Shown here piece by piece: positions 1 through 49,180 of a stretch of DNA of 49,180 nt. This DNA comes from an uncultured cyanobacterium (GTDB lineage: Bacteria > Cyanobacteriota > Cyanobacteriia > PCC-6307 > Cyanobiaceae): the NCBI GenBank assembly GCA_903823115.1, contig CAIJRN010000031.1:1-49180 (forward strand), written 5' to 3'. The position numbers and the translations under genes were made by a program. The notes beneath the pieces were generated by a model. It had not been told where the DNA came from. It made no database searches and saw only the letters and a program-made list of their open reading frames with translations. The stretch's first letter is position 1; each line of letters begins with the position of its first letter.

Positions 1-72
1 CATGAAGCTGGCGGAGAAGCTCCCATAGTTCATACGATCTCGTCAATGGTTGAGATAAGATTCTCCTGCTCT

Positions 73-94
73 GCCGCCTCTTCGGCGGCTTTTT
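73..94 (+). terminator. Intrinsic terminator of a gene left of the window
   Basis: A perfect 6-bp GC stem (73-78 with 84-89, five-base loop) is followed by five T residues, the form of a rho-independent terminator reading rightward. It most likely ends a + strand gene that begins outside the window. A short open tail ending in TAG at 26-28 could be the last codons of that gene, but nothing in it is recognisable. Confidence 0.75.
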
Positions 95-387
95 CATGCC
101 CGCAGCGACCCTGCAAATTGCTGATTATTCGAGGTGCCCTGTTATCTCTGATGGGAGGCATGCGGCTGGCGTGCTGATGGAGACGTGCCTAATCCTGTCT
201 GGAACCTGTAAGTTTTTTGAGGGTACCACCCTTTGGGTTGGCGCTTCGCCCATTCGTGAGTTCTTAATGATTCTTACATCTCGCCGGCTGGTCTTCGGCG
301 CACCTTGCGCCCTTGTGAAAAATTTGCACTTTTTGTTTGTCGACTTGGTATTTTGATTATTATTGTATTTCCAGTCCAGGCCCGGTG
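95..387. other. Upstream region of the CheB/CheR fusion; no gene seen
   Basis: Short ORFs occur on both strands, but none has family features or a convincing ribosome binding site. The last 90 bases are clearly richer in A/T than the following gene, which fits a promoter and leader for it. No specific operator was recognised. Confidence 0.4.
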
Positions 388-3300
388 GTGGCAAAGTCAA
401 TCGACAAGAAGGCAGAGGTGGAGCTCCCGGTCCAGCTCGATCAGGTGGTGGCGATCGGTGCGTCCGCTGGAGGGCTGGATGCGATTCAGGCGTTGGCTCG
501 TCATTTGACGCTGCCTGGTCACTTCGCTTACGTCATCGCCCAGCATCTGTCGCCCGAGCACCCCAGCCAGCTGGTCGATATCGTTGCCCGGTCCACCGGC
601 TTGAAGGTGATCACGGCCGTTGATGGCGCCGCTCTGGAGCCAGGTGTGATCGTGATCGGTCCGCCCAATCGCGACCTTGTGCTGGAGAATGGTCGCCTGC
701 GAGTTCGTGAACCGCTGCCACGCTTCGGGCCCAGCCCCTGCGTCGATCTTCTGTTTGAATCGCTGGCCGAGCAGTGGGGTGAGAAGGGGATTGCGGTGGT
801 GCTCTCCGGCACCGGTTCCGATGGTGCCCGAGGCATGCGGGCCGTCTGGGCCGCCGGCGGCCTCACCATTGCCCAGTCACCTCAGGAGGCCAAGTTCGAC
901 GGTATGCCCAAGGCGGCCATTGGCCTGGGGGGCGCCGACCTCGTTCTTGACGCCGCCGACATCGGCGAACGGCTGAGTGAGTTGATCCGGGCCGGGGGGG
1001 CAGGGGTGAGTGGGGCGTTGCCTGAACCGGAGTTGGTGCTGCTCAACACCCTCACAACCAGACTGAAGCAGCTCAGTGGTATTGATTTTTCCAAATATAA
1101 GGAATCAACCCTGCGCCGGCAGTTGCAGCGGCGCATGGCGACTCAAGGCATCAGTAGCCTCAACGATTACATACCCCTGCTCAGTGCTCAGGGGCTGGAA
1201 GCCCGGGAACTGGTGCATAACCTGCTGGTCTGCGTCACCTCGTTCTTCCGCGATCCCAAGGCTTTCGAGGCCCTGCGGCAGCAGCTGCGCAGCCAGTTGG
1301 GAGATTCGTTTCCGTCGCAGCGGCTGCGCGTCTGGGTTGCTGGCTGCGCCAGTGGTGAGGAGGCCTACTCCGTCGCCATGCTGGTCAGTGAGGTGCTCGG
1401 CCATCCTGCGGAACTGGCGATGCACCTGCGCATCTTCGCCACTGATCTCGATGAGCAGAGCCTGGCAATCGCTCGCCGTGGCCTCTATCCAGCTTCAGCT
1501 GCCGCATCGATTCCTGACGAGTTGCGCAGCCGTTTCCTCAAGGAAAAAGACGGCGAGGTTGAAGTTGTCAAAGCCTTGCGCAGTTGCATTGTCTTTGCCC
1601 GCCATAACATCTGCGAAGATCCCCCATTTCCCAATCTCGATCTGATCACCTGCCGCTACACATTGATCTATTTCACGCTACCCGTGCAGGTACGGGTGCT
1701 TGATCAATTTGCCTATGCCCTGCGGCCCGGTGGTCTGTTGTTTCTGGGAAGTGCCGAGGCCATTGGCAGTCGCAGCCCCGGTTTTACCATCATCAACGCC
1801 GCCCAGCGCCTTTATCAGCGCACCCAGGAGGCCGCCAGACGTCCGCCCGTGCTCCCCTTGGCGCCCTCCCAGCCGTTGTCTCAGTCCACCGGCCTCTCTC
1901 GTCGGACACCCACGCAGCGACCGTCCGTGCCGGAGCAACACATCGCCCTGCTGGAGGCGCTGGTTCACCAGCTCTGTGCGCCGGCGCTGGTGCTCGATCA
2001 GGCCCACGAGCTGGTGGAGGTGATCGGCGATGTCAGTCCTTACTGTCGCCTGCCTCAGGGCAGGATGTCGGCCAAAGTTGCTGCTTTCCTGCGCCCCGAG
2101 CTGCAGGCGGAGGCGCGAGTGCTGTTGCTGTTGGTGCGTGCTGAGTGCAGCCGGGCCAGCAGCGGGCTCTTGCACCTCGATGACATCGACAGCCCGATCC
2201 GGTTGCTGGCCTCGCCTCTGACGGTGGGAGATTGCAGCCTGATCTTGCTGTCCTTCCACAAGGAGTCTCAGGTGATCGCCAGCGGGGGCGACGCCAGTGA
2301 AGGGGGCGAACGGGATGAAAGCTTCGGTCGGGAAATTGAACGACTGGAGCAGGAGCTGCTCGCCAACCAGGACAGCCTGCGCCACTCCCTGAGTGAACTG
2401 GAGCAGGCCAATGAGGAGCTGGAAGCCTCTTCCGAAGAACTGCAGGCCTCCTCTGAGGAACTGCAGGCGTCGAATGAAGAACTGGAGGCATCCAATGAGG
2501 AACTCCAGGCCACCAACGAAGAATTGGCCACGCTCAATCAGCAGCTGCGCAGCCGCAGTGATGAGCTGGAGCAGCTCAATAACGACCTCGAAAATATCCA
2601 GGCTTCCCTGAGCCAGGGCATGGTGATCCTGGATTGCCATCTGCGGATCACGCGCTTCTCTCCCCTGGCGGTGCGGGTGTTCGGGCTCGTCGCCAGTGAT
2701 ATCGGCCAGTCGCTGATCGGGGTGCCAACCACCGTGCCCCTGCCGGACCTGCGCGAAACGCTGATGGCTGTCATGGAGAACGGTCATCGCCGCAGCGTCG
2801 AAGCCAGCAGCGAGGAGGTGTCCTACCTGGTGCAGTTCATGCCGTACCAGCAACGGGATGGCATGCGCCTGGGGGTGATCATCTCCCTGACGGATGTGTC
2901 GGAATTAGTGGCCCTGCGCCGCGCTGCGGAGGCGGCGCTGAGCGAGTTCACCTGCCTCACCATTGCCCTCGAGGTGGCTGTCTGGAAGAAGGATCTCCCG
3001 TTGCAGAAGCTGCTGTTCATGAGTGAGCGCATCCGGGCGATCATCGGCTGGACACCTGCCGAGCTGTGCCAGCAGCCCCAACTGCTGCAGGAGGCGATTG
3101 ATCCCGCCGACAGCGCCTTGGTGCAGGCTGCCCGCAATGTGCAGCAGGGGGCCTGGTCGGTGGCCTACCGGCTGCAGAGCCGGGATGGCCGCAAGCACTG
3201 GGTGCAGGAATCAGCGAAGGTGATGCAGGAGGGCAGCGAGCCTGTCGTGGTGGGCACCCTCACCGATATCACCGAACTGCGCGCCCTCGAAGAGCAGGCC

Positions 3301-3720
3301 CGCCAGCAACTGGCCACGTTGGAGGCCATTTTCGACAACAACCTGTTCGCCCTGGCCGGGCTGGACGCGGATCTGCGGTTGGTGTTGGCCAATGACAGCT
3401 TCTGCAGCTTGGTGGGCTTCAGCCGCGAGTCGATTCAAGGCATGCCCGCGGCCGCCTTTGCCGCTGCACCCGTTGAGCAGGCTGCCGATGGTTCCTCCAG
3501 GCCGGGCGAAGACCTGGTGGATGCGCTGCAGGCGGTGCTGGCCGGGGCGGATCAGCCACGGCGGCGCCAACTGGCGATTCGCAGCCAGGACGGCAGCATC
3601 CATGCGGTGGAGGCCGAAATCGTGGCGGTTGGCCAGCAAGGCCTCCAGCCGCCAGATCAGCCCGCAGGCCAGGTGAAGCTGCTGCTGATCGCTCAGGAGC
3701 GGGCGGCAGGATCGACCTGA
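388..3720 (+). CDS. CheB-CheR-coiled coil-PAS chemotaxis-type fusion protein
   Basis: A soluble 1,110-residue fusion. Residues about 18-205 are a CheB methylesterase domain with the triad visible: Ser26 in GASAGG, His53 in AQH and Asp145 in GTGSDG. Residues about 215-480 are a CheR methyltransferase, with SAM-binding GCASGEEAY. A long coiled coil follows, built of EELEASSEELQ-type repeats near residue 670-760, then two to three PAS/PAC domains to the C-terminus. There is no receiver, histidine kinase or GGDEF domain. Such CheBR-PAS proteins are known as sensory proteins, often with a partner kinase; none lies next to this one. The usual CRN of the CheR signature is CRY here (Tyr424). The longest frame opens at a TTG at 337 without a binding site; GTG at 388 (or 385) fits the domain start better. 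Confidence 0.9.
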   Translation: MAKSIDKKAEVELPVQLDQVVAIGASAGGLDAIQALARHLTLPGHFAYVIAQHLSPEHPSQLVDIVARSTGLKVITAVDGAALEPGVIVIGPPNRDLVLENGRLRVREPLPRFGPSPCVDLLFESLAEQWGEKGIAVVLSGTGSDGARGMRAVWAAGGLTIAQSPQEAKFDGMPKAAIGLGGADLVLDAADIGERLSELIRAGGAGVSGALPEPELVLLNTLTTRLKQLSGIDFSKYKESTLRRQLQRRMATQGISSLNDYIPLLSAQGLEARELVHNLLVCVTSFFRDPKAFEALRQQLRSQLGDSFPSQRLRVWVAGCASGEEAYSVAMLVSEVLGHPAELAMHLRIFATDLDEQSLAIARRGLYPASAAASIPDELRSRFLKEKDGEVEVVKALRSCIVFARHNICEDPPFPNLDLITCRYTLIYFTLPVQVRVLDQFAYALRPGGLLFLGSAEAIGSRSPGFTIINAAQRLYQRTQEAARRPPVLPLAPSQPLSQSTGLSRRTPTQRPSVPEQHIALLEALVHQLCAPALVLDQAHELVEVIGDVSPYCRLPQGRMSAKVAAFLRPELQAEARVLLLLVRAECSRASSGLLHLDDIDSPIRLLASPLTVGDCSLILLSFHKESQVIASGGDASEGGERDESFGREIERLEQELLANQDSLRHSLSELEQANEELEASSEELQASSEELQASNEELEASNEELQATNEELATLNQQLRSRSDELEQLNNDLENIQASLSQGMVILDCHLRITRFSPLAVRVFGLVASDIGQSLIGVPTTVPLPDLRETLMAVMENGHRRSVEASSEEVSYLVQFMPYQQRDGMRLGVIISLTDVSELVALRRAAEAALSEFTCLTIALEVAVWKKDLPLQKLLFMSERIRAIIGWTPAELCQQPQLLQEAIDPADSALVQAARNVQQGAWSVAYRLQSRDGRKHWVQESAKVMQEGSEPVVVGTLTDITELRALEEQARQQLATLEAIFDNNLFALAGLDADLRLVLANDSFCSLVGFSRESIQGMPAAAFAAAPVEQAADGSSRPGEDLVDALQAVLAGADQPRRRQLAIRSQDGSIHAVEAEIVAVGQQGLQPPDQPAGQVKLLLIAQERAAGST

Positions 3721-3992
3721 TCGCCAGCTTCGCCGTCAAGCCTGCCCGGCAGGGCAGGACCCTGCTGCAATGACTGGCTGATCAAGTGTTCCGCCAGTTC
3801 GCCGGGGGAGCGGCCGCACTAGGCCGCCAGCCGCAGCAGCTGTTCGTGGGCCTCGGTCGACAGCTGCAGTTCAAGGCGCCTGGGGAAGACGGCTGGGTCG
3901 AGCCGCAGGGGTTCAGCTTCGACTGCGGGAGAGTCAGGCAGGCCGCAGGAGCTGGTGGGGGAAGGAGAGCAATCCCGAAAATCTTTGACCAA
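3693..3992 (-). pseudogene. Ribbon-helix-helix (CopG/Arc-like) gene split by an amber stop
   Basis: One frame on the minus strand reads RRLELQLSTEAHEQLLRLAA, then TAG at 3821-3819, then CGRSPGELAEHLISQSLQQG, ending at TGA 3695-3693. The two halves make a complete RHH fold: strand plus helix A, turn, helix B. The intact gene was probably cut by a point mutation such as CAG to TAG. The start is unclear; a TTG near 3992 is one option. Its 3' end overlaps the end of the CheB/CheR fusion gene antisense. Alternatives are a sequencing error or amber readthrough. RHH proteins are dimeric DNA binders, often antitoxins or plasmid-type repressors, but no toxin gene is adjacent. Confidence 0.6.
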
Positions 3993-4231
3993 GGGAGAAT
4001 TTGCCGAACAGCAGAGGCGAAACTTTTCAAAAACATACACCCCTGCTCCCATCCCTTGAAGCTGGAGCAGATGTTGGCGCCACCGTATTCTTTGATCTGC
4101 TGCCTGTTCTTGTGTTATGGGATACATCGACCCTTGCAGATCAATCAATCAAAAGTTGGATAACTTCCGTCATCTAGCTGCCGTGGCTGATGCATTTGGC
4201 CGGCTCGCGCTGAATGGCTCGTGGTTGGCGA

Positions 4232-4806
4232 CTGCCAGGCAGCTCATGCTGACAGGACGTCGTCGGAGTCTTGTTGTCGGTGATCGCGAGGGTATGGACA
4301 TGAGGTTGATTCAGGCTGTCGGCTGATCTGGCCGGGCAGCCTGAATCCCTGATGGAAGGTCCTGGTCGACCTTTAATTTCCCCGAAGGTGACCGTTGCCC
4401 TGGATCTTCCTGTCGATCGCCAGGGGTATGGGTACGCCCAGGAAATCCTGGTTGACAGGGGCAGCGGGAACTGGCAATCTCGCGTGATTGCGCAATGAAT
4501 CCTCCAGTAGATAAGCGCAGAGATTGGAGACTGAGCGTCCTTCTTCCTCGGATCGCATCAGCAGGGCTTCATGGACGTGATAGCTGAGGGTGATCGTGAT
4601 TCGCCTGGGCTGGCGTTGCAACATCCGGAGTCTTTCATTCATGGCTGGCTTCTCCTTGAAAGGGTCGGAAAGATCCGGGGATTGGATCTGGGATGCATCC
4701 AGGAATCGGGATGGTTCCAAAAATGCTGTTGTTTTGCGGTTTTTGTGCTATGCTCGCTGGGCTATAGCTGTTTGGCTGCAAGCCTGTCTCTCTTTTCTGC
4801 ATGCTA
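4232..4806. repeat. Direct repeat copy 1 containing an RHH gene
   Basis: This block matches 5121-5650 in the same orientation. The match covers the 3' flank (from CTGCCAGGCAGCTCATGCTGA), the whole RHH gene, its AAGGAG binding site and part of the upstream region. Similarity is high in the coding half and fades upstream. It is a tandem duplication of gene plus flanks; no transposase or terminal repeats were seen. Confidence 0.8.
4373..4642 (-). CDS. Ribbon-helix-helix DNA-binding protein, copy A
   Basis: 89 residues. RRITITLS (13-20) is the DNA-contacting strand. Helix A is about 21-35 and helix B about 37-52 (SVSNLCAYLLEDSLRN), with a Pro-rich, basic tail to residue 89. This is the CopG/Arc/MetJ-like fold, which dimerises and binds operator DNA. 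ATG at 4642 is chosen because AAGGAG lies 9 bases upstream. The frame continues open further upstream, but without a better start. Copy B at 5262-5531 is identical at about 72 of 89 positions. The DNA target is unknown, and no toxin or partner gene is adjacent. Autoregulation is plausible because the upstream DNA is duplicated with the gene. Confidence 0.8.
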   Translation of the reverse strand: MNERLRMLQRQPRRITITLSYHVHEALLMRSEEEGRSVSNLCAYLLEDSLRNHARLPVPAAPVNQDFLGVPIPLAIDRKIQGNGHLRGN

Positions 4807-5120
4807 CGCGCTGTGTTTCGCAGTCGCGAATTCTTAGTAAAACTATGCATCCTTTTCGGCGTCGCCGGATGCTGAAGCGGATAAGGGGGTAATGGATGGC
4901 TTGATCTCCCCCTCACTGTTGTGTTCTGGACGATATTGCCTCTTCCAACGCTATCCCCAAAAGGTTTGGCAGCGCCCTATCACGCGGCGCCATGACTTGC
5001 GCTTCTCGCAGGCTCGCGCTCAAGCGCTCACGGCCGGCGACGCCAAAGAGAAGTTGCAGAAAAAAGGTGACGGCATTCCAAATCCCCGGCCTCACCCAAG
5101 AGTGGCCGACTCGTCTAGGG
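4807..5120. other. Spacer between the two RHH repeat copies
   Basis: About 310 bases with only short, low-quality ORFs on both strands and no recognisable motif, terminator or RNA gene. Confidence 0.4.
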
Positions 5121-5650
5121 CTGCCAAGCAGCCCATGCTGACGGGGCATTGATGGAACCTTGCTGTCGGTGCTGCCGACGGTATGGCTACGAGGTTGGTT
5201 CAGGCTATCGACTGATCTGGCCGGGAAGCCTGAATCCCAGATTGAAGATCTTGGTCGACCCTCAACTCCCCCGAAGATGACCGTTGCTCGGAATCTTCCT
5301 ATCCATCGACTGGGGAATGGCTACGCCCAGGAGTTCCTGGTGGATGGGAATACCGGGTACCGGCAATCTTGCGGGATTGCGCAATGCATCCTCCAGAAGA
5401 TAAGCGCAGAGATTGGAGACTGAGCGCCCCTCTTCCTCGGATCGGGTCAGCAGAGCCTCGTGGACGTGATAGCTGAGGGTGATCGTGATTCGCCTGGGCT
5501 GACGTTGCAGCATCCGGAGTCTGTCGTTCATGGCTGGATTCTCCTTAAATCGTGGTGAATAGGGCGGGATTCGGAACTGGGACGGATCCAGGAATGCTGT
5601 GGTCGTATTGCTGTTCTGCTGCAACTCTATCCCTCTTTGCTGCATGCCAC
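5121..5650. repeat. Direct repeat copy 2 containing an RHH gene
   Basis: Counterpart of 4232-4806. It shares the 3' flank, coding region, binding site and a diverged upstream segment. Sequence drift between copies lies mainly outside the RHH fold, suggesting an older duplication whose DNA-binding part is still under selection. Confidence 0.8.
5262..5531 (-). CDS. Ribbon-helix-helix DNA-binding protein, copy B
   Basis: 89 residues, a paralogue of the product of 4373-4642. The first 59 residues, which include the RHH fold, differ at only four places (3, 29, 49, 53). The C-terminal tail carries the other 13 or so changes. The strand RRITITLS and helix B SVSNLCAYLLEDALRN are intact. ATG at 5531 is preceded by AAGGAG at good spacing. 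It is probably a small repressor. A conserved fold with a drifting tail suggests both copies are expressed and bind similar sites. Whether they form heterodimers cannot be told from sequence. Confidence 0.8.
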   Translation of the reverse strand: MNDRLRMLQRQPRRITITLSYHVHEALLTRSEEEGRSVSNLCAYLLEDALRNPARLPVPGIPIHQELLGVAIPQSMDRKIPSNGHLRGS

Positions 5651-5938
5651 ATGATGTATTCTGCCGCAGATTTACCGTGTCGAGACGGCGCAGAAGGCCC
5701 CATCTCTTGCTGCACCTGGGCGATTCGCTGGCTTCGGCTGAGGGTGCATTCAGCGGGAGCCTGCCTATCCCGGGGTTGGCTGTCTTGTCCATTCAGTGGC
5801 CCAGCCGACGAGCTGCCATTGCGCCTGTGCTTGCCGATGGGTGGGCGCCGAATTCTGTTGCGAATCTGCCTCATGGCTTGGGTGGAGATCTTTGCCTTCT
5901 TGCTCTTGATTGTGTGTCTCCTGACCCGGTTTCTCGCT

Positions 5939-5966
5939 CTCTCCCTCCCCCCTGTGGCAGGGAGAG
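5939..5966. repeat. Inverted repeat CTCTCCCT / AGGGAGAG
   Basis: A perfect 8-bp inverted repeat with a 12-base C-rich spacer. It has no T tract, so it is not an obvious terminator. It resembles the intergenic palindromic elements dispersed in many genomes, but only one copy was noticed in this window. Confidence 0.5.
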
Positions 5967-6105
5967 GGCGAATGTGAGTTCGAGCCGAGTGTTCGGTGGT
6001 GGTGCGGGAGCCATCCAGTGGCAACGGTGAATTGATGGTGAAACTCCATCGTGTTGGCGATTGCATGGACGGCTGCTTTCCGAAGCGTGGACATGATTGA
6101 GGCGA

Positions 6106-6134
6106 GCCTAAGTGGCTTGGCCCAAGACTTAGGC
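6106..6134. repeat. Two-tier hairpin GCCTAAGT ... ACTTAGGC
   Basis: An 8-bp outer stem (6106-6113 with 6127-6134) encloses a two-base bulge and an inner 4-bp stem CTTG/CAAG with loop GCC. No T tract follows. It lies about 290 bases upstream of the glycosyltransferase start, in non-coding A/T-rich DNA. Function unknown: RNA structure or protein-binding palindrome. Confidence 0.5.
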
Positions 6135-6421
6135 GATGTTGGTTTAGAGCGTAAATCGAATTACAAAATGTCTTTCCGCTTTGGACTAATCGGCAATATT
6201 TCATTTTTTGGTTCTGAACCTGGCTGCCGCCGCTCGTTGGTTTCGGTCGCTCACCGCGGGCGACGGCGTCAGTCGGCCGCGGTGAGCATCAGGTCAGCGG
6301 CCAGTCGGCCTTGCCGTCACCGTCCTGGGCCAGTGCTGCCGCGTCAGTGCTGCTGCGTCAGTCCTGCGCGTTCCCCTCAGGCAGGCCGCGGGATGATCGG
6401 GGCCGATCGCATGGAACGTCG

Positions 6422-8092
6422 ATGGGCAGTGGCCGGCTGCGGGTCTGGCGGGACTGGGATGGGCGCCTGGCCGCGGGACTGCTGCTGCTCTGGATCCTGG
6501 CCGTGATCCTGGCGATCACGGGCCTCGGCGGCGTGCCTCTGGTGGACTGGGATGAGGGCATCGTTGCCCGGGTCGCCCTGGAGACCAGCCAGGCACCCTG
6601 GCCCCAGCGGCTCTGGCCCAGCTACTGGGGCGAGCCCTATCTCAACAAGCCGCCGTTGATCCACTGGCTGATCGCGGCCTGCATCGATGTCTGGCGTCTG
6701 GTCAGTCTGGCGCCCACGCCCACCGATCCGGCTGCGGCCCTGCCGCCGGAATGGCTGCTGCGCCTCGGCCCTTCGCTGCTGTCGTCCCTGCTCGTGCCGC
6801 TGCTGGGCTTGACCCAGTGGCGCCTGCGGCCCGGCGAGCGCAGCGCGGCCCTGGCCAGCGCCGCGATCGCCCTCACCCTGATGCCCCTGGCCCGCCATGG
6901 CCACCGGGTGATGCTCGACGGCAGCCAGCTGGTGGCGATCGCCCTGCTCTGGTGGGCTCTGCTCGGCCCGATGGGCTCCTGGCGGCGGATTCTCGGTTGG
7001 GGTGTTCTGGCGGGCCTGGCCAGTAGTGCCCTGCTGCTGCTCAAGGCCCCCACCGCCCTGCCGGTCCTGATCTCGGCCCTGGCCTTGAGGGGCCTGGAGC
7101 GGGATCTGCGGCCCTTGCAGTGGCTGCTGCTGCTTCTGGCTCTGCTGGTTGGCCTGGTACCCGGCCTGGCCTGGCATCTGGGCCATTGGTGGCAGCGGGG
7201 CGACGGGGCGTTGCAGATGTGGCTCGGCCAGGGCTATGCCCGCATCGGCAACGCCATCGAGGGGCATCAGGACGGCCCTTTCACCGTGGTTCTGGAGATG
7301 CTCGAGGGGGGGTGGCCGTGGCTGCCCCTCTGGCCCTTCGGCCTGGCCCTGGCCTGGCGGGCGCGGCGCCGTCGGGCCGGGCTCTGGTGCCTGGGGCTCA
7401 CCCTGGCGATGAGCCTGATGGTGCTGCCCCTGCGCACCCAGTTGCCCTGGTACAGCCTGCTGCTCTGGCCCCCCTTCGTCCTGGTCTGCGGGCCGGTGCT
7501 GGCCTCGATGCTGGATCACCGACCTCCGGATCGGGGCGCCGGTCTCGGCCTGGTGGCCCGACTGCCGCGCCTGTGGAGCCTGCTCGGCATCCTTGTCGTC
7601 GCCCTGGCGCTGTTGTCGCTGGCGGGAGTTCTGCCGCCGCTGCGTCCCGCCGCTGCCATCACCCTGGTGTTCGGCAGCGGTTTGATTGCAGGGGCCTGGT
7701 TGCTGGGCCGGCCCGATCGCCGGCAACGGCGTCTGGGGGGGCTGGTGATGGTGCTCGGCACCTGGTTGGCCCTGCTGCTGTTACTGGCCAGTCCCCTGTG
7801 GTTGTGGGAACTGCATGAACGCTGGCCCGTGCCCCGGCTGGCCCAGCTGCTGGCGGGCCAGGGCGCCAATGAGGTGCGTCTCTGGCAAGAAGAGGAGCGG
7901 CCCAGTCTCAATTGGTATGCAGGCCGGCGCCTGCGCGGCGAAGACCATCTCCAGCTGGCTCCTGGGGAGTCGATCCTGCTGCTCAGCCTCAAGCGGCCCC
8001 AGGTGGCCGATCTGAGCTGTCAGGCTCTCGCCCACCCAGCTCCGCTCACCCTTTATCGCTGCAGACTGGCATCGGCAGCTGCCAAGCCCTGA
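6422..8092 (+). CDS. GT-C membrane glycosyltransferase (ArnT/PMT-2-like, GT39/GT83 type)
   Basis: 556 residues and very hydrophobic, with about ten or more membrane helices and a C-terminal soluble part. The first extracytoplasmic loop carries WDEG, the position of the catalytic acidic pair in polyprenyl-phosphate-sugar transferases. It is followed by YLNKPPLIHWL, the KPPL-type motif of the ArnT/PMT-2 family. Members move a sugar from a lipid-phosphate carrier onto lipid A, protein or another acceptor on the outer face of the membrane. The actual donor and acceptor here are unknown. The frame is open upstream from TTG 6311, but ATG 6422 directly precedes the first membrane segment and is preferred. 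It stands alone, without sugar-pathway neighbours. Confidence 0.85.
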   Translation: MGSGRLRVWRDWDGRLAAGLLLLWILAVILAITGLGGVPLVDWDEGIVARVALETSQAPWPQRLWPSYWGEPYLNKPPLIHWLIAACIDVWRLVSLAPTPTDPAAALPPEWLLRLGPSLLSSLLVPLLGLTQWRLRPGERSAALASAAIALTLMPLARHGHRVMLDGSQLVAIALLWWALLGPMGSWRRILGWGVLAGLASSALLLLKAPTALPVLISALALRGLERDLRPLQWLLLLLALLVGLVPGLAWHLGHWWQRGDGALQMWLGQGYARIGNAIEGHQDGPFTVVLEMLEGGWPWLPLWPFGLALAWRARRRRAGLWCLGLTLAMSLMVLPLRTQLPWYSLLLWPPFVLVCGPVLASMLDHRPPDRGAGLGLVARLPRLWSLLGILVVALALLSLAGVLPPLRPAAAITLVFGSGLIAGAWLLGRPDRRQRRLGGLVMVLGTWLALLLLLASPLWLWELHERWPVPRLAQLLAGQGANEVRLWQEEERPSLNWYAGRRLRGEDHLQLAPGESILLLSLKRPQVADLSCQALAHPAPLTLYRCRLASAAAKP

Positions 8093-8191
8093 ACCAGGAA
8101 CGGACAACGACGGCCCCAGCTGCTCCCGCGGGGAGCGGCAGCCTCTGATGGCTTCGGCGGCGAAGCCATTCCAGCCGCGATATCGGCTAAC

Positions 8192-8446
8192 TCAGGCCTT
8201 GGGGCCTTTGCCGACGAAGAGTGTTTCCTTGCTGTCCTTGAGCTCCTTCCAGATCGCCCGGATCTGGGCATAGGCCTGCTCCTGGCTGAGTTTGCCATTG
8301 GCTTGCAGGCCCACAATCAACCCCACCCGCTCGGCGAAGGATTCCAGGTTCTGATGGAACAGCAGTCGCTCCGGTGACCAGTCATTGCCGCGGTATCCGG
8401 CATGGGCCTCCATCGGCGACCTGACCCCATTGTCATCACTTGCCAC
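8192..8446 (-). CDS. Small conserved cyanobacterial protein of unknown function
   Basis: 84 residues from GTG 8446, or 73 from ATG 8413. Soluble, with a helical core (NLESFAERVGLIVGLQANGK) and a charged C-terminus. There are no signal peptide, cysteines or known catalytic motifs. The coding character is good, and I recall similar short proteins in picocyanobacteria, but no function can be given. It converges with the glycosyltransferase gene, leaving about 100 bases between stops. Confidence 0.6.
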   Translation of the reverse strand: MASDDNGVRSPMEAHAGYRGNDWSPERLLFHQNLESFAERVGLIVGLQANGKLSQEQAYAQIRAIWKELKDSKETLFVGKGPKA

Positions 8447-8601
8447 GTCAGGCTCAATACCGTTGGATCAGGCTAGATCGCAGTTCTGGGTCACGGGGTT
8501 AAGGGCAGTTCAAGCCCCGCTTCAAAGGTTGCGGACAATCTCCTCCCAGCCCCCGGTCGCGGCGGCGGGCGCAGAGCCCATTCAATCGGCAGATCTTGGC
8601 G

Positions 8602-8934
8602 ATGGCACGGGCTGGGAGGGTCCCCGTCGCGGCCTGGACCCTCACCAACGGCGCATTCGCTCCGGCGCTTGTCTTGCCGGAAGCGCTGCGGGATCAGCGC
8701 ATCGCCCGCGTGGCGCGGTGGCTGGGTCTGGCCCGGGATCTCGATGTCCTGCGGGACCATCTCGAGGGCAGCGTGCTGCTGAGGTTGGCGGACCAGTTGG
8801 AGCAGGACCGCTCAGCGCTGTCAGCAGCGCTGGTGAGATCTGCTGTGGGAGTCCGGCTCTGGCGTCATCGGGCCCAGGCTGGTGTCAGGGCTGCTGACTC
8901 GAGTGGGCGGGACGGGCCTGCTGAACCCTTTTGA
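8602..8934 (+). pseudogene. CHAD-domain remnant
   Basis: Residues about 10-80 align by eye to the middle of a CHAD domain: AFAPALVLPE, then RIARVARWLGLARDLDVLRD, then a Leu/Gln-rich helix. CHAD proteins are normally 250 residues or longer and bind polyphosphate through conserved basic residues. Here only about 70 matching residues remain, and the upstream basic repeat is replaced by RVPVAAWTLTN. The C-terminus is unrelated and ends in TGA 8932-8934, next to the pstS Pho box. It is probably a decayed gene, though a very short functional protein cannot be excluded. Its place beside pstS fits a phosphate or polyphosphate role for the ancestor. Confidence 0.55.
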
Positions 8935-8970
8935 GCGGATCTTGAGCCGTTCTTAAACAACCCATAACGA
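8930..8970 (+). promoter_or_regulatory. Candidate Pho box array upstream of pstS
   Basis: Four 8-base units start exactly 11 bases apart, at 8930, 8941, 8952 and 8963: TTTGAGCG, CTTGAGCC, CTTAAACA, CATAACGA. The cyanobacterial SphR/PhoB site is described as tandem PyTTAAPyPy(T/A) units with 3-base spacers. The third unit matches 7 of 8 positions, the fourth 6, the first two 5. The array ends about 50 bases before the pstS ATG, and phoB lies in the same window. Confidence 0.65.
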
Positions 8971-9022
8971 TTCAGGGGTCGGCTGCAAGCTAACCAGGTA
9001 TGGCTCCACTCCTGGCATTGCA

Positions 9023-10015
9023 ATGACCTTCGCGAAGAAGGCCCTGATCCTCGCCACCACCGCCAGCTTCGGCGGCGGCCTGGCCATCACCGCTGCAGCT
9101 CTGGCCGCCGGCACCATCAACGGTGCAGGGGCCACCTTCCCAGCCCCCTTCTATCAGGCCTCGTTTGCCGGCCTTGCCAGCAAGGGCATCAAGGTCAACT
9201 ACCAGTCGGTGGGTTCGGGCGCCGGGGTTCGGCAGTTCGTCGCCGGCACCGTTGATTTCGGCGCCACTGACGAGCCGATCAAGCCCGCCGAGGCGGCCAA
9301 GGTGAAGCGGGGCGTGGTTCAGTTCCCTGCCACCGGCGGCACGATCGCCGTCGCCTTCAACAATCCCAGCTGCCCGGCCCTCAAGCTCACCCAGATGCAG
9401 GTGGTCGGCATCTTCCTTGGCCAGATCAACACCTGGGAAGAGCTCAAGTGCGGCAGTGGCCCCATCAAGGTGGTGCACCGTTCGGATGGTTCCGGCACCA
9501 CCTTTGCCTTCACCAATTCCCTTTCGGCCTTCTCTTCCGAGTGGAAGAGCAAGGTGGGCGAGGGCAAGAGCGTCAAGTGGCCCGTGGGCGTTGGCGGCAA
9601 GGGCAATGAGGGTGTGGCCGGCACGATCAGCAACACCCCCGGCGCGATCGGCTATCTCAGTGATGCCTTCGTGAAAGGCAAGATCAAGTCAGCCGCCGTT
9701 CAGAACAAGGCCGGTCGCTTCATCAAGCCCAATGCCAAAAGCGGTGCCGCTGCGCTGAACAACATCCAGCTCAACAGCATGCTGGCCGGTGAAGATCCCA
9801 ATCCCGCTGGCGAGGCCAGCTACCCCATCTCCACCCTCTCCTGGATCCTGGCCTATAAAACCGGCAACGGTGAAAAGGCTGAAGTGATTCAGCAGGCGAT
9901 GGAGCATCTGCTCGCCAACACCACCCAGTTCCGCGGTGAAGTTCTGGGTTTCATCCCCCTCAAGGGCTCGATCCTCAGCCAGTCCCGCAACGCCATCAAC
10001 AGCATCGGCAAGTAA
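9023..10015 (+). CDS. pstS: Phosphate ABC transporter substrate-binding protein PstS
   Basis: 330 residues. A signal peptide (about 1-29, ending ALAAG) leads to the periplasm. The mature protein starts with INGAGATFPAPFYQ, the PstS family hallmark. Phosphate-contact segments are visible: VGSGAGVRQF, FGATDEP and HRSDGSGTTFAF. It captures phosphate for the PstCAB importer, whose genes are not in the window. Isolated pstS copies are common in picocyanobacteria. The candidate Pho box array upstream and phoBR 4.5 kb downstream point to induction by phosphate starvation. A strong terminator follows. Confidence 0.95.
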   Translation: MTFAKKALILATTASFGGGLAITAAALAAGTINGAGATFPAPFYQASFAGLASKGIKVNYQSVGSGAGVRQFVAGTVDFGATDEPIKPAEAAKVKRGVVQFPATGGTIAVAFNNPSCPALKLTQMQVVGIFLGQINTWEELKCGSGPIKVVHRSDGSGTTFAFTNSLSAFSSEWKSKVGEGKSVKWPVGVGGKGNEGVAGTISNTPGAIGYLSDAFVKGKIKSAAVQNKAGRFIKPNAKSGAAALNNIQLNSMLAGEDPNPAGEASYPISTLSWILAYKTGNGEKAEVIQQAMEHLLANTTQFRGEVLGFIPLKGSILSQSRNAINSIGK

Positions 10016-10043
10016 GTCGAACCCCTTTCCATCACAACAATCG

Positions 10044-10069
10044 GGCCCCCTTTTCAGGGGGCCTTTTTT
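10044..10069 (+). terminator. Intrinsic terminator of pstS
   Basis: GGCCCCC (10044-10050) pairs with GGGGGCC (10057-10063) across a six-base loop and is followed by six T residues. It lies 29 bases after the pstS stop. Confidence 0.9.
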
Positions 10070-10305
10070 ATGGGAGCTTCTGGATTGGGCGCCGCTGGCT
10101 CATGGTCCCTCCATGGGAGGCTTCGCCGCGATCCAGCACCACGGAGCGTTGTTCGAGTTGGAGCCGATCGCTGGCCAATCCAGAGGGGATCAGCTCCTGA
10201 TCTCGAGGTGCTCTGCGCCTCAAACCGTTCTGCTGATGGGCCTGTCGCTGGCTGACTGTGGCCTTCAGCCAGCCGTGCCCTGGGGCGTTGGCCTCGGGTC
10301 CTGAG

Positions 10306-11064
10306 TCATCGTGACGCCTCCTGAGGGACGCCAATGGGAACAGCAACGCCAGGCTGAAGCTGCAGAGCGGCAGCCCGCTCTGCAGTGGTCGGGGCCCACC
10401 AGATGGCGCCGATCTGCTGAACCAGCAGCAGCAGCGCCTGCCAACCCTCCAGCAGGCTCACCAAAGCGAAGATCAGCACCCCGATCAGCTGCCGGAGCTG
10501 GTTGACCTGGGCCACTTGGATCTGGCTCAATGCGGCCTGCCCCGGGCCAGGAACGGCCAGCCCAAGGGAGCTGGCTGTCCCCAAGGGGCCGGCGACTTCA
10601 TCCCTGGTGACGGCCCCATGGTTCAGCGCAGCCTGCGAATGAGCCGGTGCTGCCTCGACGTCCATGGAACGTGCCGCTTCCCTGGACAGTCCCGCTGCCT
10701 GGAGTACAACGTCCTGACCAATAACGGCCTGATCAACAACGCTCTGATCAGCCAACGCCTGCCAGTGAGCCAGCTGGTCATCGGCCGGTGTGCGGTCGGC
10801 CCTGGGGGGCCCAGCTGTGGCGGCAACAGCCAGCTGAAAACCAGCCGGCTGTGCCTTTTCTGTCTGGGACCCAGCTGTCTGGGACCCAGCTGTGTGGGGA
10901 ACAGCTGGTTCAGTGCCGGCTGCCTGGGAATCAGCTGGCACCGAACCCTGATGGAGCAGGGCCGTGGCGGGTTCCACCGCCACCAGCCACGGGGCCGCTG
11001 GATGCACGCGCCAATACGGATCGCGCTGCCAGTCCCTCAGACGCGCGGAGAGGGTGGGGTTCAT
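10306..11064 (-). CDS. Ala/Gln-rich hypothetical membrane-associated protein
   Basis: 252 residues from ATG 11064, 26 bases after the rod linker stop, so probably in the same transcript. Residues about 35-165 are low complexity (Ala, Gln, Ser, Thr, Pro), including pentapeptide units AGSQT. Residues about 190-225 form one or two hydrophobic segments (LIGVLIFALVSLLEGWQALL). No known domain is visible. An opposite-strand ORF covers part of it (10516-11184), but its Cys/Trp-rich product looks like a shadow. It may be a fast-evolving anchored protein; expression is unproven. Confidence 0.45.
   Translation of the reverse strand: MNPTLSARLRDWQRDPYWRVHPAAPWLVAVEPATALLHQGSVPADSQAAGTEPAVPHTAGSQTAGSQTEKAQPAGFQLAVAATAGPPRADRTPADDQLAHWQALADQSVVDQAVIGQDVVLQAAGLSREAARSMDVEAAPAHSQAALNHGAVTRDEVAGPLGTASSLGLAVPGPGQAALSQIQVAQVNQLRQLIGVLIFALVSLLEGWQALLLLVQQIGAIWWAPTTAERAAALQLQPGVAVPIGVPQEASR
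10860..10904. repeat. Three 15-base tandem units
   Basis: CTGTCTGGGACCCAG occurs twice in a row, followed by a diverged third unit, CTGTGTGGGGAACAG. The unit is a multiple of three, so on the minus strand it encodes pentapeptide repeats (AGSQT, AGSQT, AVPHT) without breaking the frame. Confidence 0.8.
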
Positions 11065-11090
11065 GGCGCCACAGCCCTGGGGGTCATTCC

Positions 11091-12065
11091 TCAGCTCACC
11101 ACGACGTCAATCACCCGGCCGCCCAGGCGACTGACCCGTTGCAGGGCCTCATTCATGCGGCTGAAGGGCACCCGCAGCACATAGGAACCACTGCGCACAT
11201 AACTGTTGTCGGCGATGCCGGTGGCCTTGATCGTCACCAGCCTGCCGGCGCTGCTGTTGGTGCCACGCAGGGCCGGTGAGACCCGCAGAGCCTCCTGGCG
11301 ATGGTCCTGGGCGGCGCTGCGCGGTGCCGCCCCGGGGGTTACGCCGCCATAGAGGCCATCCTGGCCGGAGATCGTGGCCCTGAAGGGCCCGTCGGTGCTG
11401 ATGCCGCTGTAGTCGCGGCGCACGGGCACGTTGCGGATGATCACCGCAGGGGATGCACCGCGAACGGCCACCGGTTGGTTCTGGTGCAGCGGGCGGTTGA
11501 GGGCGGCCTGGATGCCGCTGCGGTCGCCTTTGACGGAGGCTGCGGCGCCGGCGGCCAGTTGCATCAGCCAGGAAAATTGCCGGCCCTGATGGCCCTTGGA
11601 GTAGTCCCAGCCGTGCAGGTAGGGCACCACATCCTGACCGAAGCGCTCCTGATATTCAGTGCTGTCGACGTAGGAATCGATTTCGGCTTCCACACCCTGC
11701 TCCTGCAGGATCGTGAAGTGATGGAGCATTTCGGCCTTGTTCTGAGGGGCTCGACCGAGCAGATGCTTGAAGTTGAGCTCGATGAAGCGATAGGAGTTGC
11801 AGTTATCGAAGAAACGGGAGCGATAGAGGCCACTTTTGGCAACGGTTCGCACGAACTCACGCACGCTCAGGGCCCCGTCCTTGAACAGAGATTCGGCGCC
11901 ACTCAGGCGCTCGTTATCCATCAGGTACTGCTGGCCCAGCACCTGTCTGTAAACCGCCCGGATGATCACGTTCTTATCGGTATCCGAGGCATGGGACCAG
12001 CTTTCCTTCTGACGATCATTGGCGTAACGCGCAATGCCGAGAACGGGCGCCTGCACAAGGGTCAT
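11091..12065 (-). CDS. Phycobilisome rod linker polypeptide (CpcC-like)
   Basis: 324 residues from ATG 12065 (MTLVQAPVLGIARYAND). Residues about 30-160 are the PBS-linker domain, with VIIRAVYRQVLGQQYL, LSVREFVRTVAKSGLYR and FIELNFKHLLGRAP. The last 55 residues are a CpcD-like domain (LVTIKATGIADNSYV to VIDVVVS). This pair of domains marks rod linkers, which sit in the central hole of phycobiliprotein hexamers and tune energy transfer. The middle (about 175-265) is a longer, less conserved joint. The frame extends to TTG 12176, which is unlikely as a start. The phycocyanin genes are not adjacent, and whether it serves phycocyanin or phycoerythrin rods cannot be told. Confidence 0.9.
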   Translation of the reverse strand: MTLVQAPVLGIARYANDRQKESWSHASDTDKNVIIRAVYRQVLGQQYLMDNERLSGAESLFKDGALSVREFVRTVAKSGLYRSRFFDNCNSYRFIELNFKHLLGRAPQNKAEMLHHFTILQEQGVEAEIDSYVDSTEYQERFGQDVVPYLHGWDYSKGHQGRQFSWLMQLAAGAAASVKGDRSGIQAALNRPLHQNQPVAVRGASPAVIIRNVPVRRDYSGISTDGPFRATISGQDGLYGGVTPGAAPRSAAQDHRQEALRVSPALRGTNSSAGRLVTIKATGIADNSYVRSGSYVLRVPFSRMNEALQRVSRLGGRVIDVVVS

Positions 12066-12304
12066 GGCGGGGATGGCAAGGGAGGAAGGGGGGCCAGCGG
12101 TTCCGGTCAGAGCCCGGATCCCACTGATCACCGTTGAACCGTACGGCGATTTCCCTGGCTCACCTGGTGACCTCAAGAAAATTTAGATGGCATCAGGCGC
12201 CGGGTCGCTGCTGCCTGCCAAGCACCGGGATGTGCTGATCGCGACCGGCAGCTGGCGGCTTTCGCCGTTGGAATGATCTCCTCCCACCATCTCCTGCTTC
12301 CGTC

Positions 12305-12499
12305 GTGCTGAACAACGGAGAACCTCTGCTGGCTTCAATCGCCACCTGTCTGCTGCTGCAGGCCTCGATTCTTGGCACCGGTTGGCTGCTTCAGGGCTGG
12401 TGCTCCCGTCAGGAACCCTTGCAGGGGCATGACCTCAGCTCCGCCCAGCCCTGGCTGGGCGCCGGCCTTGACTTCCGCCGCGGCTTCGAAATCAGCTGA
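12305..12499 (+). CDS. Possible small membrane protein
   Basis: 64 residues from a GTG. It has one hydrophobic segment (LLASIATCLLLQASILGTGWLL), then a polar tail. No family is recognised and no clear binding site precedes the start. It lies in the gap between the leftward linker and the next leftward gene. Annotated only because the hydrophobic start and length are plausible. Confidence 0.3.
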   Translation: MLNNGEPLLASIATCLLLQASILGTGWLLQGWCSRQEPLQGHDLSSAQPWLGAGLDFRRGFEIS

Positions 12500-12649
12500 A
12501 CCCGGCCCTAACGATTGGCCATCGAGCTGAGTCTTTGGTGCGCAAGCCAGCAGTCCGAACGCCGAACGCCCGCTGCGCCATCGCCGAGGGTGATCGGGCC
12601 GGGTGATTCTCAATCCTCCGCACTGATCAACAAGCCTGGTTGGCTCCGC

Positions 12650-13390
12650 TCAGCCCTGGCGCTTGATCTGGTGCTGCAGCTGACGACGCTGGTATTCCAC
12701 TGCCAGGGAGGCCAGATGCTGCTTGGCCTGGTCCTGCAAGGCCGGATCCACCTGCTCCAGCACCAACCCCTGGGGGACCTGCATCCTCATCACCAGGGCC
12801 AGGGCATCAAACAACCGCACCTGGTCGTTCTGCCAGCCCTGATAGTCGGCGGCCAGGGCCTTGAGTGCCTCGGCGGGCACCTCTCCCTTCTCCACCAGCG
12901 GCCGCAGGTGCTGCACCTGGGCCAGGCGGGCGGAGGTGACCAGGGCATGGGCGGCCCCGAGGGCGGCGAGGGCATCGGCGGCCTCCCGCTTCAGCAGGGT
13001 CATGTCCCTGGCCAGCACGGCCTGCTCCACACTCAGAGGTTCCCGCAGACCCGGACACAGGGCGGCTCGATCGGCGACAAACCGCAGGCCCCCCCCGGTC
13101 GGGACCACCGAGGGCAGGGGCATCGGCAGTGCCGGAGCGATCTCGACGGCCTCTCGCACCTCAACCGACCCGTCAGGCGCCAGTGCCCCGAGAGCCTTGG
13201 CGGCGGCAACAGCCTTGGTGGTGGCGGCAGCTGTGGCTGCAGCGGCAGCTGTGGCGTCGGCCGCAAGGGACGGGGCCGTCTGGAGCGGGGCTGGGGCCAG
13301 GCGTTGGATCCAGATCGATAGGTGCTGATGGAGCCAGCTACGTAGCTGCTGCAGAGATTGCGTCCTCACCACGTTGAAATCCCCTTCCAT
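12650..13390 (-). CDS. Hypothetical protein with Ala-rich linker and helical C-terminus
   Basis: 246 residues. GGAGG seven bases before ATG 13390 decides the start, although the frame is open back to 13669. The N-terminus (SLQQLRSWLHQHLSIWIQ) is amphipathic. Residues about 40-70 are a run of Ala/Thr. The rest is predicted helical, rich in Leu, Ala and Gln, ending in a basic YQRRQLQHQIKRQ segment. There are no catalytic motifs and no signal peptide. The family was not recognised. It is transcribed away from the ptrA-like gene, so the 395 bases between them hold two divergent promoters. Confidence 0.6.
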   Translation of the reverse strand: MEGDFNVVRTQSLQQLRSWLHQHLSIWIQRLAPAPLQTAPSLAADATAAAAATAAATTKAVAAAKALGALAPDGSVEVREAVEIAPALPMPLPSVVPTGGGLRFVADRAALCPGLREPLSVEQAVLARDMTLLKREAADALAALGAAHALVTSARLAQVQHLRPLVEKGEVPAEALKALAADYQGWQNDQVRLFDALALVMRMQVPQGLVLEQVDPALQDQAKQHLASLAVEYQRRQLQHQIKRQG

Positions 13391-13692
13391 CCTTCGACCT
13401 CCACTCTGGGGGAGGACGTGGGTTGGCCGCTGGCGGATATCCCGCGACCGACCGACGGAGAACCGGCGATCGCTGAGGGCGTGCCCCAGGCCCAGGCGGC
13501 CAGGCCCAGGCGGCCAGGCCCGGGACCGTGAACCAGGGCGACTGGCGCAGCTGCGCAGGGCACCGTCTTCGCCGCTGCCATCACCCCCCTCTCCCCCAGC
13601 AGCCGCAGCGATGAAGGCGCCAGGCCTCCTGCCAGCGAGATCCAGAGCGCAGGCCAGAACCAAGGACAACGATCCCGACGCAGCGGGCTCGC

Positions 13693-13711
13693 CTTAGCCA
13701 GCTCTTAACCG
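13693..13711 (+). promoter_or_regulatory. Candidate Pho box upstream of the ptrA-like gene
   Basis: CTTAGCCA and CTTAACCG lie head to tail with a 3-base spacer (GCT), 11 bases from start to start. Each matches PyTTAAPyPy(T/A) at 7 of 8 positions. The pair ends 74 bases before the ptrA-like ATG. It is the better of the two candidate Pho boxes in this window. Confidence 0.65.
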
Positions 13712-13785
13712 AATGATGATCACCCCTTTGCCAGGGCCCCGTTCGCGCTCCATACAGTTCTGCGAACCCGCTTGCCCGGCTCTTC

Positions 13786-14418
13786 ATGGTGTACACGCCG
13801 TCCCGTGGCGCTGCCGGCAACGGTGCTTTCCGCGAATTCCTGGAAGCCAGCTACCGCAAGCGCACCCTGGTGCATCTGGCGGCTGGCAGCCAGGTACCGA
13901 TGCTGCGCAACAGCATCTGGTTGGTGGTGCGCGGCATGGTCAAGCTCGGCGCGATCACCATCCACGGCGACGATCTGCTGTTGGGTCTGGCTGGGCCCAG
14001 TGAGCCCTTCGGCGAGCCGCTCACCGATGTGGAGGCCTTCGAGTCCCGCACCCTCTGTGACACCGACCTGCTGTGTCTCACCCTGGAGGAAATCTGCTCC
14101 GAACCCAGCCTCTCGGTGGCGATGTTGCAGGCGGTGACCAAGCGCTATCGCCAGTCCCAGTCGCTGTTGGCCCTGATGGGCCTGCGCCGGGTGGAGGAAC
14201 GGGTGCGCGGTTTTCTGGAGCTCCTGGCCACCGAATACGGCCAGGCCTGCGAGCAGGGGTTGCGGCTGGACCTGCGACTCACGCACCAGGAAGTGGCCAG
14301 TGCCCTGGGCACCACCCGGGTCACGGTCACCCGTGTGATCGGGCTGCTGCGCCAGGAAGGCTGGCTGACGCTCGATGGTCAGCGCCGGCTGGTGATCAGC
14401 CATCTGCCGCCGCGGTGA
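13786..14418 (+). CDS. ptrA: CRP/FNR-family transcription regulator, PtrA-like
   Basis: 210 residues. The N-terminal half is a cNMP-binding-type beta roll (about 20-110) without an obvious cAMP-binding RxS cassette. After a dimer helix comes a winged helix-turn-helix, LTHQEVASALGTTRVTVTRV (about 165-184). In marine Synechococcus, PtrA is a CRP-family regulator next to phoBR that acts downstream of PhoB in the phosphate response. This gene has the same size, family and position, 44 bases upstream of phoB. The Pho box in front agrees with control by PhoB. The symbol rests on family and context; the effector is unknown. Confidence 0.75.
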   Translation: MVYTPSRGAAGNGAFREFLEASYRKRTLVHLAAGSQVPMLRNSIWLVVRGMVKLGAITIHGDDLLLGLAGPSEPFGEPLTDVEAFESRTLCDTDLLCLTLEEICSEPSLSVAMLQAVTKRYRQSQSLLALMGLRRVEERVRGFLELLATEYGQACEQGLRLDLRLTHQEVASALGTTRVTVTRVIGLLRQEGWLTLDGQRRLVISHLPPR

Positions 14419-14462
14419 TCCCTCTCTTCTGGACGGACCATCTCCCGGTCAACAATGGGGGG

Positions 14463-15158
14463 ATGCAACCCTCCCTGCTGGTCGTCGAAGATGACGACAC
14501 GATCCGCGAGACGATCCGCGACGCTCTGTCCTTGGAAGGCTTTGCGGTCACGGCCTTCGGCAATGGCCGCGATGCCCTGGAAACTCTTCAACGGGCTCCC
14601 GCCGAGGGCGGCTTCGCCCTGGTGGTGCTGGACCTGATGCTGCCCGGCCTGGGGGGGCTCGATCTCTGTCGCCAGTTGCGCAACTCTGGTGATCGCACGC
14701 CGATCCTGGTGGTCAGTGCCCGCGACAGCGAGACCGACCGGGTGCTGGGCCTTGAGGTGGGTGCCGATGATTACCTGATCAAGCCTTTCGGCATGCGCGA
14801 GTTGGTGGCCCGTTGCCGGGCCTTGCTGCGTCGCAGCCAGCCGGCTGCTGAGGCGGGACCGACGGTGCTTGAACATGCCAACCTGCGCCTCTTCCCGGAT
14901 GAATGTCGTGTTACCCGCGATGGGTTGGAGGTGAATCTTTCTCCCAAGGAGTACAGGTTGCTGGAGCTGTTCATGCAGCATCCCCGTCGGGTGTGGAGCC
15001 GCGACAAATTGCTGGAGCAGGTCTGGGGCATGGATTACTTCGGCGATAGCAAGACCGTCGATGTCCATATCCGCTGGTTGCGCGAAAAACTGGAAGCCAG
15101 CCCATCGGCCCCCATTCACCTGATCACGGTGCGGGGCTTCGGCTACCGCTTCGGTTGA
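14463..15158 (+). CDS. phoB: Phosphate response regulator PhoB/SphR
   Basis: 231 residues, OmpR/PhoB class. The receiver domain shows acidic VVEDDD near the N-terminus, phospho-acceptor Asp in VLDLMLPG and the KPFG lysine. The C-terminal winged helix includes LSPKEYRLLELFMQHP and VDVHIRWLREKLE. ATG 14463 is preferred over the far longer open frame because the receiver starts there. With the kinase encoded immediately downstream it forms the two-component system that senses phosphate limitation. Likely targets here are pstS and the ptrA-like gene. No Pho box was seen directly upstream of phoB itself. Confidence 0.92.
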   Translation: MQPSLLVVEDDDTIRETIRDALSLEGFAVTAFGNGRDALETLQRAPAEGGFALVVLDLMLPGLGGLDLCRQLRNSGDRTPILVVSARDSETDRVLGLEVGADDYLIKPFGMRELVARCRALLRRSQPAAEAGPTVLEHANLRLFPDECRVTRDGLEVNLSPKEYRLLELFMQHPRRVWSRDKLLEQVWGMDYFGDSKTVDVHIRWLREKLEASPSAPIHLITVRGFGYRFG

Positions 15159-16301
15159 GTGGGTTTCCTGCTGGCGGCGCTGCTGGGGCTGGGTATCGGT
15201 CTGTTGTTGCCCCGCCCGCGCGGCCCGGGTGATCGTCCCTTCAGCCGGCTGGAGCGCACCCAACTGATCCGCTGGCTCAACGCCAGTCCCAGCGGCTGGC
15301 TGATCGTCGATCCTGCCGATCAGGTGTTTCTGATCAACCACCGGGCCGAGCGGTTGCTCGATGTGCTCGGGGCGGCGTTGCTGCACACCCCGCCGTTGCA
15401 GCGGGTCTGCCCGGCACCGGAACTGACCCAGTTGATTGGCGATGCCCGCCTGCGCCAACGCACCCAGCGCCTGGAATGGCAGCGCTCCGGCCAGGAGCTG
15501 GTGCTGTTTGCCCTGCCCGGCGAAGGGGGCTGGGTGGCGCTGGTGCTGCAGAGCCGTCGCTCACTGGAAGCCCAGCTGGAGCAACAGGAGCGCTGGGTGA
15601 GTGATGTGGCCCATGAGCTCAAGACCCCCCTGACCGCTCTGCTGCTGGTGGGCGACAGCCTGGCCGCCCAGGTCAACAGCGGCAATGCGGTGCTGGTGGA
15701 GCGCCTGCAGAAGGAGTTGCTGCGGCTGCAGGAGCTGGTCGGCGACCTGCTGCAGCTGTCCCGCCTGGAGAACACCCTGCCCCGCGATGGCCTGCGGCGC
15801 TCCGACATCGACCTGCCCCAGCTGGTGGAGCAGGTGTGGGCCGGGCTGAGGCCCCTGGCGGAGGAGCGCCGGATCCGGCTCGATCTGCAGGTGATCGCCA
15901 ATGGCCAGTCCCATACGCCCCCCCCCGACGCCAGTGACGACGGCCTGTGGATTCAGGGGGATGGGTCGCTGCTGCATCGGGCACTGCTCAACCTGATCGA
16001 TAACGCCTTGCGTTACAGCCCCGACGAAGGCTGCATCGGAGTGCGGGTTCAACGGACGGACCAGTGGTGTCTGCTGACGGTGCGGGATCAGGGGCCGGGC
16101 CTGAGCGAAGAGGACCAGGAGCGCCTGTTCGAGCGCTTCTACCGGGGTGATCCCTCCCGGGTGCGCAGTCCTCGCGGCGGCAGTGGCCTCGGGCTGGCGA
16201 TCGTTCAGCAGATCGCCCTCACCCACGGCGGACGTGTCCAGGCCGGAAACCATCCTGCCGGTGGCGCCTTGCTGGAGCTGTTGCTGCCGGTGGGAGGCTA
16301 A
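15159..16301 (+). CDS. phoR: Phosphate sensor histidine kinase PhoR/SphS
   Basis: 380 residues, from a GTG that directly abuts the phoB TGA, so the two are translationally coupled. One N-terminal membrane segment (GFLLAALLGLGIGLLLP) is followed by a PAS-like domain (about 35-130). Kinase motifs follow: H box VAHELKTPL, N box LLNLIDNALRYS, G1 DQGPGL and G2 GSGLGLAI. The lack of a large periplasmic domain is usual for PhoR/SphS, which is thought to sense phosphate through the Pst complex. It phosphorylates PhoB. Confidence 0.92.
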   Translation: MGFLLAALLGLGIGLLLPRPRGPGDRPFSRLERTQLIRWLNASPSGWLIVDPADQVFLINHRAERLLDVLGAALLHTPPLQRVCPAPELTQLIGDARLRQRTQRLEWQRSGQELVLFALPGEGGWVALVLQSRRSLEAQLEQQERWVSDVAHELKTPLTALLLVGDSLAAQVNSGNAVLVERLQKELLRLQELVGDLLQLSRLENTLPRDGLRRSDIDLPQLVEQVWAGLRPLAEERRIRLDLQVIANGQSHTPPPDASDDGLWIQGDGSLLHRALLNLIDNALRYSPDEGCIGVRVQRTDQWCLLTVRDQGPGLSEEDQERLFERFYRGDPSRVRSPRGGSGLGLAIVQQIALTHGGRVQAGNHPAGGALLELLLPVGG

Positions 16302-16333
16302 GCCGATCGCTTCGCCCGCTGCTGTTCAGCCCC

Positions 16334-17593
16334 ATGGCCCCATCCGGCTTCACTTCTGCTGACTCTGGGCCTGCAGCTCAGCTCAGGAACTTGCGGGCGG
16401 CCGAGCGTCTGGACGCCGTGCTGACGCCCGTGATCCCTCAGGTGGGCCAGCTGATGGCCCGCCGGCCGGGTTGCCTGTCCCTGGCCCAGGGCATGGTGGG
16501 CTGGGGGCCTCCGCCCGAGGTGCGGCTGGCGCTGCTGCGGGCCCTGGAGTCGGCGGTGGCCGATCCCGACCACGCCGCAGTCCTCGATCGCTATGGTCCC
16601 GTGGCGGGCGATCCGGCGCTGCTCGCCGCCATTGCCACCGAGCTGGAAGGCCATTGGGGTCTGGATCTCGAAGGCAGCTCTCTGCTGGTCACAGCCGGCA
16701 GCAACATGGCCTTCAACGCCCTGGCCCAGGTGATCTGCGATCCGGGCGATGAGGTGATCCTGCCGGCTCCCTATTACTTCAACCATGTGATGGCGGTTCA
16801 GCTGGCCGGGGGGCGGCCCGTCACGCCCGTGGCCAGCCTGATCCCCGATCCGGCCCTGTTGGCGGCCGCGATCACCCCCCGCACCCGGGCGATCGTGACG
16901 ATCTCCCCCAACAATCCCAGTGGCGTGGTCATGCCGCCGGCTGTCCTGGCCGAGATCAATGCCCTGTGTGCCCGCCACGGCCTCTTTCACATCAGCGATG
17001 AGGCCTATGCCGTGTTCGTTCATGGCGAGGTGCCCCACTGGAGCCCCGGATCGCTGGCCGGGGCTGGGGCCCACACGATCACACTGCAATCGCTCTCGAA
17101 GTCCCATGGCATGGCCGGCTGGCGCCTTGGCTACGCCGCCGTACCGACGTCCTTGATGGCCGCTCTGGCCAAGGTGCAGGACACCATTCTGATCTGCCCG
17201 CCAAGGATCGTGCAGCAGGCCGCCATTGCCGCGCTCCATGGCGAGCCCGGCTGGTTGGCCGAGCAGCTCACCGCCCTGCGCCAACGCCGCCGCCAGCTGC
17301 TGAAGGCCCTCGAGGCCGCTCAGCACCGGGGCCTGGCCGCCCGCCTGCTGGCCCAGCCCGATGGTGCCTTTTATGCGTTGCTGGCGGTGGAGTCATCCCT
17401 CAGTGCTGAAGCCCTGGTGGAGCGCCTGGTGCTCGATCACGGTGTGGCTGCCCTGCCCGGAGCGTGTTTCGGGCTGGTGGACGAGGGGGGGCAGGTGGCT
17501 CTGCGGCTGAGTTACGGCCTGCTCGATCAGGCCACCCTGGCGCAGGCTCTGGAGCGGTTGGTTGAAGGCTTGATGGCCTTCTCGCCGAGCTGA
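16334..17593 (+). CDS. Class I/II PLP-dependent aminotransferase
   Basis: 419 residues, fold-type I. The substrate-side motif NNPSG is visible, as is the Schiff-base lysine in SLSKSHGMAGWRLGY and a C-terminal Arg in VALRLSYG. It begins 32 bases after phoR and may be cotranscribed, though a phosphate link is not implied. The closest general relatives are aspartate or aromatic aminotransferases and kynurenine-transaminase-like enzymes. The amino donor cannot be assigned from the sequence. Confidence 0.88.
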   Translation: MAPSGFTSADSGPAAQLRNLRAAERLDAVLTPVIPQVGQLMARRPGCLSLAQGMVGWGPPPEVRLALLRALESAVADPDHAAVLDRYGPVAGDPALLAAIATELEGHWGLDLEGSSLLVTAGSNMAFNALAQVICDPGDEVILPAPYYFNHVMAVQLAGGRPVTPVASLIPDPALLAAAITPRTRAIVTISPNNPSGVVMPPAVLAEINALCARHGLFHISDEAYAVFVHGEVPHWSPGSLAGAGAHTITLQSLSKSHGMAGWRLGYAAVPTSLMAALAKVQDTILICPPRIVQQAAIAALHGEPGWLAEQLTALRQRRRQLLKALEAAQHRGLAARLLAQPDGAFYALLAVESSLSAEALVERLVLDHGVAALPGACFGLVDEGGQVALRLSYGLLDQATLAQALERLVEGLMAFSPS

Positions 17594-17733
17594 GGTTCAA
17601 GGCACCGGACCCATGGCGATCCTGCCGTCCTGATCGCTGTCTCGATCGGGATGGCAACCCCGATGGGACGACAACCTCGATGGGAGGAGAATTGTGGCCA
17701 CAGCCGTCGCCTCAAGCGGATGACGGTCGAGGT

Positions 17734-18624
17734 CTAGATCTTCGTGGCGGCAGGCCTGGCACTGCTGCGCAGGGGGGCGCGCCAGATCCACAGGGTCTGG
17801 CCCTCGGGCCAGAGGAGCAGCAGTCGCTCATCCACGACCAGCGCCATCGGCTCGTCGGCGTTCAGGCCATCCACACCGGCCTCGGCCAGGAGCAGGCGCC
17901 GGAGTTCAATGCCCTCGCTGGCCGGGGCCTGGCCCAACACGGAGGCAGGAATCACGGTGGCGCCTTTCCAGAGGCGTCGCCAGCCGGCAGCCCGATCCCC
18001 GTCAGGGTGTTGCAGCTCAGGCTCAGACGGCTGTTCTGAATCACCGGGTTTCAGGGGCTCAGTGACTGCGCTGCGTCCCTGCAGGCGGCGGAGCAAGGAC
18101 AGGGCGGAATCGGCGCTGCTCGGACTCAGGCCACGGCTGCTCTCCCGGCCCCTTTCCCCGGGACTGAAAGGACGCTGGCTGAGGAGAGAGGCCTTGGCGC
18201 CCGGGCTTCTGCTGGCCGGCCGGGTGCGGGACGGCGGGGTGGACCTCTGGGCCCTGAGCGGTTCGGGAGGCTTCAAGCCGGCGGGGGCCGGCGGCAGGCT
18301 CAGCGCCGGCAGGTTGCCAGGTCCGGGCAAGGCTGCGCTTTGCAGTGTTTCCTCCAGGGGTTGGCGGCGACTGAACAGCAGCAGTTCGGGGCTGTCATCC
18401 GCCAGCTGGGGCTGGGCCGGCTCGGGTTGCCGCTGGGCACGCAATTGGCGGTAAGAGAGCGCCAGCAGATGCAGCGCCATCGCGGCCAGCAGAGCGATCA
18501 GCAGGGGTGAGGGTTGGCGCAGCCCCCGCAGCTGCCGTGACCCCAACGGCGCTGGCAGGCCAAGGACTCTGGGCCGTTTCAGTTCCCCAGGCCATTTCGT
18601 GCTCAGGCGCTGCAAGGCTTTCAT
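17734..18624 (-). CDS. TonB-like protein closing an ExbB-ExbD-ExbD operon
   Basis: 296 residues. A basic N-terminus is followed by one membrane helix at about 39-57 that contains His52 (AMALHLLAL), as in TonB. Then comes a long Pro/Ser/Arg-rich stretch (about 60-195) and a globular C-terminus (about 200-285) that does not resemble the canonical TonB C-terminal fold. Its ATG overlaps the stop of the preceding exbD-like gene (ATGA). Topology and context make it the energy-transmitting partner of the complex, but its outer-membrane target, if any, is unknown. No TonB-dependent receptor is in the window. Confidence 0.6.
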   Translation of the reverse strand: MKALQRLSTKWPGELKRPRVLGLPAPLGSRQLRGLRQPSPLLIALLAAMALHLLALSYRQLRAQRQPEPAQPQLADDSPELLLFSRRQPLEETLQSAALPGPGNLPALSLPPAPAGLKPPEPLRAQRSTPPSRTRPASRSPGAKASLLSQRPFSPGERGRESSRGLSPSSADSALSLLRRLQGRSAVTEPLKPGDSEQPSEPELQHPDGDRAAGWRRLWKGATVIPASVLGQAPASEGIELRRLLLAEAGVDGLNADEPMALVVDERLLLLWPEGQTLWIWRAPLRSSARPAATKI

Positions 18625-19007
18625 GGCAGTTGCAGCTCCACGGGCAGCGGACTGGTGTTCAACCGTGCCACCAGGTGCTGCACCGTCCCCCAGGGCACCT
18701 GGGGATCGCTCACCACGCGCAGCCGCAGATCGCTGCGCCCGGTGGCGAGACGCTGCAGCAGGGCGTTCAGCTCCTGGGGCGCAACGGCATGGTTCCAGAG
18801 CCGCAGCTGTCCGCGGCTATCCAGGCGCAGCAGGATCACCCCGGAGCTGGCGGGGCGCTGGGCGATGCGTTGGGGGATCAGCGTCAGGGCCAGGGCCGCG
18901 AGGGCCAGGGCGGCGGCCATCAGACCCAGAGCGAGCCCCTCGCTGGCCGGCAGCCCCAAGGGCGCACGGGGGCCGCTGGCCTGGAAGGGGGGGAAGCCGT
19001 CGATCAT
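18621..19007 (-). CDS. exbD: ExbD/TolR-like protein, second copy
   Basis: 128 residues. One membrane helix is at about 24-44, followed by a periplasmic ExbD-type domain: VILLRLDSRGQLRLWNHAV, then LRLRVVSDPQVPWGTVQHLV, the family's conserved D-x-x-V-P-x-G-x-V pattern. The membrane helix (LALGLMAAALALAALALTLI) has no Asp, whereas ExbD and TolR use one there for proton transfer. It overlaps both neighbours by ATGA (19007-19004 and 18624-18621). Confidence 0.75.
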   Translation of the reverse strand: MIDGFPPFQASGPRAPLGLPASEGLALGLMAAALALAALALTLIPQRIAQRPASSGVILLRLDSRGQLRLWNHAVAPQELNALLQRLATGRSDLRLRVVSDPQVPWGTVQHLVARLNTSPLPVELQLP

Positions 19008-19360
19008 GGCCTTGATCGCGGCGGTTGTTCCAGCAGCACCGGCCCGGATCCCAGTGAGCGCAACCAGTGCAACGAGCTGGAGATCTCCCCGATCGGCAGG
19101 GCCGCCGAAGGCAGATAGTGCACCGCCGCCCTGCTGCCCTCGTGGCGCAGCAGGGCGGCGAGTCGCCCGCTTTCGATCGCCTGGCCGCCCAGATACCAGT
19201 GCTGGCCAGGGGCCTGAACCAGCCATAGCGAGGCCGCCCCCTGGACGCTGCTCAGGGGCCGCGGCCGCGGCAGCCGCTCGCGGGCGATCTCCGGCAGCGC
19301 GGCCACGGCCCCGCAGATCAGCAGGGTGAGTCCCACCAGACATTGCAGCGCCAGGCTCAT
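19004..19360 (-). CDS. exbD: ExbD/TolR-like protein, first copy
   Basis: 118 residues. One N-terminal membrane helix (LALQCLVGLTLLICGAVAAL) is followed by a short periplasmic domain with ExbD-like layout (LWLVQAPGQHWYLGGQAI, then PIGEISSSLHWL). As in the second copy, the membrane helix has no Asp. ATG 19360 overlaps the exbB stop by ATGA. The two ExbD-like proteins are quite different from each other, suggesting a fixed heteromeric role rather than a recent duplication. Confidence 0.65.
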   Translation of the reverse strand: MSLALQCLVGLTLLICGAVAALPEIARERLPRPRPLSSVQGAASLWLVQAPGQHWYLGGQAIESGRLAALLRHEGSRAAVHYLPSAALPIGEISSSLHWLRSLGSGPVLLEQPPRSRP

Positions 19361-19965
19361 GGATGGGCCAACTCCCTTTGCCGGGCCAGCTGCCGGTGCA
19401 GCTGGCCGATCTGCCAGTGACGCAGTCCCTGGTTGAGCGCCAGGCCGGTGCTGGCCACCAGGCTGATGATCAGGCCCAGGGCCGTGCTCATCAACACCTG
19501 GCCGTAGCCCTGCAGGCTGGCTCCGGCGGGCAGGACGAGCTGGGAGCCCAGGCTGGAGAGCACCTGCATCAGGCCGATCACCGTGCCGATCAGTCCCAGC
19601 AGGGGGGCGATCAGGAGGGCGGCCTGCAGCAGCGGCTCCCCGAAGCCGATGGCCAGATCCCAGTCCTCGAGCTGATGGCGGGCCTCGCTGGCGCCAGCCT
19701 CCAGCAGACGCCTCCACAGTTGCCGGCGGGACTGGCGCTGGCGCCACCATTGCAGCCACCAGCGGCAGCGGTCGAAACACACCGTCAGCACAGCGATCGA
19801 CACCAACAGCAGCAAGATGCCGATCGGGCCGCTCACCCCGGGGATCAGTTCATGGGAGGCGCTGTTCAAGGGTGATCGCGCCTGAGCGAACTGGCATGGA
19901 TGGTATGGGTTCGGAGGCCTGCGGACCTGTGTCGCCATCGCTTGACAGCCTGGAGTTCCTGGCAT
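19357..19965 (-). CDS. exbB: ExbB/TolQ/MotA-family membrane protein
   Basis: About 200 residues. Three membrane segments: GPIGILLLLVSIAVLTVCF near the N-terminus, then ALLIAPLLGLIGTVIGLMQV, then YGQVLMSTALGLIISLVAST. This is the ExbB/TolQ layout with a cytoplasmic loop between helices 1 and 2. At the place of the essential third-helix glutamate (AEALxATAIGL in ExbB) this protein has Gln (GQVLMSTALGL); the Thr is kept. First gene of the four-gene leftward operon, divergent from cysK with 64 bases between. The start is uncertain: ATG 19965, ATG 19938 or a later TTG near the first helix. Confidence 0.8.
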   Translation of the reverse strand: MPGTPGCQAMATQVRRPPNPYHPCQFAQARSPLNSASHELIPGVSGPIGILLLLVSIAVLTVCFDRCRWWLQWWRQRQSRRQLWRRLLEAGASEARHQLEDWDLAIGFGEPLLQAALLIAPLLGLIGTVIGLMQVLSSLGSQLVLPAGASLQGYGQVLMSTALGLIISLVASTGLALNQGLRHWQIGQLHRQLARQRELAHP

Positions 19966-20029
19966 TTCTTCTGTCGCTGACTAGGGTGCCGGCAGGATTG
20001 CTCCCACTTCTGCGTCCCCCCGTGACCCG

Positions 20030-21010
20030 ATGAGCTCGATCTATAACGACAACAGCCTCAGCATCGGCCGTACGCCTCTGGTGCAACTCAACAGGGTGAC
20101 CGAGGGCTGCGGGGCGCGGGTGCTGGCCAAGATCGAGGGGCGCAATCCCGCCTACTCCGTCAAGTGCCGCATCGGTGCGGCGATGATCTGGCAGGCGGAG
20201 AAGGATGGCCTGCTGGGACCAGGCAAGGAACTGATCGAGCCCACCAGCGGCAACACCGGTATTGCCCTGGCCTTCGTGGCGGCGGCCCGGGGTCTGCCGG
20301 TGACGCTGACCATGCCCGAGACGATGAGCCTGGAGAGGCGCAAGCTGCTCACCGCCTACGGGGCCCAGCTGGTGCTCACCGAAGGACGGCTGGGCATGAG
20401 CGGCGCGATCGCCGCCGCCCGGGAGCTGGCCGATTCCGATCCGAAGCGCTATGTGCTGCTGCAGCAGTTCATGAATCCAGCCAATCCCCGCATCCATCAC
20501 GACACCACCGGCCCTGAAATCTGGCAGGACACCGATGGGCAGGTGGACGTGCTGGTGTCCGGGGTGGGCACCGGCGGCACGATCACCGGCGTCAGCCGCT
20601 ACATCAAGACCACTCTGGGCCAACCCCTGGTGTCCGTGGCGGTGGAACCGACCAACAGCCCCGTGATCCACCAGACGATCAGCGGTGAAGCGCTCAAACC
20701 CGGCCCTCACAAAATCCAGGGCATCGGTGCCGGCTTCGTGCCGCAGAACCTCGATCTGACCCTGCTGGATCGGGTCGAGAGCGCCAGCGATGAGGAGGCG
20801 GTGACGATGGCCAGGCGGTTGATGAAGGAGGAGGGCATCCTGGCGGGCATCTCCTGCGGCGCCGCCACTGCCGTGGCCGTGCGCCTGGCCCGGGAGGAGG
20901 CCTACCGCGGCAAGACGATCGTGGTGGTGCTGCCCGACTCCGGCGAGCGCTATCTGAGTTCCGTGCTGTTTGAGGGGGTCTTCAACGAGCGCGGCCTGGC
21001 CGCTGTGTGA
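20030..21010 (+). CDS. cysK: Cysteine synthase A (O-acetylserine sulfhydrylase)
   Basis: 326 residues, full family length. The PLP lysine is in [11 protein letters not shown]. The substrate loop is [10 protein letters not shown], the phosphate cradle GTGGTITG and the C-terminal PLP serine region PDSGERYLS. It makes cysteine from O-acetylserine and sulfide in the cytoplasm. It is monocistronic by appearance: divergent from exbB on the left, about 120 bases to ferredoxin on the right. The ATG at 20030 matches the usual N-terminus of the family. Confidence 0.95.
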
Positions 21011-21129
21011 GAGCCGGGCGGTGGCCGCCGGCTGGCCGTGGTTTTGTCGGCAGCCGCTACCCGTCAGCCTGTCAGCAGCTGATGACCCAGTGATCGGCGA
21101 TACAGATAGGGCGGCAGGACTGAACTGGC

Positions 21130-21438
21130 ATGGGTTTGACAACCAATGAATCCCCCATGGCCAGCTACACCATCAGCCTCAAAGACGGCGTCAGTTTCAG
21201 CTGCGCTGATGACACCTATATCCTCGATGCCGCCGAGGAACAGGGTATCGACTTGCCCTATTCCTGCCGCGCCGGAGCCTGCAGCACCTGCGCTGGCAAG
21301 ATTCTGGCAGGCAGTGTGGATCAATCGGATCAGAGTTTCCTCGACGATGATCAGATCGCCGAAGGATTTGCCTTGCTCTGCGTTAGCTACCCCACATCCG
21401 ACTGCAGCATTCAGGCTGAGGTGGAAGACGAGCTCTGA
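21130..21438 (+). CDS. petF: Plant-type [2Fe-2S] ferredoxin
   Basis: 102 residues from ATG 21130, or 93 from ATG 21157 (MASYTISL), which matches the usual cyanobacterial N-terminus; an AGGA-like site favours 21130. Cluster ligands are in CRAGACSTC and the later LLCVSYP. The acidic surface and the EVEDEL C-terminus are typical of photosynthetic ferredoxin that carries electrons from photosystem I to FNR, FTR and nitrite or sulfite reductases. It ends 6 bases before the convergent gor stop. Confidence 0.93.
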
Positions 21439-21444
21439 AGGGCT

Positions 21445-22815
21445 TCAATTCGGCATGGTCACGAACTCCTCGGCCACCGAGGGATGCAGGGCCATGGTGC
21501 GATCGAAATCGGCCTTGGTGGCCCCCATGCCCAGGGCGATCGCAGCCATCTGAATGATCTCAGCACTGTGTTCGCCCACCATGTGGACGCCGAGAATCCG
21601 GCCGCTCCGGGCCTCGGTGATCAACTTGAGCAGCACCTTCTCGCCCCGCTTCGGCAAGGCCTGGGCCATGGAACGGAACCGGGCCCTGTGCAGCTTCACT
21701 CCTTCGCTGCCAAAGCGTTCCAGGGCCTCTTCCTCCGTCAGTCCTACGGAGGCCAGCTCCGGTTGGGTGAACACGGCGCTGGCCACCAGGCTGTAATCCA
21801 CCTGCCGCGGACGGTTGCCGTAGACGCTGTCGGCGAAGGCCCTGCCCTCGTCCACCGCCACCGGCGTCAGGTTGATCCTGTCGGTGACATCGCCCAGGGC
21901 GTGAATGTGGGGCACGTTGGTGCGCAGCTCAGCATCCACGGGGAGGCGTCCGCCCTGCTGCTCAACGCCGGCCGCCTCCAGGTTGAGGCCCTCGAGAAAG
22001 GGCCGGCGACCGGTGGCGAGCAACACGCCACAGCCGCCGAACACCTCGCCGGCTTCGGTCCGCAGCCGCAGGTTGCCGGGCTCGCCTTCAATTGCCGCCG
22101 GGCTCTGGCCGAAGCGGATGTCGATGCCCGCAGCCACCATGCCCTCCTGAACCGCCGCGGAGGCTTCGCGGTCGAAGCCCCGCAACAGGTGATCGCCCCG
22201 CACCAGCTGGGTGACGGCCACCCCCAGGCCGCGCAGAATCCCGGCGAACTCACAGGCGATGTACCCGGCTCCCACCACCACCATGCTCTCGGGGAAGGTC
22301 GTCAGCTCGAACAGGTCGTCACTGACCCAGCCCAGCTCCGCCCCCGGGATCGCCGGCCGCTGGGGGCGGCCACCCACGGCGATCAGAATGCGCTCACCCT
22401 TGAGCTGCCTGGTCTGGCCGTGGCTCTCCGTGATCAGGAGCTGGTGGGGCGTTTCAAAGCGTCCCCAGCCACTGATCAGCTGCACACCGGCCTTTTCCAG
22501 TGAACCGGTGTGAAGTTGGTTGAGGCGATCCACCTCGGCGCGCACGTTGGCCAGCAACAGCGAGGGATCACAGCGCCAATGGGCCCCGGCTCCCTCCAGA
22601 ATCCAGCCGTAGCTGGCGGCATCGGCCAGCTGCTGGCCGATGGCCGAGCCGTACACCAACAGTTTCTTGGGAACGCAGCCCCGGATGACGCAGGTGCCGC
22701 CGACCCGGTCCCCCTCCAGGATCGCCACTCTGGCGCCATGGGATGCCGCCCGCTTGGCGGCTGCAAGGCCCCCAGAGCCGGCGCCGATCACGATCAGATC
22801 GAAGCTGTCTTCCAT
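21445..22815 (-). CDS. gor: Glutathione reductase
   Basis: 456 residues from ATG 22815 (MEDSFDLIVIGAGSGG); ATG 22824 or a longer form from 22893 are possible. It has the FAD motif GAGSGGLAAAKRA, the redox disulfide in GGTCVIRGCVPKK and a second nucleotide motif GAGYIACEFAGIL. The dimer-interface active His is in ALHPSVAEEFVTM. It reduces oxidised glutathione with NAD(P)H in the cytoplasm. The redox-active CVxxGC spacing fits glutathione reductase rather than lipoamide dehydrogenase. Confidence 0.93.
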   Translation of the reverse strand: MEDSFDLIVIGAGSGGLAAAKRAASHGARVAILEGDRVGGTCVIRGCVPKKLLVYGSAIGQQLADAASYGWILEGAGAHWRCDPSLLLANVRAEVDRLNQLHTGSLEKAGVQLISGWGRFETPHQLLITESHGQTRQLKGERILIAVGGRPQRPAIPGAELGWVSDDLFELTTFPESMVVVGAGYIACEFAGILRGLGVAVTQLVRGDHLLRGFDREASAAVQEGMVAAGIDIRFGQSPAAIEGEPGNLRLRTEAGEVFGGCGVLLATGRRPFLEGLNLEAAGVEQQGGRLPVDAELRTNVPHIHALGDVTDRINLTPVAVDEGRAFADSVYGNRPRQVDYSLVASAVFTQPELASVGLTEEEALERFGSEGVKLHRARFRSMAQALPKRGEKVLLKLITEARSGRILGVHMVGEHSAEIIQMAAIALGMGATKADFDRTMALHPSVAEEFVTMPN

Positions 22816-23154
22816 GGCGTGCATACGGGCGGCGTGGGACGGGAGGACGCGAAAACAGGCGGCGCGGGCGAAAACATCCTGCGCAGGGAGCACAGAGTTG
22901 ATTGTGCTCCCTCTTCGCGACTGAACGAGGTCCCACTGTCGATCTCAGTTTGAGACAAGGATGGGTCGCGTCAGGCGTCAACGCGCACTGGATGAGGTGA
23001 CAGGAATGATGACCCCCAGGACGGCAACAGTCGGACAGGCTGGGCAGTGAACTCGGCATCCTCAAGATCTGGAAGAGTCCGTCCTGGAGCTGGGTTCGTC
23101 TTGAGTGCCGAGATTCCGTCGGGCCCTTTGGGTGTCGGTCGGATCGCCGCCAGC

Positions 23155-23183
23155 AAAAAAGCCTCCCAGGAAACCTGGGAGGC
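23155..23183 (-). terminator. Intrinsic terminator of the amt-glnK operon
   Basis: A perfect 10-bp stem (23161-23170 with 23174-23183, loop AAA) adjoins six A residues at 23155-23160, which read as a T tract on the minus strand. It lies about 57 bases beyond the glnK stop. Confidence 0.92.
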
Positions 23184-23239
23184 TGGCAGAAAGGGAGCTG
23201 GTCTTCGTTGTCGATGACCAGCTACTCAAAGGGAACCGT

Positions 23240-23584
<345 letters not shown>

Positions 23585-23590
23585 TCAGCC

Positions 23591-25063
23591 TCAGTTGGTC
23601 ATGGGATCGTAAGCCTCTTCGCCATGGCAGACGAAGTCAAGACCACGCTCTTCATCCTCAGGGGTGACGCGCAGCCCAACTGTTGCCTTGACGATCAGGA
23701 GAATGACAGCGGTGCCAATGCCTACGAAGCCGTAGGTCACCAGCACGGCCTTGAGTTGCACAATGAACAGGCCGAAGTTGCCGCTTTCCTCCAGAATCTT
23801 GGCGGAGTTGGGGAAGTAATCAGCAGGCACCAGCTCCTTCACCGCCAACAGGCCTGTCAGCAGGGCACCGATGGTGCCACCGACTCCGTGAACGGAGAAG
23901 GCATCAAGCGATTCATCCAAGGTGGTCTTGTTGGTACCGCCAGAACCACCAGCACCGGAGAATTGGACAGCGATGTAGCAGCCGACGGCGACGACGGCAC
24001 CGATCAGAATCGAGGATCCGATCGAGACAAAACCAGCGGCCGGCGTGATGCCAACCAGGCCAGCAACGGCACCGGTGGCCGCACCCACGGCTGTGGGCTT
24101 GCCATCTTTGAACCACTCAATCAGGCACCAGGTGAGCATGGCAGCCGAGGCCGCCGTGGAGGTGGTGATGAAGGAGAAACCGGCACCTTTGGCGGCGAAG
24201 TAGCTGGCGCCGTTGAAGCCGAACCAGCCGAACCAGAGCAGACCGGCGCCCAGCAGGATGAAGGGCACGTTGTGGGGCGGCCGCACGCTCTCCGGATAAC
24301 CGGTACGAGGGCCGACGATGGCGGCAGAAACCAGAGCAGCCACGCCGGAGGCGATGTGGACCACCGTGCCACCGGCAAAGTCAATGGCACCAAGACCAAG
24401 GGGGCCGAGGAAACCGCCGCCCCAGACCATGTGGGCCATCGGGCAATAGATGAAAACGCTCCAGAGCAGGCAGAACCAGAACCAGGCCTTGAAGTTGATG
24501 CGCTCCACCAGGGCGCCGGAAATCAGCGCCGGGGTGATGATCGCGAACATGCCCTGGAACAGGGCAAAGGAGGTGGCGGAGATCGAGAAGCCGTCGGCCA
24601 GAGGCGCATCCCCCAACGGACCGCCGACCCCGTTGAGCCACATGGCCTCAAGGCCACCGATGAAGGGGCTCTTGAAGCCGACCCCGAAGGAGAGGCTGTA
24701 ACCGATCACCACCCAGAGGACGCCGATCAGCCCCATCAGGAAGAAGCTCATCATCATCGTGTTGAGCACGTTCTTGGCGCGGGTGAAGCCGCCGTAGAAG
24801 AACGCCAGACCTGGGGTCATCAGCAAGACCAGGGCTGATCCCATCAGCATCAGCAGGGTGTCGGCGCCATCGGTGGGCACCTTCTGCAGAGCGGCATGGG
24901 CGGAGCCGGCCATCAGGGGCAGCAGGCCGGCGCCGGCAGCCAGCAGGATCAGGGCGTAGTAGCGCAGCTGGGTGTCCTGGACACCCGCCAGCACCTTGAG
25001 GCGGAAGCGATCGAAGGTTGTCTCAACGGACGGTGGTCCGTCGGACAGGAAGGTCGGTGGCAT
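23591..25063 (-). CDS. amt: Ammonium transporter (Amt family)
   Basis: 490 residues. A signal-like first helix (ALILLAAGAGLLPLMAGSAHA) is followed by eleven membrane helices. Family marks include FFYGGFTRAKNVLN, the first pore His region DFAGGTVVHIASGVAAL and the second pore His in DAFSVHGVGGTIGALL. It conducts ammonium across the cytoplasmic membrane. ATG 25063 has GAGAGG about 11 bases upstream. It shares a transcript with glnK. A candidate NtcA site lies upstream, fitting induction under nitrogen limitation. Confidence 0.95.
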   Translation of the reverse strand: MPPTFLSDGPPSVETTFDRFRLKVLAGVQDTQLRYYALILLAAGAGLLPLMAGSAHAALQKVPTDGADTLLMLMGSALVLLMTPGLAFFYGGFTRAKNVLNTMMMSFFLMGLIGVLWVVIGYSLSFGVGFKSPFIGGLEAMWLNGVGGPLGDAPLADGFSISATSFALFQGMFAIITPALISGALVERINFKAWFWFCLLWSVFIYCPMAHMVWGGGFLGPLGLGAIDFAGGTVVHIASGVAALVSAAIVGPRTGYPESVRPPHNVPFILLGAGLLWFGWFGFNGASYFAAKGAGFSFITTSTAASAAMLTWCLIEWFKDGKPTAVGAATGAVAGLVGITPAAGFVSIGSSILIGAVVAVGCYIAVQFSGAGGSGGTNKTTLDESLDAFSVHGVGGTIGALLTGLLAVKELVPADYFPNSAKILEESGNFGLFIVQLKAVLVTYGFVGIGTAVILLIVKATVGLRVTPEDEERGLDFVCHGEEAYDPMTN

Positions 25064-25125
25064 GAGGGGGAAGACCTCTCAAGAGTTCACCCGGTTACGG
25101 TGCGCCCCAACGGGGGGCTCCCTCT

Positions 25126-25139
25126 GTAACAAGGGAAAC
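25126..25139 (-). promoter_or_regulatory. Candidate NtcA site upstream of amt
   Basis: GTAACAAGGGAAAC keeps the GT-N10-AC core of NtcA sites and matches GTA-N8-TAC at five of six defined bases. It lies 63 bases upstream of the amt ATG. NtcA controls amt in other cyanobacteria. No clear minus-10 box at the ideal distance was seen, so this stays a candidate. Confidence 0.45.
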
Positions 25140-25739
25140 AATTCCGCCCATCGCTCCGGGATCCTGACCTGGTTCTGTTTTGCGCAACCCCAGCGTCATA
25201 TCACGCCAGCCGAAACGAATTGGGAGGATCCGTACCTCAATCAGTCAGAAGTCCTGTGGCTGAAGCTTTTCTGTTAATCCCCGTTCTACGGCTATTTTCT
25301 GTAAGGCTGGCCACAGATTGTTCTGGAGGACTCTTGGATGCAGAGCCCCCGTCGTTGGCTGCCTTGTTTCATCGCATCTGGTCAGGAGAGCACTCTCATC
25401 GCAAGACGAGGCTTCAAGATCGAGAAACATCGTCCCAGGGATGTGGTGAGATCTGTTGCGGTCCCGTGGGTTTGAGATGTCGCGATGGTTGCACGATCCC
25501 ATCAATGCCATGGCAGCCAGAGAGTCTGAATTCCTCAATCTGAAGCGCTGAAAATGTCACTCAGGGCTCTGGCTGAGAGCCCGGTTTGGCTCTGCGCAGC
25601 AGCCTTGCCCGTGGGCCGTCAGCAGCGTTCGCCCCAGGAGTGTCCCGGAGCGTCTGGAGCCAATCCCAATCCCATGCCCATCGGCAGGCAGGCCTGTCCC
25701 ACCGTTTGAGAGCAGAGTGGGGCCCCGGCGCCTTCCCGG
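25140..25739. other. 600-base region without a recognisable gene
   Basis: Small ORFs exist on both strands (for example 25245-25538 minus and 25561-25797 minus), but they show no family features and poor starts. It contains the far upstream region of amt and, near its right end, the presumed promoter of the glutathione-S-transferase-like gene. Confidence 0.4.
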
Positions 25740-27053
25740 TTGCGCCAGGATCGCTGGCGATCAACGTTGCCTTCTGTCTTGGAGAGCCGTCAGTCACCTG
25801 AGCCCCTGAGCTTTGAGGCCCTGGAGAGGCTGGCGGCGCCGGAACCTGACCTGGTTCAGGGCCCCACCAGCGCTCGGGCGCTTCTGCGTCTGTTCGGCCA
25901 GTCGGAGCAGGCGGTGCGCGTCACCCTCTACCGCGATCACCACGCCTGGTGTCCCTATTGCCAGAAGGTGTGGCTGTGGCTGGAGGAGCGGCGCATTCCC
26001 TATCGGATCCGCAAGGTCACGATGTTCTGCTACGGCGAGAAGGAACGCTGGTTCACCCGGCTGGTTCCCTCCGGCATGTTGCCGGCGCTGGAGCTGGATG
26101 GTCGCCTGATCACCGAGAGCGATCGCATTCTGGAGGCCCTGGAGCGGGCCTTCGGCAGCCTTGGACCTTCCATGCAGGAGCCGCGGGTGATGCAGCTGCG
26201 GCAGCTGGAGCGCCTGCTGTTCAGGGCCTGGTGCCAGTGGTTGTGCGTGCCTGGCCTGGGCGAAGCAGCAGAGCGGCGTGCCAGAGAGAACTTCGATCGC
26301 TACGCGGCGGCGATGGACGAGGCGATCGAGACGGGTCCGGGTCCATTTCTGCTGGGGGATCTGAGCAGCGCCGATGTGGTGTTCGTGCCCTATGTGGAAC
26401 GGATGAATGCCAGCCTGGCCTATGAGAAGGGTTATCTGCTGCGGCGCCAGCATCGGGGGATCGATCAGTGGCTCACCGCCCTGGAGCAGCGGTCGACCTA
26501 TCTGGGCACTCAGAGCGATTTCCACACCCACGCCCACGACCTGCCGCCTCAGATGGGGGGCTGCTATCCCAACGGCAGTGTTGAGCAGCGGCTCCTGGCC
26601 GCCCGCATCGACCAGGGCCCCTGGCCGATCGTGGCCGGCGACCAGCCGGATCCGGAAACCAGCCAGGCCGAACCAGCGGAGGCCGCGGCCCTGGCCCTGG
26701 CCAGGGTGCTGAAGCATCGCTCCACTCTGTTGCAGCGCAATCCCCTGGGCCAGGCCTTTGCGTTGCCCCTGCGCTGTGCCCTCACGGCCCTGATCAACGG
26801 CTGTCACTGTCCACCACCGGCGGGGTCAGCCCCGGCGCTGCGCTACTTGCGCGATCGCATCAGCGTGCCCCGGGACATGCCCCTGCACGCGGCGCGTCGC
26901 CTGCGAAGTGCGCTCGAGGCCACCGCCTGTCTGGATCCGGAGGGGGCAGCAGGCCAGGGAGCATCCCTGCCGCGCCAGCATCGGCGCGATCAGGATCCGG
27001 TGCCGTTCCTGAGCCAGCAGCCCGCTGGAACTTCGGCCGGGATTTTGGCCTGA
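25740..27053 (+). CDS. Glutathione S-transferase family protein with long C-terminal extension
   Basis: Up to 437 residues. The thioredoxin-like N-domain carries a glutaredoxin-type WCPYCQKVWLWLEER motif, then RLVPSGMLPALELDG and ITESDRIL. A helical GST C-domain follows (about 145-270). A further 160 residues rich in Ala, Arg and Gln extend beyond a normal GST of about 220. Similar long forms are known in picocyanobacteria. The CPYC site suggests glutathione-dependent thiol chemistry rather than classical conjugation. The start is uncertain: TTG 25740 or TTG 25779, neither with a clear binding site. Confidence 0.8.
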   Translation: MRQDRWRSTLPSVLESRQSPEPLSFEALERLAAPEPDLVQGPTSARALLRLFGQSEQAVRVTLYRDHHAWCPYCQKVWLWLEERRIPYRIRKVTMFCYGEKERWFTRLVPSGMLPALELDGRLITESDRILEALERAFGSLGPSMQEPRVMQLRQLERLLFRAWCQWLCVPGLGEAAERRARENFDRYAAAMDEAIETGPGPFLLGDLSSADVVFVPYVERMNASLAYEKGYLLRRQHRGIDQWLTALEQRSTYLGTQSDFHTHAHDLPPQMGGCYPNGSVEQRLLAARIDQGPWPIVAGDQPDPETSQAEPAEAAALALARVLKHRSTLLQRNPLGQAFALPLRCALTALINGCHCPPPAGSAPALRYLRDRISVPRDMPLHAARRLRSALEATACLDPEGAAGQGASLPRQHRRDQDPVPFLSQQPAGTSAGILA

Positions 27054-27105
27054 AGCGGCAGCAGGCCAGTCTTAGTCTGAAGGGGATCGTGGTGATGGGT
27101 TGGCC

Positions 27106-27672
27106 ATGAATGGATCACCCTGGGCGTTAACCGTGGTCGCTGCTCTGGTGACGGGCTCGCTCGCCATCCCGGCGGCTCCTGGCCTTGCACCGGCTCGCTC
27201 CATGGAGTTGCGCGGCTCCACCTACTTCGTCAAGGCTCCGTGGAAAGCCGAGCTGATCACCTATGACGACAACGCCGGTGATCCATCGGCGCTGTACTAC
27301 CTCACCATCAGCCTCGATCCCCAGGCTGGCGCTTCGCTCGAGCGGCTCACCATCCAGCAGACCCGAGGTGCCGACTGGAATTTCCCCTTTGCTCCCGAGC
27401 GAACCCGTGCCTTTCTGGGGCGTCCGCGCCGGGAGGGGACAGCGGTGCCGGTTCAAGCCACGTTTTCGCAGCGGGAGCGGCTGATCACCGTCGATTTTCT
27501 TGAGCCGGTGGCTCCAGGGAGCACGGTCACCGTGGTGCTCAAGCCCTGGACCAACCCGGTCACATCGGACACCTATCTGTTTCAGGTCACCGCCTGGCCG
27601 GCAGGTCCCCAGCCGGTGGCCAGCCCGATCGGTCCGGCCACCCTGCGCATTTACGACCGTTTCCCCTGGTGA
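27106..27672 (+). CDS. DUF2808 exported protein
   Basis: 188 residues. An N-terminal signal peptide (LTVVAALVTGSLAIPAAPGLA) precedes a beta-rich domain with PWKAELITY, YYLTISLDPQAG and TYLFQVTAWPAG, typical of the cyanobacterial DUF2808 family. It is probably periplasmic or outer-surface; function unknown. ATG 27106 is preferred over TTG 27100. It follows the GST-like gene by about 50 bases in the same direction. Confidence 0.8.
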   Translation: MNGSPWALTVVAALVTGSLAIPAAPGLAPARSMELRGSTYFVKAPWKAELITYDDNAGDPSALYYLTISLDPQAGASLERLTIQQTRGADWNFPFAPERTRAFLGRPRREGTAVPVQATFSQRERLITVDFLEPVAPGSTVTVVLKPWTNPVTSDTYLFQVTAWPAGPQPVASPIGPATLRIYDRFPW

Positions 27673-27798
27673 GCTCAGGGCCAGAGGGCCTGCTCAACGG
27701 GCCTGGTTTGCTGGCCAACGGTGCCGGCGAAACCGGATCACCTGCAAACCCGCCGTTCAGTGGCTCTAACCGTCAGGATGGACTCTCTCCAGAGATGA

Positions 27799-28083
27799 AT
27801 GACGATGCAGGCTCGGTGGAACGGCCAAGTGCTGGCCAGCAGTGATGACATCGTCACGGTGGAGGGCAATGCCTACTTCCCTGCCTCAGCTCTCGACCCA
27901 AGCTTTTTCCGGCCTTCGGATCACCGCACGGTCTGCGGCTGGAAGGGAGAAGCCCACTACTACGACGTGCTGGCTGGCGGCGAGGTGAATGCCAATGCGG
28001 CCTGGACCTACCCGGAGCCCAAGCAAGCAGCGGAGCAGATCAAGGGACGGGTGGCGTTCTGGAAGGGCGTTCAGGTGAGCTGA
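27799..28083 (+). CDS. DUF427 domain protein
   Basis: 94 residues. Family marks are VEGNAYFPASAL, KGEAHYYDV and AAWTYPEPK. DUF427 proteins are small beta-rich cytoplasmic proteins of unknown biochemical role. ATG 27799 gives the usual length; ATG 27805 is an alternative. Same direction as the DUF2808 gene, with 126 bases between. Confidence 0.85.
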   Translation: MTMQARWNGQVLASSDDIVTVEGNAYFPASALDPSFFRPSDHRTVCGWKGEAHYYDVLAGGEVNANAAWTYPEPKQAAEQIKGRVAFWKGVQVS

Positions 28084-28550
28084 AGCGGATTTCGACGCAC
28101 AAGCGAACCAGCCTGGCCAGGCCATGGCCAGGGGCCTGAGAGGGACCATCATCAGCAGATTGTTGGTCCAGCACAGTCCGATGTTGGGAAGGAGGCCAGA
28201 CATGCACAAGGAAGGGTCGAAACCTCAGCCTTCGCTGATTCCCGCAGGGTTTGATGACCTGAACCCTGGTCTCAGCGAGAGGTCCATTCCCAAGGGCCAC
28301 TCATGTCGAATAATGAATCGAAGCACTCAGTTGTTGGCTGAAATTCAATCGAGCACGATTCCAGTGTCAAACGGTTGGTCCTGAGTGTTGGACTCAGCTG
28401 TACGCCTGTTCCCGCAATAATGTTGATTGATCTGCTTCATTGTCTTGGAATCCCGCCAATGGTTGGGGCACTGGCTTGAGCGAGGTGTTCGCAGGGCAGG
28501 CGATGACTGTGGCGAAGCCTGGAAGTCTCAGCCAGTCGTCCGCCTCTCGC
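28084..28550. other. Gene-free stretch between DUF427 and the next leftward gene
   Basis: Only short, uncharacteristic ORFs (28124-28384 plus, 28394-28612 minus). No terminator, RNA gene or repeat was recognised. Confidence 0.4.
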
Positions 28551-28841
28551 TCAGACACCTGGGTGGCGCAACGTGCGCCATTCACCACTGGCGGTGCTGA
28601 CCTCAACGCCAATACCTACAGGGGTTTGATCTGCACCGCCATGCTCATTCCACCAGCTCTTGGCTTCAGCCCAGGCCGAATCCAGGGAGTCGTAGTGGTC
28701 ATCGAGCACGGGATGGGGGTCGCCCTGCTGATCGACAAGCCGGAAGCGACGGCTGATCGAGCTGGAGGCGGCACGCTGTGAACTGGCCGCGATGGTCGTG
28801 GCCCGGATGGAGCCAGCGGTGGTGGGGTAGGAAACGGACAT
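28551..28841 (-). CDS. Small conserved hypothetical protein
   Basis: 96 residues from ATG 28841. A Ser/Thr/Ala-rich N-terminus is followed by a compact domain: RRFRLVDQQGDPHPVLDDHY, then SAWAEAKSWWNEHG, then VGIGVEVSTASGEWRTLRHP. The alternation of strands and an aromatic helix looks like a real folded protein, and I recall similar short proteins in picocyanobacteria. No function can be assigned, and there are no membrane segments or metal-binding clusters. Confidence 0.6.
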   Translation of the reverse strand: MSVSYPTTAGSIRATTIAASSQRAASSSISRRFRLVDQQGDPHPVLDDHYDSLDSAWAEAKSWWNEHGGADQTPVGIGVEVSTASGEWRTLRHPGV

Positions 28842-29324
28842 GACGGAACAGCATCTCAATGACAGAATCCTGGCCCCTGTGCCAGATCCTGACTGTCACT
28901 ATTGCGACATTGGCGCGTGCTCCCGGGGCTGACTGCTCCAGGACAGGCGAGACGCATCGGCCTGGCGGCCCTGTGAAGGCCTCCCGCCCGCCAGCCCCTG
29001 CCTGCGATACCGATGGTTGGATGGCTGCTGTTGAAGCAGATCAGTGCCTCAAGTCAATGCAACCAACTTAGAGATACAGGTCGATCGGGGCTTCTCACAA
29101 TTGTCAGACGAGATCGTGCCCTGGATCATCGTGACTCTCGAGCTGCGTTGAGCTTGAGAGATTTCAAGGACTGTGGCGACACGTTGTTGGATCTGATCAG
29201 GAGGTGGATTTCGAGATGGCAACGATTCGATCGTCTTATTCAAGCTTGTTCATGGGCCGTACTGGTGGCCATTCATTGCCGCGATCCTGGCTATCGAATC
29301 CACCTTGAACCGCCACAAGTGTGA
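28842..29324. other. 480-base region without a recognisable gene
   Basis: ORFs at 29013-29324 (plus) and 29049-29243 (minus) overlap each other and lack motifs. No convincing RNA gene, hairpin or repeat was found. Confidence 0.4.
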
Positions 29325-30398
29325 TCAGGCCTCGCAGGTCTGATGACCCTTCATGGCCCTGGCCTCGGCGAGGGCCTGTTCGGCCCGGAGCATCAGCCCG
29401 CTCGCTTCATCCTTGATTGGCCCGGCCAAGGTTGAGGTGGTAGCAAGGCCAATACTGCAGCCCAGGAACGGTCCTGAAGCCAAGGGGTGGGCGATTCGCA
29501 GATCTCGTACGGCCTGGCCCAGCTCTTTAGCCATCATCTGCAGCTGGCTATCGTGCACGCCCGGTAACAACAGTCCGAAGGCATCGGAGCCGATGCGGGC
29601 GAGCACCCCGGTTCTGGAAGCAAACCGTCCGGTCAGCAGACGTGAAACGGCCAACAGGGCATCATCGGCACAGAAATGACCGAAGACAGAGTTGTAATCG
29701 CCGAAACCATCGAGATCGAGCAACAGCAAACTCAGGGGCAGGGGAGTTTGCTCAAGCCTGCGAAAGGCTATCTCCAACTGCTCTTCGAAGCGATGACGAC
29801 TGATCAGGCCGGTGAGCGGATCCTTGGACTGCCAATCCCCTCTCCCGAAGTGACGGGTTGCCTTCAACACCTGTGCCAAGGGATTGACCAGACGGTAGAG
29901 ACCACGGAGTTGACTGGCCCGGAAGCCATCGCGACTACGGGTGGCGATGGTGATCACCACCCGGTGAGAACCATGCAAAGGCAAGGGATAGGCCAGGTAG
30001 TCGCTGAAGCGATCGCGATGTAATTCTGCCAACAACGGAAACTCTACCTCGTCGACTGACAGTTGCATCAGCCTCACCCGTTTGGGATACTCAGTGCTAC
30101 AAACATGATGTAAAATGCTGGTGCGATGGTCCTGACCATCAAAGAACTCGGCCATGCGCAGGAACGAGCGAATCGTGTCCGGCTCCTCAAGGCACCACCA
30201 GTATTGGATGCCGTTGCAACCTTGCTCCACCGGCACCAAGGCAAGCGAGAGTCGCTCAATCGGCAACATGGCGGTGCGCAGTTGCTGAATGGCTCTCACC
30301 AGAAAATCCGAGGGAATCGCCAACGGGGCCGACCCGCCCGTGTCGATGATCGCCCACTCCAGCGACACCCTTTTTAATGCAATTCTCAGGGGATCCAC
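29325..30398 (-). CDS. GAF-like plus degenerate GGDEF protein
   Basis: 357 residues. The N-terminal half (about 30-190) resembles the GAF-like sensor found ahead of some class III adenylate cyclases (LLAELHRDRFSDYLAYPLPL). The C-terminal half begins with DPLTGLISRHRFEEQL, the start of a GGDEF domain, and keeps LLLLDLDGFGDYN. The signature itself is GSDAF (RIGSDAFGLLLPG) instead of GGDEF, and no RxxD inhibitory site is seen. Loss of the second Gly and the Glu argues against diguanylate cyclase activity, so it may act as a receptor or partner. It is transcribed away from the GGDEF-EAL gene. Confidence 0.85.
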   Translation of the reverse strand: MDPLRIALKRVSLEWAIIDTGGSAPLAIPSDFLVRAIQQLRTAMLPIERLSLALVPVEQGCNGIQYWWCLEEPDTIRSFLRMAEFFDGQDHRTSILHHVCSTEYPKRVRLMQLSVDEVEFPLLAELHRDRFSDYLAYPLPLHGSHRVVITIATRSRDGFRASQLRGLYRLVNPLAQVLKATRHFGRGDWQSKDPLTGLISRHRFEEQLEIAFRRLEQTPLPLSLLLLDLDGFGDYNSVFGHFCADDALLAVSRLLTGRFASRTGVLARIGSDAFGLLLPGVHDSQLQMMAKELGQAVRDLRIAHPLASGPFLGCSIGLATTSTLAGPIKDEASGLMLRAEQALAEARAMKGHQTCEA

Positions 30399-31813
30399 GC
30401 GGGGGCGAGGCGGAGCGACGCGGTAATGAATCCTAATCTAAGCCCATGGGCTTGATTCCCCAACGATAAAATTGGGCAGCGATCCAGGTGCCTTGATTAA
30501 GGGATACAAGTGTGATCAATTTTTTTGAGGTGGGCAAATCCAGCCGAATCAGGTTGGCAAAGATTTTAGTCCTCAATTTTAAGTGAACTAATGATGACAG
30601 TCTTCTGATCGTTGCCAGTGGGAGATCTGAGTGGCTATAGGGCTAATGCCATGGTCTGGCGCCAGTTGATTCAACCATGCTGATCGCCAGGGAATGTGAA
30701 AAGAAAGAGCGCAGATATGAGTTGTAGCCAATGGCTGAACTCCTGAAGTTCCTGATACCAATCTTAAGTTGCTTGCTTCCTTCCTCCACTTTGGCCTGGG
30801 TAGCCTGCAGCTCTGCCCGTTGGTTCGTGCCAGTTTGTGGCCATGATCTCCTGCAGCTACAGAGCACTGCTGGCAGGTCTGAGCATTCAGGAATGGTTTT
30901 GCCACCAACCAGTGCTCTGAATCCACGCAAGGTGAAAAAACTGATCTGCCACTATTTCGTAGTTGAATTGACCCGTTGCAATAAATCCAGCTACTAGTGC
31001 TGGTTGGGGATATTCTTCTCGATGAATAAATCGTGATTTGGATGTGTCTTGCGGTGGTCGGGTGGCTTAAGTTTTCTGAGTGGCTGACTTGAAAGGGAGG
31101 GCTGCAAGTCCGTATTGCAGTCATGGTCTGTGCTCTGGGCCAGAATGAATTCGCCAGGCTGCTCGTAACTGGCAGGTTTTGACCTTTGATTCCGCATGGC
31201 GCAGTATCGAGTGAAATTCAGGTTGAATACGCGGCTGTTGATGGTTGGATTTCGCAATTGTATGGGCGGACGTGCTGTGCCCAGTCACTCAGTTGTGGGG
31301 CAATTGCTGTATTGGTGGTCGAGGACTTTTCTCGTGGTGCTGTCAGAACGCTATAGGGAGATTTGTTGGTATTGATTGGTCTATGGGAATTCGAACAGGG
31401 GATTCTGTTTCTTGATGGGCGAGCTGTCCATTGCGGCTTGGTCTGTCCCTGGATTGATCCGGAGTCAGGAGCACCCAGCGATGCCTGCTGGTTCATCGAG
31501 AGCGTTCTGGATTGAGCCTCGATGGGGCGGATCGCCTGTTGCCAGGAACGTGCATTGGCAGGGTTTGATGTGTAGATTGTACGAGCGGAGCCGGTGGCTT
31601 TGAAACGATTGCCAAGACTGTATGTAGGAGTTGATACCAGAGTTCTGTGATGTTGAACTCAACTGAGAGTAGAAGCCAACGATATCGCGGCAGTTGCAAG
31701 CCAAAGCCGGACTCTGCTTGATCGCTGATGATCTCTCCTCGCACTAGGGGCAGCTGACCTCCAGCCTCTGACGCTAAGATGGTTTCAGTGATGAGCTTGG
31801 TCACAGGGATCCG
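30399..31813. other. 1.4-kb A/T-richer region between the two c-di-GMP-type genes
   Basis: Visibly richer in A/T than its surroundings, especially 30420-30600 and 30900-31300. ORFs such as 30588-31124 (minus), 31218-31496 (minus) and 31493-31834 (minus) have no family features, and neighbouring frames are interrupted by stops, as in decayed genes. No transposase motif, terminal repeats or RNA gene could be identified. It must contain the divergent promoters of both flanking genes. Confidence 0.5.
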
Positions 31814-33616
31814 ATGAACACTGGCCCCAGACATGTCAATGGGGCAGGTTCAAGAACTGCAATCCGATCGCTTAGACAACGTTTGAACTTGATCAGCGAT
31901 GTGCTGATTGCTCTCAATGATCAGGCGGTTGAATCCTGTGCCACAGCGATCGGACACATCACCCAGGCACTGAATGCGGATCTGGGCGTCTTGCTGAATG
32001 GCAGCAGGGTGGAGGTGATCGTCGGTCTGCAGGCGATCGCCCCAGATGGTCTCAGCCAGGCTGCTCTCAGCCAGGCCGAAACGCTGCGTCTGGACAACGG
32101 CCTGGAGCTGCAGGTCCACTGGCAACATCTCGGGGCAGGTCCGATCCTGATGATCGGCCGCCACCAGGATTCCTTCAATCCTGAGGAACGGCAACTGCTG
32201 CAAACCATCGCTCAGGCCTTTGAGCTCTACTTCCAAACCAGCCAATTTTTGCTCGAGGAGAGACGGGCCAGGCATGAAGCCATCGAGGAAGCGCGCCGGG
32301 ATACCCTCACCGGTCTGCCGAACCGGGCTCGGGCTATGGAGCAGTTGCGGCATCAGCTTGCTGATGCTGGTGGTGGTTCAGGAGCTGGTCCAATGGCGGT
32401 GCTGTTCATTGATCTTGATAACTTCAAGCAGATCAATGATGCCCATGGTCATGCGGTCGGTGACCACTTTCTGATTACGGTCAGCAAGATTCTGTTGGGT
32501 TTAGTTGAAGCTAATGATTTGGTGGCTCGGTTGGCCGGTGATGAATTCATCATCATCACCGAAGAATCTCATGATGGTGAGGCGCGGAAACTGGCCGACA
32601 GCATCATTGCGGAGATCTCCAAGCCGATGCTGATTGGCTCTATTGTCCTCAGTCATTCTGCCTCCATTGGTATCGCGATTGCCGGCGCGATGGACCGGGC
32701 TGAAACGCTGATTGAAAATGCGGATCTGGCCATGTATCAATCCAAGCAACTTGGCCGAGGGCGCTCCACCAACTTTGATCATCAATTGCGTACCACGGCG
32801 AAAACCAGGGCCCATCTCGAAGAAGCCCTTAAGCAGGCTGTCATCAACGGCCAGATCCGATGTCACTTGCAATCCATCGTCAGCCTGCCTGATCATGAAA
32901 TCATCGGCTTTGAGGCCCTGGCCCGCTGGTATGACCCCAAGCGGGGATTGATCTCGCCGGCGGATTTCATCCCGATTGCCGAAACCAGCAGCTTGATCAC
33001 CGAGATTGATGCTCTGATCATTCACCAGGCCTGCCAGACCTTGGCGGGTTGGCAGGCTATGGGCCTGGCAGCAGGTCTGCATGTTTCCGCCAATCTTTCC
33101 GCCAGAAGCCTGAACGATCAACGGATCGCCAGCCAGATCGAAGCCTCCCTTGCCAGCACTGGCATGCCCAGTGATCTGCTCTATATCGAGATTACGGAAA
33201 CCATGCTGGTCGAAAATTTGGATACTGCCGCCAGGACTTTAGAGAAACTTCGTCGCCTTGGTATTCGTCTGGCCATTGATGATTTTGGCACTGGCTACTC
33301 CTCCCTGCGCTATCTGAAGCAGCTTCCGGTTGGTTTCCTGAAGATTGATCAATCGTTCATCTCGGGACTGGGTGAAAATCAGCAAGATGATGTGATCGTG
33401 GCAGCCGTGATCCGTATGGCGATGGCGCTCGGTTTGCAGGTGATTGCTGAAGGGGTCGAGACTGAAGATCAGTCGCGACTATTGAGCGAACTCGGTTGTC
33501 ATTTTGCCCAGGGTTTTCTCTTTGGACGTCCCAGTGATCCCTCCATCATGGAGAAGCTGCTTAGGGATGAGATGGCCACCAGGATTGGAGATCCAGCCCA
33601 GTCAAGACCGGCCTGA
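31814..33616 (+). CDS. GAF-GGDEF-EAL cyclic-di-GMP turnover protein
   Basis: 600 residues, cytoplasmic. Residues about 15-150 are a GAF-like sensor ending in a linking helix. GGDEF domain about 155-320: DTLTGLPNRARAMEQL, LFIDLDNFKQIND and signature AGDEF, a variant found in active cyclases. EAL domain about 335-590: EALARW, NLSARSLND, IEITETML, DDFGTGYSSLRYL and QGFLFGRP, so the metal-binding and catalytic residues of a phosphodiesterase look complete. No RxxD site precedes AGDEF. The protein may make or degrade c-di-GMP; the EAL part is the safer prediction. Confidence 0.92.
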   Translation: MNTGPRHVNGAGSRTAIRSLRQRLNLISDVLIALNDQAVESCATAIGHITQALNADLGVLLNGSRVEVIVGLQAIAPDGLSQAALSQAETLRLDNGLELQVHWQHLGAGPILMIGRHQDSFNPEERQLLQTIAQAFELYFQTSQFLLEERRARHEAIEEARRDTLTGLPNRARAMEQLRHQLADAGGGSGAGPMAVLFIDLDNFKQINDAHGHAVGDHFLITVSKILLGLVEANDLVARLAGDEFIIITEESHDGEARKLADSIIAEISKPMLIGSIVLSHSASIGIAIAGAMDRAETLIENADLAMYQSKQLGRGRSTNFDHQLRTTAKTRAHLEEALKQAVINGQIRCHLQSIVSLPDHEIIGFEALARWYDPKRGLISPADFIPIAETSSLITEIDALIIHQACQTLAGWQAMGLAAGLHVSANLSARSLNDQRIASQIEASLASTGMPSDLLYIEITETMLVENLDTAARTLEKLRRLGIRLAIDDFGTGYSSLRYLKQLPVGFLKIDQSFISGLGENQQDDVIVAAVIRMAMALGLQVIAEGVETEDQSRLLSELGCHFAQGFLFGRPSDPSIMEKLLRDEMATRIGDPAQSRPA

Positions 33617-33651
33617 AATCCCCGTCAATGCCTGGCTGGTCTCTCAGCTGA

Positions 33652-34083
33652 TCAGCGCTTGGGAATGCGGATCTTCTGGCCCGGGAAGATCAGATCCGGA
33701 TCCTCAATCACCTCACGGTTGGCCGCAAAGATTTCGGTATAACGCGCTCCGCTGCCCAGCTCCCGCTCAGCGATCCCCCAGAGTGTGTCACCGGACTCAA
33801 CCAGGACGAAGCTGGAATCACCGGCAGCTCCAAGGGCTGCGGCCTCAACGCGAGCAACTCCCTCGACATTGCCAGCGATCAACACTGCTTTTTCAAAGGC
33901 AGCAGTATCTTTGGCTTTGCCAGAGATCGTGACCGTTTCATCCTGGACCGCGACGGCAAGATCACTGACTCCAGGATTGTTCTTTTCAATGTGTTGTTTG
34001 AGCTTGTCGGCGGCCTTGTCCTCGCCGCGATGAAAAACCTTCTTACCGATGTTGGCAGCGAAGTCGAAGAGGGGAACACCCAT
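33652..34083 (-). CDS. BON-LysM protein (Kbp/YgaU-like)
   Basis: 143 residues from ATG 34083 (MGVPLFDFAANIGKKVF). A BON domain at about 20-80 (DLAVAVQDETVTISGKAKD) is followed by a LysM domain at about 92-141 (YTEIFAANREVIEDPDLI then FPGQKIRIP). There is no signal peptide. The architecture equals E. coli Kbp (YgaU), a cytoplasmic potassium-binding protein, so a cytosolic role is more likely than peptidoglycan binding. It converges with the GGDEF-EAL gene, with 35 bases between stops. Confidence 0.88.
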   Translation of the reverse strand: MGVPLFDFAANIGKKVFHRGEDKAADKLKQHIEKNNPGVSDLAVAVQDETVTISGKAKDTAAFEKAVLIAGNVEGVARVEAAALGAAGDSSFVLVESGDTLWGIAERELGSGARYTEIFAANREVIEDPDLIFPGQKIRIPKR

Positions 34084-34158
34084 GGCAGAGAGATGGTGAA
34101 TCAAGCGCCCCAGCCTAGGCAGAATCTGCTGAAGGAACCATGAAATCCTGCTGCTGGT

Positions 34159-34875
34159 TCAGGCCACCAGCTCAAGCATCCCCATCAATCCGCCGGCCAG
34201 GGGCCGGTGCGAGCCCTGCCGGAAACCGGCCTGGTGGGCCAGCTGCAGTTGCTCGGCCGCCAGAGGGAAGGTCGCCAGGCTGGCCTCCAGATAGGCGTAG
34301 TGCTCCGGCAGGCCCACCAGGCGGGCTGTGGGCACCACCAGCTGACGCAGGTAGAAGCGTTGAAAGGCTGCCACCGCCTGGGCGGACCTGCCCGCGGCAG
34401 GGTCCGGCCGGTTGAAATCGAGCACCGCCGCTCTGGCACCGGGTCGCAACAACCGGTGCAACTCCCGCAGAGCCATCGCTGGATCTGCCAGGTTGCGCAG
34501 TCCGTAGGCCATCACCGCCCCATCGTGGGAGGCGTCAGCCAGGCCCGTGGCCAGGGCATCCCCCTGCTGCCACTGCAAGGCAAGCCAAGGATTGGCTGCC
34601 GCCCTGCGGCTGGCTACCTCCAGGGGCGCCTGGGCTGCATCCAGGCCCAGAACGCACCCGCCGGGCCGCACCTTCTCAGCCAGGATCAGGGCCAGATCAC
34701 CGGTGCCGCAGCAAAGATCGAGCAGGCGTTGGCCAGGTCGGGGCTGCAGCCAGGCCACGGCCTGGCGTTTCCAGAGGCGGTGTTGCCCCAGGCTGAGCAG
34801 GTCGTTGAGTTGGTCGTAGCGGGGGGCGATGCGCTCGAACAGCTCACGCACGGCCTCCGGATCACCGGGTTTCAA
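34159..34875 (-). CDS. menG: Demethylphylloquinone/demethylmenaquinone methyltransferase
   Basis: 238 residues from TTG 34875. The resulting N-terminus MKPGDPEAVRELFERIAPRYD is the usual one for cyanobacterial MenG, which decides the start although the frame is open to 34932. SAM motif LLDLCCGTGDLALILAEK, then GLDAAQAPLEVA, and the UbiE signature near YGLRNLADPAMALREL. It adds the final methyl group to phylloquinone, the photosystem I quinone. The start overlaps the end of the upstream membrane-protein gene by about 14 bases, suggesting translational coupling. Confidence 0.92.
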   Translation of the reverse strand: MKPGDPEAVRELFERIAPRYDQLNDLLSLGQHRLWKRQAVAWLQPRPGQRLLDLCCGTGDLALILAEKVRPGGCVLGLDAAQAPLEVASRRAAANPWLALQWQQGDALATGLADASHDGAVMAYGLRNLADPAMALRELHRLLRPGARAAVLDFNRPDPAAGRSAQAVAAFQRFYLRQLVVPTARLVGLPEHYAYLEASLATFPLAAEQLQLAHQAGFRQGSHRPLAGGLMGMLELVA

Positions 34876-35206
34876 GAGGGGGAGCCTGGCTGAGGGCGGG
34901 ATAGTCGTCCCAGGGCAGCACGATTGCATCAAGACTGATGCCGCTGTCCCGATCCGGCCCGATCAGCATCGCGCCGTGGGCTGCCTCCAGCCGCGTTGGG
35001 CTGGTGATCGTCAGCACCATCACCGTGGCCAGTCCCACAGCAGCGGAGCAGACCATGCAGCCCGCCAGCATCAGGGAGAACTCCTGGCGATCACTGGCGC
35101 TCTGCATCAGTTGCAAAGCCCAGGCGACCAAGGCCACCACCGCTGCCACCATCACCAGAGCGATGACGCTGAGAAGCGTTCCAGGCAGGGCGAATAGAGC
35201 GGTCAA
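34862..35206 (-). CDS. Small two-helix membrane protein upstream of menG
   Basis: 114 residues from a TTG. Two membrane helices, about 5-32 (LLSVIALVMVAAVVALVAWAL) and 45-68 (LMLAGCMVCSAAVGLATVMV), precede a polar C-terminus. No family was recognised; similar small proteins next to menG or hisF may occur in related genomes. The 3' end overlaps menG, so it is probably in one transcript with it, downstream of hisF. Confidence 0.6.
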   Translation of the reverse strand: MTALFALPGTLLSVIALVMVAAVVALVAWALQLMQSASDRQEFSLMLAGCMVCSAAVGLATVMVLTITSPTRLEAAHGAMLIGPDRDSGISLDAIVLPWDDYPALSQAPPLETR

Positions 35207-35262
35207 TGCTGGGCTTCGGCGAATGTGAACACTTTTCTACGAATGTAACGATAGGCCCGCAG

Positions 35263-36051
35263 CTACCGCGAGTCGTCTTCAGGCAGGAGTGGCCGCACGG
35301 GCAGACCCCGCTTCAGCAGCTCCCGCTTGATCTCCTCCACGGTCAGCACTCCATCGTGGAGCAGGGAGGCCAGCAGGGCTGCCGCCGCCTTGCCCTCCTC
35401 CAGCGCCGCGGCAATGTGGTCAATGCAACCGGCCCCGCCTGAAGCGATCACCGGCACGTCCACTGCTTCGGCCACGGCCCGAGTCAGAGCCAGATCGTAG
35501 CCGGCCTGGGTGCCGTCGCCATCCATTGAGGTGAGCAGGATCTCGCCGGCCCCCAGCTCCACCACCCGGCGGGCCCAGGTCAGGGCGTCGAGTCCGGTGT
35601 TGTCGCGCCCGCCTTTGACATACACATCCCAGCCGGGGCTGCCCCCCTCGCGCCGCCTGGCATCAATGGCCACCACGATGCACTGGTTGCCGAAGCGGCT
35701 GGCCCCGGCAGCGATCAGCTCGGGGCTGCGCACGGCCGCCGAGTTGAGGCTCACCTTGTCGGCGCCGGCCCGCAGCAGCTCGGTGATGCCCTCGACGCTG
35801 CCGATGCCGCCCCCCACCGTGAACGGGATGGTCACGGCCTCGGCGGTGCGACGCACCAGATCCACCAGGGTGCTGCGTCCCTGGTGGCTGGCGGCGATGT
35901 CGAGGAACACCAGTTCATCGGCGCCGGAGGCGCTGTAGCGGCAGGCCAGCTCCACCGGATCGCCGGCGTCGCGCAGGCCGACAAAGTTGATTCCCTTCAC
36001 CACGCGGCCATCGGCCACGTCGAGGCAGGGGATGATGCGCTTGGCGACCAT
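35263..36051 (-). CDS. hisF: Imidazole glycerol phosphate synthase cyclase subunit
   Basis: 262 residues, a TIM barrel. Catalytic Asp in [15 protein letters not shown] and second Asp in [15 protein letters not shown]. Phosphate-binding loops VGGGIGSVE and ASGGAG. With HisH it converts PRFAR and glutamine-derived ammonia to imidazole glycerol phosphate and AICAR in histidine synthesis. hisH is not adjacent. It is divergent from ftrV, with 44 bases between starts. Confidence 0.96.
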
Positions 36052-36095
36052 GGGCTCACTGGTAAGGTTGCGCCACCAAAGACGACGCGTCGGCC

Positions 36096-36308
36096 ATGTC
36101 CCAGGCTGCCATCACGATCGGCTCCAAGGTGCGGGTCACCCGGGTGCGTGATCGCATCCCCGCCGACCTCGTCGCTGCCCTCAAGGCTGATGCGACCGGT
36201 ACCGTGAAGGATTTCCGCGTCACCGACGGCAAGGGCATCGGCGTCGTCGTTGAACTCAGTGCTGGCGTTACCAGCTGGTTCTTCGACGATGAGATCACCC
36301 CTGCCTGA
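36096..36308 (+). CDS. ftrV: Ferredoxin-thioredoxin reductase, variable chain
   Basis: 70 residues, an SH3-like small beta barrel. It has [25 protein letters not shown] and WFFDDEI. It supports the catalytic FTR subunit, which passes electrons from ferredoxin to thioredoxin in the light; the catalytic-chain gene is not here. The chlG start follows 37 bases after its stop, so the two may be cotranscribed. Confidence 0.93.
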
Positions 36309-36345
36309 GCCCAGCCCCCAGCACCCGACTGTTGTGGTGAACGAG

Positions 36346-37356
36346 ATGGCTCCAGACAGTGATAAAGCGGCTGTTTCGAAATCGGGTGGCGCCCGTCAGC
36401 TCCTGGGCATGAAGGATGGGGGCAGCAGCGCCAACATCTGGGCGATCCGGCTGCAGCTGATGAAGCCCGTCACCTGGATTCCCTTGATCTGGGGCGTCAT
36501 CTGCGGTGCGGCGGCTTCGGGCAACTATCACTGGCGCCTGGGTGATCTGCTGGCAGCCCTGGCCTGCATGGTGATGAGCGGCCCATTGCTGGCGGGCTAC
36601 ACCCAGACGATCAACGACTACTACGACCGCGAGATCGACGCGATCAACGAGCCTTACCGTCCGATCCCCTCGGGGGCCATTCCCCTGGGACAGGTCCGGC
36701 TGCAGATTGTCGTCCTGCTGCTCGCCGGCCTGGGAGTGGCCTACGGCCTCGATCTCTGGGCCGGCCACAGCCGGCCCGTGCTGCTGCTGTTGGCTCTGGG
36801 TGGCTCTTTCGTCAGCTACATCTACTCGGCGCCGCCGCTGAAGCTCAAGCAGAATGGCTGGCTCGGCAACTATGCGCTCGGTGCCAGCTACATCGCCCTG
36901 CCGTGGTGGGCGGGCCAGGCACTTTTCGGCCAGCTCACCTGGACCACGGCCCTGCTGACCCTGGCTTACAGCCTGGCCGGGCTCGGCATCGCCGTGGTCA
37001 ACGACTTCAAGAGTGTGGAAGGCGATCGGGCTCTGGGGCTGCAATCGCTGCCGGTGGTCTTCGGGATCGAGCGGGCCAGCTGGATCAGTGCCGCGATGAT
37101 CGATGTCTTCCAGCTGGCGATGGTGGCGGTGCTGATCGCCATCGGGCAGAATTTCGCAGCTGTCCTCCTGGTGCTGTTGATCCTTCCCCAGATCACGTTT
37201 CAGGACATCTGGTTGCTGCGCGATCCCGTGGCTTTTGATGTCAAATACCAGGCCAGCGCCCAGCCCTTTCTGGTGCTTGGCATGCTGGTCACGGCCCTCG
37301 CCATCGGCCACAGCGATCTGATCCGACTCGGCGGTGAAGCCGCCCAGGCACTTTGA
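36346..37356 (+). CDS. chlG: Chlorophyll synthase
   Basis: 336 residues, a UbiA-family prenyltransferase with about eight membrane helices. The first Asp-rich motif NDYYDREIDAINEPYRPIPS and the second NDFKSVEGDRALGLQSLPV are intact. It esterifies chlorophyllide with phytyl or geranylgeranyl diphosphate in the membrane. ATG 36346 is preferred (MAPDSDKAAVSK); GTG 36334 and a longer frame overlapping ftrV are less likely. It overlaps the next gene by TTGA. Confidence 0.96.
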   Translation: MAPDSDKAAVSKSGGARQLLGMKDGGSSANIWAIRLQLMKPVTWIPLIWGVICGAAASGNYHWRLGDLLAALACMVMSGPLLAGYTQTINDYYDREIDAINEPYRPIPSGAIPLGQVRLQIVVLLLAGLGVAYGLDLWAGHSRPVLLLLALGGSFVSYIYSAPPLKLKQNGWLGNYALGASYIALPWWAGQALFGQLTWTTALLTLAYSLAGLGIAVVNDFKSVEGDRALGLQSLPVVFGIERASWISAAMIDVFQLAMVAVLIAIGQNFAAVLLVLLILPQITFQDIWLLRDPVAFDVKYQASAQPFLVLGMLVTALAIGHSDLIRLGGEAAQAL

Positions 37357-39590
37357 GCCAGGGAATCGCTGCCGGCGGCTCGGGTCCCTCGCCTGAAGGC
37401 CAGCCAAGCCGACGTCGCGGCGGCATCCCCCGGCGCCTGATTGCCCCGGCCCTGGTGGCGGCGGCCATCGGCGGCGGTGTGGCCCTGGGCCAGTCGGCCC
37501 TGGTGGCCGGCATCGACAGCCTGCTCCCTGACGCCGATCGCATCAGCGCCTTCAACCGCCCTGGCACCATCACCATTCTCGACACCAACGGCAAGGTGGT
37601 GGTCAAGGAGGGACCGGCCACCCGCGAGAAGCTCAGCAGCGGCAAGATGCCTCTGCTGATTCAAAGGGCCTTCGTCGCCGCCGAAGACCGCCGTTTTTAT
37701 CAACACGACGGTGTCGATCTGTTGGGCATCAGCCGCGCCATGCTGCGCAACCTGCGCCAGGGATCGGTCGAGGAGGGTGCCAGCACCATCACCCAGCAGC
37801 TGGCCCGCACGGTCTTCCTCAGCCAGGACCGCACCTTGATGCGCAAGCTCAAGGAAGCCCTGCTCGCCGGCAAGATCGAACGGCAGCTGAGCAAGGAGCA
37901 GATCCTTGAGCAGTACCTCAACTTCGTCTATCTGGGTTCAAGCGCCTACGGCGTGGCCGATGCGGCCTGGGTCTATTTTTCCAAGACTCCGGATCAGCTG
38001 ACTCTGCCGGAGGCGGCCCTGATCGCCGGCCTGCCGCCGGCGCCTTCGGTCTATTCGCCGCTCGTCAATCCCGATCTCGCCCTCAGTCGACGTCACACCG
38101 TGTTGCGGCGGATGCGCGAGGCGGGGTACATCGATGACATCCAGCTCGAACGGGCCGATGCGGCACCGCTGGGTCTCAAGCCCGCCGAGCCCAAGTATTT
38201 CGCCAACCCAGCCCCCTGGTTCACCAGTTGGCTGGAGCAGGAACTCCCCGGGGTGCTCACCAAGGAGCAGCTGGAGGTGGGCGGTCTGACGATCCGCACC
38301 GGCCTCAACAAGGATTGGCAGGACAAGGCCCAGGCCACGATCAACAGCCATGCGGGCAGCATGCAGGGGGCCCTGGTGTCGATGGAGCCGGGCACCGGCC
38401 TGGTGCGGGCGATGGTGGGGGGCAAGGACTGGAACAAGAGCCAGTTCAACCGCGCGACCCAGGCCCTGCGCTCCCCCGGCTCCACCTTCAAGTTGTTCAC
38501 GTATTCCGCCGCGATCAAGTACGGCATGCGCCCCGAGGACACGATCTCGGCGCGGGAACGCTGTTATCAGGAGGGCTGGCCACCAAAACGCTTCTGCATT
38601 CCCGGCACGGCCGGCAGCATCACCCTCCTCCAGGCGATCACCGGCTCGATCAACCCCGCCGCCGTGGCCACCGCCGAGAAGGTGGGTTTCCCCCGGGTGA
38701 TCGGAGTGGCACGGGATCTCGGCATCACCGGCGAGATCGGCAACTATCCGGCCATGGTGCTGGGGGCCAATGAAAAAACCATGCTGGAGATGGTCGCTGC
38801 CTACGCCGCCGTCAACAACCGCGGCGTCTGGGTGAAACCGGTGCCGTTTGAGGAGATCTACGGCCCCGATGGTGAGCTGCTGTGGAGTCGCCGCGTTGAT
38901 GCTCCCAAGCCGAAGCGGGCCCTCAGCAGCGATGTGGCGGACACCGTGATGTGGATGCTGCAGAGCGTGGTGCGTAACGGCACCGGCTATGCGGCCTCAC
39001 TTCCCGATCGTCCGGTGGCCGGCAAGACCGGCACGGCCGAGGGTGCCCGCGATCTCTGGTTCATCGGCTCGATCCCCCAGCTCACCACAGCTGTCTGGTT
39101 GGGCTACGACGAAAACTTCAAGACCGGCAGCAGCAGTGCCCAGGCCGCTGCCACCTGGTCCAGCTTCATGGCTGAGGTCACCAAGGGCATGCCGGTGCAG
39201 AAGTTCCCCCCCAAGCCCACCTTGACGGGCTCCTTCATTCCCTACGTGCCCCCGAAGCACAAGCCAAAGCCGGCCCAGGGCCAGGCCGTACGCCAGGAGA
39301 ACACGGAGATCTCGCCGTTACCTGAGGCCGGTGACAACCGCTGGCAGCCGCCGCCGGAACGCACAGGCAGTCTCACGAAGCCGCCAGCGCCGGAGCCCAG
39401 CAGCTGGCAGGCGCCCGTCGCCCCGGCGCCCAGCAGGGCGCCTGAGCCTGCCCTGGCTCCTCGCCCGGTCGAGCAGACGCCAGCGGCCGCATCGCCTCCC
39501 CCAGCGCCAGCGGTCGCACCGCCACCGCCGCCTGCGGCAGCTCCCGTCAGTCCTCCCCCTCCGGTGACGGCGCCGCCACCTGTTCCCTGA
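37353..39590 (+). CDS. Class A penicillin-binding protein (glycosyltransferase/transpeptidase)
   Basis: 745 residues. One N-terminal membrane anchor. GT51 domain with FVAAEDRRFYQHDGVD, the GASTITQQLAR motif and KIERQLSKEQILEQYLN. Transpeptidase domain with SxxK in RSPGSTFKLF, SxN in TGSINPAAV and KTG in VAGKTGTAEG, so both activities look intact. The last 120 residues are a Pro/Ala-rich tail. It polymerises and crosslinks peptidoglycan. TTG 37353 overlaps the chlG stop, implying coupling. Its 3' end overlaps the convergent rsmB gene by 44 bases, inside the low-complexity tail. Confidence 0.93.
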   Translation: MSQGIAAGGSGPSPEGQPSRRRGGIPRRLIAPALVAAAIGGGVALGQSALVAGIDSLLPDADRISAFNRPGTITILDTNGKVVVKEGPATREKLSSGKMPLLIQRAFVAAEDRRFYQHDGVDLLGISRAMLRNLRQGSVEEGASTITQQLARTVFLSQDRTLMRKLKEALLAGKIERQLSKEQILEQYLNFVYLGSSAYGVADAAWVYFSKTPDQLTLPEAALIAGLPPAPSVYSPLVNPDLALSRRHTVLRRMREAGYIDDIQLERADAAPLGLKPAEPKYFANPAPWFTSWLEQELPGVLTKEQLEVGGLTIRTGLNKDWQDKAQATINSHAGSMQGALVSMEPGTGLVRAMVGGKDWNKSQFNRATQALRSPGSTFKLFTYSAAIKYGMRPEDTISARERCYQEGWPPKRFCIPGTAGSITLLQAITGSINPAAVATAEKVGFPRVIGVARDLGITGEIGNYPAMVLGANEKTMLEMVAAYAAVNNRGVWVKPVPFEEIYGPDGELLWSRRVDAPKPKRALSSDVADTVMWMLQSVVRNGTGYAASLPDRPVAGKTGTAEGARDLWFIGSIPQLTTAVWLGYDENFKTGSSSAQAAATWSSFMAEVTKGMPVQKFPPKPTLTGSFIPYVPPKHKPKPAQGQAVRQENTEISPLPEAGDNRWQPPPERTGSLTKPPAPEPSSWQAPVAPAPSRAPEPALAPRPVEQTPAAASPPPAPAVAPPPPPAAAPVSPPPPVTAPPPVP

Positions 39591-41031
39591 ACGCTGTGGT
39601 CGGGACCAGGGGCTTCTGCCGCTCGAGCACGGCGACGAAGAAGCCATCTCCGGCGCAGGATCCATCCGCCTCCTGAGCAGGCCACCACTGCTGCTCCTGC
39701 ACCAGCCGCACCTCTGGATGGTGCGCCAGCAGCCAGGCGATGCACTCGCTGGTCTCCCTGGGATGCACCGTGCAGGTGGCATACACCAGACGGCCGGCGG
39801 GGGCCAGCAACGGCAGGAGCCGCTCCAGCAGGTTCTGTTGCAGAGCTGCCAGGGGCTCGATGGCCTCGTTCTGCATGCGCCAGCGGGCGTCGGCATGGCG
39901 GCTGAGGGTGCCAAGCCCGGAGCAGGGAGCATCCAGCAGGATGCGATCAAACCAACCGATCCAGTGCGGGCGCAGGCTGGCCAGATCGGCTGCATCGGCG
40001 CAGAACCGCTGGATCGAAGTCAGTCCAAGGCGTTCGGCGTTGATTGCAACCCGCCGCAGCCGGGCTTCGGAGCGATCCACCGCCCAGATCTCACCCTGGT
40101 CTGCCATCCACTCAGCGATCTGGGTGCACTTGCCCCCGGGGGCCGCACAGGCATCCAGCACCCGCTGCCCTGGCTGGGGATCAAGCAGGGGCACGATGCG
40201 CTGGGCACTGCGGTCCTGGACGGACCAGAGGCCTTCGCCGTAACCCGGCAGGCCGCGCAGGTCACCGCAGCGATCCAGGAGGGTGAGGCCGTCGCCTGAT
40301 TCCGCCAGCGGCTCGGTGCGGATGCCGGCGGCGCTGAAAGCTGCCGCCAGGCTGTCGCGATCGCAACGGCAGCGATTGACCCGTAGATCCAACGGTGGCG
40401 AGCTGTTGCAGGCCCGTGCGAAGGCCTCGGCCCGATCGGCGCTCAGCCAACGCAGCAGATCGACGGCCAGCCATTCGGGCAGGGAGTGGCGCAGTCCAAA
40501 ACTGGCGAGCGGATCCTCGCCCAGCGTCAGGCCCAGCCAGGGCTCCGCTGCCGGTTCGGCGGCGGCGGCCGTCGCTTTGGCGTCAGCAGGGGCCTCAGGG
40601 AGAGGCCCGGCCGTGGTCCCGGCACCGACCTGCTCGCGGCGACGCAGAACCGAGCGCAGCAGCCCGTTGGCCACCGGCGCCAGGCGCCCCAGGCCGCCCT
40701 GCTTGGCCAGGTCGACCGTGGTGCTGACGGCGGCGGAAGCGGGCACCCGGGCTGTGAACAGCAGTTGATACAGCCCCACATGCAGCAGCCAGCGCAGCTT
40801 TGGGGGTTGCTGTTCGGCCCTCACCCGGCCATGGGCATCCACCCAGGCATCGAGAAGGCGGCGTTGGCGGATGGCGCCATAGGCGAGTTCGGTGGCCAGG
40901 GCCCGATCGGCGCCGCTGAGCGAGGTCCGATTCAGTTCCCGTTCCAGGGCGGCATCGGCATAGGCCCCGGCCGCCACCGCCAGCAGCACCTTCCAGGCCA
41001 CCTCCCTCGCCGGCAGGCCGTTGGATCGCAC
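39547..41031 (-). CDS. rsmB: 16S rRNA (cytosine-967-C5)-methyltransferase RsmB
   Basis: 494 residues from GTG 41031. The N-terminal NusB-like domain (about 1-150) begins LPAREVAWKVLLAV and has LATELAYGAIRQRRLLDAWV. The C-terminal Rossmann domain has the SAM motif DACAAPGGKCTQIAE, DAPCSGLGTLSRH and the catalytic Cys in YATCTVHPRE. It methylates C967 of 16S rRNA. The longer frame up to 41148 runs inside the upstream gene; GTG lies 4 bases after that gene's stop, a coupled start. It follows the alkyltransferase-like gene in one operon. Confidence 0.94.
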   Translation of the reverse strand: MRSNGLPAREVAWKVLLAVAAGAYADAALERELNRTSLSGADRALATELAYGAIRQRRLLDAWVDAHGRVRAEQQPPKLRWLLHVGLYQLLFTARVPASAAVSTTVDLAKQGGLGRLAPVANGLLRSVLRRREQVGAGTTAGPLPEAPADAKATAAAAEPAAEPWLGLTLGEDPLASFGLRHSLPEWLAVDLLRWLSADRAEAFARACNSSPPLDLRVNRCRCDRDSLAAAFSAAGIRTEPLAESGDGLTLLDRCGDLRGLPGYGEGLWSVQDRSAQRIVPLLDPQPGQRVLDACAAPGGKCTQIAEWMADQGEIWAVDRSEARLRRVAINAERLGLTSIQRFCADAADLASLRPHWIGWFDRILLDAPCSGLGTLSRHADARWRMQNEAIEPLAALQQNLLERLLPLLAPAGRLVYATCTVHPRETSECIAWLLAHHPEVRLVQEQQWWPAQEADGSCAGDGFFVAVLERQKPLVPTTAFREQVAAPSPEGED

Positions 41032-41035
41032 GGGG

Positions 41036-41431
41036 TCAGGCAAAGGGAGAGTCCAGCAGCGGTACAGGCTCGATTTGAGCAGGCTCCAGATGTACTGGAG
41101 CATCGGGACACCAGCGATGGAGCACCAGGGGCAGACGACCCTGACCATCCACGGGAATCCCCTCGGCGATCAACAGCTGGCGCTGGATCCAGTCACTGCC
41201 TTCGCGCCCGGGGCTCAGGCTGATGCGCCCGGTGGCGTTCACGACCCGATGCCAGGGCAGTTCCGAGGGCAGCGGCAAACGCCGCAGGGCCCAGCCCACC
41301 TGGCGGGCGCAACCCCAGGCCCCGATCAGTTCGGCGATCTGACCGTAGGTGGCAAGCCGGGCGGGGGGGATGCGGGCCACCATGGCGTAGACCTGGCGAT
41401 CGAAGCTGGACGTGGGAGGCACCTGGGTCAT
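41036..41431 (-). CDS. Alkyltransferase-like protein (ATL, MGMT family without active Cys)
   Basis: 131 residues from ATG 41431. The fold of O6-alkylguanine-DNA alkyltransferase is clear: FDRQVYAMVARIPPARLATY with the GQIAELIG helix, then CARQVGWALRRLP. The active-site PCHRV is PWHRVV, with Trp for the alkyl-accepting Cys. That substitution defines ATL proteins, which bind O6-alkylguanine without repairing it and hand it to nucleotide excision repair. The C-terminus after QRQLLIAEGI is longer than typical. First gene of the pair with rsmB; divergent from the trmH-type gene. Confidence 0.9.
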   Translation of the reverse strand: MTQVPPTSSFDRQVYAMVARIPPARLATYGQIAELIGAWGCARQVGWALRRLPLPSELPWHRVVNATGRISLSPGREGSDWIQRQLLIAEGIPVDGQGRLPLVLHRWCPDAPVHLEPAQIEPVPLLDSPFA

Positions 41432-41535
41432 GGCGGGGAGGGCCGGGAGGGTTGTGGTCCCGATCTCCGCCCCGATCCTGGCTGAATCCACCCCCTGGCC
41501 ACGCCTGCTCCACCAACCCCAAGCCACCGTCACTG

Positions 41536-42225
41536 ATGCCTCTGCTGCCCCGCCGCTTCGAGCGCCTCAAGGCCGTACTCGATCGGCGCATGGGTGATCT
41601 CACCGTGCTGCTGGAGCATGTGGACAAACCCCACAATCTCTCGGCCATCCTGCGCAGCTGCGATGCCGTGGGGGTGATGGAGGCCCATGTGGTGAGCCTG
41701 GCCGGGCGCCCTCGCACCCTCAACGACACCGCCAAAGGCAGTCAGAAGTGGGTGGAGCTGCTGGCCCATCCCGATGGAGCCACCGCCCTGGGCCTGCTCA
41801 AGCAGCGGGGCCTGCGCATCTTTGGTACCCATCTGGGGGTGGCGGCGAGGGATTACCGGGAATGCGATTACACCGGCCCCTGCGCCTTCGTTCTGGGGGC
41901 CGAGAAGTGGGGACTGAGCGAGGCCACCACCCAGCTGGTGGATCAGCCGATCTTCATCCCGATGCAGGGCATGGTGCAGTCGTTGAACGTGTCGGTGGCG
42001 GCGGCCACCCTGCTGTTCGAAGCCCTGCGTCAGCGCCAGCAGGCCGGCCTGGTGCCCGATCAGGGCGAAGGCATCACCGCCGAGCGCTATCGGCTCACCC
42101 TGTTCGAGTGGGCCTATCCGGACGTGGCCCGCTGGTGTCGTCAGCAGGGGCGCGCCTACCCCGAACTGGATGGGGAAGGCACCATCCTTGAGGAGCTGCC
42201 TCGCACGCTCAGGCTGCGTTGCTGA
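41536..42225 (+). CDS. trmH: tRNA (guanosine-18-2'-O)-methyltransferase, SpoU/TrmH type
   Basis: 229 residues. ATG 41536 begins MPLLPRRFERLKAVL, a TrmH-like N-terminal extension. SPOUT motifs are HNLSAILRSCDAVG, LGAEKWGLSE and QGMVQSLNVSVAAATLLFEA. It methylates the ribose of G18 in tRNA. The C-terminal extension (about 165-229) is also TrmH-like. It is divergent from the ATL gene, with 104 bases between starts. Confidence 0.92.
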   Translation: MPLLPRRFERLKAVLDRRMGDLTVLLEHVDKPHNLSAILRSCDAVGVMEAHVVSLAGRPRTLNDTAKGSQKWVELLAHPDGATALGLLKQRGLRIFGTHLGVAARDYRECDYTGPCAFVLGAEKWGLSEATTQLVDQPIFIPMQGMVQSLNVSVAAATLLFEALRQRQQAGLVPDQGEGITAERYRLTLFEWAYPDVARWCRQQGRAYPELDGEGTILEELPRTLRLRC

Positions 42226-42273
42226 TTCGTTCCGGGCCTCCATACTAGGGACCTTCGAGTTTCGACGGCGTCG

Positions 42274-43575
42274 TTGCAAGCCCCTGAACGCTTCCCAGCG
42301 CCTGCGGTGATCCTGGCCCGAATCCCAGCCAGCATCTGGGCCGTCCTGGTCGCGAGCCTGGCAGCGCTGGCCTGGATTCCCACCCTGCTGGTGCTGGCCA
42401 GGCCCAGCTCCGACCAGGTCTGGGAGCGTTTCGGCCTGACCATGGCCTGCCAGTCGCAGCAGTTCCACCTCGGCTGGCTCGGCGAAACGGCCAGCCAGCA
42501 ATCCCTTGGTGCCTTCACCAGCTCCCTGGCGGCCATCCCGCCGCAGTGGATCGGCTGCAAACTTGCCCTTCTCACCGGGCTGGATCCGCTGCAGGCTTTT
42601 TTGATCCCCGGCCTGCTGCTCACCTTCGTCCTGGCCGACCTCAGCTGCCGGCTGGCGGGCTTCCGCCGCTTCACAGCTCTGGCCACCGCCTTCTTGATCA
42701 CCACCGCCCCCTGCTCCTTGTCGCGGGTGGGTCACCTCTCCCTGGCGATGCTGTGGACCGTGATTCCAGGGCTGCTGGCCTGCCATGCGCTCTGGCGGGC
42801 GATGGCCTGCCGCAGACGGCCACTGCCGCTTCTGGGCGCCGGGGCCCTGGCCAGTCTGCTGTGCCTGCCAAGCCAGGAGTACTACGTGTTCTTTGTGCTG
42901 CTGCTGCTGGCAAGCAGCTTCGCCCTGTTGCTTGTGCTCGCCAGCTTGCGCGTCACAACCATCGCAGCTCTGGCCGCGATCGTCGCCCGCGGGGTGCTGT
43001 TCGGCATCGGTTTCCTGGCTGTGATCCTGGTGCTCTATGCCGGCAAGCTGGCCGCTGTGGGCCTGGGCCCCAGCCAGCCACCGGCGTTCTGGTCTGCCCC
43101 CCGCTACGCCATTGAGCAATTCCAGTACGGCTTGTTGCCGTTCACCTGGATCATTCCTACCCCCTGGGTGGCGATGGTGCGTGAGGGTCTGGAGAACGCC
43201 GGCATCACGACCGTCTCGGAGTCGTATTTCTGGTCCACCGGCAGCTTCCTGATCCCGATCGCCTGGATCGTTGCGATCCGCACCATCGCCGGCGATCCGA
43301 GCAGCGTCCCGGCTCCGAGACCCCAAGGTCTCGGCCGCAGTGATCTGAGGTTTTTCGCCCTGCTGCTTACGCTCACCACGTTTTTGGGCCTGTTCTGGAT
43401 GACGATGGGCGGTGCGGGCACCCTGCTGGCCATCCTCAATCCCACCCTGCGTTCACTCAATCGCTTCACGGCCTTTGAATATGGCGCCAGCGTGTTGATG
43501 CTCACGGCCCTGTTGGATCGGGTCATCAGCCGACGTCAGCTTGAGCCCTGGCAAGCCGATGGGGGGGCAACGTGA
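42274..43575 (+). CDS. Polytopic membrane protein, GT-C-like
   Basis: Up to 433 residues, with about ten membrane helices and short loops. The first periplasmic loop after helix 1 contains acidic and polar residues (SSDQVWERFG), as GT-C glycosyltransferases do, but no definite family motif is visible. The start may be TTG 42274 or GTG 42307. Its stop overlaps the GTG of the next gene (GTGA). Membrane part plus separately encoded soluble part suggests a two-protein glycan or polymer transferase. This is inferred from shape only. Confidence 0.6.
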   Translation: MQAPERFPAPAVILARIPASIWAVLVASLAALAWIPTLLVLARPSSDQVWERFGLTMACQSQQFHLGWLGETASQQSLGAFTSSLAAIPPQWIGCKLALLTGLDPLQAFLIPGLLLTFVLADLSCRLAGFRRFTALATAFLITTAPCSLSRVGHLSLAMLWTVIPGLLACHALWRAMACRRRPLPLLGAGALASLLCLPSQEYYVFFVLLLLASSFALLLVLASLRVTTIAALAAIVARGVLFGIGFLAVILVLYAGKLAAVGLGPSQPPAFWSAPRYAIEQFQYGLLPFTWIIPTPWVAMVREGLENAGITTVSESYFWSTGSFLIPIAWIVAIRTIAGDPSSVPAPRPQGLGRSDLRFFALLLTLTTFLGLFWMTMGGAGTLLAILNPTLRSLNRFTAFEYGASVLMLTALLDRVISRRQLEPWQADGGAT

Positions 43576-44681
43576 AGCAGGAAAGGCGGCGGCAATCCAT
43601 CGATCCCCTGGTGGCCGGTTTCGGCCTGCTGGCGCTCTGGATCATCATCGAACTGCTCTACGGCAGTGGCTGGCTGCGGATGCCAGCGATCCTCGAGATC
43701 TGGCAGAGGCAGCTTCGCAGTCAGGCCCAACAGCGCGCCGAGCCGAAACTGATCAACCTGCTTGAAACCCTGCCCGCCGGGGACCGACGTGTTTGGTTTG
43801 CGCCTTACACCACCTTTCCGGAAACCGGCATCATCGAAAGCCGCAATCGCCGAGGCATTTACGACACCTTCCTCAGCTTCCCAAGCTCGGGTATCAGCAG
43901 CAACTACGGCGCCATCAATCTCTCAGCGGCAGACAGCTTGTTCGCCCAGGCCTCCAGCCAGGGGCTGGTGGCGGAAGCCAGGCTGGCCCAGGAGCTGGGC
44001 TACCACAGCTTCGCCCTTGATCTCGGCGCCATCGCTGATCCCCTGGCCGCCGATCGGCTCTGCAGGCGCACCAAGGGCTGTCAGCTGAGCGCCGATGCTT
44101 ACGCCCTCTTCCCCCTGGGCCAAGCTGAGGCTGGTTGGATCGGTCAGCTCAAGGGGCTGGAGCGCAATCTGCCCCTGATACCTCAGATCAGCGCCGCGCC
44201 GCGCTGGGGAGGCCTGGTTGGCCATCCCAACCAGTGGTGGCAGAGCACGATCGCTTCGCTCGCCCCCGGCGACGGCCGTCTGCGACTGCGGGCCCGGCCG
44301 CTCTGGAGTCTGCTGCTGTACCGCTATCCCATCCAGGGGCTGCCGCCGGCAACCCGGCGCCGGCTGAATCCTCAGGGTCTGCGGGTGCGGGTGGTGCTGG
44401 ATCCAGGGCTTGGTGGCGTCAATCTCTGCCTTCGCTCCGAAGCGACCAAAGCCACGGGACAAGCCTGCCATCCGGTGAATCTCACGGCCCAGGATCCGGC
44501 CGTCGACGTCACCCGCTGGATCCAGCCTGGAGGCCTGACCCAGATTGAAGTGACCACGGTGCTCGACCGCGATGGACTGCCGACCACCATGAACCAGATT
44601 GTGCAGCCAACCGACAGGCCAACCGAGCCTTCCCCGTTCACCCTTGAGATCATCCCCCCGCCAGCCAGCACCCACAGCTGA
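43572..44681 (+). CDS. Membrane-anchored extracytoplasmic protein coupled to the GT-C-like gene
   Basis: 369 residues. One N-terminal membrane helix (LVAGFGLLALWIIIELLYGSGWL) precedes a large exported domain. That domain begins RRVWFAPYTTFPETG and has ALDLGAIADPLAADRLC with paired Cys (RLCRRTKGC). No catalytic family is recognised; the arrangement resembles the exported C-terminal half of large membrane glycosyltransferases. Start GTG 43572 overlaps the previous stop. It ends 5 bases before the stop of the convergent small membrane gene. Confidence 0.65.
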   Translation: MKQERRRQSIDPLVAGFGLLALWIIIELLYGSGWLRMPAILEIWQRQLRSQAQQRAEPKLINLLETLPAGDRRVWFAPYTTFPETGIIESRNRRGIYDTFLSFPSSGISSNYGAINLSAADSLFAQASSQGLVAEARLAQELGYHSFALDLGAIADPLAADRLCRRTKGCQLSADAYALFPLGQAEAGWIGQLKGLERNLPLIPQISAAPRWGGLVGHPNQWWQSTIASLAPGDGRLRLRARPLWSLLLYRYPIQGLPPATRRRLNPQGLRVRVVLDPGLGGVNLCLRSEATKATGQACHPVNLTAQDPAVDVTRWIQPGGLTQIEVTTVLDRDGLPTTMNQIVQPTDRPTEPSPFTLEIIPPPASTHS

Positions 44682-44686
44682 GTGGC

Positions 44687-44848
44687 TCAGCGCGTCGGCG
44701 GGGCTGAAGGTGTCGAACGAACGTGGGCAGGATTGTTGAACTCCTGAATCAGGGGAAAGGTGATCGCCATGGCCCCCACCACGCCGGTGACGATCAGCAG
44801 CATCCGAAACACCCGGAAGAGCAGGTTCGACACCAGGCCCGGGCTCAT
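44687..44848 (-). CDS. Tiny single-helix membrane protein
   Basis: 53 residues from ATG 44848, which overlaps the stop of the upstream small gene (ATGA). One membrane helix (MLLIVTGVVGAMAITFPLI) follows an amphipathic N-terminus (SPGLVSNLLFRVFR); the tail is Pro/Ser-rich. The coupling and clean topology support a real gene. Role unknown; such short thylakoid or plasma-membrane proteins are frequent in cyanobacteria. Confidence 0.6.
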   Translation of the reverse strand: MSPGLVSNLLFRVFRMLLIVTGVVGAMAITFPLIQEFNNPAHVRSTPSAPPTR

Positions 44849-45087
44849 GATTCCAGGCTTCCGCCGCCGCCTTGCCGCTCGCATTGAAGGGCGCTGGGCA
44901 GCCACAGGGCCAAGGCCAGCAAGGCAAGCTCAAGCAGCAGGGGCTGGCCCGCCACCACCACCACCACCAGCACCAGCACGGCCAGAAACTTGGTGAACAG
45001 ACCGATCACGTCGTCGCGATCGGAGCGGCCCCGCATCCAGAGCAGCAGCGAGAGGGCAAGAAACAGCAGAACCGACCACCAGGGCAT
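44845..45087 (-). CDS. Small three-helix membrane protein
   Basis: 80 residues from ATG 45087. Hydrophobic segments are WWSVLLFLALSLLLWM, LFTKFLAVLVLVVVVVAG and LLLELALLALALWLPSAL, with a charged loop RGRSDRDD between the first two. No family is recognised. It is first in a two-gene leftward unit with the 53-residue protein, so the two may form one small membrane complex. Confidence 0.65.
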   Translation of the reverse strand: MPWWSVLLFLALSLLLWMRGRSDRDDVIGLFTKFLAVLVLVVVVVAGQPLLLELALLALALWLPSALQCERQGGGGSLES

Positions 45088-45222
45088 GACGGATCAGAAG
45101 CCAGATCGTGAAGACCTGCCAACCCTAATGAGATCTGGGCACATCGACCGACATCGCCGGCCAACCGGACCCCATTGGGCTGTCCGAGCCGAACTGCTCT
45201 GCCCGGATCGGCTGCATCGGGT

Positions 45223-46077
45223 TCAGCTGCTGCGCTCAGGCTGACCCGAAAGCCAGCTCTCCAGGCCCTCGCCGAGAAACGACAGCCCCAGCACCAAGAT
45301 GAACATCGCCAGGCCGGGATAGAGCGCTGTCCACCAGATGCCCGTCGGCACCGCGGTCAGGGCCTGCTGCAGATCACCCCCCCATTCGGGGATCGTTTCC
45401 GGCAGGCCCAGGCCCAGAAAGCCCAGGCCACCCAACACCAGAACCGCATCGGCGGCATTGAGGGTGAGCAGCACCGGCACCGAGGTGATCACATTGCGCA
45501 ACAGGTATCGGCGCAGGATCCAGACGGGGCCGGCACCGAGGGAACGGGCCGCCTCCACGAACAGTTCCGCTTTGACCTGGGCGGTCTGGTTGCGCACCAC
45601 CCGGAAGTACTGGGGCACGTAAACCACACAGAGGGCCGCGGCGGCATTGGGCAGCCCTCGACCGAGCAGAAAGGCCAGCACGACGGAAAGCAGCAGCACC
45701 GGCAGGGTGTAGAGGGTGTCCATCAGCAGCACCAGGGTGCGATCCACGCCGCCGCCGAGGTAACCACTCACCATGCCCAGCGGCACGCCGACCGCCAGGG
45801 CCAGGACCAGGGCGATCGACACCACTTGGAGAGCCACGCCACTGCCCGCCAGCGTTCTCACGCAGACATCCCGGCCGAGCCGATCAGTTCCGCACCAGTG
45901 GAGCAGCGAAGGTGATGCATAAATCGGGTTGTCCAGTCCGGTATTGGGATCGCTGAGCAGCCCGAGATGAATCAGCAGGGGCGTCAGCAGGGCCGTGGCG
46001 GCATAGATCAGCACGATGGCCATGCCCCAGAAGGCCATGCGGCCCGAGAGATTGGCCGATGACCAGCGCGTGAACAC
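45223..46077 (-). CDS. ABC transporter permease, DppC/OppC type
   Basis: 284 residues from a GTG. The first helix (FWGMAIVLIYAATALLTPLL) precedes the peptide/nickel permease N-terminal pattern HWCGTDRLGRDV. The remaining helices hold the EAA-type loop VEAARSLGAGPVWILRRYLL that docks the ATPase. Such subunits import peptides, nickel or opines with a second permease, two ATPases and a binding protein, none of which is adjacent. In picocyanobacteria the components are often scattered. Substrate unknown. Confidence 0.88.
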   Translation of the reverse strand: MFTRWSSANLSGRMAFWGMAIVLIYAATALLTPLLIHLGLLSDPNTGLDNPIYASPSLLHWCGTDRLGRDVCVRTLAGSGVALQVVSIALVLALAVGVPLGMVSGYLGGGVDRTLVLLMDTLYTLPVLLLSVVLAFLLGRGLPNAAAALCVVYVPQYFRVVRNQTAQVKAELFVEAARSLGAGPVWILRRYLLRNVITSVPVLLTLNAADAVLVLGGLGFLGLGLPETIPEWGGDLQQALTAVPTGIWWTALYPGLAMFILVLGLSFLGEGLESWLSGQPERSS

Positions 46078-46203
46078 CAGGGGAAGAAAACGGTTGTCCC
46101 ATTCAACCCCCCTTTGGCCTGGTTTCAGGGAGCGCGCCTAGACTGAAGGGCGTCACGACTCCAGCGGGCCGCAGCTGTGAAAGGCCCCGAGCTGACAGAC
46201 ACC

Positions 46204-46899
46204 ATGAACGCCTACCGCCTGTTGATCGTCGATGACGACCCGGAACTTCGCAATTTCCTGGTCACCGAGCTCTCGGTGGAGGGCTATTGCTGCAAAGAAG
46301 CGGCCACTGGCCAGCAGGCCCTCGGCCAGATTCGCGCGGAACCCTGGGATCTCGTGCTGCTGGACTGGACCTTGCCGGATTTCAATGGTGTCGAAGTGTG
46401 CCGGCGCATGCGCCAGGGGGGCATCGGCACGCCTGTGCTGATGATCACGGCGCGCGATGAGGTGCGCGAGCGCGTCGAGGCGCTGGACTCCGGCGCTGAT
46501 GACTACCTCACCAAGCCGTTTTCGATCGAAGAGCTGCTCGCCCGGGTCAGGGCCAGGCTGCGGCGCACAGGGCTGAACGACCCTGAAGACGGCCTGCTGC
46601 GGGTGGGCGATCTGGTGGTCAACCCCGCCAGCCGCGAAGTCAGCAGGGAGGGGGTGTTCATTCACCTCACCGCCAGGGAGTTCGACTTGCTGCTGCATCT
46701 GATCCGCCAGCCCAACCAGGTGCATGAACGGCGCAGCATTTTGGATGCTCTCTGGGGTGAAAACTGGATGGGCGACGACAACCTGCTCGATGTCTATGTG
46801 CGCTATCTGCGCAAGAAACTTGAACCCGCTGGCAAGCCCACCGTGATTCAAACCGTGCGAGGGGTTGGATTCATGGTCAAGGAAGGACCACCCCGCTGA
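46204..46899 (+). CDS. OmpR/PhoB-family response regulator
   Basis: 231 residues from ATG 46204 (MNAYRLLIVDDDPELR); GTG 46177 is an alternative. Receiver with acidic DDD, phospho-acceptor in LLDWTLPDFNG and lysine in YLTKPFSIEELL. Winged helix with LTAREFDLLLHLIRQPNQ and LDVYVRYLRKKLE. Resembles the RppA/NblR-like regulators that respond to redox, metal or light stress. The convergent kinase gene next to it is the likely partner; target genes are unknown. Its last 23 bases overlap the end of the kinase gene. Confidence 0.88.
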   Translation: MNAYRLLIVDDDPELRNFLVTELSVEGYCCKEAATGQQALGQIRAEPWDLVLLDWTLPDFNGVEVCRRMRQGGIGTPVLMITARDEVRERVEALDSGADDYLTKPFSIEELLARVRARLRRTGLNDPEDGLLRVGDLVVNPASREVSREGVFIHLTAREFDLLLHLIRQPNQVHERRSILDALWGENWMGDDNLLDVYVRYLRKKLEPAGKPTVIQTVRGVGFMVKEGPPR

Positions 46900-48277
46900 G
46901 ATTTTCAGCAACTCTTACAGCGTTGAGGTGGGGTTCGCTCACCTCAAACAGCGGCAGTTGCAACTGGAAATCGGCTCCGCCGCCAGGAGCATCCGACACC
47001 AGAACCATCCCTCCCATCGCCTCCATCAGCAGCTGGACCACCGCCAGACCGATGCCGCTTCCCCGGGTATTGACGGCAGCCTGACCGCGCACGAAGCGCC
47101 TGAAGATCGCCTCGCGCTCCGTCGGCGCCACCCCAGGGCCGCGATCCACCACATGGAGCACCAGGGACACCGCCGTGGCTTCCACGGACAACCGCACCGG
47201 GGCCGGCGATGGCGAATAGCGCAAGGCATTGTCGATCAACACCACCAGGCACTGGGCCAACCGCTCCGGATCGCCGGCCGCCAGGGGCAAGGATCCCTCC
47301 TCCTGGGGAGGTTGCAGTCGCAGGCGTCCGTCGGCGCCACCGGCCAGCCGTTCGAAGGACTCCAGCACGATGTCCTCCACGTCAATGGCTTGCCGCCTCA
47401 GTTCAAGCCGGCCCGCATCATTGCGGGCCAGATCAAGCATGTCGCTGACCATCGCTCCCATGCGGCGGGCCTCGGCACTGATCAACGCCAGCGAGGGTCC
47501 GAGCGCTGCGGCGGCGGGCTGGCGCTGCAGGCTCTGGGCATGGCCCGAGATCAGCGTGATCGGTGTGCGCAACTCATGGGCGACGCCATCAACGAAGGTG
47601 CGTTGCCGCTCCCAGGAGGAGGCCAGTCGTTCCTGCATGGCGTTGAAGGTGACGGCAATCGGTTGCAGCTCCTCTGGCTGGCTCGCCACATCCAGCGGTG
47701 GCGGCGGCGCCGAGGGTGAGCGATAGGAGGAGATCTGTCGGCCAAGGGTCTCCAGGGGCTTCACCAGCCCGTAGGTCATCACTGGCCGCAGCAGGAGTCC
47801 CGTCAACATGGCCGAGGCTCCTGCGGCAGCCGCCAGCAGCTGCAGAGAGAGGTTCTGCTGTGCAATCGAATCGGTCACGTCCTGGCGCAGCAGCAGGGAG
47901 CGCAGCTGGCCATCCCGCAGGATCAGCGGGCTGGCACTTTCGAGAATCACCCCATCAGCGTGCCACTGGAGCCGCGGCTCAAACTCCGATCCTGTGGGCA
48001 GCAGCTTCACCGCCAGACCGGGCATCAACATCTCCGCCACGACGGGGGTGAATTGATTGGCGGTGCGGACACGCTGGAGCAGGGCCGTGCTGATTCGATC
48101 GATCAGTTGTTGGTGTGCCTGGAGCCGCTCAATGCGATTGAGGCTCAAGGTGAGCACCACCAGAATCGTGTAGCCGGCCAGTACGGCCATGATCGTGGTC
48201 GATTGCAGCCATAGCCGCAGCGATGCAGCCGGCCTGGCCGGAAGCATCCAATGCAATGAAGGTAAATCGACTCTCAC
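46877..48277 (-). CDS. Membrane sensor histidine kinase
   Basis: 466 residues from GTG 48277, with AGGAG about 12 bases upstream. Two membrane helices (TIMAVLAGYTILVVLTLSL and LLAAAAGASAMLTGLLLRPV) flank an extracytoplasmic sensor of about 95 residues. Then comes a HAMP linker, H box VAHELRTPITLISGHA, N box VVLIDNALRYS, G1 DRGPGVAP and G2 GSGIGLAVVQLL. A complete class I kinase, similar in layout to RppB-type sensors. It converges with the response regulator gene; the stop codons sit inside each other's reading frames. Confidence 0.88.
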   Translation of the reverse strand: MRVDLPSLHWMLPARPAASLRLWLQSTTIMAVLAGYTILVVLTLSLNRIERLQAHQQLIDRISTALLQRVRTANQFTPVVAEMLMPGLAVKLLPTGSEFEPRLQWHADGVILESASPLILRDGQLRSLLLRQDVTDSIAQQNLSLQLLAAAAGASAMLTGLLLRPVMTYGLVKPLETLGRQISSYRSPSAPPPPLDVASQPEELQPIAVTFNAMQERLASSWERQRTFVDGVAHELRTPITLISGHAQSLQRQPAAAALGPSLALISAEARRMGAMVSDMLDLARNDAGRLELRRQAIDVEDIVLESFERLAGGADGRLRLQPPQEEGSLPLAAGDPERLAQCLVVLIDNALRYSPSPAPVRLSVEATAVSLVLHVVDRGPGVAPTEREAIFRRFVRGQAAVNTRGSGIGLAVVQLLMEAMGGMVLVSDAPGGGADFQLQLPLFEVSEPHLNAVRVAENLSGVVLP

Positions 48278-48787
48278 GTCTTTGTTGTGCTCCTGTTTGT
48301 GACTCTGCTAGGGAAGTGAGGTTTCGAATCTAGTCCCATGCCAAAAGAGTGAGCGAGTCATGGGGAGGTGGGCAGCGTTTCGCTGAAAACGCCTCGCCTG
48401 GCTCAGGTTGCCTCCTGGCAAGCGACCACCGATCAGGCTGGTGATCCGCCACTCTTGAGCTGCGCCGTTGAGCTGCACTCTTGAGGTCAGGTCAAGGTGG
48501 CGGCATGAAGCCAGTCCAGGCAACGCTTCGCCAGTGCAGCCAAGACTGATTCGGATTCCTGGTTCAACCTTTCTGTTAGCAGCGGACTTCCTTGTGCGCC
48601 AACAATGTCTGATGCATATCAGAGGCAAAGTTGCCAAGATATTTTAAGATCTATGCCCGTAGCTTGAGAGGGAATTTATGCTCTTAGGAGGGAGCGGGAA
48701 ATGTACGCAGATCCTTGTCTCCCATGAATGGATACCTTGTCCCTGTTATTGATTCCAAGGGCCAGTTTATCCGTTGCATTAAATCTC
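48278..48787. other. 510-base intergenic region upstream of the pilin gene
   Basis: Divergent promoters for the kinase (left) and the pilin (right) must lie here. It contains a short hairpin TCTGAT-GCAT-ATCAGA at 48608-48623, and its right half (48590-48720) is A/T-rich. ORFs at 48308-48637 (minus) and 48715-49002 (plus) look like shadows. Confidence 0.45.
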
Positions 48788-49180
48788 ATGTCCCCAGCAC
48801 AAGCTCGTTCTCGCGTTTCATTCCAGACACGTCTGCTGCTCCACCTTGCCAAGCGCAAGTCGGGCTTGAGCGCCGCGCAGCAAGGCTTCACCTTGGTGGA
48901 GTTGATGATTGTGGTGGCGATCATCGGGATTCTCACGGCTGTCGCTCTGCCCAACTTCATCGCCGCCCGCAATGCCGCCAAGATCGGCTCGCGTGTTGGT
49001 GAGGCCATCGGCTTTGCTAAAGAGTGTGCTGTTTTCATCGCCACCGATATCGGCACCTCTCAGCCATCTGGCACTTATCGGACTGGAACTACCAGCGATG
49101 GCGTTGCCGAAACTTGCACAACCACTGGCGACGGCACACTCGTCGCTACCTGGGGATCAGTGACCGCTGCTGGTGTCAAG
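48788..49180 (+). CDS. Type IV pilin-like protein, cut by the window edge
   Basis: 131 residues are visible and the frame is open at the edge. A 33-residue leader ends at Gly, followed by FTLVELMIVVAIIGILTAVA, the class III signal with Glu at position 5 of the mature protein and the N-methylation site. The mature region continues LPNFIAARNAAKIGSR, typical of cyanobacterial PilA, with Cys residues near 41 and 73 of the mature chain that could form a disulfide. The leader is long but still in the cyanobacterial range. Start ATG 48788 is the nearest in-frame ATG; no strong binding site is seen. Likely secreted and assembled by the pilus machinery for motility or DNA uptake. Confidence 0.88.
   Translation, partial: MSPAQARSRVSFQTRLLLHLAKRKSGLSAAQQGFTLVELMIVVAIIGILTAVALPNFIAARNAAKIGSRVGEAIGFAKECAVFIATDIGTSQPSGTYRTGTTSDGVAETCTTTGDGTLVATWGSVTAAGVK

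Follow-up and report, generated by a model that had tools for sequence, protein, structure and literature searches.

Here we describe a clade of cyanobacterial ExbB-ExbD-ExbD-TonB-like operons in which both ExbD proteins have lost the Asp of their membrane helix and the Glu site of ExbB has become variable, so that the encoded complex is probably an unpowered strut or scaffold and not a proton-driven motor. The first member was read from a stretch of 49,180 nucleotides from an uncultured member of the Cyanobiaceae (contig CAIJRN010000031.1 of assembly GCA_903823115.1), referred to below as the window. Four open reading frames (ORFs) lie there in series on the minus strand between positions 17734 and 19965: B (ExbB-like, 19357..19965), D1 (ExbD-like, with a shortened front and an acid-free helix, 19004..19360), D2 (a second ExbD-like protein, also with an acid-free helix, 18621..19007) and T (TonB-like, with one His-bearing helix, a proline-rich linker and a small C-terminal domain, 17734..18624). 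The four-gene set with ATGA overlaps described in the original prediction was confirmed at all three junctions, where neighbouring ORFs share these four bases (B/D1 at 19357..19360, D1/D2 at 19004..19007, D2/T at 18621..18624). The start of B is uncertain, as the coordinates given are those of the longest ORF; conservation begins at about residue 40, and the true start may lie near 19850.

B belongs to the MotA/TolQ/ExbB family (Pfam MotA_ExbB, PF01618; 46.7 bits against a cut-off of 22.9, E = 3.3e-12). Seven relatives with the same four genes were found among public contigs, and a HMMER profile built from these and B matched the ExbB chains in the PDB (1.4e-6). When this profile was aligned to solved ExbB, the Gln column of B (codon 19498..19500, minus strand) faced the Glu of TM3 and the Thr next to it was kept, both as first proposed. 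The remaining proteins are more diverged. D2 scored 16.6 bits against Pfam ExbD (E = 0.0086), under the cut-off of 25.4, as did the D2 of a related acid-bearing operon, the sister operon described below. D1 and T had no match in Pfam, and every NCBIfam match of the operon proteins fell under its cut-off. The matches of D2 to PDB sequences were mostly designed helical proteins matching its helix and were taken as chance. Structures were predicted for D1 alone and for T alone. With the D1 model (mean pLDDT 75), the six best Foldseek matches in the PDB were all periplasmic domains of ExbD or TolR; the best had an E-value of 2.1e-3 at a probability of 1.00, and none passed E 0.001. On the predicted structure, the ExbD/TolR periplasmic fold is present in D1. 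The model of T (mean pLDDT 55) gave no significant Foldseek match and is too poor to judge the fold. A TonB C-terminal domain was not found in T by Pfam, NCBIfam or PDB sequence searches, in line with the unfamiliar domain noted at the outset. Together with the residue counts that follow, these results support the original reading of a diverged, acid-free complex of the ExbB/ExbD/ExbD/TonB type.

Residues were counted in the window, 40 further regions of its family and the seven public contigs, giving 48 loci, or 47 after removal of one (L062) that is cut by a contig end. In a joint alignment with the sister operon, the Asp column of D1 holds Gly in 25, Ala in 16, Val in 4 and Ser in 2 of the 47 acid-free loci, and that of D2 holds Ala in 23, Gly in 13 and Ser in 10 of 46; Asp stands at this column in 5/5 D1 and 5/5 D2 of the sister operon. 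Within four columns on either side there is no Asp or Glu in any acid-free locus (0/47 D1, 0/46 D2). A hydropathy scan likewise returned an acid-free helix for 47/47 D1 and 46/46 D2, and a helix with one acid for each of the five D1 and five D2 of the sister operon. The claim that neither ExbD-like helix of the window has an Asp therefore stood, and neither holds any acidic residue. Only 7 to 12 residues precede the Asp column in 39 of the 47 acid-free D1, compared with 18 to 23 in the sister operon, and the D1 residue that faces the Asp differs between two alignment methods, every candidate being non-acidic.

The Glu of ExbB TM3, which we take to be E176 by ExbB numbering, is replaced less uniformly. 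Among the 47 B proteins this site is Gln in 24 (the window included), Asp in 13, Glu in 3, Arg in 3, and Leu, Met, Ala or Thr in one each. Canonical homologues, which the original prediction had raised as a way in which it could fail, were thus encountered in part: Glu is present in three B proteins (L005, L006 and L061), none of which is accompanied by an ExbD with Asp, and the full set of acids occurs only in the sister operon. Five additional acid-free genomes, inspected by eye, have Gln in four and Met in one at the B site and no acid in the D1 and D2 helices. A local sequence error was ruled out, since the losses recur throughout the clade. With the exception of the variable ExbB Glu site, the membrane helices of B, D1 and D2 have no ionisable residue that is shared across the clade, which disfavours the original suggestion that the complex uses other residues. 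As judged from these alignments, the acid-free clade has lost its proton carriers.

Both the gene order and the substitutions recur in relatives. Of 251 genomes searched in the window's family, 66 had matches. The acid-free operon is found in 46 of these and a broken acid-free copy in one (G106); five have the acid-bearing operon of four genes, and the remaining 14 have a different strong PF01618 match (E up to 1e-27), which was inspected at the sequence level in 11. The 46 acid-free genomes are the window and the 40 regions of the main counts plus the five added later, and with G106 they span 10 genera. The coupled ORFs are intact in nearly all loci inspected. Two copies of B are broken: that of G106 (L082) aligns with gaps to L050 and has disrupted frames, and that of G186 (L078) is split over two frames. 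As 3 of 17 same-genus genomes also had no match, the operon is, on this evidence from the genomes, dispensable in places. The four-gene order was not seen at 20 loci of other cyanobacteria, which were checked for ExbD genes only, within flanks of about 1.5 kb. One of the loci, L005, comes from a record titled as a Bifidobacterium breve metagenome-assembled genome; the cysK beside its operon has 96% protein identity to that of the window, which marks the contig as cyanobacterial and the bin as misnamed or mixed.

The sister operon occurs at five loci (L079, L080, L081, L083 and L084) in other genera of the family. It resembles the acid-free operon in its gene order and in one-to-one matches of D1, D2 and T, and none of its five genomes contains a receptor. 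It differs in holding all three acids, with Glu kept in ExbB and Asp in each ExbD in 5/5 loci, whereas the acid-free clade is without both ExbD Asp. D1 matched the sister D1 at 2.1e-11 and the sister D2 at 0.017, D2 matched the sister D2 at 8.6e-16 and the sister D1 at 0.0012, and the C-terminal part of T matched the sister T at 4.3e-7. The five sister genomes hold no other PF01618 match. To place the loss, a maximum-likelihood tree was computed for 65 B proteins with the Glu column omitted and 13 canonical ExbB as the root. The 47 acid-free B rows, the window's B among them, form one clade (support 99/96), and the five acid-bearing sister rows adjoin it (87/84); because the tree has long branches, the acid-free clade itself is more secure than its relation to these sister rows. 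Acid-free B thus forms a single clade among acid-bearing relatives, and this topology shows the acid-bearing state to be ancestral and the loss derived. The simplest account is that both Asp were lost no later than the base of the clade.

A half-acid state exists beside the acid-free one in a separate lineage. Tandem ExbD pairs with the helix Asp in one protein and Asn in the other were seen in 8/8 family loci (L090-L094, L096-L098) and in 7 of the 20 loci of other cyanobacteria (L150-L154, L156, L158).

Other residues of the family have been kept. At the Thr position of TM2, 44 of the 47 B proteins have Thr and three have Ser; at that of TM3, 46 have Thr and one has Met; the window has Thr at both. 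These two positions correspond to ExbB Thr148 and Thr181. A Ser in TM1 is found in 47/47, and TM3 is followed by an Asn in 45/47 and, four residues further, by an Arg in 40/47. From their spacing, these may be the equivalents of ExbB Ser34, Asn196 and Arg200. The accessible sections of PMC12215075 assign ExbB Thr148/Thr181, Ser34 and Asn196/Arg200 to the pore, to contact with TonB and to bonding with ExbD Met15/Glu14, respectively. The kink proline of TM3 that is named in the same sections is absent, by eye, from the window and from the sister operon, and the proline of TM2 is kept. The T helix of the window has the His that had been pointed out originally, with Ala instead of the Ser of the SHLS motif four residues before it. 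Across 46 T proteins this column holds His in 23, Asn in 12 and Gln in 8; the three other entries are, by eye, two slightly misaligned Asn (L054, L056) and one Gln (L068). In E. coli TonB, Asn has been reported to be functional in place of the membrane-helix His. The T helix is followed by a conserved DDTPELL-FSR segment (the pattern is inexact) at the place of the D-box, which in the accessible part of PMC10907165 lies after the TonB helix, and this segment is a candidate counterpart of the D-box.

Selection on the four genes was estimated as dN/dS by a simple Nei-Gojobori count with no correction for codon bias, in which the fronts of some B and T may be mis-set. The 17 acid-free pairs yielded 67 computable values out of 68, the exception being T of L070, which had been taken in the wrong frame; all 67 were below 1, with a range of 0.03-0.72. 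These values speak against free decay of the coding sequences. The lone sister pair gave 0.06-0.16, and selection seems by this count to be weaker in the acid-free clade than in the sister pair.

The genome of the window (3.42 Mb, 99.8% complete) encodes a single PF01618 protein, which is B; two matches of a class-wide search that suggested a second ExbB in this genome (G000) both fall within B itself. It gave no match to PF02472 at 1e-3, and no TonB-dependent receptor (PF00593) was found in it. Hence neither the second canonical ExbB nor the receptors for which the original prediction proposed to look are present there. Among the 251 family genomes, 18 have a receptor match at E up to 1e-3, and in 16 the match is over the cut-off. 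The carriers are all 14 genomes with another strong PF01618 match, one of the 46 acid-free genomes, none of the five sister genomes and three others (two of them weak). In the lone acid-free carrier (G030), which has the acid-free operon at L049, a canonical ExbB (L085) followed by ExbD and transporter-like genes lies on the contig of the receptor. By this distribution both four-gene operons are unassociated with receptors, and the change of partner seems to predate the loss of the acids. Four acid-free genomes (G226, G037, G077 and G103) have a second PF01618 protein, which in the two inspected is of another, longer type. A longer PF01618 type of about 275-460 residues, belonging to a different system, was seen in other family genomes (L159-L167), where the small membrane proteins encoded after it appear by eye to keep their Asp.

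The neighbourhood of the operon includes, by Pfam, a phosphate-binding-type protein (window positions 9023-10015), a CRP-type regulator (13786-14418), a response regulator (14073-15158) and a histidine kinase (15159-16301), which we take to be pstS, ptrA, phoB and phoR. Among 40 stretches of at most about 20 kb, drawn from 13 genera, the CRP-type regulator and the histidine kinase are close to the operon in five genera and the phosphate-binding-type protein in four. Membership of a phosphate regulon was considered and rejected, because the genera that share these neighbours are all confined to a single section of the B tree, comprising 33 rows, so that inherited gene order accounts for the sharing. 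A crude search for Pho-box-like repeats detected no pair upstream of B at any of the loci; as it also detected none ahead of the pstS-like gene, its power is low.

With moderate confidence, we interpret the operon as encoding a complex of the ExbB-ExbD-ExbD-TonB type that has lost its carriers, is no longer proton-driven and serves as an unpowered anchor, or a force sensor, for T. We infer the absence of proton drive from the residues; the non-proton-driven and structural options of the original prediction are the best readings remaining. By sequence, the ExbB Glu site has become variable, both ExbD Asp are absent clade-wide, and the genes remain linked under purifying selection. In this interpretation, B would still form a pentamer, with a mixed pair of D1 and D2 filling its pore. 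T would dock beside B through its His/Asn/Gln helix and be held by the periplasmic domains of D1 and D2, and it would span the periplasm to bind a putative outer partner, the complex acting as an inner-membrane anchor or sensor of force.

The complex could instead still be driven by ions, through an acid at the ExbB site, an acid ahead of the D2 helix, or a ring of threonines with water or another ion. The pore threonines are indeed kept, Asp or Glu is found at the ExbB site in 16 of 47 B proteins (Asp 13, Glu 3), and 21 of 46 D2 have Asp or Glu at one column directly before the helix, with Glu one column earlier in four more. However, neither acid is general: the D2 column elsewhere holds Gln, Trp, Arg, Ala and others, and the ExbB site is Gln in the window and Arg in three rows. 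Some sister D2 also have acids shortly before their Asp, and the acid of D2 may therefore be an ancient structural residue comparable to ExbD Glu14, which bonds to ExbB Arg/Asn in the accessible sections of PMC12215075. We therefore regard a persisting ion drive as unlikely, if still the most credible of the alternatives.

We give less weight to a decaying operon, in which the acids were the first to go and the rest is a remnant. The broken copies in G106 and G186, the same-genus genomes without the operon and dN/dS values reaching 0.72 would fit decay, but the operon persists in 47 of the 251 family genomes and 10 genera (counting the broken G106 copy), its coupled ORFs are nearly always intact, all 67 dN/dS values are below 1 and the loss dates back to the origin of the clade. 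It is highly improbable that this is an ordinary Ton system, energised in trans by a canonical ExbBD and serving TonB-dependent receptors. G030 does combine the acid-free operon with a canonical ExbB on a receptor contig, and four further genomes hold a second PF01618 protein; yet the window's genome, with one PF01618 protein and no receptor, largely refutes this explanation there, and receptors accompany 1/46 acid-free and 0/5 sister operons against 14/14 of the other strong PF01618 genomes.

The operon is close to several known systems, from each of which it also differs. It shares with the Ton motor, including versions with tandem ExbD genes, the family of B, the periplasmic fold of D1, the pore threonines, and the His/Asn/Gln helix and proline-rich linker of T. 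Unlike that motor, it has no Asp in either ExbD, a variable ExbB Glu site, no detectable TonB C-terminal domain in T and, in the window's genome, no receptor. The TolQ-TolR-TolA proteins of Tol-Pal belong to the same superfamily, and TolQ and TolR turned up in the sequence and fold searches; however, TolR keeps its Asp23 according to the accessible sections of PMC12215075, and T has no TolA family match. TolQ-like pentamers with vWA partners provide a further case of non-standard partners of a TolQ/ExbB-type pentamer, but the partner helices hold a proton-binding Asp in the accessible part of PMC12204202, and those of the acid-free clade do not. In the open-licence library searched, we found no on-point paper on Asp-free ExbB/ExbD families or on such operons in picocyanobacteria.

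ExbBD, TolQR and MotAB have been studied as machines defined by a proton-binding Asp. A clade that keeps the parts while both ExbD carriers are gone separates the scaffold role from the proton role, and the acid-free and acid-bearing sister operons form a natural before-and-after pair. G030, in which the acid-free operon coexists with a canonical ExbB, is a natural site for comparison. In cyanobacteria of this kind, where the genes occur without receptors, counts of ExbB- and TonB-like genes overstate active Ton transport. We put at about even the chance that the clade is a natural ExbBD-TonB family without any proton drive, serving as an unpowered pentamer-and-dimer scaffold to which a trans-periplasmic protein is anchored, or as a sensor that is moved by force coming from the outer envelope. 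If so, it would be the motor equivalent of a pseudokinase, fixed in its lineage and shaped by selection after its energy source was lost.
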